A stretch of DNA of 64,000 bases from NCBI RefSeq assembly GCF_004765785.1, contig NZ_SBIT01000002.1, positions 1 through 64,000 of the forward strand, read 5' to 3'. Position numbers and translations under genes: made by a program. Positions 1 to 64,000 of this stretch are shown piece by piece (positions within the stretch are counted from its first letter, which is position 1; the number at the start of each line of letters is the position of its first letter). The notes below the pieces were generated by a model. It made no database searches and was not told the origin of the DNA. It saw nothing but the letters and a program-made list of their open reading frames with translations. Source of the DNA: Halorussus ruber. Its GTDB lineage: Archaea > Halobacteriota > Halobacteria > Halobacteriales > Haladaptataceae.

Positions 1-194
1 CGTCCGCTCCCGCTGCCAACATTCAAGAGTCGCGGTGTCTAACGTCCTTTTGAGCAGGTTTGCGGCTTGCATGGACACAACCGCTACAACCTGCTCACTT
101 CTTAAACCGCGCTAACTAGACAGTGCCGTGAAACCGAACACCCCAAAGTGGAAAAACCACGTAGTATTTACGCCCCGTTGAACAATCACCCGCC
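1..194. other. Upstream region with imperfect hairpin; possible cut-off minus-strand ORF
   Basis: No complete gene is visible. An inverted repeat GAGCAGGTT (52-60) / AACCTGCTC (88-96) brackets a minus-strand ATG (72-70), after which the frame stays open for 24 codons to the window edge. A hairpin around a start codon would suit a transposase, but 24 codons are too few to identify a family. Confidence 0.2.
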
Positions 195-1478
195 ATGGAT
201 AGCCGGTTGTTAGACGCTCTTCAATGCCCACTTTGTAAAAACGTGTTCAGGAAGCGTAAGAGGGGAAGGTCAGACAGAGGTTCCGATTTCGGTGTCATAG
301 AGTGTCGATGTTCTGAGTTTCCGGTCGTCGCTGGTATCCCTATCCTGCGGAACGACGCGTTAACGGAACACGTCAAAGACGTAATTCTGAACGACAATCC
401 CTCCGTAGCACTTCACCTACTGCTCAATCGGCCGACCAACTTTCTGCCGGGGCGGCCCTCGTTGGCCAAATTGGCCTCGAAAGTTCGACATCTCCCCGAC
501 CCCTTTTCTCTCGTTTCGAGGTATCTCACCGGTGGGGCAACGATAGAGTCTCAGTTCAACTCGGTCGAGTCAATCGACACGTTCGATGAGGCGGTTCGAA
601 CAGTCGGCATCACGAACAGATATTGCCAGTATCTCCTCCACCGACCATTCGCGCAGAGCTTTTGGAACTGTCACGCTGTTTTACCGCTCGTTACGGCCGA
701 GACAGGCCCTGTTCTCGACTACGGAGGTGGATGGGGGCACACTGCGCAACTACTCAAGATAGCGACTTCCCGACCGATATTCTCACTCGAAGTCGATTTC
801 AAACCGCTCTACTTTACGAAACGATACCTAGAACCGGAAACGAAGGGAGTCATTATCGAGCGAGGCAACGACCTCCCCTTCAGCGAGGACGCGTTCAAGA
901 CCCTCATCGATCTCGACGGTTTCCACTACGTACACAACAAAAACGGGACCGCAAGCGAGTACGAACGAGTTACCCGCGCCGACGGTTCTATCCTGTTATT
1001 ACACACTCACAACAGTAACATAAATGAGAGAGCGAATTTCGGAGCGCCGTTACGGGCTAGTGAGTACGCTGAATGTTTCTCCCGGGAGACGATAGGTGTC
1101 CCAGAGCGCGATTTCCTCACCGACTTCGTAACTGCCTCTGACACGTACACGGCATCTGACACCTCGGTAAGTGAGACCCAGGAGTTCAACTTCTTCATTG
1201 GTCACGACGAAGTTTCGATTGACTGGACGGACCACCCGTTGTCGAATCCGAGCGGCGAGTTCACTCTCAATCCACTCTACGAGAAATCTGCCAACGGAAT
1301 TACACGGGGAACCGTTCTGCCAGCGTTCGCACGAGAATTCGACCTCAGCATGGAAGCCACCAACGAGTATTATTCCCGGGACGAAATCCACGACCGGGCA
1401 CGAGAGCTACTCTACAAGGGTGTCTTGACGACCCTTCCCCCGACGTACACTTCGTCTGACCGTCGGATTTCTATTTAG
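195..1478 (+). CDS. Trm112-like zinc ribbon plus class I SAM-dependent methyltransferase
   Basis: The 427-residue product begins with a Trm112-like zinc ribbon (CPLC at residues 11-14, CRC near residues 37-39, followed by a 'VVAGIPIL' strand), a layout common in bacterial and archaeal sugar or O-antigen methyltransferases. A Rossmann methyltransferase core follows: motif I VLDYGGGWGHT near residue 173, an acidic residue at the end of the next strand (SLEVD) and a DLDG segment near residue 240. The C-terminal 150 residues are not recognised. It lies upstream of a TrmB regulator and a nucleotide-sugar operon, so methylation of a glycan or glycolipid precursor is possible; this is inference from context. 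Base composition is a little lower in GC than its neighbours. Substrate unknown. Confidence 0.7.
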   Translation: MDSRLLDALQCPLCKNVFRKRKRGRSDRGSDFGVIECRCSEFPVVAGIPILRNDALTEHVKDVILNDNPSVALHLLLNRPTNFLPGRPSLAKLASKVRHLPDPFSLVSRYLTGGATIESQFNSVESIDTFDEAVRTVGITNRYCQYLLHRPFAQSFWNCHAVLPLVTAETGPVLDYGGGWGHTAQLLKIATSRPIFSLEVDFKPLYFTKRYLEPETKGVIIERGNDLPFSEDAFKTLIDLDGFHYVHNKNGTASEYERVTRADGSILLLHTHNSNINERANFGAPLRASEYAECFSRETIGVPERDFLTDFVTASDTYTASDTSVSETQEFNFFIGHDEVSIDWTDHPLSNPSGEFTLNPLYEKSANGITRGTVLPAFAREFDLSMEATNEYYSRDEIHDRARELLYKGVLTTLPPTYTSSDRRISI

Positions 1479-1522
1479 TGATCTAGCAACCCGAGCTTCG
1501 AAAGGAGAAGCCCCCGTAGCAG

Positions 1523-1538
1523 TAACGAACAGTCGTTA
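1523..1538. promoter_or_regulatory. Inverted repeat before the TrmB-family regulator
   Basis: TAACGA-N4-TCGTTA is a perfect 6-bp inverted repeat 27 bases before the start codon of the regulator gene, a usual position for autoregulation. It differs from the TACTC/GAGTA boxes at 5649 and 5902. Confidence 0.35.
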
Positions 1539-1565
1539 AGTACTACGAACGAACACAGCTACTAT

Positions 1566-2420
1566 ATGCCAGACCCCTCGGACACTTCTCGCCTCTTGGA
1601 CAAACTCGACCTCAAGGAGTACGAACAAACCGCACTCGAACACCTCTTCTCACTCGGCCGCACGACAGCGCCGAACCTCGCGGAAGCCACCGGCATCCCC
1701 AAGGCGCGCATCTACGGCGTCCTCGACTCGCTCGCGGATCAAGGCCTCGTCAAGATAATCCCCGGTCGCCCGAAGAAGTACCAACCCAAATCACCAGCAG
1801 AAATCCTCAACCGGGCGCAGGAGAACCGCCGCCAGTCGTTCGAATCCTACCGCAGAGAGATCGAGTCTGTTCGCGGCGAGTTCCTCGACACCTTCGGACC
1901 GCTGTACGAGCAGGCGAGCGAAGACATCACTCCGACAGAGGAACTGTTCTACGTCGTGGACGTGGGCGACCCGAGCGAGACCGAGACGCGCCAGCTGTAC
2001 CACGACGCCGACGAGACCGTCAACGTCCTCACGAAGAGTTTCGAGTACTTCGAGGAGGTCGAACCCGCTTTCGCCGACGCTGTCGAGCGCGACCTCGACG
2101 TACAGCTCATCTTTCTCGAACCGGAGTACCTCTCGGAGGAGAACGAGACCGTCCAGCGGGAAATCGTCTCGGCCATCGACGCGACCTACCCCGAGGTCGA
2201 GTATCGATTCAGTAAGGAGAAACTCCCGTGGCGGGGGACCCTCGCGGACCCGAGCATGGAGTACGAGACCGGGAAAGCCATCTTCCTCGTCGAGGAGAAG
2301 GACGTACCGCTCCACATGCGACAGGCCGCGGTCACGGAGAACGGGTCGTTCGTGGCCGGGATGAAGCGGTACTTCGACCTCATCTGGGAACACGACAGCC
2401 GAGAGACGGCCTGCGAGTGA
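1566..2420 (+). CDS. TrmB-family sugar-responsive transcriptional regulator
   Basis: The 284-residue protein has the TrmB layout: an N-terminal winged helix (LKEYEQTALEHLFSLG, residues about 15-30, then a recognition region IPKARIYGVLDSLADQGLV), a 'GRPKKYQPKSP' wing and linker, a coiled segment near residues 80-100 and a C-terminal PLD-like domain with no sugar-binding extension as long as in Thermococcus TrmB. Haloarchaeal TrmB proteins control sugar metabolism genes. Two palindromes matching the reported haloarchaeal TrmB motif (TACT-N7/8-GAGTA) lie 3-4 kb downstream, at the head of the convergent epimerase operon and over the start of a small ORF. This gene ends three bases before that operon's last gene, in convergent orientation. 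Whether it or another TrmB paralogue binds those boxes is not shown by sequence. Confidence 0.85.
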   Translation: MPDPSDTSRLLDKLDLKEYEQTALEHLFSLGRTTAPNLAEATGIPKARIYGVLDSLADQGLVKIIPGRPKKYQPKSPAEILNRAQENRRQSFESYRREIESVRGEFLDTFGPLYEQASEDITPTEELFYVVDVGDPSETETRQLYHDADETVNVLTKSFEYFEEVEPAFADAVERDLDVQLIFLEPEYLSEENETVQREIVSAIDATYPEVEYRFSKEKLPWRGTLADPSMEYETGKAIFLVEEKDVPLHMRQAAVTENGSFVAGMKRYFDLIWEHDSRETACE

Positions 2421-2423
2421 AAA

Positions 2424-3416
2424 TCAGTTCGCCTTCTGCCGAATCAGCTCTCGAATCGACTCCTCGACGGAGTGGGCCGTCTCCCAGCCAAGTTCCTCGT
2501 GGGTTCTCGTCGTATCGACCGCGAAGTCGCTAACGAGCGTCTCACCCTCGCGGGGGTTCTCGACCAGCGAGACCTCAGTCTCGATATCGGCCTCGTCGGC
2601 CGCAATCCCTTGTACCAGTTCGGCCACTTCCATCACGCTCGGGTCCTCTTCGCTGGCGAGTTCGTACTTCCGGACGCCCGTCTCGTTCGCGTCGAGTTGG
2701 TCGAGCATGACTTCCGCGCTCCGGAGGTACGCCCGCGCCACGTCCTTGACGTGGACGTAGTTGCGCGACTGGGTGCCCGGTTCGTAGACGGTCAGCGGTT
2801 CGTCGGAGAACACTCGATTCACGAAGAAGTTGATGACCGTGCCCTTCGAGACGGTACGGCCGTCAATCTCGTGTTCGCCATAGAGGTTCGATTTGAGGAA
2901 GAGATGGGCGGGGAACTCACCGTCGGCCATGTCCTCAACGAGGTGTTCGCCCAGTAGCTTCGTCCGTCCGTACCAGTTCATCGGGTCGCGCGGCAGGTCG
3001 CTGGTGATGGGGAAGGTCTCGGGGTCGCCCAGCACGGCCATGCTGAACGGGAAGACGAGCCCGGCACCGGTCTTTCGGCAGAACCACGCGACGTTGGCGG
3101 TCCCTTGGACGTTGACCTCGTAGGCGAGGTCCCGGTTCTCCTCGCAGTCCTCGACCCCGCTGATGGCCGCCAAGTGCATCACGATGTCCGCACCGTCGAG
3201 CGCTTCCTCCAATCGGTCTCGGTTTCGGATGTCGAGGTGTCGGACCGAGATGTCTTCGATTTCGCGCACGTCGCCGAGGTAGAAGTTGTCCACGGCGACG
3301 ACGTTCCAGTCGGGGTGGACCGCGCGGAGTTGCTGTACGACTCGACTGCCGATGTAGCCTGCGGCTCCGGTGACGGCGATCGTGGGATGGTCGCCTTCGG
3401 ACGTCGTTTCGGTCAT
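2424..3416 (-). CDS. NAD-dependent epimerase/dehydratase (extended SDR)
   Basis: The 330-residue protein carries the extended short-chain dehydrogenase fold: nucleotide-binding TGAAGYIG near residue 17, 'DIVMHLAAISG' near residue 75 and an active-site YGRTK (YxxxK) near residue 150. The family interconverts NDP-sugars (epimerases, 4,6-dehydratases, decarboxylases); the exact reaction cannot be read from the sequence. It is the last of three consecutive minus-strand SDR genes and overlaps the gene before it by four bases, which indicates translational coupling. It ends convergently with the TrmB regulator gene. Confidence 0.85.
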   Translation of the reverse strand: MTETTSEGDHPTIAVTGAAGYIGSRVVQQLRAVHPDWNVVAVDNFYLGDVREIEDISVRHLDIRNRDRLEEALDGADIVMHLAAISGVEDCEENRDLAYEVNVQGTANVAWFCRKTGAGLVFPFSMAVLGDPETFPITSDLPRDPMNWYGRTKLLGEHLVEDMADGEFPAHLFLKSNLYGEHEIDGRTVSKGTVINFFVNRVFSDEPLTVYEPGTQSRNYVHVKDVARAYLRSAEVMLDQLDANETGVRKYELASEEDPSVMEVAELVQGIAADEADIETEVSLVENPREGETLVSDFAVDTTRTHEELGWETAHSVEESIRELIRQKAN

Positions 3417-4399
3417 GGCTCGAAAGACTCGTCGGCCGCGTTAAACTCGGTCGGTTCGCCGCTCGACGTGAACCGGTCGGCGAGGTCGCGCACGCCGTCG
3501 CGGACGGTCCACTTCGGTTCGAAGCCAGTCTCGGCCAGTCGGTCGAAGTTGACGTGGTACGACGGGCCGGGGTGTTCGTCTTCGAGGTACGTAATGTCGA
3601 GGTCGCCGTCCACCTCGTCGCGGACGATTTCGGCGATTTCGGCGATGCGGTAGTTCTCGTCGTTCGCGCCGACGTTGTATACTAGTTCGGACCACGCGTC
3701 GGGATTGCACGCGGCGTGTTCGAACGCCCGCGCCGCGTCTCGGACGTGGATGAACGGCCGCCAGTTGCTCCCGTCGCCGTAGACGGTCAGCGGTCGGTCG
3801 GTCAGCGCGCGGAACACAAAGTAGTTGACGACGAGGTTGAACCGGATGCCGGGCGCGTAGCCGTAGTTCGTGCTCATCCGGAGCGCCGTGCCGTCGAAGT
3901 CGCCCGCCGCGACGTGGTCGGAAAGCAGTCTCTCGGCCTCGTGTTTCGTCTCGGCGTACGGATTGAGCGGGTCGGGTTCGGTCTCCTCGTCGATGTCGGT
4001 GCTGGTCGCGCGGCCGTAATTATTACACGACGACGCGAACACGACGTTCTCCACGTCGAGCTTTTCGGCCGCGGTCAGGACGTTCTCCGTCCCGTCGAGG
4101 TTGACGGCGTAGGTCTCGTCCTCTCGGTCGTGCGTGCTGTTTGCGCCGGTGATGGCCGCGAGGTGGACGACCGTATCGACGGTCCGCATCGCGCTCTCGA
4201 CGTCACCGTACTCGCGGACGTCGCCGCGTTTGAACTCTAAGTCCGCGTCGGCACCGACTCGCGCCGCGAGGAGATTCCGGGGAGAACCGGACGCGAGGCT
4301 GTCAAGAACGGTGACGTTCCCGACCTCATCGTTGGCTTGGAGTCGCGGAATCAGCACGCTACCGATGTATCCGCAGCCGCCGGTCACTAAGACGTTCAT
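3413..4399 (-). CDS. NAD-dependent epimerase/dehydratase (extended SDR)
   Basis: This 328-residue extended SDR starts with MNVLVTGGCGYIGS (GxxGxxG), has 'DTVVHLAAITG' near residue 75, an 'SSCNNYG' strand and a YAETK (YxxxK) active site near residue 148. It is a nucleotide-sugar-modifying enzyme of unknown specificity. It is the middle gene of the operon: 24 bases after the sulfoquinovose-synthase-like gene and overlapping the next gene by four bases. It is clearly related to that next gene in length and motifs, so the two may be an old duplication or may act successively on one sugar. Confidence 0.85.
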   Translation of the reverse strand: MNVLVTGGCGYIGSVLIPRLQANDEVGNVTVLDSLASGSPRNLLAARVGADADLEFKRGDVREYGDVESAMRTVDTVVHLAAITGANSTHDREDETYAVNLDGTENVLTAAEKLDVENVVFASSCNNYGRATSTDIDEETEPDPLNPYAETKHEAERLLSDHVAAGDFDGTALRMSTNYGYAPGIRFNLVVNYFVFRALTDRPLTVYGDGSNWRPFIHVRDAARAFEHAACNPDAWSELVYNVGANDENYRIAEIAEIVRDEVDGDLDITYLEDEHPGPSYHVNFDRLAETGFEPKWTVRDGVRDLADRFTSSGEPTEFNAADESFEP

Positions 4400-4423
4400 T
4401 ATGGAAGTAAGAAGGGTATCAGG

Positions 4424-5647
4424 TCAGTCGAGTTCGGCCGCGACCTCGTCTGCGTCTGCCTGCTCTTCCTCGATGCGGTCTTCGAGGACGCCGGGCAGGA
4501 AGCGGTCCTCGTAGGCGGTGATAGTCTCCTCGTACTGAGTTAGCGTCTCGAAGATGTCGCGGACGCCCTCCTCGAACGACTGGGCCTGCTCGCCGACGAG
4601 GTCCATGTACCGGTCGTTCTCGATCTCCATCTTGTGAGTCTCGTCCTCGTCGCGCGGGTTCTCGAAGTGTTCGACCGCGACATCGTAGCCGAACTCCGAA
4701 GCGACGTCCGAAATCGTTTCGGCAATCTCTACGATGCTTATGGCACGCGTGACTTGGTTGTACACTGTGTAGTCGTCGGGGCGCTCGTCGGGGTCGGTCA
4801 GCGCGAGTCGAGCGAGGCCTTCGACGGCGTCCTCGAGGCTGACGAACGGCTTGCGCTGCTCGCCCTTGCCGTACACCGTCACGGGGTAGCCAGCGATGGC
4901 CTGCGCGCAGAAACGGTGGGCGACGGTCCCGAAGTAGTAGTCGAAGTCGAACCGGGTCTTGAGGTGGTAGTCGTCGCCGCGGGTCTCGGCGGTCTCGGTC
5001 CCGTAGGCGATGGCGGTCCGCACGTCGCTGATGGGGATGTCGAACTGCTGGTGGGCCAGCCGCATGTTGGCGGCGTCGTGGGACTTGGTGAGGTGGTACC
5101 AGCTCCCCGCCATCGCGGGGAAGGGCACGTCGTCACGCTCACCCTGATTCTCCATCGTGGCACCGCCCTCCGGAATCGGGAACTCGGGGGCACCGTACAC
5201 GCCGGTCGTGGTCGTCTCGATGAAGTGGGAGTCGGTCAGGTCGTGTTCTTCGAGGCCCCAGAGGAGGTTGCGAGTCGCTTGGAGGTTGTTGTGCTGAGTA
5301 TAGTTCGCGCGCTCGCCGTTGATCTGGGAGTACGGCGCGGACGGCTGGGCGGCCGTGTGGACCACGGTGTCGGGTTCGTGGACCGAGAGGAGTTCGTCCA
5401 CGAAGTCCTTGTCCGTCAGGTCACCCTCGACGAACGAGAGGTTGTACACGTCGAGTTTGGCCTTGGCCGCGCCCAGTCGCTCCTCCATCTCGCGGATGGG
5501 AATCGCGCTTGTGCTACCGATTTCGCTGACCCACTCGCGTCGCGCAAAGTTGTCTACGGCGACGACGCGGTCGTCAGTACGTTCGGCGATTCGGAGAGCA
5601 GTCGGCCAGCCGATGTACCCATCGGCGCCCGTAACTAGTATCGTCAT
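4424..5647 (-). CDS. UDP-sulfoquinovose synthase-like NAD-dependent epimerase (SQD1 family)
   Basis: The 407-residue protein starts with TGADGYIGWPTAL and contains the long insertion and 'GSWYHLTKSHDAANMRLA' active-site region (near residue 180) that resemble plant and bacterial SQD1, which joins sulfite to UDP-glucose to form UDP-sulfoquinovose. The TTTTGVYG strand supplies the catalytic Thr; Tyr and Lys of YxxxK are present. It is longer than the two SDR genes after it, as expected for SQD1. It is the first gene of a three-gene operon, so the pathway may add a sulfonated or otherwise acidic sugar to lipid or N-glycan; the true substrate is unproven. A palindrome ends one base before the start codon (5649-5671) and probably controls the operon. 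An alternative is a related NDP-sugar epimerase without sulfite chemistry. Confidence 0.75.
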   Translation of the reverse strand: MTILVTGADGYIGWPTALRIAERTDDRVVAVDNFARREWVSEIGSTSAIPIREMEERLGAAKAKLDVYNLSFVEGDLTDKDFVDELLSVHEPDTVVHTAAQPSAPYSQINGERANYTQHNNLQATRNLLWGLEEHDLTDSHFIETTTTGVYGAPEFPIPEGGATMENQGERDDVPFPAMAGSWYHLTKSHDAANMRLAHQQFDIPISDVRTAIAYGTETAETRGDDYHLKTRFDFDYYFGTVAHRFCAQAIAGYPVTVYGKGEQRKPFVSLEDAVEGLARLALTDPDERPDDYTVYNQVTRAISIVEIAETISDVASEFGYDVAVEHFENPRDEDETHKMEIENDRYMDLVGEQAQSFEEGVRDIFETLTQYEETITAYEDRFLPGVLEDRIEEEQADADEVAAELD

Positions 5648-5648
5648 G

Positions 5649-5671
5649 GGTTACTCAGACTGCGAGTAACC
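5649..5671. promoter_or_regulatory. TrmB-like operator of the nucleotide-sugar operon
   Basis: GGTTACTC-N7-GAGTAACC is a perfect 8-bp inverted repeat immediately before the start codon at 5647. It contains TACT-N8-GAGTA, the motif reported for Halobacterium TrmB. A TATA-like TACTTTTTAGG lies just upstream on the minus strand, so the box is downstream of the TATA element, a position that favours repression. Confidence 0.6.
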
Positions 5672-5790
5672 ACCCTAAAAAGTATTGTTATTTTAGATTT
5701 GGCTGGCGGTTTCACTTGCCGAAGCTGAGACTAAGCAGTACGCTTTCTGTGATAGAACCTTCGAGCCTCCAAAATCGAACGAAACCGACG

Positions 5791-5910
5791 CTATTCGTCT
5801 TCGCGCTGTTCGCTCAGTCGTTCCGCAATCTCGATGCAACCGTCTCCGTCGCCGAGACACTCTAGGTGGTCACTCGCGTCGTCTTCCGGAGCCGAATTAG
5901 AGTTACTCAT
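5791..5910 (-). CDS. Small acidic two-cysteine protein (39 aa)
   Basis: A 39-codon frame encodes a serine-rich start, then a conserved-looking segment DHLECLGDGDGCIEIAERLSEQ with two cysteines eight residues apart. Very short haloarchaeal proteins with a DHLE..DGxGCxEIxExLSE pattern are familiar, but no function is known to me. Support comes from the strongly acidic composition and from a palindrome over the ATG that matches the one at the head of the neighbouring sugar operon. It could instead be spurious given its length. Confidence 0.5.
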   Translation of the reverse strand: MSNSNSAPEDDASDHLECLGDGDGCIEIAERLSEQREDE

Positions 5911-5922
5911 TGTCTGAGTAAC
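5902..5922. promoter_or_regulatory. Second TrmB-like box, over the start codon of the 39-aa ORF
   Basis: GTTACTC-N7-GAGTAAC repeats the motif at 5649-5671, with the same arms and the same 7-base spacer length. The ATG of the small ORF (5910-5908) lies inside it. Two such 14-bp matched arms within 260 bp are unlikely by chance. Confidence 0.55.
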
Positions 5923-6093
5923 CCACCTCATTCGGGACGTATCAGTGTATCGGAACCATCGGGACATATACGACGAAACCGTTCGAGGCCACCGGACGAG
6001 CGAGTTCGGGGCATCCAAGTCGGCACCCAAAACACAACAGTTTAGCGGCGCGACGAACCACGGCTTCGAATACGAAGACGGAGTTACGAACCT

Positions 6094-6558
6094 ATGGATA
6101 TCATCGACGACAAGGGCCGACTCTTCGGCACCGTCAACATCATTGACGCGCTCGCAGTTCTGCTCGTCCTCGCAGTTGCCGCCGCAGGCGCAGCATTTGT
6201 CCTCGGTCCGAAAGAGAAAGCGACCGACCGCACGAAAACGACGGTCACGTTCGAGGCAACCGGCGTCCAACCGTACGTCGCCGACGCCATCCCCGAAGGT
6301 ACCATCGACTCGGACCGCATTGCCGCCGTCGAGAACAAATCGGTTCGTCCGACCGAAGTGGTCGTCACCGACCAGAACGGGACATTCCACGAGCGGAAGC
6401 ACCCACAGAAAAAAACAGTCACACTTCGCGTTGCGCTTAACACCACGAGCGCGGACGGCGAATCCCAGTTCGACGGCGAACCGCTCGAAGTCGGCCAGCA
6501 ACTTACGCTCGACTTTGGCCCCGTCACCGTGAAAGGGGCCGTCACGAAGACCTCCTAA
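6094..6558 (+). CDS. DUF4330 family membrane-anchored protein
   Basis: The 154-residue protein begins 'IIDDKGRLFGTVNIIDALAVLLVLAVAAAG', the hallmark of DUF4330: a short cytoplasmic start, one membrane helix (about residues 18-38) and an extracellular beta-rich domain. Function is unknown. It is followed four bases later by a gene of unknown function, probably in one transcript, and sits near genes for nucleotide-sugar precursors, so an envelope role is plausible but not shown. Confidence 0.75.
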   Translation: MDIIDDKGRLFGTVNIIDALAVLLVLAVAAAGAAFVLGPKEKATDRTKTTVTFEATGVQPYVADAIPEGTIDSDRIAAVENKSVRPTEVVVTDQNGTFHERKHPQKKTVTLRVALNTTSADGESQFDGEPLEVGQQLTLDFGPVTVKGAVTKTS

Positions 6559-6561
6559 TCT

Positions 6562-7038
6562 ATGCCGACCGACACCCAGCGCGCGGGCTATGCTGCCGAC
6601 TCCATACTTGTTAGCCTCACTCGGCACATTGTCGCTCAGCTTCAGATGTGGATAGCCGCCTCGTGGCTCGCCCGCGCGGGAACAGCATTCGTGGATCGCC
6701 TTGCCACCGCCGCCGACGCGTCAGTGATAGCCAAGAGCGGCCGTACGTTCGCATTCTGGATACACTTCTCGTTCTTCTATCGTTGGCTCACTAAGAAACC
6801 GAACCCGGAGGTTGTCGTCATCGACCTTCGGGAGACCTACACCGTTGGGCCGTTCATTAGACTTCTCAACCGCCTCGCGCCGACCGTCGCTCGCATATGG
6901 CAAGGGTCGTTCGTCGCCCGAATCACAATACGACTCCGGACGGCCGCGAATGCAGCGTGGCTGACGGAATCAAAAACGGTTCGACTGCTCCGGGCGGCGT
7001 TGGAACCCCCAGAGTTGCCAGACGAAAACGAACGGTAG
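6562..7038 (+). CDS. Haloarchaeal protein of unknown function next to DUF4330 gene
   Basis: The 158-residue protein is not recognised. It is unusually rich in Arg, Trp and Ala for a haloarchaeal protein and contains weak hydrophobic stretches (near residues 55-70 and 95-110) that could be amphipathic or peripheral membrane helices. A 'NPEVVVIDLRETYTVGPF' segment near residue 80 looks conserved in style. It starts four bases after the DUF4330 gene, which suggests co-expression and a joint envelope-associated role. It ends one base before the convergent glmS gene. Confidence 0.65.
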   Translation: MPTDTQRAGYAADSILVSLTRHIVAQLQMWIAASWLARAGTAFVDRLATAADASVIAKSGRTFAFWIHFSFFYRWLTKKPNPEVVVIDLRETYTVGPFIRLLNRLAPTVARIWQGSFVARITIRLRTAANAAWLTESKTVRLLRAALEPPELPDENER

Positions 7039-7039
7039 C

Positions 7040-8830
7040 CTACTCCACCGTCACGCTCTTGGCTAGATTACGCGGCTTATCAATCGACCGCCCCAGCTTG
7101 TTCGCCGCGTGGTACGCCACCAACTGCAACTGCACGTTGGCCAACACCGGAGCCACCCGCGGATGGGTCTCGGGAATCTCCAGCACCTCGTCGGCGTACC
7201 GCTCGACCTCCGAGGCCCCGTCCGTAACCGCGACCACGGGAGCGTCCCGCGCTTCGACCTCTTTGACGTTGCCGACGGTCTTGGTCGCGGTCTCGTCGTT
7301 ACCCGTCACAATCGCAAACACCGGCGTCTTCTCGGTCACCAACGCTAGCGGGCCGTGCTTCAGCTCGCCCGCGGCGAACCCCTCGGCGTGCTTGTAGGTA
7401 ATCTCCTTCATCTTGAGCGCGGCCTCCATGGAGACGGGGTGGTTGTAGTCCCGACCGATGAAGAAGTAGCCCTCTGCGTCGAGGAACCGCTCTGCGACTT
7501 GCTCGGCCCGCGAGGAGTCCAACAACTCCTGCACTTGCCCCGGCAGGTCCCGAAGCGCCTGCACGACCTCACGAGCGTCGCCTCGCCGGGCGAGCGACGA
7601 CGCGAGCAGGTTGGCCGCCACGACCTGCGAGGAGAACGTCTTGCTCGCGGCGACGCCGATTTCCGGCCCGGCCCGAATAAAGAGCGCCCGGTCGCACTCC
7701 CTCGCCGCGGTCGAACCCACGACGTTGGTCATCGCCAGCGTTCGGACGCCCCGCCGCTGGGCCTCGCGGAGCGCGGACAGGGTGTCGGCGGTCTCGCCGC
7801 TCTGGGTGATGCCGACGACGAGCGCGTCGTCGGGAATCGGCGGGGGCGCAATGGCGTACTCGCTGGCGAGGAAGGCCTGTGCGTGGACGCCAGCCTCGCG
7901 CAAGGCCTGCGCTCCAAACAGCGCAGCGTGATAAGACGTACCACAAGCAACGAACTGCACAGAGCCAGGATTCAACCCTTCGAGGGCCTCGACTTCGACC
8001 GACCCCGTGAGTTCGTCCACGCGGCCCCGCAGACACTTCCGGAGCGCGCGGGGTTGCTCGTGAATCTCCTTGAGCATGTAGTGGTCGTAGCCGCTCTTGG
8101 CGGTCTCCTCGGCGTCCCACTCGACGCGGGAGACCGACTTCTCCAACAGTTTGCCCTCGGCGTCCGAGACGGTCCACGACCCGGATTCGAGGCGGGCGAA
8201 CTCGCCGTCTTCGAGGTAGACCACCCGGTCGGTGTAATCGAGGAATGCGGGCACGTCGCTGGCGAGGTAAGCCGCCTCGTCGCCGACGCCGACGACCAGC
8301 GGGGAGTCCCGGCGCGTGGCGAGGAGGGCCTCCGAGTCCTCGGAGACCGCCGCGAGCGCGTAGCTGCCGTCGAGTCGCCCGACCGCGGACCGAAACGCCT
8401 CCTCGAAGGTCGCGCCCTCGGCGAGGCGCTCCTCGATGAGGTGGGGGACGACCTCGGTGTCGGTGTCGCTGTCGAACTCGTGGCCGCGGTCGGCGAGGTC
8501 GGCCTTGAGGTCGTCGTAGTTCTCGATGATGCCGTTGTGGACCACCGCCACGTCGCCCGAGCAGTCGGTGTGCGGGTGGGCGTTCTGGTCGCTCGGCGGG
8601 CCGTGGGTACTCCAGCGCGTGTGGCCGATGCCGACCGGCCCGTCGAGACCGCCGTCCACGGCCTCCTGGAGGTGGTAGAGTTCGCCCTCGCGCTTGCAGA
8701 CCGAGAGGTCGCCGTTCGAGAGCGCGACCCCCGCCGAGTCGTAGCCCCGATATTCGAGGCCTTCGAGACCGTCGAGGAGCACGTCGAGGGTGTCGCCGCT
8801 CTGGCCGGCGTAGCCGATGATGCCGCACAT
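7040..8830 (-). CDS. glmS: Glutamine-fructose-6-phosphate aminotransferase (isomerizing)
   Basis: GlmS makes glucosamine-6-phosphate from fructose-6-phosphate and glutamine, the first step to UDP-GlcNAc. The 596-residue product is full length: N-terminal nucleophile Cys2 (MCGIIGYAG), glutaminase residues in 'GIGHTRWSTHG' and 'HNGIIENYDDLK', then two SIS domains (CGTSYHAALFG, GITQSGETADTLSA, ELKHGPLALV) and the C-terminal 'KPRNLAKSVTVE' tail ending in the standard VTVE. It lies 42 bases after the GlmU-like gene on the same strand, so both precursors of amino-sugar biosynthesis are probably co-transcribed. Confidence 0.97.
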   Translation of the reverse strand: MCGIIGYAGQSGDTLDVLLDGLEGLEYRGYDSAGVALSNGDLSVCKREGELYHLQEAVDGGLDGPVGIGHTRWSTHGPPSDQNAHPHTDCSGDVAVVHNGIIENYDDLKADLADRGHEFDSDTDTEVVPHLIEERLAEGATFEEAFRSAVGRLDGSYALAAVSEDSEALLATRRDSPLVVGVGDEAAYLASDVPAFLDYTDRVVYLEDGEFARLESGSWTVSDAEGKLLEKSVSRVEWDAEETAKSGYDHYMLKEIHEQPRALRKCLRGRVDELTGSVEVEALEGLNPGSVQFVACGTSYHAALFGAQALREAGVHAQAFLASEYAIAPPPIPDDALVVGITQSGETADTLSALREAQRRGVRTLAMTNVVGSTAARECDRALFIRAGPEIGVAASKTFSSQVVAANLLASSLARRGDAREVVQALRDLPGQVQELLDSSRAEQVAERFLDAEGYFFIGRDYNHPVSMEAALKMKEITYKHAEGFAAGELKHGPLALVTEKTPVFAIVTGNDETATKTVGNVKEVEARDAPVVAVTDGASEVERYADEVLEIPETHPRVAPVLANVQLQLVAYHAANKLGRSIDKPRNLAKSVTVE

Positions 8831-8872
8831 CAGCGGACCACCCTAAACGTCTGCAACGAAACAGCACTCATG

Positions 8873-10126
8873 TCAACGAAACACCTCGGCGCGTTCGTTT
8901 ATATTTTCGGATACGGTGACGCCGGTGTGGAGGGTGGCGCTCGGCGCGACCAGCGTGCCGGGAGCGACGCTCACGTCGCCCTCGGCCCGGACGCGGTCGG
9001 CCAGCACCGCGCCGAGTCGCTGGTCCTCGAAGACGGTGTCGCCGACGCGCACGTCGCCCGGGCCGCCGGGGACCGTGGTGTCGGCCCCCAAGGCGACGCC
9101 CTGCCCGGTCACGCAGTCCAGCAGGGTGGAGTTCGGGCCGACGCGGGCGTCGGTGTCCAGCACCGACCGGGAGACGACCGCGTTCGCGCCGACGGTCGCG
9201 TTCCGGCCCAAGGCGGCGTAGGGGCCGACGACCGCGCCGGGGCGGACCTCGGTGTCGGGACCGACCACGACCGGGCCTTGCAGGGTGGCGTCGTCGTGGA
9301 CCGTCGCGCTGTCGGCCACCCAGACCGACTCCTCGCGCTCGGGTTCGGTCACTCGACCGTGGAGCAGGAGGTCCCGAGAGACGTCGAGCAGGTCCCACGG
9401 GTAGGTCGCGTCCTCCCATAGCTCCTCGGTGACGACGCCCCGGACCGTGGCGTCGCCGGGCGCGGCGCGGCCGGTTTCCGCGGCGTCGCCATCCTCGGCG
9501 TCGACTCCCTCGATGAGGCGGACCAGCGTGTCGGTCAGCGCGAGTTCGCCCTGCACGCGCGGCGTCGCCTCGATGGCGTCGAAGATGGAGGGGTCGAAAG
9601 CATAGACGCCCGCGTTGAGCAGGCGGTACTCGTCGGTGTCGGGCTTCTCGACCAGCTCCACGACGCGGTCGCCGTCCATCACGACCGCGCCGTAGTGAGA
9701 GACGTCGGCCTGCTCGGTGACCGCGAGCGTGGCGTTGCCGTCGTCTTCCTCGAAGGCGTCCAGCACGTCGGCGACCATCTGGCGCTCGATGACCTGGTCG
9801 CCGTTGACCACCAGAAAGCCGTCCTCTTGGGAGACGGCGTCGCGGGCCTGCAAGAGGGCGTGACCGCTCCCCAACTGCTTGTCCTGTGAGACGTAGTTGA
9901 CCGGGATGTTCCGGTAGGTCGGACCGAAGTGGTCCTGCACCCGGTCGCGCTTGTAGCCGACGACGACGTGGAGGCGCTCGATACCGGCCCCGATGAGCGC
10001 GTCGAAGACGTGTTCGAGAATCGGCCTGTCCGCGGCCGGAAGCATCGGTTTCGGACGATTACGCGTCAACGGCCGCAGCCGGGTTCCCTCACCCGCGGCC
10101 AGCACGACGGCGGCGCGAACTGTCAT
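8873..10126 (-). CDS. GlmU-like sugar-1-phosphate nucleotidylyltransferase with left-handed beta helix
   Basis: The N-terminal half is a nucleotidyltransferase: VVLAAGEGTRLRPLTRNRPKPM, 'GSGHALLQA' and 'FLVVNGDQV'. The C-terminal part (from about residue 270) is a hexapeptide-repeat left-handed beta helix typical of acetyltransferases. Archaeal proteins of this build join UTP or dTTP to hexosamine- or glucose-1-phosphate, and some also acetylate. Position before glmS supports UDP-GlcNAc synthesis. The start at 10126 (MTVRAAVVL) is preferred over an in-frame ATG 30 bases upstream because the family begins right before the AAGxGTR loop. The segment between residues 200 and 215 is rich in Asp and Ala and probably a linker. 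Confidence 0.88.
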   Translation of the reverse strand: MTVRAAVVLAAGEGTRLRPLTRNRPKPMLPAADRPILEHVFDALIGAGIERLHVVVGYKRDRVQDHFGPTYRNIPVNYVSQDKQLGSGHALLQARDAVSQEDGFLVVNGDQVIERQMVADVLDAFEEDDGNATLAVTEQADVSHYGAVVMDGDRVVELVEKPDTDEYRLLNAGVYAFDPSIFDAIEATPRVQGELALTDTLVRLIEGVDAEDGDAAETGRAAPGDATVRGVVTEELWEDATYPWDLLDVSRDLLLHGRVTEPEREESVWVADSATVHDDATLQGPVVVGPDTEVRPGAVVGPYAALGRNATVGANAVVSRSVLDTDARVGPNSTLLDCVTGQGVALGADTTVPGGPGDVRVGDTVFEDQRLGAVLADRVRAEGDVSVAPGTLVAPSATLHTGVTVSENINERAEVFR

Positions 10127-10275
10127 GTCCGGATAATCGGCAACGTGCGGTATCAACCTTCGGCTTCACGGGATGGAGATGTTCAGATACGGAGGTCGAG
10201 CCGTAGTTCGGGTCGGAAGAAATGTAACTATTTCTTTAATATAGAATTTGATTTGCTAAAGAATTGTTCTCCTAT

Positions 10276-10363
10276 ATGACCAGCGCCGCGCCGCCGACCA
10301 TCGCCAACACGCCGAGGCCGATGCCGACGCCCCAGAACGGGACGCGTTTGACCGACCTCACTC
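10276..10363 (-). repeat. Diverged duplicate of the uppP 3' end
   Basis: About 80 bp repeat the last codons of uppP (11459-11540) at roughly 89 percent identity: both copies encode VPFWGVxIGLGxLAMVGGAALVI followed by a stop (TAG here, TGA in uppP). The copy lacks the rest of the gene and overlaps the 3' end of the toxin-like gene. The two copies are direct repeats enclosing a gene pair, as in insertion at the 3' end of a gene. Confidence 0.75.
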
Positions 10364-10810
10364 CAAATCGCTCGTCTCGTGGAGTCGCTCGACGCGCTCG
10401 CTCGTCCAGTCGAGGACCGTGAACAACACCTCCAGAAAGTGGGCGTCGAGCGGCGACTCCTCGGCAGTACCCGCGTCCGGCGGCGGGTGGAAGTGCGTCC
10501 TCGGCGCGTCGGACTTCGGGTGGCGGTCCCATCGACATTGGTACTGGTCGTCGCCGCGGCGCTCGACGTAGTGCAAGGAGTAGTCGTCAGTCGTGAACCA
10601 GCGAACGTCGAGCCGAACCGCGTCCACCGCGGCCGGATACGTCTCCGCGTCGATTCGGAGTTCGAGCAATCGCGGCGCGGCGCTCGACGGGTCGAACTGC
10701 CACGACTCGACCAGCGGATGCGTATCGGCGCGTCTGCCGATGGTCCGAAGCGTGGGCACGTCGAGTTCCCCCATCGGAACCGAGTCGCCGTCTCGTGGTG
10801 ACTCAGACAT
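10358..10810 (-). CDS. TumE-like (DUF6516-type) putative toxin
   Basis: The 150-residue protein has 'WFTTDDYSLHYVER', a cluster of basic and aromatic residues (QYQCRWDRHP) and 'THFHPPPDAG', followed by a C-terminal helix 'LEVLFTVLDWTSERVERL'. This order resembles the TumE/DUF6516 family, small proteins paired with helix-turn-helix antitoxins in haloarchaea. It follows the HTH gene by 22 bases on the same strand, as expected of a toxin-antitoxin operon. The pair is bracketed by the uppP 3'-end duplication. Assignment to the family is by motif resemblance only. Confidence 0.6.
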   Translation of the reverse strand: MSESPRDGDSVPMGELDVPTLRTIGRRADTHPLVESWQFDPSSAAPRLLELRIDAETYPAAVDAVRLDVRWFTTDDYSLHYVERRGDDQYQCRWDRHPKSDAPRTHFHPPPDAGTAEESPLDAHFLEVLFTVLDWTSERVERLHETSDLE

Positions 10811-10832
10811 CGCGTTACGGCACCTCGGGAGT

Positions 10833-11387
10833 TCAGACGGACGCCGCGTCGTTCGCGTCTCCGCCGCGCTCGGCGCGATGGGCGGCCTGCTGAAGCAATT
10901 GCAGGTCGCGCCGGACGGTCCGCCAGCGAGTCAGCGCCTCCCACGAGTCGTGAATCTCGTCGTGGTCGCTGGTCTCGAACGTCTCAGGCGAGACGGCGTC
11001 GGGGTCGGGCGCGTCGAATCGGTCCTGAAAGTCCTCGTCCTCCGCGAGGAGGTCCTCGATTCGGTCTCGCAGTTCCGCCGCGGAGTTGTTCGTGGCGAGG
11101 TCCTCGATTCGCTTCCACCGGAAGTACGAGTCGTTCCGGCGGTAGGTGGCCGGGCGGCCCTCTCGACGTTCCGCGACGCCCATCTCGACCAACTGGGAGA
11201 GAGCGTCCCGAGCGCCGTCGGCCGAGCAGTCGGCCGCGTCGGCGATGTCGCTCGCCGACGTGTAGTCTGACGTGCCGGTAATCACGTCGTAGACGCGCTG
11301 GAACGTAGTTTGTCCCTCACGCCACCGCCGTTTGCTGTCGCCGGAGTGGGAATTCGACGGTGTGGGTCCGCTCGGCCCGTCGGTCAT
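10833..11387 (-). CDS. Winged-helix DNA-binding protein, likely antitoxin (DUF7342-like)
   Basis: The 184-residue protein has a winged helix at residues 25-85: 'TSASDIADAADCSADGARDALSQLVEMGVAERREGRPATYRRN'. An acidic middle region and a C-terminal helix (WEALTRWRTVRRDLQLLQQAAH) follow and may bind the partner. Haloarchaeal proteins with this build are commonly followed by a small TumE-like gene, as here. Two GATATATC palindromes spaced 22 bp apart lie just upstream (11412-11441), probably promoter plus operator. The gene pair sits at the 3' end of uppP, suggesting acquisition by insertion. Confidence 0.65.
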   Translation of the reverse strand: MTDGPSGPTPSNSHSGDSKRRWREGQTTFQRVYDVITGTSDYTSASDIADAADCSADGARDALSQLVEMGVAERREGRPATYRRNDSYFRWKRIEDLATNNSAAELRDRIEDLLAEDEDFQDRFDAPDPDAVSPETFETSDHDEIHDSWEALTRWRTVRRDLQLLQQAAHRAERGGDANDAASV

Positions 11388-11411
11388 ACGACACGTTTCG
11401 AGCTAGTGGAG

Positions 11412-11441
11412 GATATATCTTTCCCGAAGACGAGATATATC
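11412..11441. promoter_or_regulatory. Paired GATATATC sites before the HTH/TumE-like operon
   Basis: Two copies of the self-complementary octamer GATATATC at 11412-11419 and 11434-11441 are offset by 22 bp, two helical turns. The proximal one sits 25-32 bases before the start codon at 11387, where a TATA box is expected; the distal one lies 13 bases beyond the uppP stop codon. Confidence 0.45.
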
Positions 11442-11454
11442 GCTTCCAACCCGC

Positions 11455-12339
11455 TCAAATCACCAGCGCCGCGCCGCCGACCATCGCCAGCGCGCCGAGA
11501 CCGATGCAGACGCCCCAGAAGGGAACGCGCTCGACCACTCGCATCAGCGCGTCGATGGTCAGATAGCCAACGACCGCCGCGGTGCCCAGCGCCAGCGCGG
11601 CCTCGGTCGGCGCGACCGACGGGATGCCGGTGTCGAGCAGGACGAGGACGCCAGCGCCGAGCGCGGCCGGAATCGACAGCAGGAACGAGAGGCGGAACGA
11701 GGAGGGGCCGTCGTGGCCGCGGAACAGGAGCGCCGAGGCGGTGGTGCCCGACCGCGAGACGCCGGGGAGGATGGCGAGTCCCTGCAGAGCGCCGACCAGC
11801 ACGGCGTCGATGAGGTCGGGGGACTCCCGTCCACCGAACTCGAAATCGTCCGCGACTCGCTGAAGGACGCCCGTCAGCACCAGCAGGACGCCGACCAGCG
11901 CGACGAACGCGCCGCCGGTCAGCGCCGAGACGACGTGGTCGAGGGTCTCGTACGCCGCGATGCCGACGACGCCGGAGGCCAGCGTGGCGACCCCGAGGAA
12001 GGAGAGGGTCGGGCGCTCGCTGGCGGTTCGTGGTCTGCCGGTACTGTTCGAGGCCGCGGACCCGCCGGACGGCGCGGCCGGTTCGCCGGGGTCGAACGCC
12101 GACCGCGGCCGCCACGTCGGAAGCGCACCCAGCACCTCGCGGAGTTCGTCGCGGTAGTACACTGTCGCCGAGAGCGCGGTCCCGGCGTGGAGGAACAGCG
12201 AGAACTGGACCGCGGCCTCCGGCGAGGAGCCGAGCGCGGTCAGAAAGACGGTGATGTTGCCCTCGCTGGAGATGGGCAACCACTCGAAGACGCCCTGCAA
12301 GGCTCCGGCGACGACCGCAATCAGCGCGGACCGATTCAT
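11455..12339 (-). CDS. uppP: Undecaprenyl-diphosphatase family protein (BacA/UppP)
   Basis: UppP removes a phosphate from C55-type polyprenyl diphosphate; in archaea it probably recycles the dolichol-type lipid carrier of glycosylation. The 294-residue polytopic protein has the two signature motifs: 'GVFEWLPISSEGN' near residue 17 and 'ILPGVSRSGTTAS' near residue 195, with about eight membrane segments. A hydrophilic, Pro/Ser-rich insertion near residues 80-110 is not typical of bacterial UppP. Its 3' end is duplicated 1.2 kb downstream (10276-10363), on the far side of a toxin-antitoxin-like pair; the present C-terminus may therefore derive from the inserted DNA. Confidence 0.92.
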   Translation of the reverse strand: MNRSALIAVVAGALQGVFEWLPISSEGNITVFLTALGSSPEAAVQFSLFLHAGTALSATVYYRDELREVLGALPTWRPRSAFDPGEPAAPSGGSAASNSTGRPRTASERPTLSFLGVATLASGVVGIAAYETLDHVVSALTGGAFVALVGVLLVLTGVLQRVADDFEFGGRESPDLIDAVLVGALQGLAILPGVSRSGTTASALLFRGHDGPSSFRLSFLLSIPAALGAGVLVLLDTGIPSVAPTEAALALGTAAVVGYLTIDALMRVVERVPFWGVCIGLGALAMVGGAALVI

Positions 12340-12518
12340 ACAGGGTGGGCGAACGTCGGAGGTAAAAACTGCTCGGAAGTCCGCCGAGTCGAGGACGCGG
12401 CGAGCCGGGAAGCGCAGAAAACACTAGAATTTAACTTTTCAATTTGATTTCCAGTATTTTAATAAGGGCCTAGATGAACCAACCGACAACGACCTTTCGG
12501 TCGGCATGGCACGCACCT

Positions 12519-15500
12519 ATGGCACGCAAGCACCCCTCTCTTCGCGTCTCCGATAGCGGCGGCGCTCGTCGCACGGTCGCCCTCTTGGCGACGTTTCTCC
12601 TCGTGGCGAGCGTCCTCGCGCCAGCACCGATGGCCGCGGCCGTCGGCCTCGGCGACCACGCGCCGGTCGTCGGGGCCGCAGGCAACGCGGACGAAGCGAC
12701 GGTCGCTAACGACGCCTCGACCACCGTCGCCAACGACGATTCCACGACCGTCACCAGCGATGGCTCGACCACGACCGTCGCCGAAGGCGATACGACCGCC
12801 GTCGCCAACGACGACTCGGTCACGATACGCGGCCAAGTCGAGGCCAGCGACGGCGCTCCCGCGACGAACGACAGCGTCCTCCTCGGGTCTGCCGACCGAA
12901 ACCGGACCGACGAGCGCGGGCGCTTTCACGTTTACAGCGACGACAACCGGAGCTACGACCTGACCTACCGCCAGCGAAACGGGACGACCGGCGACGGTCT
13001 CCCGGCAATCTACGCCATCGGGCGAGTGAATTCGACCGACCGGAATCGGACCGTCTCGCTCCCGGCCGCGTCGGTGCTGAACCTCACGGTGGTCGCCGAG
13101 AACGGGACCGCAGTCCCGAACGCGACGGTGCGACTGACCCACGCCCGAGGCGGCGCGAACGCGACGCTCTCGGGGGAGACCGACGCGCAGGGGCGGGTCA
13201 GGGTCGGCGGTCACGTCGGCGTCGAACTCGCCGGAACCGTCACCGTGTCGGTCGAAGCGCCGAACGCCTCGTTGGCCGACCGCGAGGTCACCGTCCCGGC
13301 CGACGCGGGCGACCGGCGGGTGGTCCTCGACCTGACCGAGGAGACCCCGCCGACGCTCCGGTACGACGTGAGCGCCCGGACCGCGAACGTCTCGGAACTG
13401 GTCACCTTCGACGCGACGAACTCGACTGACCCGTCGGGTATCGCGGAGACGACGTGGACCTTCCCGGCCGACACCGTCTCGCGCGCGGCGGTCGGCTATC
13501 GCTTCTCCGAGCGGGGCAACTACTCGGTGAACCTGTCGGCGACCGACGGCGCGGGCAACGTGAACCGCACGACAGTCCCGATTCGCATCGTGGACCGGCG
13601 AGACCCGGTCGCCGACCTCGCGGTGACTGAGGCCGGGGAGAACGCGACGAACCGCGAAGGGAACGCGACCACCGTCACGGTGAACGAGTCGGTCACGTTC
13701 GACGCGACCGACTCGTTCGACAGCGAGACGGGCATCGCGGAGTACCGCTGGGACTTCGACGGCGACGGGTCGTTCGAGCGAAACACCTCCGCGGAGTCCC
13801 CGGCGACGGCCTCCCCGGCGACGGTCTCGCACGCCTACGCCGACAGCGGCAGGTACAACGCCACGGTAGAAGTCACCGACGCGGCCGGAAATCTGGCGAG
13901 GGCCGAGCGGCGAATCGTCGTCGAAATCCCGCCGCCGACCGCGAACTTCACCATCTCCGACGCCCGGCCGAGCATCGGGGAGGCGGTCGAGTTCAACGCC
14001 TCGGTGACGGCCGCGGTCGGAACCGTCACCGAGTACGCGTGGGAAATCGAGTACCCGTCCTCCTCGTTCGTCCTCGACGGCAGAGTGGTCAATCAGGAGT
14101 TCCCCGACAGCGGAACCTACAACGTGACGCTGACCGTCACCGACGAGGAGGGCCAGACCGACGAACTGACCCGGAGCGTCGAGGTGCCGAACAAGCCGCC
14201 GGAGGCCGACGCGCGGGCCGGTGAGTCGGTCGTCGCCGGGTCGCTGTTCGCGCTCGACGGACGCTACTCGACCGACCCGGACGACTCCTTCTCGGTCGCG
14301 TGGAACCAGACCGAGGGACCGCCGGTCGAACTCTCGAACGACTCAGCAGAGAACCCGGCGTTCACCGCGCCGGAGGTGAACCGGACGACCACCCTCCGAT
14401 TCAACCTGACCGTCACCGACGACCACGGCGCGACCGACGAGGACGCAGTCGCAATCGCGGTCGTACCGAGTTCCCTGCCGAACGTCTCGCACGCGCCCGA
14501 GGAACCGACCGTCAACGAGTCGGTCGCGTTCGAGGTCAACCGGTCGGGCGAGTACGGCTGGGACTTCGACGGCGACGGAACCGTCGAGGCGACTCCCGAG
14601 TCGGCGAACGTGACCGAGAGGAACGCGACCCACCGGTTCGACGCGCCGGGCGAGTACGACGTGACGCTCGTGGACGCCGCGGGCCGCGAGGTCGTCCGGA
14701 ACGTGACCGTCGCGCTCGCAAACGAGTCGGAAACAGGCGGCTCTGGAACCGGTGACTCCGGAGCAGACGGGAACGCGACCGACGGGGGCGAGAACGCGAC
14801 CGAAACAGGCGGAAACGCGACGGAGAACGAGACCGATACGAGCGGTGGCGGCGCAGGCGGCGGGTCCGGAGCGCCCGCTGGCAGCGGTGGCGGAAGTAGT
14901 GGCGGTAGTGGCGCAACCGGTGGAACCAGCGGCAATTCGGCAGATGGTGCAACCGGCGGCGACTCGACCGGCGCTACCGGCGGCGGTGGAGCAGGAGGCA
15001 CCGGCGGTGCGACAGGCGGCGCGGCCGGAGGAGCGACCGGCGGTGGCTCGGCAGGCGGCACCGGGGGTAGCGATTCGGCAGGCGGTTCGGCAGGCGGCAC
15101 CGGGGGTAGCGATTCGGCAGGCGATTCGGCAGACGACAATGCCGGTGCAGACGAATCCGAACGGGCCGAGAAAGCACCCTCCCCTGCGGTGACCGTCGAG
15201 CGAGTCGGCGACAGCTCGGACCGCGTCGTCGCGGCGGTCGAGAACGCCTCCGGCGGCGACCGAGCGGCGGTCGAGTTCCCCGAGGAGTTCGGCCGGAATC
15301 GCTCGGCGTTCGAGACGCTGTCGGTCGTCACGGACGGCGCGTCGAAGTTCTCGCTTTCGGTCGGTGCGCTCTCGACGCCGCCGACCGGGACGCCGAGTCC
15401 GAACGCGGACGCGGTGGTGTCGTACCTCCGAGTCGGCGAGCGGAACATCACCGACACCGCGATTCGGTCGGCCCGGTTCCGGTTCCGAGTCGCCGCGTCG

Positions 15501-15899
15501 GCGCTCGACGAGTTGGGTGTCTCGCCCGACACGGTGGGACTCTACCGCTTTCACGACGGCGAGTGGCAGACGCTGGAGACGAGGGTGCTGAAGCAAGTCG
15601 GCGATTTCTACCGCTTCGAGGCGACCTCGCCGGGGTTCTCGGTGTTCGCGGTCGGCGTCGGTTCGGCAGGCGAAGACGACTCGGAAGCTGCCAAGAACGC
15701 GACGACGGCGGACGAGAATTCAGCCTCGGATGAAGATTCCGAGAGCAACGACCGAGCCATGTCCGACCAGAACGTCAAGTCCGGGACGCCGCCGTCGCAG
15801 GCGGACGAGTCGAGCGGCATCAGCGACAGCATGCTCTCGCTCGGCCTGTTCGTGGCGGCGCTGTTGGCCGCCGCGCTGTGGGGGTATCTGCTGAGCTAA
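12519..15899 (+). CDS. Large secreted PKD-domain surface protein with PGF-pre-PGF domain
   Basis: A signal peptide (RRTVALLATFLLVASVLAPAPMAAA), a carboxypeptidase-regulatory-like beta sandwich (about 12830-13340) and several PKD-type domains (13350-14720; repeated YRWDFDGDG and YGWDFDGDG strands) are followed by a Gly/Ser/Thr-rich stalk (14735-15160). Then comes a PGF-pre-PGF domain (15180-15660, ending FYRFEATSPGFSVFAVG). The protein ends in a membrane helix (LGLFVAALLAAALWGYLL) without a clear PGF-CTERM sorting motif or terminal Arg patch. Many N-x-S/T sequons suggest heavy N-glycosylation. A TATA-like TATTTTAATA (12455) is too close to an in-frame ATG at 12474, so the ATG at 12519 is preferred. 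Role: cell surface, probably adhesion or S-layer association. Confidence 0.85.
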   Translation: MARKHPSLRVSDSGGARRTVALLATFLLVASVLAPAPMAAAVGLGDHAPVVGAAGNADEATVANDASTTVANDDSTTVTSDGSTTTVAEGDTTAVANDDSVTIRGQVEASDGAPATNDSVLLGSADRNRTDERGRFHVYSDDNRSYDLTYRQRNGTTGDGLPAIYAIGRVNSTDRNRTVSLPAASVLNLTVVAENGTAVPNATVRLTHARGGANATLSGETDAQGRVRVGGHVGVELAGTVTVSVEAPNASLADREVTVPADAGDRRVVLDLTEETPPTLRYDVSARTANVSELVTFDATNSTDPSGIAETTWTFPADTVSRAAVGYRFSERGNYSVNLSATDGAGNVNRTTVPIRIVDRRDPVADLAVTEAGENATNREGNATTVTVNESVTFDATDSFDSETGIAEYRWDFDGDGSFERNTSAESPATASPATVSHAYADSGRYNATVEVTDAAGNLARAERRIVVEIPPPTANFTISDARPSIGEAVEFNASVTAAVGTVTEYAWEIEYPSSSFVLDGRVVNQEFPDSGTYNVTLTVTDEEGQTDELTRSVEVPNKPPEADARAGESVVAGSLFALDGRYSTDPDDSFSVAWNQTEGPPVELSNDSAENPAFTAPEVNRTTTLRFNLTVTDDHGATDEDAVAIAVVPSSLPNVSHAPEEPTVNESVAFEVNRSGEYGWDFDGDGTVEATPESANVTERNATHRFDAPGEYDVTLVDAAGREVVRNVTVALANESETGGSGTGDSGADGNATDGGENATETGGNATENETDTSGGGAGGGSGAPAGSGGGSSGGSGATGGTSGNSADGATGGDSTGATGGGGAGGTGGATGGAAGGATGGGSAGGTGGSDSAGGSAGGTGGSDSAGDSADDNAGADESERAEKAPSPAVTVERVGDSSDRVVAAVENASGGDRAAVEFPEEFGRNRSAFETLSVVTDGASKFSLSVGALSTPPTGTPSPNADAVVSYLRVGERNITDTAIRSARFRFRVAASALDELGVSPDTVGLYRFHDGEWQTLETRVLKQVGDFYRFEATSPGFSVFAVGVGSAGEDDSEAAKNATTADENSASDEDSESNDRAMSDQNVKSGTPPSQADESSGISDSMLSLGLFVAALLAAALWGYLLS

Positions 15900-16528
15900 T
15901 CGGCCGACGAGTCGAGGCGCGCCGCGAAGAACACCCACTGCTCGTCCTCCTCCGCGAACTGGTTGCTGGCTCCCCACTCGTCGGTGATCTCGAACCCGGC
16001 GCTCCGGAGGTGGTCGCGGGTCGCCTCCGCGCCAGCGATGTGCCACTGCATCTCCGCGCCGGCGTCGAGCCAGTCGGGGTTCGACCCGCTCCACTCGTTC
16101 GGACCCTCGGAGACGAGGAGTCGCCCGCCGGGTCGCAGGACGCGGGCGAACTCGTCGACGACCGCCTGATGCTCGCCGCGCGGGACGTGAATCAGCGAGT
16201 GGAAGGCGGTGAGCGCGTCGAACGCGTCGTCGCGGACGGGGAGTCGCGTCATGTCGCCCTGCAAGACCGGGACGCCCGGGACGTTCTCGGCGGCGAGTTC
16301 CAGTTGCGAGCGCGAGAAATCGACGCCCATCGCAGTCGCCGACTCGGCCAACCGGTCGAGGACCGGCGTGCCCTGTCCGCACCCCACGTCGAGGACCCGC
16401 ACCGACTCCCCGACGGATTCGAGGAACTCGGCGAGGATGCCAGTCTGGCGACTCCCATCGTGGCGCTGCTCGGCGTACGTCTCGGCCAACTCGTCGTACC
16501 CGCGGCGAACCGCGTCCTTCTCGACCAT
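15896..16528 (-). CDS. Class I SAM-dependent methyltransferase
   Basis: The 210-residue protein is a compact UbiE/Methyltransf_11-type enzyme: motif I 'VLDVGCGQGTPVLDRLAE' near residue 41, 'GVDFSRSQLELAA' (acidic motif II), 'GDMTRLPVRDDAFDAL' and 'RVLRPGGRLLVSEG'. Substrate is not identifiable; a small molecule is likely. It ends convergently with the surface-protein gene, the two stop codons overlapping by four bases. A 450-bp gene-free stretch rich in hairpins lies upstream. Confidence 0.85.
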   Translation of the reverse strand: MVEKDAVRRGYDELAETYAEQRHDGSRQTGILAEFLESVGESVRVLDVGCGQGTPVLDRLAESATAMGVDFSRSQLELAAENVPGVPVLQGDMTRLPVRDDAFDALTAFHSLIHVPRGEHQAVVDEFARVLRPGGRLLVSEGPNEWSGSNPDWLDAGAEMQWHIAGAEATRDHLRSAGFEITDEWGASNQFAEEDEQWVFFAARLDSSAD

Positions 16529-16978
16529 TGCAGACGAGTACCGAGCGAGGACTGTTCAATTTTTGCATGGGTTGGGAAGCGTTCGCAGTCGAGCGTCGAA
16601 CCATGTACCGCATCCACCGACTGGTTTCGACCGGTGAAGCATGTGCTGTCCTGGTGGAATGAAAGGGCGAGCGGGGTTCGCGGTCGTCGTGAGCGAAGCG
16701 AACGACTGCTCGGCGGACGCGGTTTGTCCGCCGGTGGCCGCGGCCCGTGGTCGTCTCCGATGGGTCACTATTCGGCGCGCGCAGTTCTGCGCCCGCCGAA
16801 TAGCCCTCGGATCGACCGCGAACCGCGCGAGGGCTTTCGAAGACTCTGCCGTTCTCTCCGTTCCTGCGGTCCCGAGCGCGAGGGCTTTCGAGACCGATAC
16901 CCTTCCGGCTGCATTTTCGTCTCTGAATCGACTGAGGAGCCGAGATACTGATACGCGCCAAACCCCTACCCACGGCTA
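16529..16978. repeat. Gene-free hairpin-rich stretch with copy of a dispersed repeat
   Basis: No credible ORF. Three consecutive hairpins are visible: a GTCGT..ACGAC stem around 16685-16710, GGCGGAC/GTCCGCC (16713-16733) and CTATTCGGCG/CGCCGAATAG (16768-16803) with GCGCAG/CTGCGC nested inside. The 28 bases at 16813-16840 match exactly the core of the repeats at 20439-20478 (opposite strand) and 42652-42691. A 'TGAAAGGGCGA' segment of the same repeat occurs at 16660, so this copy appears split by inserted sequence. Confidence 0.55.
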
Positions 16979-17671
16979 ATGCCACTCTCGGTCGTAGTAG
17001 ACGACAGAGAACCCGAGGGAATCCGACGCGCGGTCGAGGCCCACGGCGACGTGTCCGCGGTCGAGGTCCGCCGACTCCCCGCGGCGGACTTCGCGGTGCT
17101 GGACGGCGACGGTGATTCCGGCGGCGAGACGACCAGTTCGGTCGGCATCGAGCGCAAGACCGTCTCGGACTACGTGAACTCCGCCATCGGCACGACCGGC
17201 ACGGACCTCCGCGAGCAAGTCGCAAAGATGGGGTCGGCCTACGACCACGCTTACGTCCTGCTCGAGGGCGACCTCTCGGAGGTCGGCGCGCGCAGGCCCG
17301 GCCTCGACTCGGCGGCGGTCCACGGCACGATGGCCTCGTTCGCCGCGCGTCACGACACGCCGGTCCTGCCCTGCTCGGACCGCGAGCGACTGGTGGACGT
17401 GGCGATTCGCCTGCTCCGCAAGCACGGCGAGGAGCCGTCCGCGAGGCCGCTCCCCGGCGGGACGATTACCGGCTACGCCACCCCGACGACGAAGAAGCTG
17501 TTCGGCTGTATCGAGGGCGTCGGCCCGCAGACCGCGGGCGCGATTTACGAGGAGTTCTCCTCGGTCGAGGCCCTGCTGGCGGCGACGCCCGAGGAGTTGC
17601 AAGAAATCGAGGGCGTGGGCGAGAAACGCGCCGCCGCGATTTTCGAGACGCTCCGCGGTGAACGGGACTAA
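16979..17671 (+). CDS. XPF/ERCC4-type nuclease with helix-hairpin-helix domain
   Basis: The 230-residue protein has an ERCC4 nuclease domain: 'VVVDDREPEGIR' at the start and the GIERKTVSDYVNS signature (ERKxxxD) near residue 60, followed by a tandem helix-hairpin-helix domain (IEGVGPQTAGAIYEEF and IEGVGEKRAAAIFETL, residues 178-228). This is the layout of crenarchaeal XPF and the nuclease half of euryarchaeal Hef, without the Hef helicase. It should cut branched DNA such as flaps or replication forks, probably as a dimer with PCNA or a partner helicase. It has its own intergenic upstream region and a convergent DsrE-like gene downstream. Confidence 0.85.
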   Translation: MPLSVVVDDREPEGIRRAVEAHGDVSAVEVRRLPAADFAVLDGDGDSGGETTSSVGIERKTVSDYVNSAIGTTGTDLREQVAKMGSAYDHAYVLLEGDLSEVGARRPGLDSAAVHGTMASFAARHDTPVLPCSDRERLVDVAIRLLRKHGEEPSARPLPGGTITGYATPTTKKLFGCIEGVGPQTAGAIYEEFSSVEALLAATPEELQEIEGVGEKRAAAIFETLRGERD

Positions 17672-17729
17672 GCAATATTTCTATGCTTTTTGAATGATTC
17701 TGATTGTCTAAGACACTTATAATTATTTC

Positions 17730-18065
17730 TTAAAGTCGGATATAGGCGTACCCCGCGTCCTGAAGCCGGGTCAGTTCGCCGACGCCCGAGGAGACCACCT
17801 CGACGCCCTCCAACAGGTTCTCCTCCGACACGTCGGGGTGCCGGGCCGCGTTGCTACACGCCTTGAGTTCGACGCCCTCGCCGAGCAAGCCCCGGAGGTC
17901 GTCGGCGAGGTCCGAGTCGGCGTGGAGTCGCGTGATGGCCTCGCCGTTGTCGAGGACCACCGCGACTGCGTCCATCTCGACCGTCTCGTCGGCGAGCAAG
18001 TTGCTGACCTTGGCGACGACGACCCGCACGTCCTCGGGCGTCGAAACGTGGAAGACCGTTCGCAT
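17730..18065 (-). CDS. DsrE/DsrF-like family protein
   Basis: The 111-residue product (start at 18065, MRTVFHVSTPEDV) shows the DsrE fold pattern: alternating strands, 'VVLDNGEAITRL' in the middle and an 'ELKACSNAARH' segment with the semi-conserved cysteine of sulfur-relay proteins. In haloarchaea such small soluble proteins are common and their role is mostly unknown; binding or relay of reactive sulfur is possible. The longer in-frame ORF start (18269) would overlap the antitoxin gene and is rejected. Confidence 0.7.
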   Translation of the reverse strand: MRTVFHVSTPEDVRVVVAKVSNLLADETVEMDAVAVVLDNGEAITRLHADSDLADDLRGLLGEGVELKACSNAARHPDVSEENLLEGVEVVSSGVGELTRLQDAGYAYIRL

Positions 18066-18141
18066 GGCCGGGGAGTCGCGCGGCGGAGCGAAAGGGGTTG
18101 CGGTGATGTCCGACTTCTTAGAAGCCGGAAGTTTTGTATTC

Positions 18142-18159
18142 ATTGCATACATTGCATAC
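18142..18159. promoter_or_regulatory. Tandem ATTGCATAC repeat before the UPF0175/DUF3368 pair
   Basis: Two perfect adjacent 9-bp copies of ATTGCATAC end three bases before the ATG at 18163. With a further related GTATTCATTG immediately upstream, this looks like a binding array for the antitoxin. It lies where leaderless transcription would begin, so binding would block initiation. Confidence 0.45.
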
Positions 18160-18162
18160 ATC

Positions 18163-18453
18163 ATGGGTACTATTTCATCCCGCATTCCGGACGACCTCGA
18201 AGACGATTTGCAGTCGTACATTGAGGAGGAGAATCTCGATAAGAGTACTGCGGTTCGGAAGCTCCTCACGGAAGGACTCGGTGATTGGCGAAAAGAAAAA
18301 GCGCTGGAAAAGCTTGAGGCCGGTGAAACAACTCTCTCGGGGGCTGCTGCAATTGCGGAAATGAATGTTTGGGAGTTCGCCGCGCTAGCTAAAGACCGAA
18401 ACGTGACGTTGGTCTCTGATGACCACTTAGAGTCGGATTTGGACGACCTATGA
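18163..18453 (+). CDS. UPF0175-family antitoxin with ribbon-helix-helix start
   Basis: The 96-residue protein begins like a ribbon-helix-helix protein (SSRIPDDLEDDLQSYIEEENLDKSTAVRKLLTEGL) and continues with the UPF0175 motif 'EKLEAGETTLSGAAAIAEMNVWEFAALAKDRNV'. UPF0175 proteins are antitoxin partners of DUF3368 PIN-like proteins; the next gene is a DUF3368 protein whose start overlaps this gene's stop by four bases. The start at 18163 follows a tandem operator-like repeat. A long upstream extension of the frame is discounted. Confidence 0.8.
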   Translation: MGTISSRIPDDLEDDLQSYIEEENLDKSTAVRKLLTEGLGDWRKEKALEKLEAGETTLSGAAAIAEMNVWEFAALAKDRNVTLVSDDHLESDLDDL

Positions 18454-18971
18454 CACTGGTTTTCGACGCGACTCCTCTCATCTATCTCGGGAAAGCCGAC
18501 CGATTAGGTGTGTTGACGAACTTGGAGGATGACCTCGTCATTCCTGGCCGAGTCTGTAAAGAGGTCGTTGGCGATGGTATGAAACGGGGGTACCCCGACG
18601 CGAAGCGAATCAATAACCGTCTTCGGGACGGTCTCTTCGAACAGCGGACTTTCGAGAAAAACGAACGTTTCGCGAATCTCGTGGAAAATACCTCCCTTAG
18701 CCCAGCAGATGTAGCGGTCTTGTTACTTGCCGACGATGCAGATGGCACCGCCGTGATGGACGAACGACATGGCCGGGAAATCGCCGACGTAGAGGGTATC
18801 GAAACACGCGGAACGGCCTACCTCCTGCTGTCGCTGGTAAAACGCGGCGACCTCCCTGCCGAAGAGGCGCGAGATACTATCGACGAGATGCTCGACGCTG
18901 GTTGGCATTGCTCGCCCAATCTCTATGCCAAGATTATCCGCAAACTCGACGAACTTGCGCCGGAGGAATGA
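18450..18971 (+). CDS. DUF3368 PIN-like toxin
   Basis: The 173-residue protein starts LVFDATPLIYLGKADRL, the N-terminal PIN-like strand with the first acidic residue, and has 'LSPADVAVLLLADD', 'AVMDERHGREIA' and 'TRGTAYLLLSLVKRG', the DUF3368 signature order. These proteins are predicted ribonucleases of toxin-antitoxin systems. Acidic residues D6, E39, D88 region and D117 are positioned like a PIN active site. Translational overlap with the UPF0175 antitoxin gene supports a functional pair. The C-terminal 'AGWHCSPNLYAKII' is also typical. Confidence 0.82.
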   Translation: MTLVFDATPLIYLGKADRLGVLTNLEDDLVIPGRVCKEVVGDGMKRGYPDAKRINNRLRDGLFEQRTFEKNERFANLVENTSLSPADVAVLLLADDADGTAVMDERHGREIADVEGIETRGTAYLLLSLVKRGDLPAEEARDTIDEMLDAGWHCSPNLYAKIIRKLDELAPEE

Positions 18972-19007
18972 GAAACCCGTTTACGGCCCGACCCACTCTT
19001 TTCGGAC

Positions 19008-20378
19008 ATGACTACCCTCGAAGACGCCCGCCGAGTCGCCGAGAACGGCCCCGTCTGCGATTCCTGTCTGGGCCGGTGCTTCGCCGACCGGAGTTTCGGG
19101 CTGACCAACGAAGAGCGCGGCCGGTCGCTCCGGGTCGCGGCCGCCATCGAAGACGACGAACCCTTCGAGCCGACCGACCCCGAGAACTGCTGGGTCTGCG
19201 AGGGCGAGAGCCAACGTTTCGACGAGTACGCCGAGAAAGTCGCCGAGTCCTTGGAGGGCTGGAACTTCGACACCTATCAGGTCGGGACGCGCACCCCGCC
19301 GCTCGTCGAGGAGAACGAGAGTCTCCTGCGCGAATCCGCCGAACTCCCCGAGGACGCGGGCGAGTCGTTCAAGTCGGAGTTCAACCGCGAGGTCGGCAAG
19401 CGCGTCGGCCAGTTGACCGGCGCGGAGGTCGATTTCGAGCGCCCCGACGTGCTGGCTCTCCTCAACGTCGATCCCGAGCGCGAGGACCTCTCGGACCACG
19501 CCGTCGAGGTCCAGATCAACTCGGCGTTCGTCTACGGCCGGTACAAGAAGTTGGAGCGCGACATTCCCCAGACCGAGTGGCCCTGTCGGGAGTGCGGCGG
19601 GTCGGGCAAGCAACTCGCCGTTGGCGGCGTCTCCGAGCAGGGCTCGGAGGCTCGCGAGACGGAGTCTCGCGGCGGCGAGGAGCCCTGCGACCACTGCGGC
19701 GGGTCGGGTTACCTCTACGACGAGAGCGTCGAGCAACTCACCACGCCGCCGGTTCTCGACGCGATGGACGGCGAGGAGGCGCTGTTCCACGGCGCGGGCC
19801 GCGAGGACGTGGACGCCAAAATGGTCGGCACGGGCCGCCCCTTCGTCATCGAGGTCAAGCGCCCCCGGACGCGGAACGTCGATACCGACGCGCTCGAAGC
19901 CAAAATCAACGAGTTCGCCGACGGGAAAGTCGAGGTCACCGACCTCGCGCTGGCGACCCACGAGATGGTCGAGCGCGTCAAGGAGCTGGACGCGAGCAAG
20001 ACCTACCGGATGGACGTGACCCTCGAGGGCGACGTGACCGAGCAGGCGCTCGAAGAAGCCATCGAGGAGCTTCGGGGCACCACCGTCGAGCAGGACACGC
20101 CCCAGCGCGTGGACCACCGCCGAGCGTCCATCACCCGAACTCGGACCGTCTACGACATCGAGGGGCACCTCGAAGACGCCCGGACCGCCGAGCTCGAAGT
20201 CCACGGCGAGGGTGGCCTCTACGTCAAGGAACTCGTCTCGGGCGACGAGGGGCGGACCACCCCGAGCCTCGCTGGCCTGCTGGGCGTCGGCGCGGAGGTC
20301 ACGGCGCTCGACGTGATTGCGGTCGAGGGCGAAGACGAGGCCTTCGACGACCCCGAGTATCTGAAAGAAGAAGTCTGA
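19008..20378 (+). CDS. pus10: tRNA pseudouridine(54/55) synthase Pus10
   Basis: Pus10 converts U54 and U55 of archaeal tRNAs to pseudouridine. The 456-residue product has the N-terminal CDSCLGRCF and CWVCEG zinc-binding pairs, a THUMP-like region, two CxxC/GGSG segments (PCRECGGSG, PCDHCGGSGYLYDE, residues 190-240) separated by a variable Glu/Ser-rich loop, and the catalytic segment 'REDVDAKMVGTGRPFVIEVKRP' near residue 265 with the active Asp. The C-terminal domain 'GEGGLYVKELVSGDEGRTTPSLAGLLG' is the family's closing motif. It stands alone, 36 bases after the toxin gene. Confidence 0.95.
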   Translation: MTTLEDARRVAENGPVCDSCLGRCFADRSFGLTNEERGRSLRVAAAIEDDEPFEPTDPENCWVCEGESQRFDEYAEKVAESLEGWNFDTYQVGTRTPPLVEENESLLRESAELPEDAGESFKSEFNREVGKRVGQLTGAEVDFERPDVLALLNVDPEREDLSDHAVEVQINSAFVYGRYKKLERDIPQTEWPCRECGGSGKQLAVGGVSEQGSEARETESRGGEEPCDHCGGSGYLYDESVEQLTTPPVLDAMDGEEALFHGAGREDVDAKMVGTGRPFVIEVKRPRTRNVDTDALEAKINEFADGKVEVTDLALATHEMVERVKELDASKTYRMDVTLEGDVTEQALEEAIEELRGTTVEQDTPQRVDHRRASITRTRTVYDIEGHLEDARTAELEVHGEGGLYVKELVSGDEGRTTPSLAGLLGVGAEVTALDVIAVEGEDEAFDDPEYLKEEV

Positions 20379-20438
20379 AGGTTTCTATGACCTGATTCTG
20401 CGACTGACAAATACTTAGGTTGAACCGCAACTGAGGTT

Positions 20439-20478
20439 TCGAAAGCCCTCGCGCGGTTCGCGGTCGCCCTTTCAGTCC
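20439..20478 (-). repeat. 40-bp dispersed repeat (copy 2)
   Basis: The minus strand of this 40-bp stretch is identical to 42652-42691. It is followed at 20500-20605 by degenerate units of a GGTCGGCCGAGCGCAG type, which also occur after the hairpin repeats at 40.4 and 46.6 kb. The whole 20379-20667 interval is gene-free. Confidence 0.7.
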
Positions 20479-20667
20479 GCCAAGGGTTCGGTTGATTAGC
20501 CGAGCGAACCCAGTCGGCTGTAGCACCGAGCGACCCCGGTCGGCTGTAACACCGAGCGCAGTCCGCGGTTGGTCGGCCGAGCGCAGTCGGCGGTCGGTCA
20601 CGCCTGTCCGAACCTAACCGTCTGAGCCGCCACAAGCAGTAGATACCGGAGCGTCGTACCGCCGGAC

Positions 20668-21429
20668 ATGGCGGACTCGAACGACCGACAGCGAGACGGT
20701 GGCGGCGACGACGCCGACGCCCGCGAGGAGTTGCCCGACGACGACCCCGGCGACGCGCTCGGCCGGGTTCTCGGCGAGAGCGTGGCTGGCGACCCCTCCG
20801 CGATGACGGGGATGCTCGGGCACTTCTACCGCGGCCAGATGTCGCGGGTCACGACGTGGCGGAGCAGACTCGACCAGACCGCCTACTGGGCGGTCACGCT
20901 GATGGCCGCCCTGCTGACGTGGGTGTTCTCCAGTCCGAACAACCCCCACTACCTCCTGCTCATCGGGATGGGCGCGATGGTAGTGTTCCTGACGGTCGAG
21001 ACCCGGCGCTACCGGGCCTACGACGTGTGGCGCGAGCGAGTTCGCCTGCTGGAACAGGACCTCTTCGCCGAGATATTCGACCCCGAGGCCGACCTCCCGC
21101 ACCCCGACTGGCGGCAGCGCCTCGCCGCCGACCTCCGGAATCCCGCGGTCAAGACCCCGGCCAGCGTCGCGCTGGCCCGACGCCTCCGGCGGATTTACTT
21201 CCCGCTCCTGCTGGTCCTGCTGGCGTCGTGGCTGGTCCGCATCACGGTCTTTCAGCCCAACGAGACGTGGCGGGCGACCGCCCGAATCTTCGGGATTTCC
21301 GGCCCCGCCGTGGTCGCCGGAGTCGGCCTGTCCTACCTCGCGGTCACGGCGCTCGTGATTTACGGCGTCGTGAGTCGGGGCGAGCGCGAGTTCCACGAGC
21401 GCGAGAGCACCGACCCGTGGCAGGAGTAG
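20668..21429 (+). CDS. DUF2270 family membrane protein
   Basis: The 253-residue protein matches DUF2270: an acidic N-terminus, 'HFYRGQMSRVTTWRSRLDQT', two membrane helices (AYWAVTLMAALLTWVFSS and HYLLLIGMGAMVVFLTVE), 'RRYRAYDVWRERVRLLEQDLFAE', then a second helical pair near residues 175-225. The family is a predicted integral membrane protein of unknown function, widespread in haloarchaea. The start at 20668 follows the usual GGACATGGC context. The neighbour downstream is a convergent MATE transporter. Confidence 0.82.
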   Translation: MADSNDRQRDGGGDDADAREELPDDDPGDALGRVLGESVAGDPSAMTGMLGHFYRGQMSRVTTWRSRLDQTAYWAVTLMAALLTWVFSSPNNPHYLLLIGMGAMVVFLTVETRRYRAYDVWRERVRLLEQDLFAEIFDPEADLPHPDWRQRLAADLRNPAVKTPASVALARRLRRIYFPLLLVLLASWLVRITVFQPNETWRATARIFGISGPAVVAGVGLSYLAVTALVIYGVVSRGEREFHERESTDPWQE

Positions 21430-21453
21430 CGAGACAGGGAAGGAGTGACAGAA

Positions 21454-22902
21454 TCAGTCGTCCGCGGGCGTTCCCTCCTCGGGCCGGAACTCTCGGCTGA
21501 TGTCCTTCCACTTGCCGGTCGAGAACCGGTAGTAGTTGATGACGGCCGGGACCGACGACTCGGCGAGCAGCGAGAGGTAAATCCCGACGATGCCCAGCGG
21601 CGTGACCGCGCCGAGGTACGCCAGCGGGATGGCGACTCCGAACATGCCGAGCGCTTGGCTGTAGAAGGGCCACCGGGTGTCGCCGCTGGCGGTCAGCGGG
21701 CCGGACGCCGCGCCCTTCACGGCCTGCGGGACGACCGCGACGCAGGCCGCGTAGACCAGTCCCACCGCGACCGGGACCGTTTCGGACCCCGCGTCGCCGA
21801 CGAACAGGAGGACGATGGGCTTGGCGAACGCCGCGACCAGCGCGGCCGCGACGAGGTATGTCGCCACCGAGAACAGCACGATTTCCCGGCCGAAGGCCTC
21901 GGCGGCGCGCTCGTCGCCCTCGCCGAGTTCCTGTCCGACGAGACTGCTCGACGCCAGACTGAACCCCCAGCCGGGAGTGTTCATCAGGCCGAGGATGCGC
22001 CGCGTGATGACGTAGGCGGCCACGACCGTCGGGCCGAACAGGCCGACGATGGCCAGCATCGGGAACTTGGCGACGGTCCAGATGCCGTTCCGGCCGACGA
22101 CGGGCGCGCCGATTCGCACCACGTCCTCGACGGTCTCGCGGTGGAGGTACGAGCCGAAGGGGTCCACCGAGAGGGGGAGGTCGCCCACGCCGGGGAGGCG
22201 ACCCCACACGAGGCCCGCGACGAAGGCGGCGGTCACGAGGACGTTGGCGAGGACCGTCCCCAGCGCCGCCCCGGTGACGCCCATCCCGAGGCCGAAGATG
22301 AACGCGGCGTTGAACGCGATGTTCGAGAGCGCACCGCCGCCCCGCACGAGCATCGGGGTCCACGAGTCGTCCGCGCCGATGTAGATGCGACTCCCGACGA
22401 GGTTGAGGCCCGCGAACGGGACCCCGAGCGCGAGGAGTCGGAGGTACTCCGCGCCGAGTTCGACGGCCCGCGCGTCGTCGCTGAGCAGGGAGACGAGTTC
22501 GGTCGGAAACAGCCAGAAGGCGGCCGTGACGGGGAGGGTGATGGCGACGACCACCGCCGCGCTGGCCCGAATCGCCACGCCGAGTTCGTCGTAGGCCTCC
22601 GCGCCGTAGCGCTGTGAGACTAAGGCGATGGTCCCGCCCGCGATGCCGCCGCCGAGCGAGAAGGCGACGCCCCAGTAGGGGCTGGCGAAGCCGATGCCCG
22701 CGATTGCGACGGGACCGACCGCGAGGCCGACCATCGCCACGTCCACCGCGTTTTTCGACATCCGCGCGAGGCCGGTGACGATGCGGGGCCACGAGAGGTC
22801 CGCGGTCCGACGCGCCCGCTCGCCGTCGATGAGTCCGGCGCGGGCCAAGGCCCGACCGACCGCGAGGATGAGCAACCGAACCGGATTCGGGAAGCGTGCC
22901 AC
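21454..22902 (-). CDS. MATE family efflux transporter
   Basis: The protein (482 residues from a GTG start) is a polytopic carrier with about twelve membrane segments and two homologous halves, each with MATE-type motifs: 'LSWPRIVTGLARMSKNAVDVAMVGLAVGPVAIAGIGFA' in the first and 'ITRRILGLMNTPGWGFSLASSSLVGQELGEG' in the second. MATE carriers export cationic drugs or metabolites using Na+ or H+. No ATG exists between the upstream stop and the first helix; GTG at 22902 fits because a palindrome with a TATA-like core (22925-22941) lies about 30 bases upstream. Confidence 0.88.
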   Translation of the reverse strand: MARFPNPVRLLILAVGRALARAGLIDGERARRTADLSWPRIVTGLARMSKNAVDVAMVGLAVGPVAIAGIGFASPYWGVAFSLGGGIAGGTIALVSQRYGAEAYDELGVAIRASAAVVVAITLPVTAAFWLFPTELVSLLSDDARAVELGAEYLRLLALGVPFAGLNLVGSRIYIGADDSWTPMLVRGGGALSNIAFNAAFIFGLGMGVTGAALGTVLANVLVTAAFVAGLVWGRLPGVGDLPLSVDPFGSYLHRETVEDVVRIGAPVVGRNGIWTVAKFPMLAIVGLFGPTVVAAYVITRRILGLMNTPGWGFSLASSSLVGQELGEGDERAAEAFGREIVLFSVATYLVAAALVAAFAKPIVLLFVGDAGSETVPVAVGLVYAACVAVVPQAVKGAASGPLTASGDTRWPFYSQALGMFGVAIPLAYLGAVTPLGIVGIYLSLLAESSVPAVINYYRFSTGKWKDISREFRPEEGTPADD

Positions 22903-22924
22903 GTTGTTCGGAGTATTTCGAATC

Positions 22925-22941
22925 GAAACTAAAATAGTTTC
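22925..22941. promoter_or_regulatory. Palindrome over the TATA box of the MATE gene
   Basis: GAAACTA-N3-TAGTTTC is a perfect 17-bp palindrome whose AT centre reads TATTTTAG on the minus strand, about 23-39 bases before the GTG start. A repressor bound here would exclude TBP. Confidence 0.5.
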
Positions 22942-23067
22942 TATGTGTGTGGGAACGCGCCAGAAGGCGGCGCGGACCCACCGGCGCGGCCCCGCGTCGA
23001 GAGTCCGGCCGGAGCCGACTCCGAGGAGGCCCCTACGAATTTGGGGACTCACGTCGTGAGAGGGGGT

Positions 23068-23457
23068 ATGGCCTACCGAGCTAACTACGCGCTGGTGAAC
23101 GTGAGTTGCCACCTCGGACCGGAAAGAGACGCGCTGGACGTACCGTGGGCGGAGTACGTCGGCGACGCCACGCCCGCGTTCGAGTTCACGATTCCGACCG
23201 AGAAACCGGTGGACGCCTACGTCGGGATTCAGGCCTTCCGGGTCAGCGAGTACGGCCACGAACTCCAAATCAACGGCGAGTCGCTCGGCGGGTTCGACGT
23301 ACCGCCCGCCAACGGGTGGCAGTACTGGGAGGACGCGATTACCGACGCCGAACTCGACGAGGGCACCAACACCCTGCGAATCCGGCGCGACGAATCCGCC
23401 GACGACAGCTTCGCCGTGAACAACGTCACCGTTCACTGGCGCGAACCCGTCGAGTAG
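23068..23457 (+). CDS. Beta-sandwich-like haloarchaeal protein of unknown function
   Basis: The 129-residue protein (start MAYRANYALVNVSCH at 23068) has alternating strands with 'AFEFTIPTEKPVDAYVGIQAFRVSEYGHELQINGES' and 'DELDEGTNTLRIRRD'-like segments; the pattern resembles carbohydrate-binding or galactose-binding jelly rolls, and I associate it with a haloarchaeal DUF (possibly DUF7383). No signal peptide is present, so it is probably cytoplasmic. It is transcribed away from the MATE gene. Confidence 0.65.
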   Translation: MAYRANYALVNVSCHLGPERDALDVPWAEYVGDATPAFEFTIPTEKPVDAYVGIQAFRVSEYGHELQINGESLGGFDVPPANGWQYWEDAITDAELDEGTNTLRIRRDESADDSFAVNNVTVHWREPVE

Positions 23458-23507
23458 GCCGGCAATGTGGTCCGCGACATTCTCGACTGATGTCCTGATG
23501 CCGGGAC

Positions 23508-23834
23508 TCACTCTGTCCGGTCCGCATCGTCTGAGTGCCACGGCGGCATCTCCTCGGAATCACGCCACGATGGCGCTCGCTCGCTATTGTCGGCCCACGG
23601 CTCGGCGTCCGCGCAGAACCGTGCTAGGTACTCCTCGGTGACGTACTGGAGTTCGAAAACGACCTGTCGCATTCGTTCGACCTGTTCGGTCGAGAGGTCG
23701 CCGTTCCAGTAGACTGTACTGGCGACTTCGTCGGCCGTGATGGTTGCGTCCTCGGCGAGGCGTTTCAATACCTGAAATGTCGCTTCGCGGGCGATGCGCT
23801 CGAACTCGTCGGACTTGGTCATCCTGTAAGACAT
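23508..23834 (-). CDS. Small haloarchaeal protein of unknown function
   Basis: The 108-residue protein has a helical N-terminal half (DEFERIAREATFQVLKRLAEDATITADEVASTVYWNG) that could be a small helical bundle or a degenerate HTH, and an acidic, Trp-rich tail (PWADNSERAPSWRDSEEMPPWHSD). The start may be the internal Met at codon 5. Not recognised. It is divergent from the winged-helix gene at 23948, with an AT-rich shared promoter region between them. Confidence 0.6.
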   Translation of the reverse strand: MSYRMTKSDEFERIAREATFQVLKRLAEDATITADEVASTVYWNGDLSTEQVERMRQVVFELQYVTEEYLARFCADAEPWADNSERAPSWRDSEEMPPWHSDDADRTE

Positions 23835-23947
23835 ATCCCCCTTGACAGCTACGTTAATCTTCCCATATGCACATTTTTAGAATCCTATCTGCACAGAATT
23901 TGTGTTCCATCGGAGCGGTTAACCGACTGTTTCGCCGCGTATTCGCT

Positions 23948-24208
23948 ATGCGCCAGCGTGCAGAGTGGATGAAACCAGCAGACGACGCAATTCTCGAATA
24001 TGTCCGAGACGCTGGTGAGGTTCCACCTGCGGTCATCGCTCGGAATACGGATATGCATCGAAATTACGCGGGCGAGCGATGCCGAGAGTTGACGAACTAT
24101 GGACTACTCCAAAAGCGAGAGGGAGGGTACTATCAACTTTCCGACCTTGGTGAGGCGTATTTGAATGAAGAGCTAGACGCGACGACGCTAGAATCCGACG
24201 ATCAATAA
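23948..24208 (+). CDS. PhiH1 repressor-like winged-helix protein
   Basis: The 86-residue protein begins MRQRAEWMKPADDAILEYVRDAGEV, followed by 'PPAVIARNTDMHRNYAGERCRELTNYGLLQ' (helix-turn-helix) and a wing 'REGGYYQLSDLGEAYL'. This is the family related to the halophage PhiH1 repressor, abundant in haloarchaea. It starts four bases' distance before a membrane-protein gene (24213), and a close paralogue stands just after that gene (25114). A longer in-frame start at 23867 is less likely because the family starts at MRQRA. Confidence 0.8.
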   Translation: MRQRAEWMKPADDAILEYVRDAGEVPPAVIARNTDMHRNYAGERCRELTNYGLLQKREGGYYQLSDLGEAYLNEELDATTLESDDQ

Positions 24209-24212
24209 ACCC

Positions 24213-25001
24213 ATGAAACCGTCTGCTTCGGTGGTAATTAGTAGTATTCTATCACTTTTTACCTTTTTAATATTCTTATTTTCATATGTATTTATAGCCC
24301 TAACACGGCAGGAGAATACATCAACCAAATCAAAAACCAAGCTATTAAAAGAGAGTGGGGCTGGTCTTCGAACTCTCTTGTCAGTTCCCCTAATTATGAC
24401 GGTGGAAATCGCGCTCAATATCGATCTTCGTCGTGCAGATCGCATCCGAGTAGTTATTAGGAATATTAAGACTCACACAATGTTGATCTCAGCTGTTTTT
24501 CTAGCTCTTTGGTATTCCCGCGGTATTTCAGGGATGAAAAATACCGCTTTACAAGTAATCCAAGGGTATGGAAGTCTTGTACTTGCTTTAGAGGCAGTTC
24601 GTAGCGGTAAAATCACGATAGGAGAGGTATCAGAGGTAAATACTCATGCTGAAGAAATTCGCAGTCTTATGGACCGTTTCTTTGGTGGCCTATTTTTATT
24701 CGGCGGCTTTACCGTCCTGTTGCTTTCAAAAATTGGTGGCCAGCCTGTAGCACAAGAATCAGACCCTCTTTTTATTGCTCTTCTTGTTTTCCTTGCTCTA
24801 TTCTTCGGTTTTGACTATCTTATTAAGATATTATCTTCGGCATTTTATCTTGTGGTCACAATATTTGCATTCATATATATTTCCTCAAAATACAATATTT
24901 ATATCGGTGGATCAATCACGATTATTATACTTCTTCTTGGGATAGTTCTCGGTCTCAAGGTATTTAGTAAAAGTTTGGGAGAAGAGATGTTTGACTCATA
25001 G
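24213..25001 (+). CDS. AT-rich integral membrane protein of unknown function
   Basis: The 262-residue protein has about six hydrophobic segments (residues 8-30, 92-108, 115-130, 155-175, 185-205, 208-255) and hydrophilic loops with Lys and Arg. Its base composition is far below the surrounding genome in GC, and codon use (AAA, ATT, TTA) is atypical, both signs of recent transfer. It starts four bases after a PhiH1-type regulator gene and is followed by a paralogous regulator. Not recognised; a membrane effector of a mobile element or a defence gene is possible but unproven. Confidence 0.75.
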   Translation: MKPSASVVISSILSLFTFLIFLFSYVFIALTRQENTSTKSKTKLLKESGAGLRTLLSVPLIMTVEIALNIDLRRADRIRVVIRNIKTHTMLISAVFLALWYSRGISGMKNTALQVIQGYGSLVLALEAVRSGKITIGEVSEVNTHAEEIRSLMDRFFGGLFLFGGFTVLLLSKIGGQPVAQESDPLFIALLVFLALFFGFDYLIKILSSAFYLVVTIFAFIYISSKYNIYIGGSITIIILLLGIVLGLKVFSKSLGEEMFDS

Positions 25002-25113
25002 CACAGAAACAATCTCTCCATTCACGAAACCTATCTCATGTCCTATTAGACAAATCTTTGCATTGCTAAAACACACAACTATATATACCTCGATAATGAA
25101 AATCAGCGTGACC

Positions 25114-25389
25114 ATGCGCAAACACGCTAGCTGGCTGACCCAGACCGACGAGCGAGTCCTCGAATTCATCCGCGAACACGGCAACCACCCGCCGACGGCG
25201 ATTCGCAACCGACTCGCCGAAATCGGCGACGACCTCGACTACTCGGCCAACCACATCGGCATGCGCTGCCGCGAACTCGACGACTACGGCCTGCTGGAGA
25301 ACCTCGGCGGCGGCACCTACGCCATCACGGACCTCGGCGAGCAGTTCCTCGACGGCGAGTTCGACGCCGGCGACATCGAGAGCAACTAG
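25114..25389 (+). CDS. PhiH1 repressor-like winged-helix protein (paralogue)
   Basis: The 91-residue protein MRKHASWLTQTDERVLEFIREHGNH.. shares the layout and many residues of the gene at 23948 (CRELDDYGLLENLGGGTYAITDLGEQFLDGE), but with high-GC host-like codons. The start at 25114 is chosen over an upstream ATG at 25096 because a strong TATA (CTATATATACC, 25079-25089) lies about 30 bases before it and the family begins MR(Q/K).. here. It probably represses its own or a neighbouring promoter. Confidence 0.82.
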   Translation: MRKHASWLTQTDERVLEFIREHGNHPPTAIRNRLAEIGDDLDYSANHIGMRCRELDDYGLLENLGGGTYAITDLGEQFLDGEFDAGDIESN

Positions 25390-25521
25390 TAGCGCCGACG
25401 CCGATTTTCTCTCTTTCGCGCACTCCGGAGCGACGGCGACGCTCGACCCGCCGCCGCGCCGGTCCGTGCCAGTCCGCGCCGGTCCGTAAAAGCCAATTAG
25501 TCGCGCGCGGACTTCGAGAGC

Positions 25522-26184
25522 GTGTTCGGAGTAGACGAGGCTGGCAAGGGTCCGGTGTTGGGGTCGATGTTCGCGGCCGCGGTCCGAGTGCCCGACGCGG
25601 GTCTCCTCCCCGCGGACGTGGACGACTCGAAGAAGCTCTCGGTCGAGCGCCGCGAGGAGATGGCGGCCGAACTCCGCGCGGACGACCGCATCACAGTCGG
25701 CGTCGCCGAGATTCCGGTCGAGCGAATCGACGACCCCGAGACCGACATGAACACCCTCACCGTGGCGGCCCACGCCGAGGCCATCGCAGAAGTGGTCGGA
25801 GCGGACGAGGAGAGTCAACAGGAGGGAATCGTAGACGCTGGCGACACCAGCGAACAGCGGTTCGCTCGCCGGGTCGCCGACCGCGTGCCCGCGGCGGTGG
25901 ATTTGACCGCGGAACACGGTGCCGACGAGGACCACGCGGTCGTCGGCGCGGCCAGCGTCGTCGCCAAAGTCGAGCGCGACGCCCACGTCTCGGCGCTGGC
26001 CGAGGAGTATCGCGGCGAGTTCGGCGACGTGGGGTCGGGCTACCCGCACGATTCGGTCACCCGCGAGTTTCTGGAGACCTTCGTGGCCGAGCAGGGGCGG
26101 CTTCCGGACTGCGCGCGCCGGAGTTGGTCCACCTGCGAGGACGTGTTGGCCGAACAGCAACAGGCAGGTCTCGGGGATTTTTGA
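25522..26184 (+). CDS. rnhB: Ribonuclease HII
   Basis: RNase HII cuts RNA in RNA-DNA hybrids and removes single ribonucleotides and primers. The 220-residue product begins FGVDEAGKGPVLG (catalytic Asp-Glu), has 'DDSKKLSVERREEMA' near residue 33, 'DEDHAVVGAASVVAKVERD' near residue 135 with the third acidic residue, and 'GSGYPHDSVTREFL'. The start is GTG at 25522; there is no in-frame ATG before the catalytic DEAGKG. Single gene between the regulator and a 318-bp gene-free stretch. Confidence 0.95.
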   Translation: MFGVDEAGKGPVLGSMFAAAVRVPDAGLLPADVDDSKKLSVERREEMAAELRADDRITVGVAEIPVERIDDPETDMNTLTVAAHAEAIAEVVGADEESQQEGIVDAGDTSEQRFARRVADRVPAAVDLTAEHGADEDHAVVGAASVVAKVERDAHVSALAEEYRGEFGDVGSGYPHDSVTREFLETFVAEQGRLPDCARRSWSTCEDVLAEQQQAGLGDF

Positions 26185-26502
26185 GATAGTCGAGGCTCAG
26201 TTACGGAGTGGACTTCTTCGGAGGGTTCGGGGACTGCTACCGGTGATTTGGCGGGAGAGGCGAAGCTAGCTCTCTCCGACTCTGTGGAGTCACCGCGACC
26301 GCCTCGCACAGTACCGCGACCGCGTGCCTCACGCCTCCCCACCCTCCTGCGGTCCTCGGTCGCTTCACTCCCTGCGGTCCTCGTCCCTCACGCGAGTCAC
26401 TCCTTCACTTCGTTCAGTCGCTCCCGCGCGCCGGGTGGAAGGTCTCGCTCCCGCGCGCCGGGTGGAAGGTCAAATGTAGCCCATGTCACCCGAGATGGGA
26501 AG
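26185..26502. repeat. Gene-free stretch with a perfect 27-bp tandem duplication
   Basis: No credible gene. A 27-bp unit (26418-26444) is repeated exactly at 26445-26471. Before it are several CTGCGGTCCTCGTC-like and CACTTCGTTCAGTCGCT-like segments that are near-palindromic and common between haloarchaeal genes. A hairpin TGTAGC/GCTACA (26475-26507) spans the stop codon of the next minus-strand gene and may act in termination. Confidence 0.55.
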
Positions 26503-26784
26503 CTACACCCGACCGCCTTCGGGAGAGTACGGCGGCAGGTCCCACTTCAGCAGGAGCGTCCGAATCCCGAGGCCGATTAGCGCGACACCGAGCGCGAGGA
26601 ACGCACCGGTGGCGAGGTTCCACCCCGCGGCGTTGAAACTCATGGTCACGAGTCCGAACCCGGCGAAGATTCCCACGGTGGCGACGAGCGTCCAGAAGAT
26701 GCGACCGGCGAGCAGTTCGAGTTCGGCGCGAACCGCGCGCCGGACGACCCGGTCTAACTCCTCGTCGGAGGTCTCGGAGGGCAT
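26503..26784 (-). CDS. Two-helix membrane protein of unknown function
   Basis: The 93-residue protein has an acidic N-terminal helix (DEELDRVVRRAVRAELELLAG), two membrane helices (FWTLVATVGIFAGFGLVTMSF and LATGAFLALGVALIGLGIRTLLL) and a short basic tail. Not recognised beyond a small membrane protein. It stands alone downstream of a mazF-like gene, on the same strand, 54 bases after it begins its own unit. Confidence 0.6.
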   Translation of the reverse strand: MPSETSDEELDRVVRRAVRAELELLAGRIFWTLVATVGIFAGFGLVTMSFNAAGWNLATGAFLALGVALIGLGIRTLLLKWDLPPYSPEGGRV

Positions 26785-26838
26785 AGCACGGAGTTATTCG
26801 GCTTCGTACAAGAAGGTTCGCGTCCAAACTAATCGCCG

Positions 26839-27192
26839 TTAAACGTCTCGCAGACCGAGACTGTATTCGAGAGCCGTATCAACCGAGGTCATCCGGTCGT
26901 CCGGAACTGACCCGAGATTCTCTCGAACACGGTGTTCGACGGAAATAGTCCGTACTTGACTACAAAGTGCGACCGAGTCCTCTCGGAGTGGACACTCCTC
27001 GGCTTCTATCAGTGCTTCGAACGGATACAGTTGGTCGCCGAACGAGGTGGTAAATGGGACGACGACTGTTGTCGGTGCGTTTTCGTTTCCGATGTCGTTC
27101 TGTACCACTAGACACGGACGAGTTCCGCGCTGTTCGGACCCACGAGTTGGGTCGGGTTCGACAATTACGACATCGCCACGACGAACCTCCAT
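26839..27192 (-). CDS. MazF/PemK-family endoribonuclease toxin
   Basis: The 117-residue protein matches MazF/PemK: 'RRGDVVIVEPDPTRGSEQRGTRPCLVVQND' (GDV, G-x-E-x-x-x-x-RP), 'TTVVVPFTTS', 'EDSVALCSQVRTISVEHRV'. MazF proteins cut mRNA at short motifs. It follows the AbrB-type antitoxin gene by three bases, a typical two-gene operon. Confidence 0.9.
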   Translation of the reverse strand: MEVRRGDVVIVEPDPTRGSEQRGTRPCLVVQNDIGNENAPTTVVVPFTTSFGDQLYPFEALIEAEECPLREDSVALCSQVRTISVEHRVRENLGSVPDDRMTSVDTALEYSLGLRDV

Positions 27193-27195
27193 CGC

Positions 27196-27462
27196 CTACC
27201 AGTCCGGAGCATCGCCTAGTTCTTCGTTCGCTTCGCGCGAGACTCCGTCGAACGACTCCGCGATTGGCTGGTCGCGGTCCGCACGGCGACGGTAGCCCTC
27301 TGCGAGTTCATCACGAGTTACTGGCTTCTCTATGACTATTTTACCGTCTTCGTTACTGACGACTACCTCGTCACCTCCATGGATACCGAACTGCTCCCGA
27401 ATCCGTTTCGGAAGCGTCACTTGTCCCCGCTCACCGACTTTTCGGCGTTCGCTCTCACTCAT
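27196..27462 (-). CDS. AbrB/MazE-type antitoxin
   Basis: The 88-residue protein has the swapped-hairpin DNA-binding domain: 'RKVGERGQVTLPKRIREQFGIHGGDEVVVSNEDGKIVIEKP' (residues 6-48), followed by an acidic, disordered tail (RDELAEGYRRRADRDQPIAESFDGVSRE) that would wrap around the MazF partner. It heads the operon; two 9-bp direct repeats with an 11-bp period sit just upstream (27466-27485) and are probable binding sites. Confidence 0.88.
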   Translation of the reverse strand: MSESERRKVGERGQVTLPKRIREQFGIHGGDEVVVSNEDGKIVIEKPVTRDELAEGYRRRADRDQPIAESFDGVSREANEELGDAPDW

Positions 27463-27465
27463 AGA

Positions 27466-27485
27466 AATTCATATTTAATTCATAT
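27466..27485. promoter_or_regulatory. AATTCATAT direct repeats before the mazEF-like operon
   Basis: AATTCATAT occurs at 27466-27474 and 27477-27485, one helical turn apart, in the AT-rich promoter immediately before the antitoxin start at 27462. It probably combines promoter and operator. Confidence 0.45.
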
Positions 27486-27545
27486 CCGTTAGTCTTGCGG
27501 TCGAATGACTGCTATCAGGCGAGCAGGAATAGAAAGCAGATAGGG

Positions 27546-29123
27546 TTACTTGTCCGTTAGCAGGCTCCGCAGGATGTCACCGTAGGCGGGCCGGGTGATC
27601 AGCACGCCGATGAGGACGCCGAGGATGGTGACGATGGCGAACCCTTGCAGGTCGCCCAGCGAGAGGACCGCCAGCGGACTCATGGCGATGATGGTCGTCG
27701 CGGCCGCCGCGCCGATGACCCAGAACGCCTTGCGGAAGCGGCTCTGGAACACCCGCGAGGAGGACACGTCGCCCTCGGACATGACCTCGTCGGCGATGAT
27801 GATGAGGTCGTCCACCCCGGTCCCGATGACCGCGATGAACCCGGCGATGTGTGAGAGGTCCAGCGGGAGTTGGACCGCGGCGGCGAACCCGAGCAGGATG
27901 ACGACCTCCGAGAGCGCCGTCACCAGCATCGGGGCCGCGACCTTCGGGTCGCCGTACCGGAGGAAGACCACGGCGCTGACCGCGCCGACCGCGACCAGTC
28001 CGGTGATGAGCGAGTAGAGCTTGAACTCCTCGGCCAGACTCGGCGCGAGGAAGTACGACGTCCCCTGCTCCATGTTCAGCGAGGCCGGGAGCGCACCCGC
28101 GTTCAGGTGAATCTGGAGCTCGCGGGCCTCGGACATGTTCGTCGTGCTCATGACGAAGTTGGGGCTCTGGGTGAACTTCTCCTGACGGAAGGTCCCGGCG
28201 AGGCGCGACCCCATGTTGGCGGCGTAGACGGTCTCGCCGTCAACCACCGTGTAGAGACAGTAACCGGGGTCGTCGGGGTTGGTCTGCCAGCGACACTGGC
28301 CGACGCCCTCGGTGACGAAGCCGAACTTCCGCATCGAGTCCGAGAAGTTCTGGGCCGACTGCTGGTTCAGGACCACCGGGACGTTCGGGCCGAGGGTCCG
28401 AGACTCCTGTGCGGTCCCGATGCTCTGAAAGTCGCCCTGCGAGAGGAGCGGAACCCGGCGGTACTGGGTGTCGTTCCCGGTCTGGTTCCGGGCCGGGAAC
28501 CCCGCGACGATTTGGACCTTCCCGCGCTCGGTCACGAGGTCCTCGACTTGGCTCCGGTTGGTGTTGGGCATCTCGATGACCACGAAGTGTTCGCCCTGCG
28601 CGGTCTCGACCTGCTGGACGCGACCGCCGGAGAGTCCGGCCTTCGAGATTTTGTCCCGCAGGATTCGGACGACGGTGTTGCGCGTCGCCTCGGTGACGCC
28701 GGACCGGACGTTGCTGTAGTCGTATCCGGACTGGTCGAGCGCCGAGGTGAGCTGGTCTCGCGTGACGTTGTTGCTGAACACCTCGACGGTCGTGGTCTCG
28801 TTCTGCGCTCTGGCGAGACGCACCTTCACGTCGCCAGCGCCCACGTTCGAGAGGTTGCCAGCGACCGACTTCTCGACCGTTCCGGGTTGAGTTTGGGGCG
28901 AGAGGCTGACCTCCGCGGTCATCCCGTCGACGGGCGCTCTGATGCGAGTCCCGCCGGAGAGTTCGAGGCCGAACTTGAGGTTGGTCGGACCGCTGTCGGT
29001 CTCCTCGACGACTGCGCCGCTACTGGTGCTGTCGCCGCCGACGCCGGGGGCGAAGATTGCGAACGTGCTGACGACGAGGAAGATGGCGAGCAGGATGACC
29101 CGCCAATTGTCGCGGATGTCCAT
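27546..29123 (-). CDS. secD: Preprotein translocase subunit SecD
   Basis: SecD with SecF assists protein export through SecYEG. The 525-residue product has one N-terminal helix, a large periplasmic-type region beginning 'LKFGLELSGGTRIRAPV', and five C-terminal helices with 'AVGAVSAVVFLRYGD', 'HIAGFIAVIGTGVDDLIIIADEVM' and 'FWVIGAAAATTIIAMSPLA', which match SecD of the RND superfamily. It follows secF with a one-base overlap of stop and start (TAATG), so the two are translationally coupled, in the order usual for haloarchaea. Confidence 0.96.
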   Translation of the reverse strand: MDIRDNWRVILLAIFLVVSTFAIFAPGVGGDSTSSGAVVEETDSGPTNLKFGLELSGGTRIRAPVDGMTAEVSLSPQTQPGTVEKSVAGNLSNVGAGDVKVRLARAQNETTTVEVFSNNVTRDQLTSALDQSGYDYSNVRSGVTEATRNTVVRILRDKISKAGLSGGRVQQVETAQGEHFVVIEMPNTNRSQVEDLVTERGKVQIVAGFPARNQTGNDTQYRRVPLLSQGDFQSIGTAQESRTLGPNVPVVLNQQSAQNFSDSMRKFGFVTEGVGQCRWQTNPDDPGYCLYTVVDGETVYAANMGSRLAGTFRQEKFTQSPNFVMSTTNMSEARELQIHLNAGALPASLNMEQGTSYFLAPSLAEEFKLYSLITGLVAVGAVSAVVFLRYGDPKVAAPMLVTALSEVVILLGFAAAVQLPLDLSHIAGFIAVIGTGVDDLIIIADEVMSEGDVSSSRVFQSRFRKAFWVIGAAAATTIIAMSPLAVLSLGDLQGFAIVTILGVLIGVLITRPAYGDILRSLLTDK

Positions 29124-30004
29124 TACTTGGCCACCCCCTCGTACTTGTACCAGCGAAGCAGACTGAGATTGAGCATGTAGGTGTTCATCAGGTCAGTTGC
29201 GAGGCCGAGCACGAGCACGATACCGATGGACGCCAGCAGGTCGATGCCGAACAGGTAGGCGACGAACGCCATGACCGCCATCGACGACAGCGACGTGACG
29301 GTCATGGTCACACCGGTCCGCATCGCGCGGTGGGTCGACTCGTAGAAGCCGCCCGACCGCCGCAGGATGTGGTTGTTCAGCAGGATGTCGGAGTCCACCG
29401 AGTAACCGATGAGCATCAGGAGGGCCGCGACCGTCCCCAGCGACAGGGGAATGCCCAGCAGATTCATCAGCGCGACCGGAATCATGATGTCGCTGAACGC
29501 CGAGATGACCACCGCGATGGAGGGCACGAACGACCGGAACATCAGGAAGACCAGCACGCTCATGCCGACGAACGCCAGTCCGATGCCCATCAGCGCGAGG
29601 CGCTGGGTCGATTCGCCGAAGCTCGCCGACGTTCCCTGCACGGATTTCACGATGTCGGCCTTCTGTTGCCCTTGTACGGGCTGTAAGTTGTTTCTGGCCT
29701 GATTGGCAATGTTTTGGGCCTCCGGTCCGAACGTCACGATGTACGTGTTTTGAGTAGTTTGAACGGGCGTGACTGTCGCTTCTGAACTAAACGCAGCTGG
29801 AATTTCAGAGGGCGGTGTCGACGTCTGAGCTCGTAGCTCCGTACCACCAGTAAACTCCATCCCGAGCTGTACCGGCGCGCCGGTGAAGACGTACCACCCG
29901 AGGATTACCAACAGTGCGACGGCGAGCACTGCCAACGGAATCGCCGCCAACTGCCGGTTAGTGTACTGGGTGTAGTCCACCTCCGGCACTTCGAACGCTA
30001 CCAT
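29123..30004 (-). CDS. secF: Protein translocase subunit SecF
   Basis: The 293-residue protein shows one N-terminal helix, a short external domain with 'PVQLGMEFTGGTELRAQT', and five further helices with 'FRSFVPSIAVVISAFSDIMIPVALMNLLGIPLSLGTVAALLMLIGYSVDSDILLNNHIL', including the conserved DSDILLN region (given in parts). It is the first gene of the secFD unit. The 180-bp AT-rich stretch upstream separates it from a divergent Cys-rich peptide precursor gene. Confidence 0.95.
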   Translation of the reverse strand: MVAFEVPEVDYTQYTNRQLAAIPLAVLAVALLVILGWYVFTGAPVQLGMEFTGGTELRAQTSTPPSEIPAAFSSEATVTPVQTTQNTYIVTFGPEAQNIANQARNNLQPVQGQQKADIVKSVQGTSASFGESTQRLALMGIGLAFVGMSVLVFLMFRSFVPSIAVVISAFSDIMIPVALMNLLGIPLSLGTVAALLMLIGYSVDSDILLNNHILRRSGGFYESTHRAMRTGVTMTVTSLSSMAVMAFVAYLFGIDLLASIGIVLVLGLATDLMNTYMLNLSLLRWYKYEGVAK

Positions 30005-30184
30005 ATGGGTGAGAAATGAGGTGGGGCCGTGAATAAGTGTTCTTATCCATCTTGTTCAGTAGACCAATCTGAGAGTAAATAGGAGACATTATCCCCCTCA
30101 CCTTCATATATCCGTTCATACATTATTGCCGGTTCTGTATTTTATAGTAATACTTAAGTAATTATATATATATTTTACACGAAT

Positions 30185-30850
30185 ATGTCTGAAGAAGACA
30201 AAGTGAGCAAACGGCGTGCGCTACAAGCAGTCGGACAGTCTCAACAAACGAATCAAGGAGAAGAAACTGAGCGGCGAGGAATATTAAAGGGAGTTGCGAC
30301 GAGTCTGTTGGGAATTACAGTCTCGTTACTCGGGATCTCCGACACGGGAAGTGCAACTGGTCAAAAAGACTTCGACACGCAGCCATTAGAGGTTAATCCG
30401 AGGCGTGCCCAAGAAGCTATAAAAGGAGTTAACCAACAGTTGTTAGATGCTTTAGTTGCCGATGGGCATATTTCTGAACCATCGGCCAGCGTTTTCCCCA
30501 CCCATAAAATGTCTGGTGAGGAACGCATAGGCGGTGTGGAACGGCTTTTAGCTGGGGAGATTGACCAACGGATTTTCCACAAGCAAACGAATCAGGGAGG
30601 TCGATTGTCGCTTAATGTTCCAACTGGGGAGCATTCATCCTTTGCGGTATTTCACCCAAAGGATGGGTCAAAGCGGGTCTTCTATGATGCCAAAGGTAAC
30701 AAGGAAGAAATTTCTACCTCCGACCACTGTAATGGGTGTTGGTGTACGTGGGATGCTGCTTGTGTTGGCGATGCATGGGTTTGTGATGAACATTGCCCGA
30801 ATTGCTGGGTAGGTGATTGTCAAACAGTCAAATATCACTGTGGGTGTTGA
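30185..30850 (+). CDS. Precursor of a ten-cysteine C-terminal peptide (halocin-like layout)
   Basis: The 221-residue protein has an N-terminal region with 'ETERRGILKGVATSLLGITVSLLG' (RR followed by a hydrophobic stretch, Tat-like), a middle domain of about 100 residues without recognisable motifs, and a C-terminal segment of 43 residues with ten cysteines, beginning after SDHCNGCWCTWDAACVG and ending HCGC. Halocin C8 is released from the C-terminus of a longer Tat-exported precursor whose N-terminal part gives immunity, and it also has ten cysteines; the peptide here is shorter and differs in sequence. Low GC and AT-rich flanks suggest acquisition. Alternatives: a secreted redox or metal-binding protein. 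Confidence 0.65.
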   Translation: MSEEDKVSKRRALQAVGQSQQTNQGEETERRGILKGVATSLLGITVSLLGISDTGSATGQKDFDTQPLEVNPRRAQEAIKGVNQQLLDALVADGHISEPSASVFPTHKMSGEERIGGVERLLAGEIDQRIFHKQTNQGGRLSLNVPTGEHSSFAVFHPKDGSKRVFYDAKGNKEEISTSDHCNGCWCTWDAACVGDAWVCDEHCPNCWVGDCQTVKYHCGC

Positions 30851-30954
30851 AATTTGTGATTTTGGCCCAATAAACAACCCCCTAATAGCAGGACAACCAT
30901 ACTTTTGGTAGGGGTAGCGTTGTGGTTTTATAATTAGAACACGAACCACGAGTC

Positions 30955-31320
30955 ATGGTACGTGGAAACAAGGAGAAGGACCTGAGCCAGCGACACGAAG
31001 ACCTCGCGCCCGCCGAGCGCGTCGTCGTCTCCTACCCGGAGGACCTGAGCGAGTGGGGTCGGTTCCAAGTCGAGAAAGACGCCTTCGTGGCCTACCTCCG
31101 CAAGACCAAGACCGACAGGGTCCGGCAGGGCGACGCGTGGGAGGAGTTCGTCGGCGTCGGGTGCTGCGGGAGTACCCTCGACGTGCCACTCCGCGTCGAG
31201 CGAATCGAAGGCGGGGAGACGCTCGGCCCCGAGACGGAGATCGAGTGGGAAATTCGGGAGGCCTGCGGGATTCAGGGCGGCTGGCAAGTGCAGAGCCAGA
31301 GCGGACCGAACGAAGTGTAA
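30955..31320 (+). CDS. Haloarchaeal protein of unknown function
   Basis: The 121-residue soluble protein has 'ERVVVSYPEDLSEWGRFQVEKDAFVAYLRKTKTDRV', a pair of adjacent cysteines (GVGCCGSTLDVPLRVE) and an alpha/beta composition. Not recognised. It has high-GC host-like codons, unlike the gene before it, and ends 12 bases from a convergent DUF5812-type gene. Confidence 0.65.
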   Translation: MVRGNKEKDLSQRHEDLAPAERVVVSYPEDLSEWGRFQVEKDAFVAYLRKTKTDRVRQGDAWEEFVGVGCCGSTLDVPLRVERIEGGETLGPETEIEWEIREACGIQGGWQVQSQSGPNEV

Positions 31321-31332
31321 TCAACTCCCTTC

Positions 31333-31812
31333 TCAGGGCATGTAGCGCACGCTGACGACGCCCTCCTCGGACCGGACCTCGACTCGGGAGACGCCGAGTC
31401 GGGCCGCCCGCGAGAGGGTTCCCTCGTCGTCGAGCACGTCGGCGACCGCGTCCTCGGTGTCCTCGGGCGGCACCGTGAGGACGTGAATCTCGCCGTCTCC
31501 GGCGCGCTCGGTCCGGGCGATTTCGCCCACGTCCTGCTCGGCGGCGAGGTCACGCTCTTGGGTTGTCGGGGGTTCCTCGCTGCGCTCGGTCGAGAGTTGG
31601 CGGCGCTCCTCGACTTCCACGACCGACCACGTGAGGTTCATCGGCGGGTCGGGCGCGACGGTCGCTTCCACGGCGTCTTCCTCCTCGACACCGGGGTTCG
31701 AGGAGAGCGTGTGGACCTGCCCGTCGTGGACGTCCTTCAGTACCGCCGAGTCGCCCTCGGCGTGGGTGACGAGGAAGCTGCTGGTCTTCTCCTCGGGGTC
31801 AGGGTCGGACAT
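31333..31812 (-). CDS. DUF5812-type haloarchaeal protein
   Basis: The 159-residue, very acidic protein begins 'KTSSFLVTHAEGDSAVLKDVHDGQVHTLSSNP', contains an OB- or barrel-like first half ('MNLTWSVVEVEERRQ') and a second domain with 'EIHVLTVPPEDTEDAVADVLDDEGTLSRAARLGVSRVEVR'. I associate it with DUF5812, a haloarchaeal family of unknown role; the assignment is by memory of layout, not a search. Single gene. Confidence 0.65.
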   Translation of the reverse strand: MSDPDPEEKTSSFLVTHAEGDSAVLKDVHDGQVHTLSSNPGVEEEDAVEATVAPDPPMNLTWSVVEVEERRQLSTERSEEPPTTQERDLAAEQDVGEIARTERAGDGEIHVLTVPPEDTEDAVADVLDDEGTLSRAARLGVSRVEVRSEEGVVSVRYMP

Positions 31813-31878
31813 GAACGTAGGTACGACGGCCGTGCTTTTTTCGGTTGCGTTCCCGGTCGCATTGGAGCATATATTCGC

Positions 31879-32424
31879 TCACTCGGCGAAGTGATGCACG
31901 ACCAGAACGAGCGCCGCGGCGACGAGGGGCGGCGCGACGGCGTACGTCGCCGGGAGCGAGTAGAGGAACTCCACGATGGGCGCGACCAGCGCGGGCGGGG
32001 CCTCGCGCTGGTCCGGCGGCGCGGAGATGAGAAGCGAGACGTACAGCGAGAGGACGAAGACGTAGCCCGAGAGCGCGAGCGACACGTCAGCGCGGGTGTT
32101 TCCGGTCCCGCGGGCGTGGCGTCGTCCGGCAGAGACTACCGGCGCGACCAGCGCGACCAAAAGCAAGACCCCGCCGACGATGAGGAAGGCCCGCGAGAAG
32201 GTAGCGAGTTCCGAGCCGCCTGCGGTGTTCAGCACCCAGACCGGGAGCGCGAGCAGGAGCAGGAGCGCGAGCAGGCCACCGAGGAAGAGGCTCACGACGA
32301 CGTAGGACTTCAGCAGTCGGGACTCGGTGTCGGCGTACGCTCGGCGGAAGGACCCCACGAGGACGCTCCGCGACTCCTCGGTCCGGGGCGCGTCTGGTTC
32401 CGTGCCGGTCTCTGCGTCGGCCAT
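31879..32424 (-). CDS. Four-helix membrane protein of unknown function
   Basis: The 181-residue protein has an acidic start, 'SFRRAYADTESRLLKSYVVVSLFLGGLLALLLLLALPVWVL' (split motif; first membrane helix), a second helix 'AFLIVGGVLLLVALVAPVV', a third 'LSGYVFVLSLYVSLLI' and a fourth 'AVAPPLVAAALVLVVHHF'. The start at 32424 (MADAETG) is preferred to an ATG 30 bases earlier because of the short distance to a TATA-like CCTTTTG. Not recognised; it lies next to the right end of an IS element but its codons are host-like. Confidence 0.6.
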   Translation of the reverse strand: MADAETGTEPDAPRTEESRSVLVGSFRRAYADTESRLLKSYVVVSLFLGGLLALLLLLALPVWVLNTAGGSELATFSRAFLIVGGVLLLVALVAPVVSAGRRHARGTGNTRADVSLALSGYVFVLSLYVSLLISAPPDQREAPPALVAPIVEFLYSLPATYAVAPPLVAAALVLVVHHFAE

Positions 32425-32519
32425 CTCGTCCGGAGGTTGGGAAGGCGGGGACAAAAGGGGTGCGGTGACATCCTCCCCGCGCTAAAGCGCCGAGCTTCCC
32501 ACACGGTGGGAATACCAGC

Positions 32520-33800
32520 CTAAGCGTTCTCATTCCTGGTAGAGGGTTTCGACCCGGAGTAGGCCGAGAGGGTCATCTGCGAGGGTGTCTCGCTCGTCTC
32601 TCGGTGGGTCGTGGCGGTGTCACTACCGCTCCCGTCCCGTGGCGAGTCATTCCCGTCCGGATTCAGTGGACAGGTCTCTCCCCACGGGTATATCCGTCGT
32701 GCGATGTTCGCGGCCGCGTTGATGTCTGCCTGAAACGTTGATACGTGGCACTCGTCGTTCGGACACCGGAACTCCGCCTGCGAGTCTCGCCGACCGAGAC
32801 GCTGGCACGAGTGACACGTCTGACTGGTGTACTCCGGCCGGACGTACTCAACCGGAATCCCGGCTTCGCGGGCCTTGTCTTCGACGCGGCCCTGTAACCG
32901 GGCGAACGCCCAGTTATGCAGGCGTCGATTCATGTACTTCCCGTAGTCCAAGTTCTCGCGGATGTACGCGAGGTCCTCCATCACCAGCACCGGATTCTGG
33001 TAGTCCAGAGCGTAGTCTACGGCCGCCCTGCTGGCTTTCTCCACGATGTCGGTCAGGGCGTTCTGGTAGTAGTCGAAGCGGTCGTCACGCCGCCACTCCG
33101 ACGCTTCGCGCTCCTGTAGGCGTTTTAGGGTGGTGTGCATCTCGTTCCGCAACTGTCGGGCGCGGCCGCCGTTCCACACGAACGGGTCGGTCGGTAAACC
33201 GTCCTTCAGGGCACAGCCCGTAATCAGGGCCGATTCACCGATGTCCAAACCGATGTGCGTCACGTCGCCGTCGGTCGGCGAGTAGTCGGGTGATTCGACG
33301 GGGAACTCCACGGTCACGTGAAGCGTCCACGTCGTGCGATTCTGCTGGAGGGTAAGGTCGCCCGCACTCGCGGGGTGGTCGTCGTCGAGAAGGTCCATCC
33401 AGCGGTCGCGTTGCTCTGGGTTCAACCGAAGCGGTATCCAGAAGTTGGTGCCGCGACCGGGTTGCGGGACGTTCCAGCAGACGCCGTACTCCCGCGAATC
33501 GTCGTAGTCGAACTTCGCGGCGCGGTTGACCAACCGAACCGGGTGGTCGTCGTCCAACTCGCGGGCGTCGTAGGTGTCCCGAAGCTTCGGGACATAGCTC
33601 TTGAGCGCGTCTTTCGTCTGATACGGGAGGTCGTAGGGCGTCACGATGTCGTTGGTGGCGGTCATCGTCGTACAGCCCGCGTCGAACGCTTCGTGTAGGG
33701 CTTCCCGGTAGGTAGAGAGAAGCGTTTGTAGCTTCTGCTCCTTGTGCTGGGTCGGCGGGGCGAGGGTGGCCTCCAACGTCTTCGTGACGGTCTGGCTCAT
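32520..33800 (-). CDS. tnpB: RNA-guided endonuclease TnpB (IS200/IS605)
   Basis: The 426-residue protein has the full RuvC-like active site: 'HIGLDIGESALITG' (first Asp, near residue 185), 'NPVLVMEDLAYIRENLDYGK' (Glu, near residue 270) and 'FQADINAAANIARR' (last Asp), with a zinc ribbon CHSC..CPNDECH between them. N-terminal 'KLQTLLSTYREALHEAFDAG' is the usual helical part. TnpB cuts DNA using a guide RNA from the element's right end and so helps the element to be retained. It overlaps tnpA by four bases. It ends with an acidic to Ser/Thr-rich tail. Confidence 0.93.
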   Translation of the reverse strand: MSQTVTKTLEATLAPPTQHKEQKLQTLLSTYREALHEAFDAGCTTMTATNDIVTPYDLPYQTKDALKSYVPKLRDTYDARELDDDHPVRLVNRAAKFDYDDSREYGVCWNVPQPGRGTNFWIPLRLNPEQRDRWMDLLDDDHPASAGDLTLQQNRTTWTLHVTVEFPVESPDYSPTDGDVTHIGLDIGESALITGCALKDGLPTDPFVWNGGRARQLRNEMHTTLKRLQEREASEWRRDDRFDYYQNALTDIVEKASRAAVDYALDYQNPVLVMEDLAYIRENLDYGKYMNRRLHNWAFARLQGRVEDKAREAGIPVEYVRPEYTSQTCHSCQRLGRRDSQAEFRCPNDECHVSTFQADINAAANIARRIYPWGETCPLNPDGNDSPRDGSGSDTATTHRETSETPSQMTLSAYSGSKPSTRNENA

Positions 33801-34171
33801 TGGTTTTCGACATCCTCCTTGAGGTCGTCAAGCGTAACCTGCCCGGTCGTGCAGAGGAAGTATCCCGGTTGCCAGAGCGCGTCGGAGAGTTGGCGTTTCA
33901 GGCCGGGAAACTCGTCGCGGAGCGTCTTCGAAGTCGCGCTTTTAAAGTGGCCGACGAACTGCGAGAGGTCGATATCGGGTTCGGCCCGAAACAGCAGGTG
34001 GGCGTGGTCGAGGTCGACGTTGATGTCCGAGACCTCGCACCCGTAATCATCGGCAATGTCACGCGCCAGTGTGCGAAACCGTCGGAGAATCGCCGGGGAG
34101 GGTACCGGCGTCCGGTACTTCGTGACGGTCACGAGGTGGTACTGAAGGGCGACCGCTTCCCAATCGGTCAT
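33797..34171 (-). CDS. tnpA: IS200/IS605-family Y1 transposase TnpA
   Basis: The 124-residue protein is a full-length HUH transposase: 'YHLVTVTKYRTPV' near residue 11, the metal-binding 'DLDHAHLLF' (HxH, near residue 55), and the catalytic tyrosine in 'LWQPGYFLCTTG' near residue 103. It works as a dimer on single-stranded DNA. The gene overlaps the upstream 65-codon ORF and the downstream tnpB by four bases each, so three ORFs form one translation-coupled unit. Confidence 0.92.
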   Translation of the reverse strand: MTDWEAVALQYHLVTVTKYRTPVPSPAILRRFRTLARDIADDYGCEVSDINVDLDHAHLLFRAEPDIDLSQFVGHFKSATSKTLRDEFPGLKRQLSDALWQPGYFLCTTGQVTLDDLKEDVENQ

Positions 34172-34365
34172 TCAGCGTCCTCCTGACCGGTGGGGTAGGA
34201 GACGACGGGCGTGTACTGGTCGGTGCGTAGGCGGTCGCTGTGAGTGTCGACCTTCGAAGGGTTGAAGCCCTGCTGTCGTGCCGTCTCGACGCACTCAAGC
34301 AGGAGCGCGTCTACAGTGTCCATTGAGTCGATACTACTTTCCGTACTGCGGTCTTTCGTTGCCAT
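34168..34365 (-). CDS. Small ORF coupled to tnpA
   Basis: The 65-residue protein begins MATKDRSTESSIDSMDTVDALLLECVETARQQGFNPSKVDT and ends PTGQEDAE. It is soluble, with one amphipathic helix, and is not recognised. Its stop overlaps the tnpA start by four bases, the spacing seen between real coupled genes. Most IS200/IS605 elements have only tnpA and tnpB, so this may be an accessory protein, a leader ORF that couples translation, or part of the host gene next to the insertion. Confidence 0.55.
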   Translation of the reverse strand: MATKDRSTESSIDSMDTVDALLLECVETARQQGFNPSKVDTHSDRLRTDQYTPVVSYPTGQEDAE

Positions 34366-34382
34366 TGGGTTCTCAACTCTGG

Positions 34383-34452
34383 CGAACCCGGCCCGCGTGT
34401 CGTCAGCACGCGGGCGTTCCTTCGACAGCCACGCCCCGAGTGGCCGGGTTCG
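34383..34452 (-). ncRNA. Three-way-junction leader upstream of the IS operon
   Basis: A 70-base segment folds on paper into an 11-bp closing stem (CGAACCCGGCC 34383-34393 with GGCCGGGTTCG 34442-34452), hairpin CGCGTG/CACGCG (34394-34412) and hairpin GGGCGT/ACGCCC (34412-34436). All three stems are perfect. It lies 18 bases before the first ORF of the IS operon, so it may be a structured mRNA leader, the element's left end, or a small RNA. No known RNA family is recognised. Confidence 0.5.
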
Positions 34453-34540
34453 TCATACCACTTGCTCACTGGCAACAGGTGTTAAATCTTCCCCTTGCTA
34501 TTCGGCAAGACGTAAGTGGCCCGAAATTCATAGTGAGCGT

Positions 34541-34774
34541 ATGACAACTCGGAAACGAAGCGATACCGGGGAATACGATTCTGACATCACGGAAACGGAT
34601 ATTCTTGGTGTGGTTCGGCAGAATGAACCGGCAGGAACACAGGAAGTGGCCGACGAGTTAGGGCTGTCTCGACAAGGTGCTGACTACCGTCTCCGGCGAT
34701 TGTCTGAGGTGGGCAAGGTATTGAGCAAGAAGGTCGGTGGAACCCTCGTGTGGTCCGTCGAAGACGATTCGTAG
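34541..34774 (+). CDS. Small winged-helix DNA-binding protein
   Basis: The 77-residue protein has a compact winged helix: 'ITETDILGVVRQNEPAGTQEVADELGLSRQGADYRLRRLSEVGKVLSKKVGGTLVWSV' (read in parts). The start at 34541 removes a long non-coding extension. It is divergent from the IS200/IS605 operon and close to a second right-end-like hairpin, so it may be cargo of, or a target next to, a related element; a MarR/ArsR-like repressor role is likely. Lower GC than the chromosome average. Confidence 0.7.
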   Translation: MTTRKRSDTGEYDSDITETDILGVVRQNEPAGTQEVADELGLSRQGADYRLRRLSEVGKVLSKKVGGTLVWSVEDDS

Positions 34775-34835
34775 CCCGGTCGATATTCAGATTCTCGTAG
34801 TCCCGTGGATTGGGACGATAGCTTACGTCTTCCCT

Positions 34836-34853
34836 CCCGGCCTGAAGGCCGGG
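34836..34853 (-). mobile_element. Orphan IS200/IS605-type right-end hairpin
   Basis: CCCGGCCT-GA-AGGCCGGG forms a perfect 8-bp hairpin. With its flanks (minus strand GGAAAT before, GAGGGAAGACGT after) it resembles, in the same orientation, the right end after tnpB near 32490. No transposase belongs to it here, so it looks like the remnant end of another copy. Confidence 0.5.
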
Positions 34854-34865
34854 ATTTCCGACTGA

Positions 34866-35021
34866 CTCAAATCGGAGGTAGATCGCATCGAGGAGTTCCG
34901 TTCACTTATTGCTGTGGAGCAGTATCTCGAACAATGAAAAACACTCGATGAAATCGATTTGACTCAGATTATTAGAGGAGGGAGTGATTTATTCAACCAA
35001 CTAAATAAATATTATAATTAA
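34866..35021 (+). pseudogene. Remnant of a host ORF beside the orphan IS end
   Basis: The frame reads SEVDRIEEFRSLIAVEQYLEQ, a TGA at 34935-34937, then KTLDEIDLTQIIRGGSDLFNQLNK before a final TAA. Both sides of the TGA look like one protein's helical C-terminus. It begins at the orphan hairpin, so the 5' part may have been lost on insertion. Not recognised; AT-rich. Confidence 0.3.
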
Positions 35022-35148
35022 AACTAGCGTTTGAATCAATATATTCCCTAGTCTGTTTCCCGTGATAAAAGGGGATTTCGACAGTTACAGAGACGGCGAC
35101 GACTGAAGGAGCAACCATTTAGTCGCCCGCCGACGCCGATACGAACAC

Positions 35149-36441
35149 ATGCGAGTAGACCTCGGTAACGCACTCTCGGAAGTCGCCGACCCCGGACTCT
35201 CCCGCACCGAACTCGACGAACTCGACGAGCGAGTCGCCGACGCTCACGAGCGAATCGAGCGCGGCATGGCCGACGCCGAACACGGCTACGCCGCGCTGAA
35301 CCTGCCCGAGACCGCGAACCCCGACGAGATTCGGGCCGCGGTCGAACCGTTCGCCGACGCCGAGGCGGTCCTGACCGTCGGCATCGGCGGGTCGGCGCTC
35401 GGCGCGGCCACGCTGGCTCACGGTCTGCCCTCCGAGACCGACGCCTACTTCCTCGACAACGTGGACCCCGAACACGTCTCCCGACTGCTCGACTCCCTCC
35501 CGCTCGACTCGACCGCTGTCAACGTCGTCTCGCGGTCGGGCACCACCGCCGAGACGCTGGCGAACTTCCTCGTCGTGCGCGAGGAGATGGAAAGTGCCGG
35601 AGTGGACTGGACCGACCGCACCTTCGTCACGACCGGCGAGGAGGGTAATCTTCGCAACCTAGCCGAGAAGGAGGACCTGCCCGCGCTCGACGTTCCCGAG
35701 GGCGTGCCGGGCCGGTTCTCGGTCCTCTCGACGGTCGGACTGGCCTGCGCCGCGATACAGGGCCACGACCTCGACGCGATTCTGGCGGGCGCGAGCGACG
35801 AGGCCGACCGCCTCGCGGGGTCGCTCTACGACTCCCCGGCCTACGCCTACGGTGCTGTCTCCTACGCCCTCGAAGAGCGCGGCGCGGCGGTCAACGCGAT
35901 GATGCCCTACGCCGAGTCGCTGGAGACCTTCGCCGAGTGGTTCGCTCAGCTCTGGGCCGAAAGTTTGGGGAAGGACGGTCGAGGTCAGACCCCGGCCCGC
36001 GCCCTCGGCGCGACCGACCAGCACTCGCAACTCCAACTCTACCGCGCCGGACCCCACGACAAGATGGTCACGCTCGTCCGACCGGAATCGCGCGCCGACC
36101 GCGAAATCCCCGCCACCGACCTCGACGGCCTCTCGTACCTCGGCGGCTCGTCGCTCGGCGAACTGCTGGACGCCGAGTTCGAGGCGACCGAGGCCAGCCT
36201 CGCCGCCGCGAGCCAGCCGAACGTCCGGGTCGAAATCGACCGCGTGGACGAGCGCAGTCTCGGCGAACTCCTCTACGGCATGGAGGCCGCCTGCGTCCTC
36301 TACGGCGAACTCGCCGAAATCTCGACCTTCACCCAGCCCGCGGTCGAGTGGGGCAAAAAGGCCGCCCGCGGACTCCTCGGCGGGGGCGACTTCGAGGAGG
36401 CCGACGCGGTGGCCGAGAAGACGACGCTGACGGTCGAGTAG
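35149..36441 (+). CDS. pgi: Glucose-6-phosphate isomerase
   Basis: Pgi interconverts glucose-6-phosphate and fructose-6-phosphate in glycolysis and gluconeogenesis and feeds fructose-6-phosphate to GlmS. The 430-residue product has two SIS domains: 'AVLTVGIGGSALGAATLAHG' near residue 78, 'VNVVSRSGTTAETLANFLVV' near residue 125, the active-site Glu and Lys regions 'QLWAESLGKDGRG' and 'EWGKKAARGLLGGGD' near the end. Length matches haloarchaeal Pgi. Start follows AACACATGCGAG; no operon partner. Confidence 0.95.
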   Translation: MRVDLGNALSEVADPGLSRTELDELDERVADAHERIERGMADAEHGYAALNLPETANPDEIRAAVEPFADAEAVLTVGIGGSALGAATLAHGLPSETDAYFLDNVDPEHVSRLLDSLPLDSTAVNVVSRSGTTAETLANFLVVREEMESAGVDWTDRTFVTTGEEGNLRNLAEKEDLPALDVPEGVPGRFSVLSTVGLACAAIQGHDLDAILAGASDEADRLAGSLYDSPAYAYGAVSYALEERGAAVNAMMPYAESLETFAEWFAQLWAESLGKDGRGQTPARALGATDQHSQLQLYRAGPHDKMVTLVRPESRADREIPATDLDGLSYLGGSSLGELLDAEFEATEASLAAASQPNVRVEIDRVDERSLGELLYGMEAACVLYGELAEISTFTQPAVEWGKKAARGLLGGGDFEEADAVAEKTTLTVE

Positions 36442-36561
36442 CGCGGCTCGACCGGAGCGAAACGACCGAAGCGAAACGACCAGCGGGACAGGTTTGCTCT
36501 ATAACAGAAAACTTTTGACACCTGTCTGAGTAGCTTGGCGGGCTGACATCCGCCCTGAATC

Positions 36562-37734
36562 ATGCTCCGAACTCCTCTCCACCGACAGGTAGCGCTCGCC
36601 CTCGCGCTGGTTGCGCTCGCTCTGACCGGCGCAGTTGCGGGCGTTGCTGTCGGGCAGACTGACGTATCGACTGTCGAAAACGGCTCCTCAGCCGTCGAGA
36701 GCGGTAATCCGACTGCTGAAAACGCTACCGTGACTATCGCCCACGACGAGCCACTCGTGCTACACTCCGCGCCGAACCAGACCGTCTCCGTCGAGTCGAA
36801 CGCACCGGCGGGAACCGAACTGTCGGTCACGATTCGGTCGGCCAAGTACAACCTCCTCGTGTCGAGCCAGTTGACTGTCTCCGAGGACGGGACCGGCACC
36901 GCGACGTTCGACCTGAGTGATACATCCCCCGGCACGACGTTCAGCGTCACCACCAGCGCGGACGCCGACGCCGAAGCCAGCGGCATCGTAGTGAACGAGT
37001 CGGCGACGGTCCACCGAGACGCGACGTTCGCCCCCGCCGACACCGACTCGAACGTCACGATTCGCGGTCGAGTGATAGACCCCGCGGTCACGAAACTCGG
37101 CGTTCGAGTCGCGCCGAAGAGCGAGGCGGCGGCTCAGAACCAGACCGTTACCGTCGGCGACGACCGGACGTTCGCCGCCGGATTCGACCTCTCGGAACTC
37201 TCGACCGGCACCGAAGTCTCGGTCGAAACCGGTGGGATTCCGCGGTCGGTGACCTCCGTGGTCGTGACCGAGGAGGGGCGCGCACCGACCGTCTACGCCT
37301 TCGTGGAGACGCTCCCGTCGGTGACGATTCGGTATCCGCAGGAGACGGTGCTAGTTCACCCGGCGGAGAACCAGACCATCTACGGGGAGACGAACCTCCG
37401 GCCGGGCACGGAACTCACCGTGGAAGCCGTCCGCGACGAGCGCAACTCGCCGGACGACTTCACCCGGACCGCGAACGTCACGGTGGGTGAGAACGGCCGG
37501 TTCGCCGCGGATTTGAACTTCGGCGGCGTCGAACCCGGCACCAACTTCTCGATACGGGTCGGCGACGGACTCGGAATGGAGGACGGCCGCGTCGTCAACG
37601 AGTCGGTGGCGCTCCCGACCGTGACGACGACCGAATCTGAAACCACAGCGACCGAGTCCGACGTCCCCGGTTTCGGCGCGGCGATGGCAGTCGGCGCGCT
37701 GCTGGCCGGACTCGCGCTCGCTCGCCGGTCCTGA
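36562..37734 (+). CDS. PGF-CTERM surface protein with repeated BGTF-type domains
   Basis: The 390-residue protein has a signal peptide (VALALALVALALTGAVAGVAVG), three related beta-sandwich repeats of about 95 residues (each with PNQTVSVE/VNQT..., 'GTELSVTIRS', 'TFDLSDTSPGTTFSV' strands) resembling the BGTF surface domain, a Thr/Glu-rich linker (TTTESETTATESD), and a PGF-CTERM tail VPGFGAAMAVGALLAGLALARRS ending in Arg. PGF-CTERM proteins are processed by archaeosortase A and lipid-anchored. Several N-x-S/T sequons are present. Role: cell-surface glycoprotein of unknown function. Confidence 0.85.
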   Translation: MLRTPLHRQVALALALVALALTGAVAGVAVGQTDVSTVENGSSAVESGNPTAENATVTIAHDEPLVLHSAPNQTVSVESNAPAGTELSVTIRSAKYNLLVSSQLTVSEDGTGTATFDLSDTSPGTTFSVTTSADADAEASGIVVNESATVHRDATFAPADTDSNVTIRGRVIDPAVTKLGVRVAPKSEAAAQNQTVTVGDDRTFAAGFDLSELSTGTEVSVETGGIPRSVTSVVVTEEGRAPTVYAFVETLPSVTIRYPQETVLVHPAENQTIYGETNLRPGTELTVEAVRDERNSPDDFTRTANVTVGENGRFAADLNFGGVEPGTNFSIRVGDGLGMEDGRVVNESVALPTVTTTESETTATESDVPGFGAAMAVGALLAGLALARRS

Positions 37735-37810
37735 GAGCACCCGGTTTTCCACACCGCTTTCGGCGCGGACAAACACAGGGATTTTAGCTCGCGCCACCCA
37801 CGTAGCAGGC

Positions 37811-38908
37811 ATGGACGACCGTTCTGCTGCAAACGTGGGCGTCGTGGTGGCCGGATTCGCGCTGGCGGCGGCCGCGCTTCCGTGGGGAACGCCGGGCGTC
37901 GGTCCGGTCGAGAACGTCGCGCTGGCGGCTCTCGGCGTCGCCGCGCTCGGCGCATTCTCGCTCCGACGGCGCGACCTGCTGGCGCGGCGGTCGGGGTCGC
38001 TCGCGGCCGGAATCGCCAGCCTCGGCGTCGTCGGCTACGCCGGGACTGCAACCGCCGGAACGCTCGCGGGCGGCGGCGAGTCGATACCCTCGCTGTGGGG
38101 ACCGGCGCTCGCGCTCGTCGGCGGCCTCGGCGGCGTCATCGCGGCCTATGGCGACGGGCGGGGCCTCCCCGAGTCGCTCGGACGCGCCGTCAAGGCTACG
38201 GCGTGGAGCCTCGCGGTCGGATTCGCCGGACTGTTCGCCATCGCGGTGTGGTCGGGCGTGCTGATTAGCCTGCTTTCGGGACTGTTCCCCGGCAGTATCG
38301 GCACGGCCTCGCGGCTCGCGGTCGGTGCGCTCGGTCTCGGACTCGGCACCGGGTCGATTGCGCTCGTCTACTTCCAGTGGACCGACAAGACGGTCGCGTA
38401 CCTCGACTTCCGGATACCGACCAAGCGCGACGTGGGCTACATCGTCGCGGGCGTCGTCGCCATCTTCGCGCTCCAGATGCTCGTCACGGTCGTCTTCGCG
38501 GAACTGGGCATCCAGACCGCGGACCACGACATCGAGCAGGCCGCGGCGGGTGGCAACGCCGGAGTCCTCCTGCTCATGATTCCGGCGTCGTGGCTCATCA
38601 TCGGTCCCGGTGAGGAGCTGCTCTACCGCAACATCATCCAGAAGGACCTCTACGGGACCTTCGGCGACTGGGGCGCGGTACTGGTCGGTAGCGTCGTCTT
38701 CGCGCTGGCCCACATCCCGGCCTACTCCGCCGGAGCGACCAGCGTCGCAGCGCTGGTGAGTACGCTGGGGGTCATCCTCTCGCTCTCGCTGGTTCTCGGC
38801 ACGACCTACCACCTGACGAGGAACACCACCGTCGCGGCGCTGGTCCACGGGACCTACGACGCCGTCGTCTTCGGCACGATGTACGTCCAGATGGCTGGCG
38901 TCGCGTGA
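37811..38908 (+). CDS. CPBP-family intramembrane metalloprotease
   Basis: The 365-residue polytopic protein has the CPBP (Rce1/Abi) catalytic motifs in its last third: 'PGEELLYRNIIQ' (EExxxR, near residue 270), 'VVFALAHIPAYSAG' (FxxxH) and 'ALVHGTYDAV' (HxxxD/N-type). About nine membrane helices. CPBP proteases are glutamate-type intramembrane proteases; in haloarchaea, substrates are unknown. It is preceded by a PGF-CTERM surface gene, 77 bases upstream, on the same strand. Confidence 0.9.
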   Translation: MDDRSAANVGVVVAGFALAAAALPWGTPGVGPVENVALAALGVAALGAFSLRRRDLLARRSGSLAAGIASLGVVGYAGTATAGTLAGGGESIPSLWGPALALVGGLGGVIAAYGDGRGLPESLGRAVKATAWSLAVGFAGLFAIAVWSGVLISLLSGLFPGSIGTASRLAVGALGLGLGTGSIALVYFQWTDKTVAYLDFRIPTKRDVGYIVAGVVAIFALQMLVTVVFAELGIQTADHDIEQAAAGGNAGVLLLMIPASWLIIGPGEELLYRNIIQKDLYGTFGDWGAVLVGSVVFALAHIPAYSAGATSVAALVSTLGVILSLSLVLGTTYHLTRNTTVAALVHGTYDAVVFGTMYVQMAGVA

Positions 38909-39044
38909 CCGGGGACACGGCGTCATCGACGGAGGGGCGCGGCGTGACCGGCGAGAGACGTTTGAAGTCGAAGATTTCGAGCCGTCTGCCGTGCGTCTGC
39001 CTCGCGTCCGCTCTTCGTCTGACGTAGATTTAACAGCTTCAACT

Positions 39045-39057
39045 ACTTTTGAAAAGT
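39045..39057. promoter_or_regulatory. ACTTTTGAAAAGT palindrome before a small RHH-like gene
   Basis: A perfect 13-bp palindrome ends two bases before the ATG at 39060. It would overlap the transcription start of a leaderless mRNA and is a good site for autorepression. Confidence 0.4.
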
Positions 39058-39059
39058 TC

Positions 39060-39203
39060 ATGGAGCGCCGCTACTCGATCACCTGCGAACGCGACCGCGC
39101 CAAGCGAATCGAGTCGCTTGCCCGGGAGTACGACCTCACGACGCAGGAAGTCCTCCACCAACTCATCGAGGTCGGACTCGACGAAATCGGGACCGACGAA
39201 TAG
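39060..39203 (+). CDS. Small ribbon-helix-helix-like protein (47 aa)
   Basis: The protein reads MERRYSITCERDRAKRIESLA then a helix 'TTQEVLHQLIEVGLDEI'. One strand followed by two helices with a basic start is the pattern of a minimal CopG/Arc-type DNA-binding protein. No toxin gene follows, so it may be a free regulator. The palindrome just before the start suggests self-control. The longer ORF start (38991) is rejected because it overlaps the promoter. Confidence 0.6.
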   Translation: MERRYSITCERDRAKRIESLAREYDLTTQEVLHQLIEVGLDEIGTDE

Positions 39204-39340
39204 CGAGTGTCGAACACCGCCCGGCGAACACCGACGGGCGAACGAAATCCGGCGGACGGCGACGGAAACACCGTCCGGCAGATGCGCGTCGAGCGTGCAG
39301 AGTCGGTCGTAGTGTGGCGAATTGGTCGTGGTGCAGTGAA

Positions 39341-39805
39341 TCAGGCGTTCGACGGGTTCTTTCGGGTGAGTTCGCTCCCGCAGATGGGACACCGGTCTTT
39401 GTTCTCGTCGAACTCCCGGCCGCATCCCTGACACTGGAACCGCCAGTCGCGCTGTTCGGCGATACCGTCCTGCGCGATGACCTCCACGCTGACGTTCATG
39501 TGTTCGGCGACGTTCTGCATCGCGTAGTCGTCGGTGACGAGTCTGGCGTCGAGTTCGAAGGCGGCGGCGATGAGCCGAACGTCGGTGTTCGACAGTTCGT
39601 CTAAGTCACCGGTCTCCCCGGCGGCCCGGCGAACTCGCTCGACAGCGCCGTCTTGGGGGATGTGGATGTGCATCCCCGAACCCTCCATCGCGTCGAAGCG
39701 ATAGGCGCTCTCGTCTTCGAGCTCCTCGCGGACCATCGGGATGGTCGCGGTGTCTTCTGTCGTGTGATACTCGTTGATGAAGGCTGAGGAGTCTAGAACG
39801 TACAT
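39341..39805 (-). CDS. nob1: Endoribonuclease Nob1 (PIN domain plus zinc ribbon)
   Basis: Nob1 cuts the 3' end of 16S rRNA during small-subunit maturation. The 154-residue product starts MYVLDSSAFINEY (PIN strand with catalytic Asp), has 'VREELEDE' and 'LSNTDVRLIAAAFELDARLVTDDYAMQNVA' (further acidic residues) and ends with a zinc ribbon CQGC..CPICGSEL. The upstream PRC-barrel gene stops exactly where this gene begins, so both are co-transcribed. Confidence 0.92.
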   Translation of the reverse strand: MYVLDSSAFINEYHTTEDTATIPMVREELEDESAYRFDAMEGSGMHIHIPQDGAVERVRRAAGETGDLDELSNTDVRLIAAAFELDARLVTDDYAMQNVAEHMNVSVEVIAQDGIAEQRDWRFQCQGCGREFDENKDRCPICGSELTRKNPSNA

Positions 39806-40051
39806 TTACCGCTGAACGACGATGTAGTCTTTTACTGCCTGCACTCGCTTCACGGGGACTTGAAACCGACCCTGGTCGTCGGCGCTGAACTCCACCGCGT
39901 CGCGTTGCAGTTGCTCGTCCGGTTCCACGAGGAGGTCCGCGAGTTCTCCCGTCTTGAGGTCCATGGTGATGTTGTACAACATGCCGAGTTCCGTTCCGTC
40001 TGACCCCATGACGGCCTTCCCCGAGAGGTTTTCGGCGAGGATTTCTGGCAT
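39806..40051 (-). CDS. PRC-barrel domain protein
   Basis: The 81-residue protein is a single PRC-barrel: 'ILAENLSGKAVMGSDGTELGMLYNITMDLKTGELADLLVEP' and 'QVPVKRVQAVKDYIVVQR' (read in parts). Archaeal stand-alone PRC-barrels occur beside RNA-processing or division genes; here it directly precedes nob1 with no intergenic base, pointing to a role linked to ribosome maturation similar to the RimM barrel. That link is inference. Confidence 0.85.
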   Translation of the reverse strand: MPEILAENLSGKAVMGSDGTELGMLYNITMDLKTGELADLLVEPDEQLQRDAVEFSADDQGRFQVPVKRVQAVKDYIVVQR

Positions 40052-40780
40052 ACCGGGGGTTACTGAATGCTTCCATATAAAGGATAGGGGGAGCGACGTG
40101 AAGCGTTCTGAAGTTGCGTTCGGTCGCTTTGTCTCGACGTGACTCTGGAAACGAACGACAGAATCGGCATGATGTCGTCTTCTTGAAGCCCCTACCCGTT
40201 TCGTACCGCGACAGCTACGACAACAGTCGATGTGATGAAGTTTCTTGAAGCCCCCGCCCGGTCGCGGTCGCTGAGGGACATATCGACGCTCTCTGCACCG
40301 CCCGCGCCGATAGGAGTCCCTCAGCGACCAAGCGTTGCGCCGGAAGACAAACCGCGTCTCCCGAGGTCACCCTCACTTCGTTCGCGTGACCGCGACCGGG
40401 CGGCCCCTTCATCCACCCATGTCGGCTGATTCCCTGAGCGCACCCTGTCGGTTGGTCAGTCGAGCGCACCCCGATGGTTCAGTCGGCCGAGCGCGTCCCC
40501 GCAGCTGGTCGGCCTGCCCTCACATTAAAGACATTTATGTATTTCTTTATAAGATAATATCCTATACTAAGGAACGATATTATGGTGTCTCTCGGTCGAA
40601 ATGTCGGCCGGGCTTCCGCCGCCGAGCGGTCCGCTCCGGTCCGCCGACGCTCTCCCGTCGCCTCGCTATCCCGTCTCTGCTCGGCACCGTCGCCCGAAAC
40701 GAGCGCTCTCGCTCGCAACAGTTAAATGCCACGCGCAGTACCTCTTGAGTAAGAAACCTTCTTTCCCCGGTGGTAGACCT
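40052..40780. repeat. Gene-free region with palindromic hairpin repeat (copy 1)
   Basis: The repeat spans about 40131-40500. Outer arms TGAAGCCCCCGCCCGGTCGCG (40246-40266) and its near complement (40391-40411; 13 bp of perfect pairing) enclose a perfect 14-bp inner stem (40266-40279 with 40316-40329). A partial extra arm lies at 40181-40200. It is followed by GTCGGCCGAGCGC-type units. The rest of the interval (40500-40780) holds only the aIF5B promoter (GTTAAATG near 40720) and no gene. Confidence 0.65.
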
Positions 40781-42583
40781 ATGCCTGATACAGATGCACG
40801 CGAGAACGAGCAAGGTCTGCGAACCCCTATCGTCGCCGTACTGGGCCACGTAGACCACGGTAAGACTAGCCTTTTAGACAAAATTCGCGGCTCGACCGTC
40901 ATCGAGGGCGAGGCGGGCGCGATTACCCAGCACATCGGGGCCACCGCGATTCCGCTCGACGTGGTCTCGAAAGTCGCCGGGAGCCTCGTCAACCCCGACG
41001 ACTTCGACCTGCCGGGCTTGCTGTTCATCGACACGCCCGGCCACCACTCGTTCACGACGCTCCGGTCGCGCGGCGGCGCGCTGGCCGACATCGCCATCCT
41101 CGTCGTGGACGTCAACGACGGCTTCCAGCCACAGACGCTGGAGGCTATCAACATCCTCAAGCAGTCCCAGACGCCCTTCGTCGTCGCGGCGAACAAAATC
41201 GACACCGTGCCGGGGTGGAAGCCCAACGAGGACGCTCCCGTCCAGCAGACCAAGGAGGCCCAGAGCGACCGGGTCCAGTCGGACTTGGACGAGAAACTCT
41301 ACGAGATTATCGGCGAGTTGAGCGACCAAGGGTTCTCCGCAGACATGTACTGGCGAGTGCAGGACTTCCGGGGCAACATCGGCGTGGTGCCCGTCAGCGC
41401 CGAGACCGGCGAGGGCGTGCCGGACCTGCTGACCGTCCTGATGGGACTAGCCCAGCGATACCTCAAGGAGGACATGGCAATCGACGTGTCCGGGCCGGGC
41501 GCGGGCACCGTCCTCGAGGTCAAAGAGGAGAAAGGATTCGGGACGACCCTCGACGTGGTGCTGTACGACGGCACCGTCCGCGAGGACGAGACCATCGTCG
41601 TCGGCGGGAAGAACGAACCCATCGTGACCGACGTGCGCGCCCTGCTGAAGCCCCGACCGCTCGCCGAGATTCGGACCGAGGACCGATTCGAGAAAGTCGA
41701 GGAGATCGCGGCCGCGGCGGGTGTGAAAATCGCCGCGCCGGACCTCGACGACGCGATGGCTGGCGCGCCGGTCCGGGTCGTCCGCGACCGAGACATCGAG
41801 GAGGTCATCGCCGAGGTGCGGGCCGAACTCTCCGAAATTGAGGTCAGCACCCAAGAGCAGGGTGTCGTGGTCAAGGCCGACACCCTCGGGAGTCTGGAGG
41901 CCATCGCCAACGCGATGGACGAGGCCGAGATTCCGGTCATGCGCGCCGAAGTCGGCGACGTAGCTCCTCGGGACATCAGCGTGGCCTCGACCGCCAGCGA
42001 GGACAAACACGAGACCATCCTCGCGTTCAACGTGGACGTGCTGGCCGACGCCGAGCGGCAGGCCGAGCAGGACGACGTGAAAATCTTCGAGAGCGACGTC
42101 ATCTATCGCCTCATCGAGGAGTACGAGGAGTACGTCGAGGAGATGGAGAAGGCACAGCAGGAGACGGTGCTGGACAACATCACTCGGCCCGCCCGGTTCC
42201 AGATTCTACAGGACCACACCTTCCGCCAGAACGACCCCGCGGTGGTCGGCGTCGAAATACTCTCGGGCACCGTCAAGAAGAACAGCAACGTCGTCAAGTT
42301 CGAGGGCAACGACCCGACGCGCGTCGGCCAACTCAAGGGGATTCAGGAGCAGGGCGACGACGTGGACGAGGCCCGGAGCGGCAATCGCGTCAGCGTCGCC
42401 ATCGACGGCCCGACGGTGGGCCGCCAAATCGAGGAGGGCGACGAACTCTGGATCGAGATTCCCGAGAAGCACGCCAAGATTCTCGAACAGGAACTCGCCG
42501 ACGACATCCCGGTGGACGAACTGGAGGCGCTCCAAATGTATCTCGACAAACAGCGCAAGCGCGACCCCTTCTGGGGCAAATAG
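40781..42583 (+). CDS. infB: Translation initiation factor aIF5B (IF-2)
   Basis: This GTPase joins ribosomal subunits and helps place initiator tRNA. The 600-residue archaeal-type product has G1 '[17 protein letters not shown]', switch regions, G3 'DTPGHHSF', G4 'ANKID' and G5-like 'PVSAETGEG', then domain II, a Rossmann-like domain III and the C-terminal barrel ending '[14 protein letters not shown]'. The start at 40781 ([12 protein letters not shown]) is right before the family's conserved region; an upstream extension in the same frame crosses the promoter and is rejected. Confidence 0.96.
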
Positions 42584-42651
42584 ACCATCTTGTTGGTGTT
42601 CAGATACGGACTGTCACCTACTTCGCTCGGTGAGACAACTAGCCTCCTGGT

Positions 42652-42691
42652 GGACTGAAAGGGCGACCGCGAACCGCGCGAGGGCTTTCGA
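42652..42691 (+). repeat. 40-bp dispersed repeat (copy 3)
   Basis: This segment is identical over 40 bp to the complement of 20439-20478, and its last 28 bp also match 16813-16840. It contains GAAAGGGCGACCGCGAACCG and ends with the first bases of an arm pair GAAAG..CTTTC. It lies in the gene-free stretch 42584-42810 downstream of aIF5B. Confidence 0.7.
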
Positions 42692-42810
42692 GGTCTTATT
42701 CCTGCTCGTCGAACTGATGACTCTATCCATGTATCAAGACACCACACGCTACCACCGAGCGATAATTTTTAGTCGAACCGGCCCGTAGTATCGTACCGGA
42801 AGGTGGTTTC

Positions 42811-43083
42811 ATGCTCGGGCGAAACCTACTACCCAGTGGTAACGCCGGAGTACCGTCGCTCTCGTACTACGACCTCGTTCTCGCACTTCTGCCGGTGCCG
42901 CTGCTGGTCGGACTGCTCGTCGGAAAATTCGTCGGGATTCCGGTCTCGACGGGCGTGTCGGTTGGCGCGGTGCTGTCCGCGATGGGGGTCGGCCACGTCC
43001 TGTTCCGAAAGCCGCCGACCCGGCGCGGCCCGCGCGGTGGAGATGGCGGCCCGCGCGGTCGGATTGGCGGACCCTCGGCGTAG
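42811..43083 (+). CDS. Small membrane protein with Arg/Gly-rich tail
   Basis: The 90-residue protein has two hydrophobic stretches (SYYDLVLALLPVPLLVGLLVG and VSTGVSVGAVLSAMGVGHVLF) and a 20-residue Arg/Gly/Pro-rich tail. Not recognised. The length and composition are of a small membrane protein; the positively charged tail should be cytoplasmic. It is convergent with the DUF5811-type gene. Confidence 0.5.
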   Translation: MLGRNLLPSGNAGVPSLSYYDLVLALLPVPLLVGLLVGKFVGIPVSTGVSVGAVLSAMGVGHVLFRKPPTRRGPRGGDGGPRGRIGGPSA

Positions 43084-43103
43084 TGGCAGGCGATTTCGAC
43101 CGA

Positions 43104-43496
43104 TTACCGCGCGGTCGGCGTGATGTCGTCGCCCATGACCTGCTTGACCTGCATCGCGGCGCTGGCCGCGAGACCGCGGGCGACTTCGCTCTCCTCGTGG
43201 GTTTCGAGGTCGTTGCCGTCGAAGTCGTCGAGGCCCGGCTGGAAACCGGCGCTGACCGGGCGGCCGACCGGCGGTTGGACCGACACCTGCGCCTGAGGGC
43301 CGCTCCCGTTGTCGGCGACTTTCGACCCGACCACGTACTCGTCGGGGAGGAACTCGCGGGTCAGAGTCGCAATCGCGGTGATGCTGTCGCGGAGCGACTC
43401 CTTCTGCTCGGGGGAGAGGTCCGGAACGTCGTTGTTCGCGCGTTTACCGGCCGGTGTCTTACCCGGAACGCCCGCGTAGGGGGTATTTCCGTTCAT
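43104..43496 (-). CDS. DUF5811-type haloarchaeal protein
   Basis: The 130-residue protein begins MNGNTPYAGVPGKTPAGKRA and has 'DLSPEQKESLRDSITAIATLTREFLPDEYVVGSKV' (helical region) and 'PVGRPVSAGFQPGLDD'. I associate it with DUF5811, a haloarchaeal family commonly placed next to the pyruvoyl-dependent arginine decarboxylase gene, as here (82 bases after it, same strand). Function unknown; a partner or regulator of that enzyme is conceivable. Confidence 0.65.
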   Translation of the reverse strand: MNGNTPYAGVPGKTPAGKRANNDVPDLSPEQKESLRDSITAIATLTREFLPDEYVVGSKVADNGSGPQAQVSVQPPVGRPVSAGFQPGLDDFDGNDLETHEESEVARGLAASAAMQVKQVMGDDITPTAR

Positions 43497-43577
43497 CTAT
43501 CTGCTGGGAGTTGGTTAGTGCCCGACGTAATAAAAGTTCTCGGCTTCGGCAGGGCGTGTCACGGAATGAGTTCCCGA

Positions 43578-44096
43578 TTAGCAAATCGGCTCGCTCTCGC
43601 CGTAGACCGCCAGCACGACCGCAGTCGCGTAGGTTCCCGACTCGGCGTCGGTCGTCGCGGTCCGGACCTCCTCGTCGGTGAAGTTCCACTCGCGGAGGTC
43701 TCGGCCCGCCGCGAGGCCGGACCGCACGCGCTCGGCGATTGCCTCGGGGTCGGTCTCGCCCGCCGACTCGTAGAACAGGCCGGGGCCGGTCTCCGCTCCG
43801 GATTCGGCTTCGGTTCCCGCTCCGGATTCGGCCTCGCTCGTGGACCATCCCAGTCCGGCCGAGACGGGGCCGGGTCCGGCGCGAGTCGCGCGGGCCTCGA
43901 CGACCGTCAGGCGCTCGCCAGCGGGACCGAGGTCCGGGGCCGTGCCGACCGCCTCGACCTCGGCGTCGGCGGGAATCACCGACGAGACCGCCACGAGGTT
44001 GTAGTTGTGGAGGTTGGCGTCCGCCAAGGCGGCGTCGTAGGAGGACATCTCGGTGGGACCGGTCCCGGTACCCCACGCGACCCGAATCGTGCTCAT
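43578..44096 (-). CDS. pdaD: Pyruvoyl-dependent arginine decarboxylase
   Basis: The enzyme makes agmatine from arginine, used for polyamines and for agmatidine in archaeal tRNA-Ile2. The 172-residue proenzyme has 'IRVAWGTGTGPTEMSSYDAALADANLHNYNLVAVSSVIP' (in parts), where the Ser-Ser of VAVSSVIP near residue 40 is the self-cleavage site yielding the pyruvoyl group. A low-complexity insertion rich in Glu, Ser, Ala and Gly (about residues 95-115, from a 24-bp imperfect tandem repeat) separates two conserved parts and is not typical. Start at 44096 (MSTIRVAWG) fits the family; the upstream extension is rejected. Confidence 0.93.
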   Translation of the reverse strand: MSTIRVAWGTGTGPTEMSSYDAALADANLHNYNLVAVSSVIPADAEVEAVGTAPDLGPAGERLTVVEARATRAGPGPVSAGLGWSTSEAESGAGTEAESGAETGPGLFYESAGETDPEAIAERVRSGLAAGRDLREWNFTDEEVRTATTDAESGTYATAVVLAVYGESEPIC

Positions 44097-44169
44097 GTTC
44101 GGATGCAGTCGGTGCGAGAGGTAAGGGGTTGCGATTTCCGAGTCGTGGTCGGTAGAGCTACTATGGCTC

Positions 44170-44544
44170 TCAGAAGTTGGGTTCCAGTCGACGAAGTCCA
44201 GCCACGTAGAAAAGCGCCAGCACAACTGCGAGCAGGACCGAAATCACGGCGTCCGAGGTTACGACGCTAAGGAGAGGAACCGGCCCGAACGCCGCGGCGG
44301 CGATAGCAACAAGCAGGAGAAGGGCGACGACGCCGAAGAGACCTCCAACGGCGTACCCCATGGCTCGAAGAGTGTCGTTGGTCAACGCATGGGCAAGAAG
44401 TCCGACCGCGGCCACTAATGGAACTGCCCGGTACGGGGAGGTTGGATTTTTGAATAGGAGGGTGATAGCGATTCCGACCGCGAAGAGGTAGATGAGGCTC
44501 GTGACTAGGGCCCCAATCGACTTCTTGAGCGTGAGCGCCTCCAT
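44170..44544 (-). CDS. Four-helix membrane protein of unknown function
   Basis: The 124-residue protein has four membrane helices (about residues 8-30, 37-55, 62-85 and 95-118) with short loops and ends 'GLRRLEPNF'. Not recognised. Single gene 73 bases upstream of the arginine decarboxylase gene, same strand. Composition is less GC-rich than nearby genes but it is still host-like. Confidence 0.6.
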   Translation of the reverse strand: MEALTLKKSIGALVTSLIYLFAVGIAITLLFKNPTSPYRAVPLVAAVGLLAHALTNDTLRAMGYAVGGLFGVVALLLLVAIAAAAFGPVPLLSVVTSDAVISVLLAVVLALFYVAGLRRLEPNF

Positions 44545-44682
44545 GAGATTTGGTATCCGCCGAGAGATTATAATCTTTTTCAGCTGTCCAAAATATTACG
44601 TCTGTGTTTAGGACAGAAGGCGATTACTCCCACACATCATTTCCGCAAGGAAACGGTAGCAGACAAGCCGTTGCCGAGGGCT

Positions 44683-45636
44683 TTAGTCCGGCTTGACCCG
44701 AAGACTGTTAATCTTGAGTTGGCGAGTTGAACCGTCGGCGTTGACCGTCTGGAAGTCCACAAGCGCGTCGGCGATACCCGAGATACTTGTCTTCAGACGG
44801 ATACCAAAGTTGTAGACGGTGTCGCTGTTGAAGTTATACTGCACAGCACGCGTTTTGTTCCCGTAGACCAAGTTACTAGTCGTAGCCAGATTCAGCCATG
44901 TTTTGTAGCTTTCACCTTCCTCCTGCACCCAGATATCGTACGACGCATTCCCGCCAAGAACGCCGCCGTTCTGCCAGTAGTCACAGACGATATCGTGGCG
45001 ACCGCCATTCTGAATGTATGCGTTTCCTTCGAGCCATGCCCACTGGGTCAGGTCGCCGATACCGGCCGTCTCGACGATAGACGTGACGATGTCCTGATCC
45101 TCGTAGTAGTGAGAGTCCCGGTATCCGACCCCGGTTCCGCCGACCTGCCCGTCAATGAGCAAAATCTCTTGAGTATCCTGTGTCGTGATGTCGGTGACAC
45201 TCGGACTTGAACGCTTCAGTTCACTGTTGGCGACCTTCCGCTGATTTTCGGACGCGACCCCGGTACGATCCGACGTTCGCGCCCGGCGGGCGTTGTTGAT
45301 ATCAGTTCGGAGCTCAGGCGAGAGTTTCTTCAACGAACTCATGATCCGATCGAATGCCTGTTGTTCGGTGAGACGACCGTTTAGAACCCGATTAGTGTAC
45401 TGTTCCCAGATTTGGACGACACGTCGGGCGACCTTCGGGTCGTACTGATCGCTGAACATACGGTAGATACCATCGGTGTCGGTCTTACGAATTCGTTCTT
45501 CAAGACCGTCGCTGGGTTCAATTTCCTCGTCAGCGGAGGAGGCACCGAGAGCGGGAACTGTAAGTACCGTACTGCCAAGCACGGTTGCACTACTAGCTCG
45601 CAGGAAATGACGCCTGCTTCTGTTATTCTTACTCAT
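44683..45636 (-). CDS. Tat-exported protein of unknown function
   Basis: The 317-residue protein (start MSKNNRSRRHFLRA at 45636) has a clear twin-arginine signal, SRRHFLRASSATVLGSTVL, with cleavage near ALGASSA. A charged helical region (residues 40-130) is followed by a beta-rich C-terminal half with 'HDIVCDYWQNGGVLGGNASYDIWVQEEGESYKTWLNL' (read in parts) and only one cysteine. It may be a secreted beta-sandwich domain. AT-rich for this genome, with an AT-rich upstream region, so it may be acquired. No anchor is seen. Confidence 0.75.
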   Translation of the reverse strand: MSKNNRSRRHFLRASSATVLGSTVLTVPALGASSADEEIEPSDGLEERIRKTDTDGIYRMFSDQYDPKVARRVVQIWEQYTNRVLNGRLTEQQAFDRIMSSLKKLSPELRTDINNARRARTSDRTGVASENQRKVANSELKRSSPSVTDITTQDTQEILLIDGQVGGTGVGYRDSHYYEDQDIVTSIVETAGIGDLTQWAWLEGNAYIQNGGRHDIVCDYWQNGGVLGGNASYDIWVQEEGESYKTWLNLATTSNLVYGNKTRAVQYNFNSDTVYNFGIRLKTSISGIADALVDFQTVNADGSTRQLKINSLRVKPD

Positions 45637-45812
45637 TGGTTTCCCCACCACATAATTACATAGAATTAATTTAAACTTTTCTAAGTATTAGATATATGCT
45701 TTTTTTAATGGGGAAAGAATTATCGGTGCTTCAGCGTCGGTCAGCAACCCGGACTACCAGAACTCCATAACTCAACGCCTATTTGTTCACATTCACGAAC
45801 TACAACCAGAGC

Positions 45813-46355
45813 ATGACCATCAGGTTCGTGACGAGCAACGAGGGCAAGGTCGAGGAGGCCCGCGAGTACCTCACCGACGACGTGGAGCAGGTCAACTACG
45901 ACTACACCGAAATCCAGAGCGACGACCTCGCGGAAATCGCGGTCGCCGGAGCGAAGGAGGCCTTCGAGGAGACCGGCGGCGAGGACCCAGTAATCGTAGA
46001 CGACGCGGGCCTGTTCGTGGACGCCCTCGGCGGGTTCCCCGGCCCGTACTCCTCGTACGTCGAGGACACCGTCGGGGTGGAGCGCGTCTGGAAGTTGACG
46101 GAGATGGAAGACAACAGGCGAGCGCGCTTCCGGTGCGTCGTGGCCTACTACGACGGCGAGGAGGCCCAGACGTTCGACGGCGCGGTGCCGGGCCGCATCG
46201 TCGCTCCTCGCGGCGACGGCGGGTTCGGCTACGACCCTATCTTCGAACACGAGGGCACGACGATGGCCGAGATGAGTACCGAGCGCAAGAACGCGATTTC
46301 GCATCGAGGGCGGGCGCTGGCGAAGTTCGCTGACTGGTTGGCCGAAAATCGGTGA
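45813..46355 (+). CDS. rdgB: XTP/dITP diphosphatase
   Basis: RdgB/HAM1 proteins hydrolyse non-canonical purine nucleotides such as dITP and XTP to keep them out of DNA. The 180-residue product starts MTIRFVTSNEGKVEEAREYL (FxTxNxxK), and has 'DPVIVDDAGLFVDALGGFPGPYSSYVED' (in parts), 'GYDPIFEHEGTTMAEMSTERKNAISHRGRALAKFADWL' (in parts), all hallmarks of the family. The start at 45813 is preferred to an ATG ten codons earlier. It stands alone. Confidence 0.95.
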   Translation: MTIRFVTSNEGKVEEAREYLTDDVEQVNYDYTEIQSDDLAEIAVAGAKEAFEETGGEDPVIVDDAGLFVDALGGFPGPYSSYVEDTVGVERVWKLTEMEDNRRARFRCVVAYYDGEEAQTFDGAVPGRIVAPRGDGGFGYDPIFEHEGTTMAEMSTERKNAISHRGRALAKFADWLAENR

Positions 46356-46762
46356 TTTCAGGCGTGAGTTTCGTCTTCTAGAGTACTTCTCGCTACTTCG
46401 TCTCGACGTGACGGTGACTGTGAACTGCAGAACTGGAGTTGTTTTGTCTTCTTGAAGCCCCCGCCCGGTCGCGGTCGCTCCGCGGCATATCCTCGGCTCT
46501 CCGCACCGCCCGCCTCGGATAGAGGCCGCGGAGCGACTGAAGTGAACGCGACCGGGCGGCCCCTTCATCCCACCCATGTCGGTTTCTCGGCTGAGCGCGT
46601 CCTGCGGCGGTTGGTCAGTCGAGCGTTTGCCGGTGGTTTGGTCGGCCGAGCGTCCGCTGGCGGCTGTGGCACCGAGGGCAAGCAACGAGGCGCGAGAGAA
46701 TTTAGAAACAAATAGATATGCTTGACACAGCTATTTAGTGTCTAAAGAATAAATTTTCATTC
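46356..46762. repeat. Gene-free region with palindromic hairpin repeat (copy 2)
   Basis: The repeat (about 46399-46660) resembles copy 1 at 40.13-40.5 kb, including the flanking GTCTCGACGTGAC and the outer arms (46453-46473 and 46548-46566). Its inner 13-bp stem GTCGCTCCGCGGC/GCCGCGGAGCGAC (46474-46486/46525-46537) pairs perfectly although the stem sequence differs from copy 1. The loop sequence is similar in both. No gene lies in the interval. Confidence 0.65.
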
Positions 46763-47707
46763 TTAGTCCGAAATCGCCTGCGCGCCGTCGTCGGCAGCGG
46801 ACGCCCCGCACGTCCGTTCGATTTCAAGCGGCGTCAGGTCCCCGTCGAGAGTCACCGACAGCACCTCGTCGTCCAGCGGAATCTCCACGAGGAGTTTCCA
46901 CGGGTCGGCCGAGAGAACCGTCGTGTGCTGGTCGCTCACGCACCACGGGAGGTCCCAGTAGGGCGTCGTGCAGAGGTCCACGCCGTGTTCCCGGTGGAAG
47001 GTGACAACATCCGACTGGTCGAGGAGCGAGAGGCCCACCGCCGAGTAGAGTTGGTGGCGACACTGCTGGCACTCGTGGTCCACTCGCACTTCGAGTCCGA
47101 GGTAGTCCTCGGTGTCGCGGGTGACGGTGGTGTCCATCCGGCCGTTGCACTCCGGGCAGACGCCGTCGGCGGCGAGGCAATGGAGGTGGCGCACGCGCTG
47201 GTTGAACGCGTCCAGAATCTCCTCGCGGGTGCGGTCGTTCAGGCCGCCCGGCGGGAAGGGGTACTGGCCGTGGTTCTTGGCGCACTCGGTGCATTCGATG
47301 GCCAGCATCTCGTCGTGGTAGTAGGCTTGCAGGTTCGACCCGCACTCCGCGCAGGTGCCCTCGGCCTCGAACGGCCCCATCTCGGGATGCTCGTTGAACG
47401 ACCCCGCCAGAATCGACCGGACGACTTTCTTCCCGGCCTGCCGGAAGTCGTAGCCCTCCTCGGTCTGGACGACGAAGTGGTCGGTCAGTTTCTTCAGGTG
47501 GTAGTTGAACTGCGCGCTGTCTCGCATGCCGACCTCGCGTCGGAGCTCCGAGAAACTCACCGGCCGGTCCGGGGCCTGCCAGAGCGCCTCCAGAATCGAC
47601 AGTCGCGTCTCGTTGGCGATGACCGAGAAGGCCTCGGCCGGGGCCACGCAGTCCTCGCAGTCCCGAATCACCGAGTCGTCTGCGTTCGGCCCAGTTGTTC
47701 CGCTCAT
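46763..47707 (-). CDS. ArsR-type winged-helix regulator with zinc-ribbon domains
   Basis: The 314-residue protein has CEDC near residue 17, an ArsR winged helix (AEAFSVIANETRLSILEALWQAP...VSFSELRREVGMRDSAQFNYHLKKL), then CAEC..CTEC (residues 117-140), CPEC..CQQC (residues 188-225) zinc ribbons and a C-terminal beta region ending 'LTPLEIERTCG'. Several haloarchaeal DUF7351-like proteins share this build. The rubredoxin-like C-pairs could sense metals or redox or bind other proteins. Ligand unknown. It has a divergent neighbour and a TATA-like GTATATATTC upstream. Confidence 0.75.
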   Translation of the reverse strand: MSGTTGPNADDSVIRDCEDCVAPAEAFSVIANETRLSILEALWQAPDRPVSFSELRREVGMRDSAQFNYHLKKLTDHFVVQTEEGYDFRQAGKKVVRSILAGSFNEHPEMGPFEAEGTCAECGSNLQAYYHDEMLAIECTECAKNHGQYPFPPGGLNDRTREEILDAFNQRVRHLHCLAADGVCPECNGRMDTTVTRDTEDYLGLEVRVDHECQQCRHQLYSAVGLSLLDQSDVVTFHREHGVDLCTTPYWDLPWCVSDQHTTVLSADPWKLLVEIPLDDEVLSVTLDGDLTPLEIERTCGASAADDGAQAISD

Positions 47708-47854
47708 GAAAGGACCTGCGGCCGCGTCCGGCTAAAGTGTTACCTTGATCGCATTTTTGTAGGTTTTCGTATATATTCTTGACCGCCCCACCGAAGATCG
47801 ACCACCTCACCGAAACTAGTTTCCCGCTGGAAGTGGTGGTTCGTTCGGAGCAAA

Positions 47855-48055
47855 ATGGCCCTGCGAAACCAGAAACAGCGACCACTGAAACCGAAGCCGA
47901 CGCCGGAGCGAGCGGGCCTCTTCGGGAGTCGAGAAGACCGGCTCATCGTCCTCGCGGGCGTCGTGATCTCGGCGGGGGTCCTCTACGACGTGTATCGACA
48001 GCAGACCCAAAGCCGACGAACGAATCGGCGCGAGAGACCGGCGCGGGGGAAGTGA
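47855..48055 (+). CDS. Small basic single-helix membrane protein
   Basis: The 66-residue protein has a basic start (MALRNQKQRPLKPKP), one membrane helix (DRLIVLAGVVISAGVLYDVY) and a strongly basic tail. Basic proteins are unusual here, so it may be membrane-associated with DNA or RNA or simply an over-called ORF. Not recognised. Confidence 0.4.
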   Translation: MALRNQKQRPLKPKPTPERAGLFGSREDRLIVLAGVVISAGVLYDVYRQQTQSRRTNRRERPARGK

Positions 48056-48132
48056 CAGCTCTGTCAGACCCCCGAGCGAGAACAGTAGGTTTATCAGGCT
48101 TTCAGGGCGAATCTTCCAGTAGAATTACTTCA

Positions 48133-48138
48133 GGAGGT
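48133..48138 (+). promoter_or_regulatory. Shine-Dalgarno site that fixes a TTG start for aIF2 gamma
   Basis: GGAGGT ends five bases before TTG at 48144, the first usable start of the aIF2 gamma gene. No in-frame ATG or GTG precedes the conserved [14 protein letters not shown] region, so this strong ribosome-binding site decides the start. Confidence 0.7.
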
Positions 48139-48143
48139 CAACT

Positions 48144-49376
48144 TTGACAGGAAATTACGCCCAACCGGAGGTGAATATCGGACTGGTCGGTCACGTAGAC
48201 CACGGAAAGACGACGCTCGTGCAGGCTCTTTCCGGCGAATGGACCGACCAGCACTCCGAGGAGATGAAACGTGGCATCTCCATCCGGCTCGGGTACGCAG
48301 ACGCCACGTTCCGGCAGTGTCCCGGTCTCGACGCGCCGGAGCGATACACGGTAGACGAGGAGTGTCCCGACGGCAGCGAGAGCGAGCCGCTTCGCACGGT
48401 GTCGTTCGTGGACGCCCCCGGCCACGAGACGCTGATGGCGACGATGCTCTCGGGCGCGGCCATCATGGACGGCGCGGTACTGGTCGTCTCGGCCAGCGAA
48501 CCCGTCCCGCAGGCCCAGACCGAGGAGCACCTGATGGCGCTGGACATCATCGGCATCGAGAACATCGTCATCGCCCAGAACAAAATCGACCTCGTGGACC
48601 GCGAGCAGGCCGAGCGCAACTACGAGGAGATTCAGGAGTTCGTGGAGGGCACCGTCGCGGAGGACGCGCCGGTCGTCCCCATCTCGGCTCAGCAGGAGGT
48701 CAACATCGACCTCCTGATTCAGGCCGTCGAAGAGGAGATTCCGACGCCCGAGCGCGACCCGGACGCCGACCCCCGGATGCACGTCGCCCGGAGCTTCGAC
48801 ATCAACCGCCCCGGCACGACGTGGGACGGCCTCGTCGGCGGCGTCCTCGGCGGCAGTCTGGTCGAGGGGAAGCTGACCTCGGACGAGGAGCTCGAACTCC
48901 GCCCCGGCCGCGAGGTCGAGGAGGGCGGCGAGACTCGGTGGGAACCCATCCAGACCAGCGTGCGCTCGCTTCAGGCGGGCGGCGAGACGGTGGACGAGGT
49001 GACGCCGGGCGGACTCCTCGGCGTCGGCACGGCGCTCGACCCGAGTCTGACGAAGGGTGACGCGCTGGCCGGACAGGTCGCCGGAACGCCCGGCACGCTC
49101 CCGCCGACGTGGGAGCGGTTCACGATGGAAGTGGACCTGCTCGAGCGCCTCGTCGGCGTGGACGACCAGGACATCGACGACATCTCGACCGGTGAGCCGC
49201 TGATGCTGACCATCGGCACCGCCACGACGGTCGGTTCGGTGACCAGCGCCCGCGAAGGCGAGTGCGAAGTCGCGCTCAAGCGACCGGTCTGTGCGCCTGC
49301 TGGCGCGCAGATCGCCATCAACCGGCGCATCGGCGCTCGCTGGCGGCTCATCGGCGTCGGCACGCTCCAAGAGTAG
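48144..49376 (+). CDS. eif2g: Translation initiation factor aIF2 gamma subunit
   Basis: The GTPase subunit of aIF2 delivers Met-tRNAi to the small ribosomal subunit. The 410-residue product has G1 '[17 protein letters not shown]', switch 1 '[14 protein letters not shown]', the archaeal zinc knuckle region '[19 protein letters not shown]' with Cys ligands (third and fourth Cys reduced in haloarchaea), G3 '[13 protein letters not shown]', G4 'QNKID', then two beta-barrel domains. It starts at TTG, unusual for this gene, preceded by a strong GGAGGT. It heads a conserved cluster with a PIN-domain gene and rpo7. Confidence 0.95.
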
Positions 49377-49377
49377 G

Positions 49378-49758
49378 ATGGTCGTCACGGTCGCCATGGA
49401 CACCAGCGCGCTCATGATGCCGGTCGAGTGCGACGTTCGCGTCTTCGAGGAGCTAGAGCGACTGCTGGGCGATTTCGAGTGCGTCGTCCCCGAGGCGGTC
49501 CGCGACGAACTCGCCAAACTCTCGCAAGGCGGGAGCGCGGAGGCCGTCGCGGCCAGCGTCGGCGCGGACTTGGCGGCCGAGCGGTGTCGGACGATTGAAC
49601 ACGAAGCATCGTACGCAGACGACGTGCTGGTCGAACTCGCGGACGAGTTCGATTACGTCGTCACGAACGACGGTCCCCTCAAGGCGCGCCTGCTCGAAGC
49701 GGGCGCACCGGTAATTCATATAAGGGGCCGGAACAAACTCGCAATTAGCAAACCTTAG
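49378..49758 (+). CDS. PIN-domain protein (Fcf1/Utp24-like)
   Basis: The 126-residue protein is a PIN domain: 'VTVAMDTSALMMPVECDVRVFEELERL' with the first catalytic Asp, 'VVPEAVRDELAKLSQ' with a second acidic residue, and 'YVVTNDGPLKARLLEAGAPVIHIRGRNKL' with Asn/Asp. The C-terminal 'IRGRNKLAI' resembles Fcf1-type PIN proteins, which act in rRNA processing. It is located between aIF2 gamma and rpo7, one base after the former's stop and one base before the latter's start; a role in rRNA or tRNA processing is inferred from context. Confidence 0.8.
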   Translation: MVVTVAMDTSALMMPVECDVRVFEELERLLGDFECVVPEAVRDELAKLSQGGSAEAVAASVGADLAAERCRTIEHEASYADDVLVELADEFDYVVTNDGPLKARLLEAGAPVIHIRGRNKLAISKP

Positions 49759-49759
49759 C

Positions 49760-50332
49760 ATGTACAAACGGGTCAGACTCAAGGATACAGTCGAGGTTCC
49801 CCCGGAACACCTCGCGGACGTGACGCCGAATCTAGTGAAGAAGCTCCTGCAGGACAAACTGGAGGGTCGGATGGACGAAGACGTCGGGAGCGTCGTCAGC
49901 GTCGTGAACGTTCACGACATCGGCGACGGCGCGGTCCTGCCGAACCGACCGGGCGTCTACTACGAAGCGGAGTTCGACGCGGTCACCTACGACCCCCAGA
50001 TGCAGGAGGTCGTGGACGGGGAAATCGTGGAGGTCGTCAACTTCGGTGCCTTCGTCGGCATCGGTCCGGTGGACGGCCTGCTCCACGTCTCCCAGATTTC
50101 GGACGAGTACCTCGCCTACGACGAGGAGGGCCAGATGCTCGCGTCCCGCGAGTCCAACCGCACGCTCGGCGTCGGCGACTCGGTCCGGGCGCGCATCGTC
50201 ACCAAGAGCATCGACGAGCGCAATCCGCGCGAGAGCAAGATCGGCCTCACCGCAAAGCAGGTCGGACTCGGCAAGCACGGCTGGCTGGAAGAAGAGCGCC
50301 AGAAGCGCGAAGCCACGACTGAGAGTGAATAA
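49760..50332 (+). CDS. rpo7: RNA polymerase subunit Rpo7 (E')
   Basis: Rpo7 with Rpo4 forms the stalk of the archaeal RNA polymerase, binding RNA exiting the enzyme. The 190-residue product has the N-terminal tip-associated domain (MYKRVRLKDTVEVPPEHL) and an S1 domain 'DGEIVEVVNFGAFVGIGPVDGLLHVSQIS' (in parts) near residue 80, with an acidic-basic tail. Start ATG at 49760. Spt4 follows two bases later, so they are co-expressed. Confidence 0.95.
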   Translation: MYKRVRLKDTVEVPPEHLADVTPNLVKKLLQDKLEGRMDEDVGSVVSVVNVHDIGDGAVLPNRPGVYYEAEFDAVTYDPQMQEVVDGEIVEVVNFGAFVGIGPVDGLLHVSQISDEYLAYDEEGQMLASRESNRTLGVGDSVRARIVTKSIDERNPRESKIGLTAKQVGLGKHGWLEEERQKREATTESE

Positions 50333-50334
50333 CG

Positions 50335-50532
50335 ATGGCTAGTGACCGTCTCGCCTGCCGCGAGTGTCACGCCGTGGCCGAACCCGACGAGGACACCTGT
50401 CCCATCTGCGGTTCGACCAGTCTCACCGAGGACTGGAGTGGCTTCGTCATCATCGCCCACCCCGACGAGAGCCAAATCGCCGAGGAGATGGAAGTGGACA
50501 AGCCGGGCAAGTACGCGCTGAAGGTCCGGTAA
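50335..50532 (+). CDS. spt4: Transcription elongation factor Spt4 (RpoE'')
   Basis: The 65-residue zinc-binding partner of Spt5 begins with CREC (residues 8-11), has CPICG near residue 20, 'LTEDWSGFVIIAHPDESQIAEEM' and ends 'KPGKYALKVR', the full length of archaeal Spt4. It follows rpo7 by two bases and precedes a dephospho-CoA kinase gene. Confidence 0.95.
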   Translation: MASDRLACRECHAVAEPDEDTCPICGSTSLTEDWSGFVIIAHPDESQIAEEMEVDKPGKYALKVR

Positions 50533-50539
50533 GGCGACC

Positions 50540-51091
50540 GTGAGCGACGCTCTCGTCACGTTGCCCGCCGAGATGCGCGGGGAACTCAAGGAGCCGATGG
50601 GGCCGATTTTCACCGACGCCGAGTCGCTCCTCTCCGAAACCGGCGAACTCCTCGTCGCCGTCGGCGACGTGGTGACCTACCACCTCGAACGCGCTGGCGT
50701 CACCCCCGACGTGGCCGTGGTAGACGGCCTGACCAAGCGCGAGGAGGTCGAAGACGAAGTCGCCGAGGGCGTCGCCCGCCTCGGCGCGACCGCCAGCGAG
50801 GTCCACGTCGAGAACCCCGCAGGGGCCATCTCCCGCGAAATGGTCCGAACGCTCCGGGCGGCCATCGCCGACCCTGAGCCGACCGTCATTGTGGTCGAGG
50901 GCGAGGAGGACCTCGTCACCCTCCCCGCCATCGTGGCCGCTCCTCTCGGCGCGAGCGTCGTCTACGGCCAACCCGGCGAGGGGATGGTCCACGCGAAAGT
51001 CACAGACGACGCGAAGGCCGAGATGTGCGATTTACTGCGTCGGATGGACGGCGATTCCGAGGCGCTGTTCGAGATTCTGGAAATCGAGTGA
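50540..51091 (+). CDS. GTP-dependent dephospho-CoA kinase (DUF359)
   Basis: This archaeal enzyme adds the last phosphate of CoA using GTP. The 183-residue protein begins with a GTG (50540), has 'GDVVTYHLERAGVTPDVAVVDGLTKRE' (in parts; DGxTKR motif, near residue 50), 'AGAISREMVRTLRAAI' and 'PTVIVVEGEEDLVTLPAIVAAPLGASVVYGQPGEGMVH' (in parts; GEEDL and GxP motifs), matching DUF359. It follows spt4 by seven bases. A nuclease-like gene after it interrupts the usual order up to rps24e. Confidence 0.93.
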   Translation: MSDALVTLPAEMRGELKEPMGPIFTDAESLLSETGELLVAVGDVVTYHLERAGVTPDVAVVDGLTKREEVEDEVAEGVARLGATASEVHVENPAGAISREMVRTLRAAIADPEPTVIVVEGEEDLVTLPAIVAAPLGASVVYGQPGEGMVHAKVTDDAKAEMCDLLRRMDGDSEALFEILEIE

Positions 51092-51143
51092 GGGTGACCT
51101 CGTGTCGGTGCGTTTATCATCCAGTCCCGGGGTAGCGACTGGT

Positions 51144-51830
51144 ATGCCGCGCGCCGGAGCGTTGAAACAGATACTTCGGAGTCTGACGGTCGCCGAACTC
51201 CGGTCGGTCAGACGCGAGTATTGTCCGCGGGTGACCGAGTACGACGGCGACAAGTCCGCGTTCGTAGAGCGCATCCGCCGGTCGCTGAAGCGGTCGATGG
51301 ACGACGGCGAGTGCAGTTACGGGGATCTCGTGGAAACGATTCGAGACGAGCTATCTAGCGACGGTCCGGAGCGCGTGACGACGCGAATCCGTCACGTGCT
51401 GAACGAGGTAGAAATCTCCTCGAACGCGGGCAGAGAGAGCAGTCGGTCGGTCAGAGAAGGGTGGATATGCTCGGAGATATTCCAAGGACTCCGATATCGA
51501 CTTGCTGACCGGCCCTACGAAATCGAGCAGGAGGCCACTTTCGGGCGGAGTAGCGTGGATCTTCTAGTCTCACACGTCCGCGAGGACCGCCAATACGTCG
51601 TCGAAGTCAAACTCGCGGGAAGCTACAGTAGCCGCGAGCGCCTCCTCTCGCAACTCCGGAAGTACCGGAAGAAGGTGCCGAACCTCAAGCGGTCGTTCGT
51701 GCTGATGGTCGCCGAGCGCGAGCGGGACCTGCCGGAGAACAAAGAGTCAGTCGCCCACGTCGTCACCGAGGCCGAAGGCGAACCGAAGACGGAAGTCGTC
51801 CTCAAGCCGCCGAGCGATTTGCGGTACTGA
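51144..51830 (+). CDS. PD-(D/E)XK nuclease-like protein with SAP-like start
   Basis: The 228-residue protein (start MPRAGALKQIL at 51144) opens with a SAP-like helical pair 'LTVAELRSVRREYCPRVTEYDGDKSAFVERIRRSL' (in parts; residues 14-48). Its second half has 'YEIEQEATFGRSSVDLLVSHVREDRQYVVEVKLAGSYSSRERLLSQLRKY' (in parts): Glu, then Asp, then ExK, followed by QxxxY, the PD-(D/E)XK plus QxxxY arrangement of RecB-type nucleases. It may cut or bind DNA. It separates DUF359 from rps24e, which are usually adjacent; the start codon is not certain because longer in-frame codons extend upstream. Confidence 0.7.
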   Translation: MPRAGALKQILRSLTVAELRSVRREYCPRVTEYDGDKSAFVERIRRSLKRSMDDGECSYGDLVETIRDELSSDGPERVTTRIRHVLNEVEISSNAGRESSRSVREGWICSEIFQGLRYRLADRPYEIEQEATFGRSSVDLLVSHVREDRQYVVEVKLAGSYSSRERLLSQLRKYRKKVPNLKRSFVLMVAERERDLPENKESVAHVVTEAEGEPKTEVVLKPPSDLRY

Positions 51831-52071
51831 CGATTTGCTGTCGAACACCGACGCCCTACCGCGAGCGAACGAAGTGAGCGAGCGGACCAAGGAATCCCTC
51901 GAACGAGCGCCTCCGGCGCTCGTGAGGGGGTGACGCCGTGTTTTTGATCGACCTTTTGCAAGCGAGAGAGGGCGAGCGCCGGTGGCGCTCGCCCGAACGA
52001 GTGCTGGAAAAGGTCGTTCGTAATCCTTTTACAGTCTACGCGGCCAAGTAGTCAGTAACTGAGCGATACAC
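51831..52071. repeat. Hairpin-rich spacer between the nuclease gene and rps24e
   Basis: Two strong hairpins: ACGAGCGCC/GGCGCTCGT (51903-51923) and GGGCGAGCGCC/GGCGCTCGCCC (51970-51994). The second sits inside arms CGACCTTTTGCA (51949-51960) and TGGAAAAGGTCG (52005-52016), paired at 11 of 12. A TATA-like CCTTTTACAG near 52026-52035 should drive rps24e. No gene. Confidence 0.6.
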
Positions 52072-52389
52072 ATGGAAGTCGAAATCCTCTCCGAGGAGCA
52101 GAATCCGATGCTCCACCGGTCCGAAGTGCGGTTCCAGATCGTCCACGACGAAGCGACGCCCTCTCGGCTCTCGGTCCGCGACAGTCTCGCGGCCAAGCTC
52201 GACAAGGACTCCAGCGAAGTCGTGGTTCACGAAATGAACACCAAGTTCGGGATGCGCAAGACCGTCGGCTACGCGAAGGTCTACGACAGCCCCGAACACG
52301 CCCGCGACGTCGAGCAGGACTACATGCTCGAGCGCAACAAGATTTCCGCGGACGCCGACGGCGAGGCCGAGGCGGAGGAGGCTGAATAA
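52072..52389 (+). CDS. rps24e: Ribosomal protein S24e
   Basis: The 105-residue product '[32 protein letters not shown]' (in parts) with '[16 protein letters not shown]' and '[11 protein letters not shown]' matches archaeal S24e of the small subunit, including a Glu/Ala-rich tail. Its stop codon TAA overlaps the ATG of rps27ae by one base. Confidence 0.96.
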
Positions 52390-52523
52390 TGGCTCGACAC
52401 GAGTACTACAACGACGACGGCACCACCGACAAAGAGCAGTGTCCGCGCTGCGGCGACGCGTTCCTCGCCGAACACGACGACCGAAGCCACTGCGGTCGGT
52501 GCGGTTACACCGAGTGGCAGTAA
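52389..52523 (+). CDS. rps27ae: Ribosomal protein S27ae
   Basis: This 44-residue protein, too short for most gene calls, reads [32 protein letters not shown] and ends [10 protein letters not shown] (in parts). CPRC and CGRC are the four zinc ligands of S27ae. The A of its ATG is the last base of the rps24e stop, showing coupled translation. Confidence 0.95.
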
Positions 52524-52528
52524 ACGAA

Positions 52529-54148
52529 ATGCGGGTCCTCGGAATCGAGGGCACGGCGTGGGCCGCGAGTGCCGCGGTCTACGACACTGAAACCGAAAAC
52601 ACCGATTCGATTTTTATCGAGACCGACGCCTACCAGCCGGAGAGCGGCGGCATTCACCCGCGCGAGGCCGCCGAACACATGAGCGACGCGATTCCGCAGG
52701 TCGTCGAGACCGCACTCGCGGAGGCTGACGGTCCCATCGACGCGGTGGCGTTCTCCCGCGGTCCCGGTCTCGGCCCGTGCCTGCGCACTGTCGGAACGGC
52801 GGCGCGGGCGCTGGCCCAGACCCTCGACGTGCCTCTCGTGGGGGTCAACCACATGGTTGCCCACCTCGAAATCGGCCGCCAGCAGTCCGGGTTCTCCTCG
52901 CCGGTCTGTCTGAACGCCTCGGGAGCGAACGCTCACGTGCTGGGCTACCGGAACGGTCGGTATCGCGTCCTCGGCGAGACGATGGACACCGGAGTCGGCA
53001 ACGCCATCGACAAGTTCACGCGCCACGTCGGGTGGAGTCATCCCGGCGGCCCGAAGGTCGAGGAGGCCGCGAAAGACGGCGAGTACGTCGAACTGCCCTA
53101 CGTGGTCAAGGGGATGGACTTCTCCTTTTCGGGCATCATGAGTGCCGCGAAGGACGCCTACGACGGCCGACGCGGCGAGAACGGCGAGAATGACGGAGAC
53201 GGAGGCGTCCCCGTCGAGGACGTCTGCTACTCCCTGCAGGAGAACGTCTTCGCCATGCTGACCGAGGTCGCCGAGCGCGCGCTCTCGCTGACCGGGAGCG
53301 ACGAGTTGGTGCTGGGCGGCGGGGTCGGCCAGAACGCCCGCCTCCGAGAGATGTTGCGGGAGATGTGCGACCAGCGCGGCGCGGAGTTTTACGCGCCCGA
53401 ACCCCGGTTCTTGCGAGACAACGCCGGGATGATTGCGGTCCTCGGCGCGGAGATGGTCCGCGCGGGCGACACCATCCCGGTCGAGGAGTCGGCGGTGAAC
53501 CCGAACTTCCGGCCGGATCAGGTTCCGGTCACGTGGCGCTCCGACGACGAGTCGGTGGCCCGGTGGCGCGAGGAGGGCGCGGAAGTCAAGGGTGCGGAGG
53601 CCACGGTCGAAATCGGCGACGAGCGCGTGACCAAGCGCAGGCTTCCGAAGAGCTACCGCCACCCGCAACTCGACGCGCGGCTCCGGCGCGACCGGACCGT
53701 CCTCGAAGCGCGCCTCACGAGCGAGGCCCGCAGGCGCGGCGTGCCGACGCCGGTCGTCTACGACGTGGACCCCGAGGAGGGCGTGCTGGTCTTCGAGCGC
53801 GTCGGCGAGGCGGACCTCCGGTCGGAGCTGACCGCCGAGCGCGTCCGCGACGTGGCCCGCCACCTCGCTACGATTCACGGCGCGGGGTTCGTCCACGGCG
53901 ACCCGACGACCAGAAACGTTCGGGTCGGCGACGACCGCACCTACCTCATCGACTTCGGCCTCGGCTACAACACCGACGACGCCGAGGACTACGCGATGGA
54001 CCTCCACGTCTTCGCCCAGAGCCTCGCGGGGACCGCCGACGACGCCGAGTCGCTCCAGCGGGAGTTCGAGGAGAGCTACGCCGAAGTTGGTTCGGAGACG
54101 GTCCTCGACCGATTGCGGGAAGTCGAGGGTCGGGGTCGGTATCAGTAG
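52529..54148 (+). CDS. kae1-bud32: Kae1-Bud32 fusion: tRNA threonylcarbamoyladenosine synthesis
   Basis: This two-domain protein of 539 residues belongs to the KEOPS complex that makes t6A37 in tRNA. Kae1 part (residues 1-340): 'RVLGIEGTAWAASAAVYD', 'GVNHMVAHLE' (metal-binding His), 'GGVGQNARLREML', 'NAGMIAVLGAEM'. Bud32 kinase part (about 350-539): 'LPKSYRHPQLDARLRRDR', 'HGAGFVHGDPTTRNV' (catalytic loop) and 'LIDFGLGY' (metal-binding Asp). The fusion is usual in haloarchaea. It follows rps27ae by five bases, completing the conserved cluster. Confidence 0.96.
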   Translation: MRVLGIEGTAWAASAAVYDTETENTDSIFIETDAYQPESGGIHPREAAEHMSDAIPQVVETALAEADGPIDAVAFSRGPGLGPCLRTVGTAARALAQTLDVPLVGVNHMVAHLEIGRQQSGFSSPVCLNASGANAHVLGYRNGRYRVLGETMDTGVGNAIDKFTRHVGWSHPGGPKVEEAAKDGEYVELPYVVKGMDFSFSGIMSAAKDAYDGRRGENGENDGDGGVPVEDVCYSLQENVFAMLTEVAERALSLTGSDELVLGGGVGQNARLREMLREMCDQRGAEFYAPEPRFLRDNAGMIAVLGAEMVRAGDTIPVEESAVNPNFRPDQVPVTWRSDDESVARWREEGAEVKGAEATVEIGDERVTKRRLPKSYRHPQLDARLRRDRTVLEARLTSEARRRGVPTPVVYDVDPEEGVLVFERVGEADLRSELTAERVRDVARHLATIHGAGFVHGDPTTRNVRVGDDRTYLIDFGLGYNTDDAEDYAMDLHVFAQSLAGTADDAESLQREFEESYAEVGSETVLDRLREVEGRGRYQ

Positions 54149-54166
54149 TGGTTCGCTCGTCTGTTT

Positions 54167-55123
54167 TCAAATCAGCATCCCGGCTTTCAGCACCGCGATG
54201 AGACCCGTCAGCGTCACCATGCTGGCGATGGTGCTGGCGAAGATGGCGGTGCTGACGTACTCCGGGCCGGTGAGTCCGCCGTCGCCGCCCGAGTCGTACT
54301 CGATGGTCAGGATGAGCGGCGTGACCGCGGCGGGCATTCCGGTTTCGAGGACGAAGACGCGGGCCACCGCGGGATTGGTCCCGAGTCCGAGGAGCAGGGC
54401 GACCCCGACGCCGACCAGCGGCGCGACGAAGAGTTTCAGGCCGTTCGAGACGCCGACCCGCGAGATGGCCGCGCCGTGCTGGGTGTTGGCGAGTTGGATG
54501 CCGAGCATCAGCAACATTACGGGGATGGCGGCGTCGCCGACGAGCTTCAGCGTCTCCATCGCGGCGGTGTCTCCGGCGGGCACGACTCCGAGCCATCGGG
54601 CGGCCCACGCCGCGACGACCGCGTAGACCAGCGGGAGGCGGAAGACCTCGGCGAAGGCTCCTCGGAGGTCGGTCTCGTCGCCCCGCGAGGCCAGATAGAC
54701 GCCGACGGTGTACATCAGGATGGACTGGCCCGCGATGAAGAGGACGGCGGTCGAGCGCCCGACCGCGCCGAACGCGAACGCCGAGAGCGGGATGCCGTAG
54801 TTGCCCGCGTTCGGGAAGGACGAGGTGAGGACCAGCGCGCCCAGCGCGGGTTCGGACTCGCCCAGCAAGCGCCCCACGCCCTCGGCCAGCGCGACCATCG
54901 CCAGCGTGAAGACGGCGACGGCGAGGATGAGTTTCGCGGCCAGCGTGCCGGACATCGAGGAGGTGGCGAGACTGTGGAAGATGAGCGCGGGCGTCAGGAC
55001 GTAGATGGTGACGGTCCCCAGCGGGTCCACGTCGATGTCGCGGGCCTTCCCGAGGAGGAAGCCGACCGCCGCGACCGACAGGACCGGCAGGATGGCCGTC
55101 CCGAGCGCAGAGACGAGTGACAC
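54167..55123 (-). CDS. AEC family auxin-efflux-carrier-type transporter
   Basis: The 318-residue protein has two groups of five helices with the AEC motif 'TSSFPNAGNYGIPLSAFAFG' near residue 108 (NxGNxGxP) and 'LETGMPAAVTPLILTIEYD' near residue 265. It probably exports or imports organic anions by a proton- or Na-linked route; substrate unknown. The start is GTG at 55123, because no ATG occurs between the frame's stop and 'SLVSALGTAILPVLS'. It is convergent with the Kae1-Bud32 gene and divergent from an RHH/RelE-type pair. Confidence 0.87.
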   Translation of the reverse strand: MSLVSALGTAILPVLSVAAVGFLLGKARDIDVDPLGTVTIYVLTPALIFHSLATSSMSGTLAAKLILAVAVFTLAMVALAEGVGRLLGESEPALGALVLTSSFPNAGNYGIPLSAFAFGAVGRSTAVLFIAGQSILMYTVGVYLASRGDETDLRGAFAEVFRLPLVYAVVAAWAARWLGVVPAGDTAAMETLKLVGDAAIPVMLLMLGIQLANTQHGAAISRVGVSNGLKLFVAPLVGVGVALLLGLGTNPAVARVFVLETGMPAAVTPLILTIEYDSGGDGGLTGPEYVSTAIFASTIASMVTLTGLIAVLKAGMLI

Positions 55124-55209
55124 GTCTCGTGAGGTGGTGGTTCTGAGGTACAAAGGTGTCGAAGGCGGCGAGGTCTGAGCGAGACGAACCGGGAAACGCT
55201 TTTGAGATG

Positions 55210-55224
55210 GCGTATGTAATACGC
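55210..55224. promoter_or_regulatory. GCGTAT-N3-ATACGC operator before the RHH/RelE-type pair
   Basis: A perfect 6-bp inverted repeat five bases before the ATG at 55229, followed by a further half-site TGTATG at the start codon. The position overlaps the promoter and suits autorepression by the antitoxin dimer. Confidence 0.5.
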
Positions 55225-55228
55225 TTGT

Positions 55229-55504
55229 ATGTCGAGAACGAATACAGACGGTGGGGGCGAACCGGAGAAAACGAACATCAACATCCGTCTGACCGAGTCG
55301 TTCCTCGAAGACATCGACGCGACGTGGCACGAGGAAGGCTACAACAGTCGGAGCGAGTTTATCCGCGAGGCACTCCGTGATGCGGTCCGGCATCCAGACC
55401 TGACGCGCAAGAGTTGGAAAGAAATCGCCGCCGTCGAACACGCACGTCGGACGGGCGAGAGCGAGACGTTCTCTCGCGAGGAAGTTCTCGAAGAGGATGA
55501 GTGA
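55229..55504 (+). CDS. Ribbon-helix-helix antitoxin
   Basis: The 91-residue protein has an RHH fold after an Asp/Gly-rich start: 'KTNINIRLTESFLEDIDATWHEEGYNSRSEFIREALRDAV' (in parts; strand, helix, helix, residues 14-52). The C-terminal 'RRTGESETFSREEVLEEDE' is acidic and should bind the toxin. It overlaps the next gene by eight bases. Confidence 0.88.
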   Translation: MSRTNTDGGGEPEKTNINIRLTESFLEDIDATWHEEGYNSRSEFIREALRDAVRHPDLTRKSWKEIAAVEHARRTGESETFSREEVLEEDE

Positions 55505-55781
55505 CGACGATTGGACGTGGAAGTTTCGCGCACCTGCGAAACGGACGTACGACGACTTGGATGCCCACGGGCAGAACCGCATCACCGACAAGCTGGACGA
55601 AATAGTGAACGACCAGTGGCGGACTCCGGACGACTATCTGGAACCACTAACCGGGGTCCCGTATTCGAAGCTCCGAATCGGGCAGTTTCGTCTCGGTGCG
55701 GACTGCGACCGCGCGACGAAGACACTGGATGTCTATACCATCGAGAATCGAGGTAGTGCCTACAAACCCGGTGACGACTAG
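55497..55781 (+). CDS. RelE/ParE-family toxin
   Basis: The 94-residue protein has the RelE/ParE order: 'WKFRAPAKRTYDDLDAHGQNRITDKLDEIV' (helical hairpin), 'GVPYSKLRIGQFRLGADCD' (central strands with Lys and Arg) and 'KTLDVYTIENRGSAYK'. RelE-type proteins cut mRNA on the ribosome; ParE-type inhibit gyrase. The start overlaps the antitoxin gene by eight bases, typical of type II pairs. Confidence 0.85.
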   Translation: MSDDDWTWKFRAPAKRTYDDLDAHGQNRITDKLDEIVNDQWRTPDDYLEPLTGVPYSKLRIGQFRLGADCDRATKTLDVYTIENRGSAYKPGDD

Positions 55782-56192
55782 AACCACCTCAATCTAACAT
55801 ATCTATTTATAGTCTAGACACAACAATACCTAATTCTAATATATGATGGTATTTTTCTAAGAATTAGAATTGTTCGTGGTTGGCGCGCGGAGTTTCGCTG
55901 AGCGTAGCGAAGCGAGGCTGGGGAGGATGAGGCGCGGTTGCTGTTGCAGTGGCGGTGTCGTGACGAGCGAGTCACGGCTCGTCAGAGCTTTGCTCTGACG
56001 GTGCTGTGCGGTTGACTCCTGTGTTCAAGTCTGAAGCTAGCTTCTCCCCAACTCTCCATCCCACGTCACCGATTGACAATCCCTACTGTTCACGTACTCA
56101 CTATCACCCACACAATCGCTACGCTCACACCATCTGACCAACCGCTCCAAACCGTCGCAGAAAAGTCCAGAACTACCCAGAACAGCAGAATC
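55782..56192. other. Gene-free region with AT-rich hairpin
   Basis: A hairpin with arms AACAATACCTAATTCT (55822-55837) and AGAATTAGAATTGTT (55860-55874) may terminate the toxin mRNA or mark an element end. Further on are GTCAGAGC/GCTCTGAC and CGTGAC/GTCACG pairs (55958-56000). Two AAGCGAAGC-type segments are similar to other intergenic stretches. No convincing ORF. Confidence 0.45.
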
Positions 56193-57098
56193 TCATTCCT
56201 CGCCCGGTGGGTTCAGGTCGCGCTGGAATTCGTCGAAGACCTCTAAGTCCTCGGGTAGGTCGTACTCGATGCGGCGGTCCTCCTTCCGGCTCTCGACCTC
56301 GGCGTCCACCGGTTCGGCGACCTCCTCCCACCCGGGCTTGACCTTGACGCTCTTGGCTGGCTGACCGGCCGCGACGTGGTGGTCGGGCACGTCGCGCTGG
56401 ACGATGGACTTGGCGGCGACGATGGTGTTCTCGCCGACGCGGACGCCCGCTCGGACCATCGCGTCGTAGGTGACGCGGGCGTCGTCGGCGATGATGGTGT
56501 GGTAGTTTTTGACCTCGGTCTGGTCCACCACGTCGTGGTCGTGGCTGTAGACGTGCGCCGAGTCGGAGATGGAGACGCGGTCGCCGATGGTCAACTTCCC
56601 GCGGTCGTCGAGATGCACGTCGTCGTGGACCACCACGTTGTCGCCGACGGTGATGTTGTGGCCGTAGGTAAAGGAGATGCCCTTGAAGAACCGGCAGTTG
56701 TCGCCGCAGTCCTCGAAGAGGTGGTCGGCCAGCATCGCGCGGAACCGGAGCGCGAACTCGACGTTGTCGGCCATCGGCGTGGCGTCGAACTGCCGCCAGA
56801 GCCACTGGAGGTGCTTAGACTCGCGGAACTTCTCTTCGTCCTTCTCGGCGTAGTACTCGCTTTCGAGCGTGGCGTTGCACGGGTCGTAGCTCTGGAGGCG
56901 GACCTCCTCGGCGGGCGAAACGCGCTCGCCGTTCTGCCAGCGCTCGTAGGCGTCCCGGTCGCCGTGGAGGTCGACCAGTACCTCCTCGACGATGGCGCAG
57001 GTGTCCTCGTCGCTGGCGAGTCGTCGGTCTACGTCGGCGATGAACTCCTCTAACGAGTGTTCCATCTCGTCAGGGAGCGTGACGTGTCGTTTAGTCAT
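56193..57098 (-). CDS. Hexapeptide-repeat acetyltransferase (maltose O-acetyltransferase-like)
   Basis: The 301-residue protein (start MTKRHVTLPDEMEH at 57098) has an N-terminal helical region of about 100 residues and a left-handed beta helix: 'FFKGISFTYGHNITVGDNVVVHDDVHLDDRGKLTIGDRVSISDSAHVYSHDHDVVD' (in parts), with His residues at the CoA/acceptor site, 'GENTIVAAKSIVQRDVPDHHVAAGQPAKSV' (in parts). It matches the LacA/MaaA/NodL type that acetylates sugars; the longer N-terminus is like haloarchaeal members. Substrate unknown. Confidence 0.85.
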   Translation of the reverse strand: MTKRHVTLPDEMEHSLEEFIADVDRRLASDEDTCAIVEEVLVDLHGDRDAYERWQNGERVSPAEEVRLQSYDPCNATLESEYYAEKDEEKFRESKHLQWLWRQFDATPMADNVEFALRFRAMLADHLFEDCGDNCRFFKGISFTYGHNITVGDNVVVHDDVHLDDRGKLTIGDRVSISDSAHVYSHDHDVVDQTEVKNYHTIIADDARVTYDAMVRAGVRVGENTIVAAKSIVQRDVPDHHVAAGQPAKSVKVKPGWEEVAEPVDAEVESRKEDRRIEYDLPEDLEVFDEFQRDLNPPGEE

Positions 57099-57233
57099 GG
57101 CGGGCAATCACTTGCTTATACTTGTCATCCGTACTTGATGGGGGTTTTGGTTGCGGCGGGGAGTGTGGAAACTTCGCCCGACGCTCGCCCGGACCGCGAG
57201 AAAGAAACCGCGCAGAAACCGCCAGCGAGCCGA

Positions 57234-58808
57234 TTAGGCCAGGAAGACGTGGCGCGGGCGGTCGGCCAGCACGTCCCGACCCCAATCGACCGTGTCCGAG
57301 AAGGCGTCGCTCCGGAAGAAGGCCATCGCGTCGTCTTTCGACTCCCACTGGCTGGCGATGAACATGTCGTTTTCGTCCTCGCGGTTGACCAGCAGGTTCG
57401 ATTCGAGGTGGCCGTCCGTGTCTTCGAGGACGCCACCGACCGTCTCGAACTTCTCCACGAAGTCCTCGCGCTTGTCGGGCTTGACGGTGTAGAACATCCC
57501 CATCGTGCCGAAGCCGCTCTCCTCTCCTGCGTGGCCACCGCCACGTTCACCGGCGCGGGCCACAATGCCGGGCAGGTCGGCGAGGAACCCGCCCGCGGTG
57601 TCGGCCGCGCTCTGGGTCTCCCAGATGCTCACGACCGCCGAGCGACTGCTGTCGGCCTCCTCGCGGGTCTGATAGACCGCGGTCTTGACGTGGGTGTCGT
57701 AGTGGTCGAAGTTCTTCCGGAGGCCGTCAACCTCCTCGAAAAGCTCCTCGGGGTCGGCCTCGGAGTAGAGGACCATGGCGTAGACGTCCTCGCCGTGGGG
57801 TTGGCCCGCGTAGATGTCGAGGTCTTCGAGTTCGCCCCGGATGTCGCCCGACTCGTCGGACTCCGAGTCGTCGGAACCGTGGTTGCCCTCGCTGTCGCCG
57901 TGGTGGTGGCCCTCGCCGCCGTGGTGGCTCTCGGAGTCGCCGCCTTCGCCGTGGGAGTGACCGCCCTCACCGTGAGGATGACCGCCTTCGCCGTGCGGAC
58001 GGCCGGACTCGTCGGTCCCTTCCTCGGCGGGAACCGCCTCGCCCGCCATGAACTGCGGGAGGTCCTCGGGCGGGAACTGCCGACCGAAGTAGAACGGGCC
58101 GAACTCGGCGTACTTCGAGCTACTCTCGTCGAAGCGGAGTTCGTAGAGGAGGTCCTTGATGTTCGTCGGGTCGTTGCTGAACAGGTCGACGCCCCACTCG
58201 TAGTCGTCCATGCCGATGGACCCGGTGATGATTTGCTTGACCTTCCCGGCGTAGGTCTTGCCGATTTCGCCGTGGGTGTCCATCATCTCTGCGCGCTCGT
58301 CGAACGGCAGGTCGTACCAGTTCTCGCCGGGCGCGCGGCGCTTGTCCATCGGGTAGAAGCAGATGAACTCGCTGTCTGGAATCTCGGGGTAGAGTTTGCT
58401 CTCGGCGTAGCGGGCCAGTCCCGTGTCCTCGATTTCCTCGGGCGGCTTGGTCATCTCCTCGGAGGTGTAGCCGCCGACTTCCGTGACCGAGACGTAGGAG
58501 TTCGATTGGTCGGTGTACTCGGCGAACGCGGTGTCCTCGAAGGCGCGCTCGGCCGTGTCGAGGTCGGCCATCGTCGGTCGGTAGTGGACGACCAACAGGT
58601 CGGCCTTGTGACCGAGCATCGAGAAGATGGCCGAGGAGCCCTCCTCGGCGTCGGTCACGTCCACGCGATTGCGGAGGAACGAGACGCCGTCTTCGAGCGC
58701 CGCCTCTCGCTCTCTGTCGGGCGCGGAGCGCCACGCGTCCCAGTCGATAGTCCGGAAATCGTGTAGCGCGTACCAGCCCTCGTTCGTCGCCGGGGGTTCT
58801 CTGGTCAT
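57234..58808 (-). CDS. pitA: HemQ/chlorite dismutase-like and ABM domain fusion (PitA-type)
   Basis: Residues 1-255 are a HemQ/Cld-type heme protein: 'KRRAPGENWYDLPFDERAEMMDTHGEIGKTYAGKVKQIITGSIGMDDYEWGVDLFSND' (in parts) contains the Tyr of coproheme decarboxylases and the proximal His (MMDTHG). A linker of about 60 residues is a His/Gly/Glu-rich repeat (GEGGHPHGEGGHSHGEG), and the last 180 residues hold an antibiotic-biosynthesis-monooxygenase (ABM) fold ('FYTVKPDKREDFVEKFETV', 'MFIASQWESKDDAMAFFRS'). Haloferax PitA has this same fusion. Likely role: decarboxylation of coproheme to heme, with the His linker possibly binding metal or heme. Length 524 residues; complete. Confidence 0.92.
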   Translation of the reverse strand: MTREPPATNEGWYALHDFRTIDWDAWRSAPDREREAALEDGVSFLRNRVDVTDAEEGSSAIFSMLGHKADLLVVHYRPTMADLDTAERAFEDTAFAEYTDQSNSYVSVTEVGGYTSEEMTKPPEEIEDTGLARYAESKLYPEIPDSEFICFYPMDKRRAPGENWYDLPFDERAEMMDTHGEIGKTYAGKVKQIITGSIGMDDYEWGVDLFSNDPTNIKDLLYELRFDESSSKYAEFGPFYFGRQFPPEDLPQFMAGEAVPAEEGTDESGRPHGEGGHPHGEGGHSHGEGGDSESHHGGEGHHHGDSEGNHGSDDSESDESGDIRGELEDLDIYAGQPHGEDVYAMVLYSEADPEELFEEVDGLRKNFDHYDTHVKTAVYQTREEADSSRSAVVSIWETQSAADTAGGFLADLPGIVARAGERGGGHAGEESGFGTMGMFYTVKPDKREDFVEKFETVGGVLEDTDGHLESNLLVNREDENDMFIASQWESKDDAMAFFRSDAFSDTVDWGRDVLADRPRHVFLA

Positions 58809-58978
58809 ATCTCCCTCTCGGTTCTGGGGCGGTAATAGGTTTTTGAGTTGTACGCGACGGAAAGCCGAAGGGTTTCCATCACCATATCACTTAATATCTA
58901 TTATATTACCAAATATATTCTGAAATACCGGACTATATTACACAGGAGTTTATTATTATCCAACTGATTCGGTATCGT

Positions 58979-59473
58979 ATGCCGCCTATAGAAAAGAAAC
59001 GGCGAAGAGTTATCTTACTCGCGGGTGGGATGATCTTCGGGAGTTCGGGATGCCTCTCGAACTTGGAATCACTATCCGGTCGAGACGACCGCTCTCGTTC
59101 AACGACAGACAATCAGAAGCCGATTTTGGAATACGTCGTTCTAAGCAATCATCACTCGGAACCCCACGCAGTTACGCTCAGTATCGAGCGTCAGTCGGAG
59201 ACAGTCCACGAGCAGACGTATCACGTACCGCAGTTCGACGCCGACTCGGATGTGGCCGGGACAAAAATCATCGAACCGCCGACGTTCGACCGAGAGCGTG
59301 GCGATTGGACGGTGGGCGCGACACTCGATTCCGGTTCCGAACAGACTCGTCTCGATTTGACAGACGTACCGCACGAGGGCGGTTGTATAAACGTTACCGT
59401 TCGGATCACCGAACAGGGCAAGTTGACAGCACTAAACGATACGCCCGACTGCACGACCACAGAAAAGAAGTAG
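58979..59473 (+). CDS. Lipoprotein of unknown function
   Basis: The 164-residue protein starts MPPIEKKRRRVILLAGGMIFGSSGCLSN: basic region with Arg-Arg, hydrophobic stretch, and a lipobox GSSGC whose Cys would be lipid-modified after export (possibly Tat). The mature part is beta-rich ('YVVLSNHHSEPHAVTLSIERQSETVHEQTYHVP' in parts) and ends with a pair of cysteines near the C-terminus. It converges with the Tat-exported protein gene (59482), eight bases between stops. Not recognised. Confidence 0.7.
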   Translation: MPPIEKKRRRVILLAGGMIFGSSGCLSNLESLSGRDDRSRSTTDNQKPILEYVVLSNHHSEPHAVTLSIERQSETVHEQTYHVPQFDADSDVAGTKIIEPPTFDRERGDWTVGATLDSGSEQTRLDLTDVPHEGGCINVTVRITEQGKLTALNDTPDCTTTEKK

Positions 59474-59481
59474 AAACGGAC

Positions 59482-60483
59482 TTACTTTCGGAGTGTAATC
59501 GGAGCCTTGTGCGCGAAGAACACCGGCTTACCCCGTTTTATCCTGTCCTGCAGTCGATTCATTTGGGCCGGTCCGAACCCGAGTGCTTTCCCACGCGGTT
59601 CGATTTTCCCAGCAGGAATCTTCTCAACGAGCCATCCCTCCTTCGGCCGGAATAGCGTCGTTCCGAATTTCGTTTTTTCTGAAGTTGTGGACGTAGTGAG
59701 CGTCCCGACGGTTCCTTCTGTCGGAGTGTAACTATCGTTGAGTTTGAAGTTGAACGTTACGCTACAATCTTGGTCGAGGTATCCCCACGATTCGGTTCCG
59801 ATGTCGAAGTGACTCTCACCCTTCGTACAGGCCTCTATCCACCGAATATGGGAAGCATCCGCATATCGGTTATTGTAGTCCCACGTATCCGTTATCGCAT
59901 AGCTACCGCTGTTGTCGCCCCAGTTTCCAAGTTTAGAGAGGGTCTGGGCGGCAGTCCACGCAAACTGCGTTACCGGATTCGCGGACACCAATTTCGAGAT
60001 GGCATCCTTCACAACTGCTTTTAAGAAGTCGTCGTGATCGTGATTGTCACTATCGGGTACGGGTGCGGCCCCGTAATATTCAGGTAGATATGAGGCTTTC
60101 AGATCGCTAAGCCCTCCCGATGTGACCCATAGCTTGTGCTTTTGTACAGTTGGAACGTGTTTGCTCGGGTCGTTCGTATCGCGACCAGAGAGTGTCGTAC
60201 CGATACGGAAGTCGTGACACCATCCTTCGCGGTCTCCTTCCCAAGTTGCACCGTACCAACCGACTGATGTACTGTGATACTGACCGAAATCCCACGTATT
60301 ACCGATTTCTGACGAGTCATTCTTCTCCCAATGCTCTTGTGGATCCGACACAGCAGCAGCGAGAGTCGCCTCGTGTGCTGTTACTCCGAGCGATAGGACT
60401 GCACCGCTGATACCGGTGGTCGCCGTTTTCTTTAGGAACGATCTTCGAGTTCTTCCATTCCTAGTTTCTATCTTATTCGACAT
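59482..60483 (-). CDS. Tat-exported protein of unknown function
   Basis: The 333-residue protein (start MSNKIETRNGRTRRSFLKK at 60483) has a twin-arginine signal RTRRSFLKKTATTGISGAVLS. The mature protein is rich in Trp, Tyr and Gly, with 'NTWDFGQYHSTSVGWYGATWEGDREGWCHDF' (in parts), 'ANPVTQFAWTAAQTLSKLGNWGDN' and 'SWGYLDQDCSVTFNFKLND'. Three cysteines. No membrane anchor. Not recognised; might be a secreted carbohydrate-binding or enzyme-like beta protein. The start is chosen so the signal follows directly. AT-richer than the average gene here. Confidence 0.75.
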   Translation of the reverse strand: MSNKIETRNGRTRRSFLKKTATTGISGAVLSLGVTAHEATLAAAVSDPQEHWEKNDSSEIGNTWDFGQYHSTSVGWYGATWEGDREGWCHDFRIGTTLSGRDTNDPSKHVPTVQKHKLWVTSGGLSDLKASYLPEYYGAAPVPDSDNHDHDDFLKAVVKDAISKLVSANPVTQFAWTAAQTLSKLGNWGDNSGSYAITDTWDYNNRYADASHIRWIEACTKGESHFDIGTESWGYLDQDCSVTFNFKLNDSYTPTEGTVGTLTTSTTSEKTKFGTTLFRPKEGWLVEKIPAGKIEPRGKALGFGPAQMNRLQDRIKRGKPVFFAHKAPITLRK

Positions 60484-60587
60484 CCAATTCTGTAAATTCA
60501 TGGCTTTATTATATAATTTTATGACTTTTAGAGACATGTCATTTTAGATTTCTAATTGTCAGTATGACGCCGAGCCGAGACACTTCC

Positions 60588-60618
60588 CCGACCGAAAACC
60601 TTTCAAAAGCACGGTCGG
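60588..60618. promoter_or_regulatory. Inverted repeat before the PadR-type gene
   Basis: CCGACCG (60588-60594) and CGGTCGG (60612-60618) flank a TATA-like TTTCAAAAG. The pair ends 12 bases before the ATG at 60631 and may be the regulator's own operator. Confidence 0.4.
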
Positions 60619-60630
60619 AATCTTCGGCCA

Positions 60631-61155
60631 ATGCGGAAAAGCGGCCCGCCGAAAGGCCTCATCGCGTATCTCGTACTCGAACTGCTGGACGAGAAGCCCC
60701 GATACGGCTACGAGATACTCAAGGAAATCAAGGAAATCAGCGGCGGTCACTGGGAGCCGTCCTACGGCTCCGTCTATCCGATTCTCTACAAGTTCGAGGA
60801 GAAAGGCTGGGCCCAGCGCATCGAACGCGAGGACGAACCCGACCGCAAGTACTTCGAGCTCACCGACGCGGGCCGCGAGGAGCTACAGGAAAAACGCGAG
60901 GAGACCGGCGGCAAGGCGCGGGACTTCGCGGACGTGATTCTCGGTTTCTACCACGTCTTCGCCGCCTTCGCCACCGACGACCGCTTCGAGGTCGAGGACC
61001 GCCCGAACGAGTGGCGGTTCGACGAGGACTTCAACGGCTGGATTGTCGAGCAACTCATCCGCCACTACGAGCGGGACTTCGGCGACTTCGAGCGAATCCC
61101 CGACACGCCCGAGGAGTTCGCCGAGCGGATGGGGCTGGAGGAAGACGAGGAGTAG
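60631..61155 (+). CDS. PadR-family transcriptional regulator
   Basis: The 174-residue protein is PadR-like: 'RKSGPPKGLIAYLVLELLDEKPRYGYEILKEI' (in parts), 'GHWEPSYGSVYPILYKFEEKGWAQRIEREDEPDRKYFELTDAGREEL' (in parts), giving the PxxGxxYPxLxxLE-type winged helix, followed by a long acidic C-terminal helical region for dimerisation. PadR proteins usually repress multidrug exporters or phenolic-acid genes. Target unknown; the MATE gene is far away, so there is no local partner. Confidence 0.88.
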   Translation: MRKSGPPKGLIAYLVLELLDEKPRYGYEILKEIKEISGGHWEPSYGSVYPILYKFEEKGWAQRIEREDEPDRKYFELTDAGREELQEKREETGGKARDFADVILGFYHVFAAFATDDRFEVEDRPNEWRFDEDFNGWIVEQLIRHYERDFGDFERIPDTPEEFAERMGLEEDEE

Positions 61156-61299
61156 TCGGCGCGGCGTCGAGAATCGGGATTCGTTCTTTCGACATTGTTT
61201 TTATTTCTTTAACGGTTGCGTAGTTATCTCGTCCGGACGCAATCGGCGACCGATTGCGTCCGAACGTTTTTGTAGCAAAGCGCGGAACACGTAGTCACG

Positions 61300-61452
61300 A
61301 TGGCATCTTCTGACGCGAACGCCGACGTTTCCGACGAGGCCGAGGGAGTGGCAGACGACGACTCCGAGGAAGAACGCGAATTTCTCGGTGCAGGGCCGGA
61401 AGAAGGGCTAAAAAAGAACTCGTCCGCCGACGAAGCGTTCTCTTCCGAGTAG
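61300..61452 (+). CDS. Small acidic protein (50 aa)
   Basis: The 50-residue frame encodes ASSDANADVSDEAEGVADDDSEEEREFLGAG then a lysine pair and EAFSSE (in parts). It is very acidic and without visible secondary structure, like an intrinsically disordered antitoxin tail or a tail-only protein. It precedes a RelE-like gene by 58 bases. The frame is open and begins at ATG at 61300, but it could be spurious. Confidence 0.4.
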   Translation: MASSDANADVSDEAEGVADDDSEEEREFLGAGPEEGLKKNSSADEAFSSE

Positions 61453-61510
61453 GTCCCGACGCCCGTACATTTAAATCGGAAAACGGGACCAACGCTCCCC
61501 AGAATTACAC

Positions 61511-61909
61511 GTGCAACGATTAGTTTACTATCTCGAAGACGCACGAGACGCGCTATCCTCGCTCGACGGTTCTCGCGAGACGCGAATCCGAAATAAACTC
61601 GAATCGTTTCTCGACACGCCTCGAAGCGCGTTTGCAAAGCAACTCGCTGGGCACGTTCGGCAGGTGAAACACAGGGGAAGCAAAACGCGAGCGTTCGTCA
61701 CTTGGTGTCGCGGTCACTTTCGAGAGGTACTCGTCGTCCACGCGGTCTATCGAAAACGGAACGAAGACCGGTTTTTCGACTACCTTCAAGAGTACAACCA
61801 CGAGGGAAAACAGTTCGCAGACCGATTCCGAGAACTCTCCGACGAGGAGTTCGAAGCGTGGAGAGCGTCGGCCAAAAACCGAAGCGACGTCTTGTTGGTC
61901 GAGTCCTGA
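61511..61909 (+). CDS. RelE-like protein of unknown function
   Basis: The 132-residue protein starts at GTG (61511), VQRLVYYLEDARDALSSLDGSRETRIRNKLESF, and has 'QLAGHVRQVKHRGSKTRAFVTWCRGHFREVLVVHAVYRKRNED' (in parts): a strand set with several Arg/Lys and an RKRN close, reminiscent of RelE/HigB-type toxins (KRN ending is common). The upstream 50-residue ORF could be its antitoxin. A TATA-like TTTAAAT (about 61474) allows separate leaderless transcription. It ends next to a convergent protease gene. Confidence 0.5.
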   Translation: MQRLVYYLEDARDALSSLDGSRETRIRNKLESFLDTPRSAFAKQLAGHVRQVKHRGSKTRAFVTWCRGHFREVLVVHAVYRKRNEDRFFDYLQEYNHEGKQFADRFRELSDEEFEAWRASAKNRSDVLLVES

Positions 61910-63724
61910 CTACCCCGACAGCAGTTGCGGCCCGAACACCATCAACAGCAGACTCACGAGCATCACGAGTCCGATGGTCGTCGTGACCATCGTCGTGAGT
62001 TGGCGGCCCTGACTCGTCGGCAACCGCGAGACGACCGCCTCGGTCCCCATCCGGAGGATGTGACCGCCGTCGAGCGGGAAGGCCGGGATGCAGTTGAAGA
62101 ACCCGAGGTTGAGGTTCACCCACCCGGTCCAGAACAGCAGGTTGGCCAGCAGGAACAGTCCCCAGTCGCCGAGGAAGGAGAACGGCCCGCCCGCCGCGGT
62201 GTAGAAGCCGCCGTTCCACGCGACGAACCCGGCGAAGTTGTACGAGGCCCCCAGCGAGACGCTGGCGAACGGGAGCAGGAGGACGCCGAAGATGCCCGAG
62301 AGGAAGGACAGAATCGGACCGCCGATGCCCGCGAGTTCGCCGAAGCGACCGCCGAGCAGGCCGAGGTACTGACCCGCCGGGTAGAGTTCGACGCCGACGC
62401 TGTTGAACGTCACGCCGCTGTAGCCTTGGACGGGAAGGACGCCGACGATGGCGTCGCCCGCGTTGTTCTCGCCGAGCGTGATGTCGTACTGCTGGCGCTC
62501 GTAGCCGCCGGAGTTACTCGCGGCGTAGGCCGTGACGTTCACGGTCTCGCCCGATTCGTACCGGTCGGTCGCGGACCGCAGGTCGCTGGCGTTGAGGATT
62601 CGCTGGCCGTCGAGCGACGTGACGACGACCGACTCGCCCGACGGAAGCCCTGCCTGCGCCAAGGGACCGTCGGACTGGACCGTCGCCAACACGCCGACGG
62701 GACCAGTCGTCGTCTCGCCGCCCTCGGTTCGCAGGGTGACGACCTGCTTGTCCGCGAGCGCGTTCCGGAACTTCTCCTCGGTGTAGACCGTCGTGCCGTC
62801 GACCGCGGCGACGGTCGTGGTGTCGTCCGCACTGACCGAAATCGCCGAGGAGAACGGCGAGTCGGGGTGGACGCCGGTCACGAGCAGGGAACGCTGTAAC
62901 TGCTTTTCGGTCCCGTCCGCCAACGTCACCGACACCGTCCGACTCTCGGCGCGCGAGAGGACCGCGTCGAGGTCGGCGTTGCTCTCGACTTGCTCGCCGT
63001 CCACCGAGACGATCCGGTCGCCCGGCCCGATGTCGGCGGCCTCGGCGGCCGAACCGGGGAGCGACCCGCCGATGGCCGCGCCGGGCGCGACCGCGATGGA
63101 ACCGACGACCGGCCCGAACAGCAGGAGGAAGGCGACCAGCGTCACCGCGAAGTTGTTGGTGACGCCCGCGGCGAACATCCGGCTCTGGCTCCCGCGGTCG
63201 GCGTCGGCCCGGCTCTCCTCGTCGGGTTCCACGAACGCGCCGACCGGGAGGACGGCCAGCGCCGCGATGCCCATCGACTTGACCTCGATGTTCTCGACCC
63301 GACACATGACGCCGTGGCCGCCCTCGTGGACCACGAGGCCGACCAGCAGGCCGAACAGGATTTCGGGCGCGACGGAGAGCGGGAGGAACTGGTTGACGCC
63401 CGGAATCACGAGGACGTTCCGGGGCTGGGTCGCCGGGGTCGCTGGCGGCGGATTTCGGACGACCGCGATCGCCTGCACGAGGAGCAGCAGGAAAGTGCTG
63501 ACCATCACGACCAGCGCGATTCCGAGACCGAAGTTACCCCACGCGCGCCAGAAGCGTTTGGGCCTGGCGAGCCAGTTCAGCAGCTTCTTCCCGCGTTTGG
63601 TGTGAATCGTCAGAATAGGCCCCTGAAGTCCGATATACGACGGCAAAAGCCCTTGGGAGTCCAGCGCCAGCACTCCGAACCAGTAGAGTGCGATGCCGAC
63701 GACTACCCACACGAGCGTGTTCAT
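61910..63724 (-). CDS. M50-family site-2-protease-like membrane protease with PDZ domains
   Basis: The 604-residue protein (start MNTLVWVVVGIALYWF at 63724) has an N-terminal pair of helices, the zinc-binding HEGGH (VVHEGGHGVMCRVE, near residue 130), two PDZ-like domains ('GDRIVSVDGEQVES' about residue 245 and 'AQAGLPSGESVVVTSLDGQRI' about residue 365) and a C-terminal helix with 'LNLGFFNCIPAFPLDGGHILR' (NxxPxxPLDGG metal site; in parts). This is the S2P/RseP-type build; it would cut membrane-bound regulators within the membrane. Eight or so membrane segments. Confidence 0.93.
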   Translation of the reverse strand: MNTLVWVVVGIALYWFGVLALDSQGLLPSYIGLQGPILTIHTKRGKKLLNWLARPKRFWRAWGNFGLGIALVVMVSTFLLLLVQAIAVVRNPPPATPATQPRNVLVIPGVNQFLPLSVAPEILFGLLVGLVVHEGGHGVMCRVENIEVKSMGIAALAVLPVGAFVEPDEESRADADRGSQSRMFAAGVTNNFAVTLVAFLLLFGPVVGSIAVAPGAAIGGSLPGSAAEAADIGPGDRIVSVDGEQVESNADLDAVLSRAESRTVSVTLADGTEKQLQRSLLVTGVHPDSPFSSAISVSADDTTTVAAVDGTTVYTEEKFRNALADKQVVTLRTEGGETTTGPVGVLATVQSDGPLAQAGLPSGESVVVTSLDGQRILNASDLRSATDRYESGETVNVTAYAASNSGGYERQQYDITLGENNAGDAIVGVLPVQGYSGVTFNSVGVELYPAGQYLGLLGGRFGELAGIGGPILSFLSGIFGVLLLPFASVSLGASYNFAGFVAWNGGFYTAAGGPFSFLGDWGLFLLANLLFWTGWVNLNLGFFNCIPAFPLDGGHILRMGTEAVVSRLPTSQGRQLTTMVTTTIGLVMLVSLLLMVFGPQLLSG

Positions 63725-63839
63725 CGGGTGAAAAAAGGGACGCACCGGTCAAAGGCGTTTGGGAACGGCCCGAACCGACCGCAGTCGAGGGCCGTCTCGG
63801 TTACCGACTGCGAGGACTACCTTACTTCGACTGCGAGGA

Positions 63840-64000
63840 CTACTCGGCGGTCTGCCAGTCTTCTTCGAGTTCCTGTTGCTGGGACCCGGACTTGCGGCGC
63901 TGACGGAGCTTTCGGGCCGCGGCGACGCCCGCCGCGGTCCCGCCGAGGAGGACGGCCCGGCGACCGTACCGTCGGATGCGGCTCTTACCGCCCGACTCGG
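63840..64000 (-). CDS. C-terminal part of a small haloarchaeal protein (cut by window end)
   Basis: The minus-strand frame reads ESGGKSRIRRYGRRAVLLG then GTAAGVAAARKLRQRRKSG, ending QQELEEDWQTAE and stop. It has a basic, one-helix centre like a small membrane protein and an acidic tail. The start is outside the window. Confidence 0.5.
   Translation of the reverse strand, partial: ESGGKSRIRRYGRRAVLLGGTAAGVAAARKLRQRRKSGSQQQELEEDWQTAE

Follow-up and report, generated by a model that had tools for sequence, protein, structure and literature searches.

A palindromic operator shared by sulfoquinovose-synthase-like and small-protein genes of haloarchaea, and a TrmBL2-like paralogue as its likely reader

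The closest described systems are two kinds of TrmB-family protein and one sugar-nucleotide enzyme. Canonical haloarchaeal TrmB (VNG1451C/HAH_1548; NF047392) carries a PF01978 winged HTH, has sites near start codons, and in Halobacterium recognizes the consensus TACT-N7-8-GAGTA (PMC4158304). ChIP-seq of canonical TrmB in Haloarcula hispanica yielded 15 peaks, none of which lies at a sulfoquinovose-synthase or NAD-epimerase gene; TrmB-family proteins exclude RNA polymerase from sites downstream of TATA, and activating sites are located upstream of TATA/BRE (PMC10817205). TrmBL2 of Pyrococcus (PDB 5bpd, 5box) is a chromatin protein that occupies coding as well as intergenic regions (PMC4158304; title of entry 5bpd). 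The enzyme is UDP-sulfoquinovose synthase (Arabidopsis SQD1, Sulfolobus Agl3). Its sugar substrate is UDP-glucose, and it consumes sulfite (PMC4388408).

The locus studied here lies in a window of 64,000 nucleotides (the whole stretch of Halorussus ruber DNA that was analysed), and comprises the following features:

1566-2420, plus strand: TrmB-family regulator, 284 aa, TrmBL2-like, proposed reader of both operators; PF01978 without PF11495
2424-3416, minus strand: epiB, NAD-dependent epimerase/dehydratase, 330 aa, PF01370; third gene of the operon, syntenic with sqd in most loci
3413-4399, minus strand: epiA, NAD-dependent epimerase/dehydratase, 328 aa, PF01370; second gene, syntenic with sqd in nearly all loci
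4424-5647, minus strand: sqd, UDP-sulfoquinovose synthase-like protein, 407 aa; heads the operon
5649-5671, no strand: operator 1, perfect palindrome GGTTACTC-N7-GAGTAACC, between the TATA element and ATG of sqd
5676-5682, minus strand: TATA-like stretch of the sqd promoter, upstream of operator 1
5791-5910, minus strand: orf39, conserved small acidic protein, 39 aa, with its start codon in operator 2
5902-5922, no strand: operator 2, perfect palindrome GTTACTC-N7-GAGTAAC, including the orf39 start codon and kept at orf39 homologues

The genes sqd-epiA-epiB form a compact minus-strand operon (5647-2424), with orf39 upstream of sqd on the same strand. The first-pass annotation had described two matching boxes, one directly before this operon and the other over the start of a 39-aa ORF, and both proved to be perfect palindromes in these positions. 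Operator 1 reads GTTACTC-AGACTGC-GAGTAAC at 5650-5670 (its arms are 8 bp long if 5649 and 5671 are counted) and the ATG of sqd follows 2 nt downstream; operator 2 reads GTTACTC-ATTGTCT-GAGTAAC, and the ATG of orf39 is located inside it, within ATGAGTAAC (Met-Ser-Asn). The likeness to the Halobacterium TrmB motif pointed out in the same annotation also holds, as the core TACT-N8-GAGTA at 5652-5668 and 5904-5920 fits the published site (PMC4158304). In the window, no clear TATA element was found for the orf39 promoter.

The annotation had called for a whole-genome scan for the TACT-N7/8-GAGTA type, and the outcome depends on the strictness of the pattern. The exact palindrome GTTACTC-N7-GAGTAAC occurs at these two sites and nowhere else in the 4.32-Mb genome, against a chance expectation from base composition of 8e-5 exact sites per 64 kb, or 0.006 per genome. 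Since about 0.006 sites were expected and two were found, and since the reversed control pattern gave no site in any of the genomes scanned (below), the feature is not due to chance. On the other hand, the loose pattern TACT-N6-9-GAGTA gave 31 forward matches in the same genome, where the controls gave 15 and 7, and by eye many of the 31 fall within genes. This pattern was rejected as a definition of the regulon because it is too weak. Six sites of this genome with two mismatches were inspected and revealed no consistent target. A box with three mismatches at 10798-10818 of the window lies across the start codon of a minus-strand ORF of 150 aa (10358-10810), possibly by chance.

Conservation was assessed in 392 haloarchaeal genomes with a completeness of at least 90%. 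One to three exact sites are present in 117 of the 392, and the reversed control has zero sites in the same scan. To the window copy of sqd, 80 homologues fetched with their flanks were added, and 69 of these 81 genes carry the box (49 exact, 12 with one mismatch and 8 with two); with up to two mismatches allowed, the reversed control matched twice in 1.57 Mb of sequence from these loci. The boxes had been open to refutation by a lack of conservation in related genomes, and the conservation turned out to be very strong. The box-to-ATG gap is 1-2 nt in 62 sqd loci, the class consensus is AGTTACTCA-N5-TGAGTAACT, and the arms are fixed base by base while the spacer varies. In the column profile of the 69 sqd loci, an A/T-rich TATA-like stretch lies 10-22 nt before the box and is itself preceded by a BRE-like A-rich stretch. 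By this comparison of sequences, the box is a class-wide haloarchaeal operator. Among open-access papers, no earlier report of the site or of the regulon was found.

Forty-six of the 49 exact-box loci examined are at sqd or orf39, and the remaining three belong to Halomarina. In these three genomes, the third exact box (L212:2023, L216:2064, L220:1996) follows a TATA-like element and precedes, by approximately 300 nt, a gene that carries a haloarchaeal surface-glycoprotein signal and partly resembles S-layer glycoprotein. Elsewhere, boxes with one or two mismatches (L102:2418, L114:1218, L119:2524) immediately precede a sugar nucleotidyltransferase gene, after which comes glmS. Both sets of neighbours fit surface glycan synthesis.

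As regards the protein that would read the box, a TrmB-family gene had been noted at the other end of the operon. It does adjoin the operon, ending 3 nt from the last gene, but it is convergent with sqd-epiA-epiB and hence not part of it. The protein scores 63.4 bits against PF01978 (cut-off 25.6), which identifies a TrmB-type winged HTH, whereas the PF11495 sugar-binding domain is absent at E values up to 1. Against the canonical haloarchaeal TrmB model NF047392, it reaches 42.5 bits, over the HTH only, versus a cut-off of 500. The true TrmB of the same genome is encoded elsewhere (G000:C6) and scores 613 bits, with 222 bits for PF11495. Among solved structures, TrmBL2 comes nearest to the paralogue, in the sequence comparison (72.7 bits) as well as in the fold search, and TrmB ranks next; TrmBL2 is of similar length and likewise has no sugar-binding domain. 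The AlphaFold model is poor (pLDDT 65, pTM 0.40) and was used only insofar as it agrees with the sequence-based match to TrmBL2. Unlike the chromatin protein TrmBL2, the paralogue is predicted to have a specific palindrome with few sites per genome; unlike canonical TrmB, it is predicted to act on different targets within a narrow regulon of 1-3 exact sites per genome.

The distribution of the paralogue follows that of the box. It is present in 137 of the 392 genomes, including all 117 with an exact box (Fisher P = 2e-79; because the genomes are related, this and the other P value given here are descriptive). Of the other 20 genomes with the paralogue, 18 have a box with one or two mismatches at sqd or orf39, and in the remaining two the regions are incomplete. 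Nine of the 12 fetched sqd copies without a box are in genomes lacking the paralogue, and the other three are in genomes where the paralogue is accompanied by an additional, boxed copy of sqd. In a tenth genome (G297), sqd and orf39 occur with neither box nor paralogue. Haloarcula genomes carry the paralogue gene at a distance from sqd; there, the exact sites that were inspected either precede sqd or separate the paralogue gene from a divergently oriented orf39. The Haloarcula and unboxed cases carry the most weight, since they separate the regulator from sqd. One genome of the Haloarcula genus retains only part of the paralogue gene, interrupted by two stops, beside a still exact sqd box (G360:C1:2351645-2352115), a natural loss.

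We consider it likely that the TrmBL2-like paralogue acts as a repressor at both operators, controlling a sulfosugar regulon that includes orf39. The paralogue, presumably dimeric when bound, would occupy the palindrome downstream of TATA and before the ATG, thereby blocking RNA polymerase at sqd-epiA-epiB and at orf39. Both the DNA binding and the repression are predictions from the genomic data, and a single predicted regulon comprising sqd and orf39 is supported. The location of the box after the TATA element favours repression, as the first-pass annotation had reasoned from the window, and the same position recurs in the 69 boxed sqd loci.

Other modes of action appear unlikely, namely that the paralogue reads the boxes as an activator, that its effects are mixed, or that it chiefly regulates its own gene from a divergent promoter. 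Activation is possible for TrmB-family proteins, and in Haloarcula and other haloarchaea a box lies in the intergenic stretch that borders the regulator gene. However, the box at sqd is downstream of TATA, on the opposite side from activating sites (PMC10817205), and both in the window and in Halorussus amylolyticus the orf39 that the box accompanies stands apart from the regulator gene. A box that marks only the promoter of the regulator was rejected, because in these two cases orf39 is not beside the regulator gene.

That the boxes are sites of the canonical glucose-responsive TrmB (Halobacterium VNG1451C type), with sqd and orf39 under sugar control, is more improbable still. The box core TACTC-N7-GAGTA fits the published site, the genome does encode a canonical TrmB, and such half-sites may be common to the HTH domains of paralogous TrmB-family proteins. 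Canonical TrmB nevertheless shows no association with the box: it is found in 100 of the 117 exact-box genomes and in 236 of the 275 others (P = 1), and 17 exact-box genomes have no canonical TrmB above the cut-off. Conversely, seven of the nine genomes with unboxed sqd and no paralogue still have canonical TrmB. The absence of a corresponding peak in the Har. hispanica ChIP-seq (PMC10817205) bears on the same point; with the exact box in 25 of 25 sampled genomes of the Haloarcula genus, Har. hispanica itself would be expected to carry a boxed sqd. Since the paralogue tracks the box and canonical TrmB does not, the paralogue is the likely reader, and the cognate regulator is very probably the local paralogue and not the glucose-sensing protein. 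Of the earlier assignment to TrmB-family operators, the part that stands is the neighbouring TrmB-family protein as likely reader; the glucose-responsive TrmB system is not supported, given the 42.5 bits and the missing PF11495, and the proposed glucose control of acidic-sugar synthesis and of the small protein finds no support, the presence of canonical TrmB being unrelated to the box.

Perfect inverted repeats adjoining start codons could also suggest RNA hairpins at the 5' ends of transcripts, a reading that we regard as extremely improbable, since the TATA spacing puts the transcript start inside the box and leaves an RNA without the 5' arm (which makes a DNA site over the initiation region most likely), the pattern of fixed arms and variable spacer is that of a protein site, and the box tracks one DNA-binding protein.

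With the repressor reading, the nature of the targets may be considered. The sqd protein aligns with Arabidopsis SQD1 (1qrr) at 245 bits over residues 3-354, approximately 350 residues, with YHLTK matched to YHLSK of the YxxxK motif. Its score against NF041015, however, is 373 bits over 385 residues, below the equivalog cut-off of 575; the predicted operon product is probably a sulfoquinovose-type surface sugar. The narrow regulon of the paralogue would serve the synthesis of this sugar, and the orf39 product would be a small companion of sulfite-handling enzymes.

The possibility that orf39 is spurious was rejected on the basis of the invariant residues in 25 homologues (His, two Gly, Cys, Glu and Arg; core HLxx(I/V)xDGxGCxEIWExLSEQR). 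The box lies over the ATG of most homologues or just upstream. The family is present in 369 of the 392 genomes, and no Pfam family was found for these proteins. Of 20 sampled unboxed orf39 copies (L232-L251, e.g., L233:3955 and L242:4013), 15 have a nitrite/sulfite reductase-family gene next to them, and in one of these 15 the cluster also includes siroheme genes and a gene with a PAPS-reductase domain. A further sampled unboxed copy is beside an unboxed sqd operon. Given the reductase neighbours and the role of sulfite as co-substrate of UDP-sulfoquinovose synthase, we propose, with moderate confidence, a role for orf39 proteins in assisting enzymes that handle sulfite, although the adjoining reductase could be a nitrite reductase instead. 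A DUF7119 gene is a further neighbour of many unboxed copies. One Haladaptatus genome that lacks the paralogue has a plasmid on which the end of orf39 falls on the first base of sqd, as if the two formed one operon (L095:9855-10001), which links orf39 to sqd independently of the regulator.

A wider picture can be put forward only tentatively: a class-wide, previously unreported regulon for sulfosugar surface glycans, whose TrmB-family repressor may sense a sulfur or nucleotide-sugar signal and not glucose, and in which the small protein may deliver, bind or sense sulfite for both sulfoquinovose synthase and assimilatory sulfite reductase.

Across much of the haloarchaea, the present analysis connects an uncharacterised TrmB-family paralogue with a predicted DNA site and a predicted set of targets, and it cautions that not every TACT-N8-GAGTA site belongs to the glucose-sensing TrmB. 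It gives a genetic context, sulfite/nitrite reductase and sulfoquinovose synthase, to a widespread family of small proteins. In addition, one protein, one 23-bp site and one deletion would suffice for a direct test of how archaeal sulfosugar synthesis, probably that of surface glycans, is controlled.
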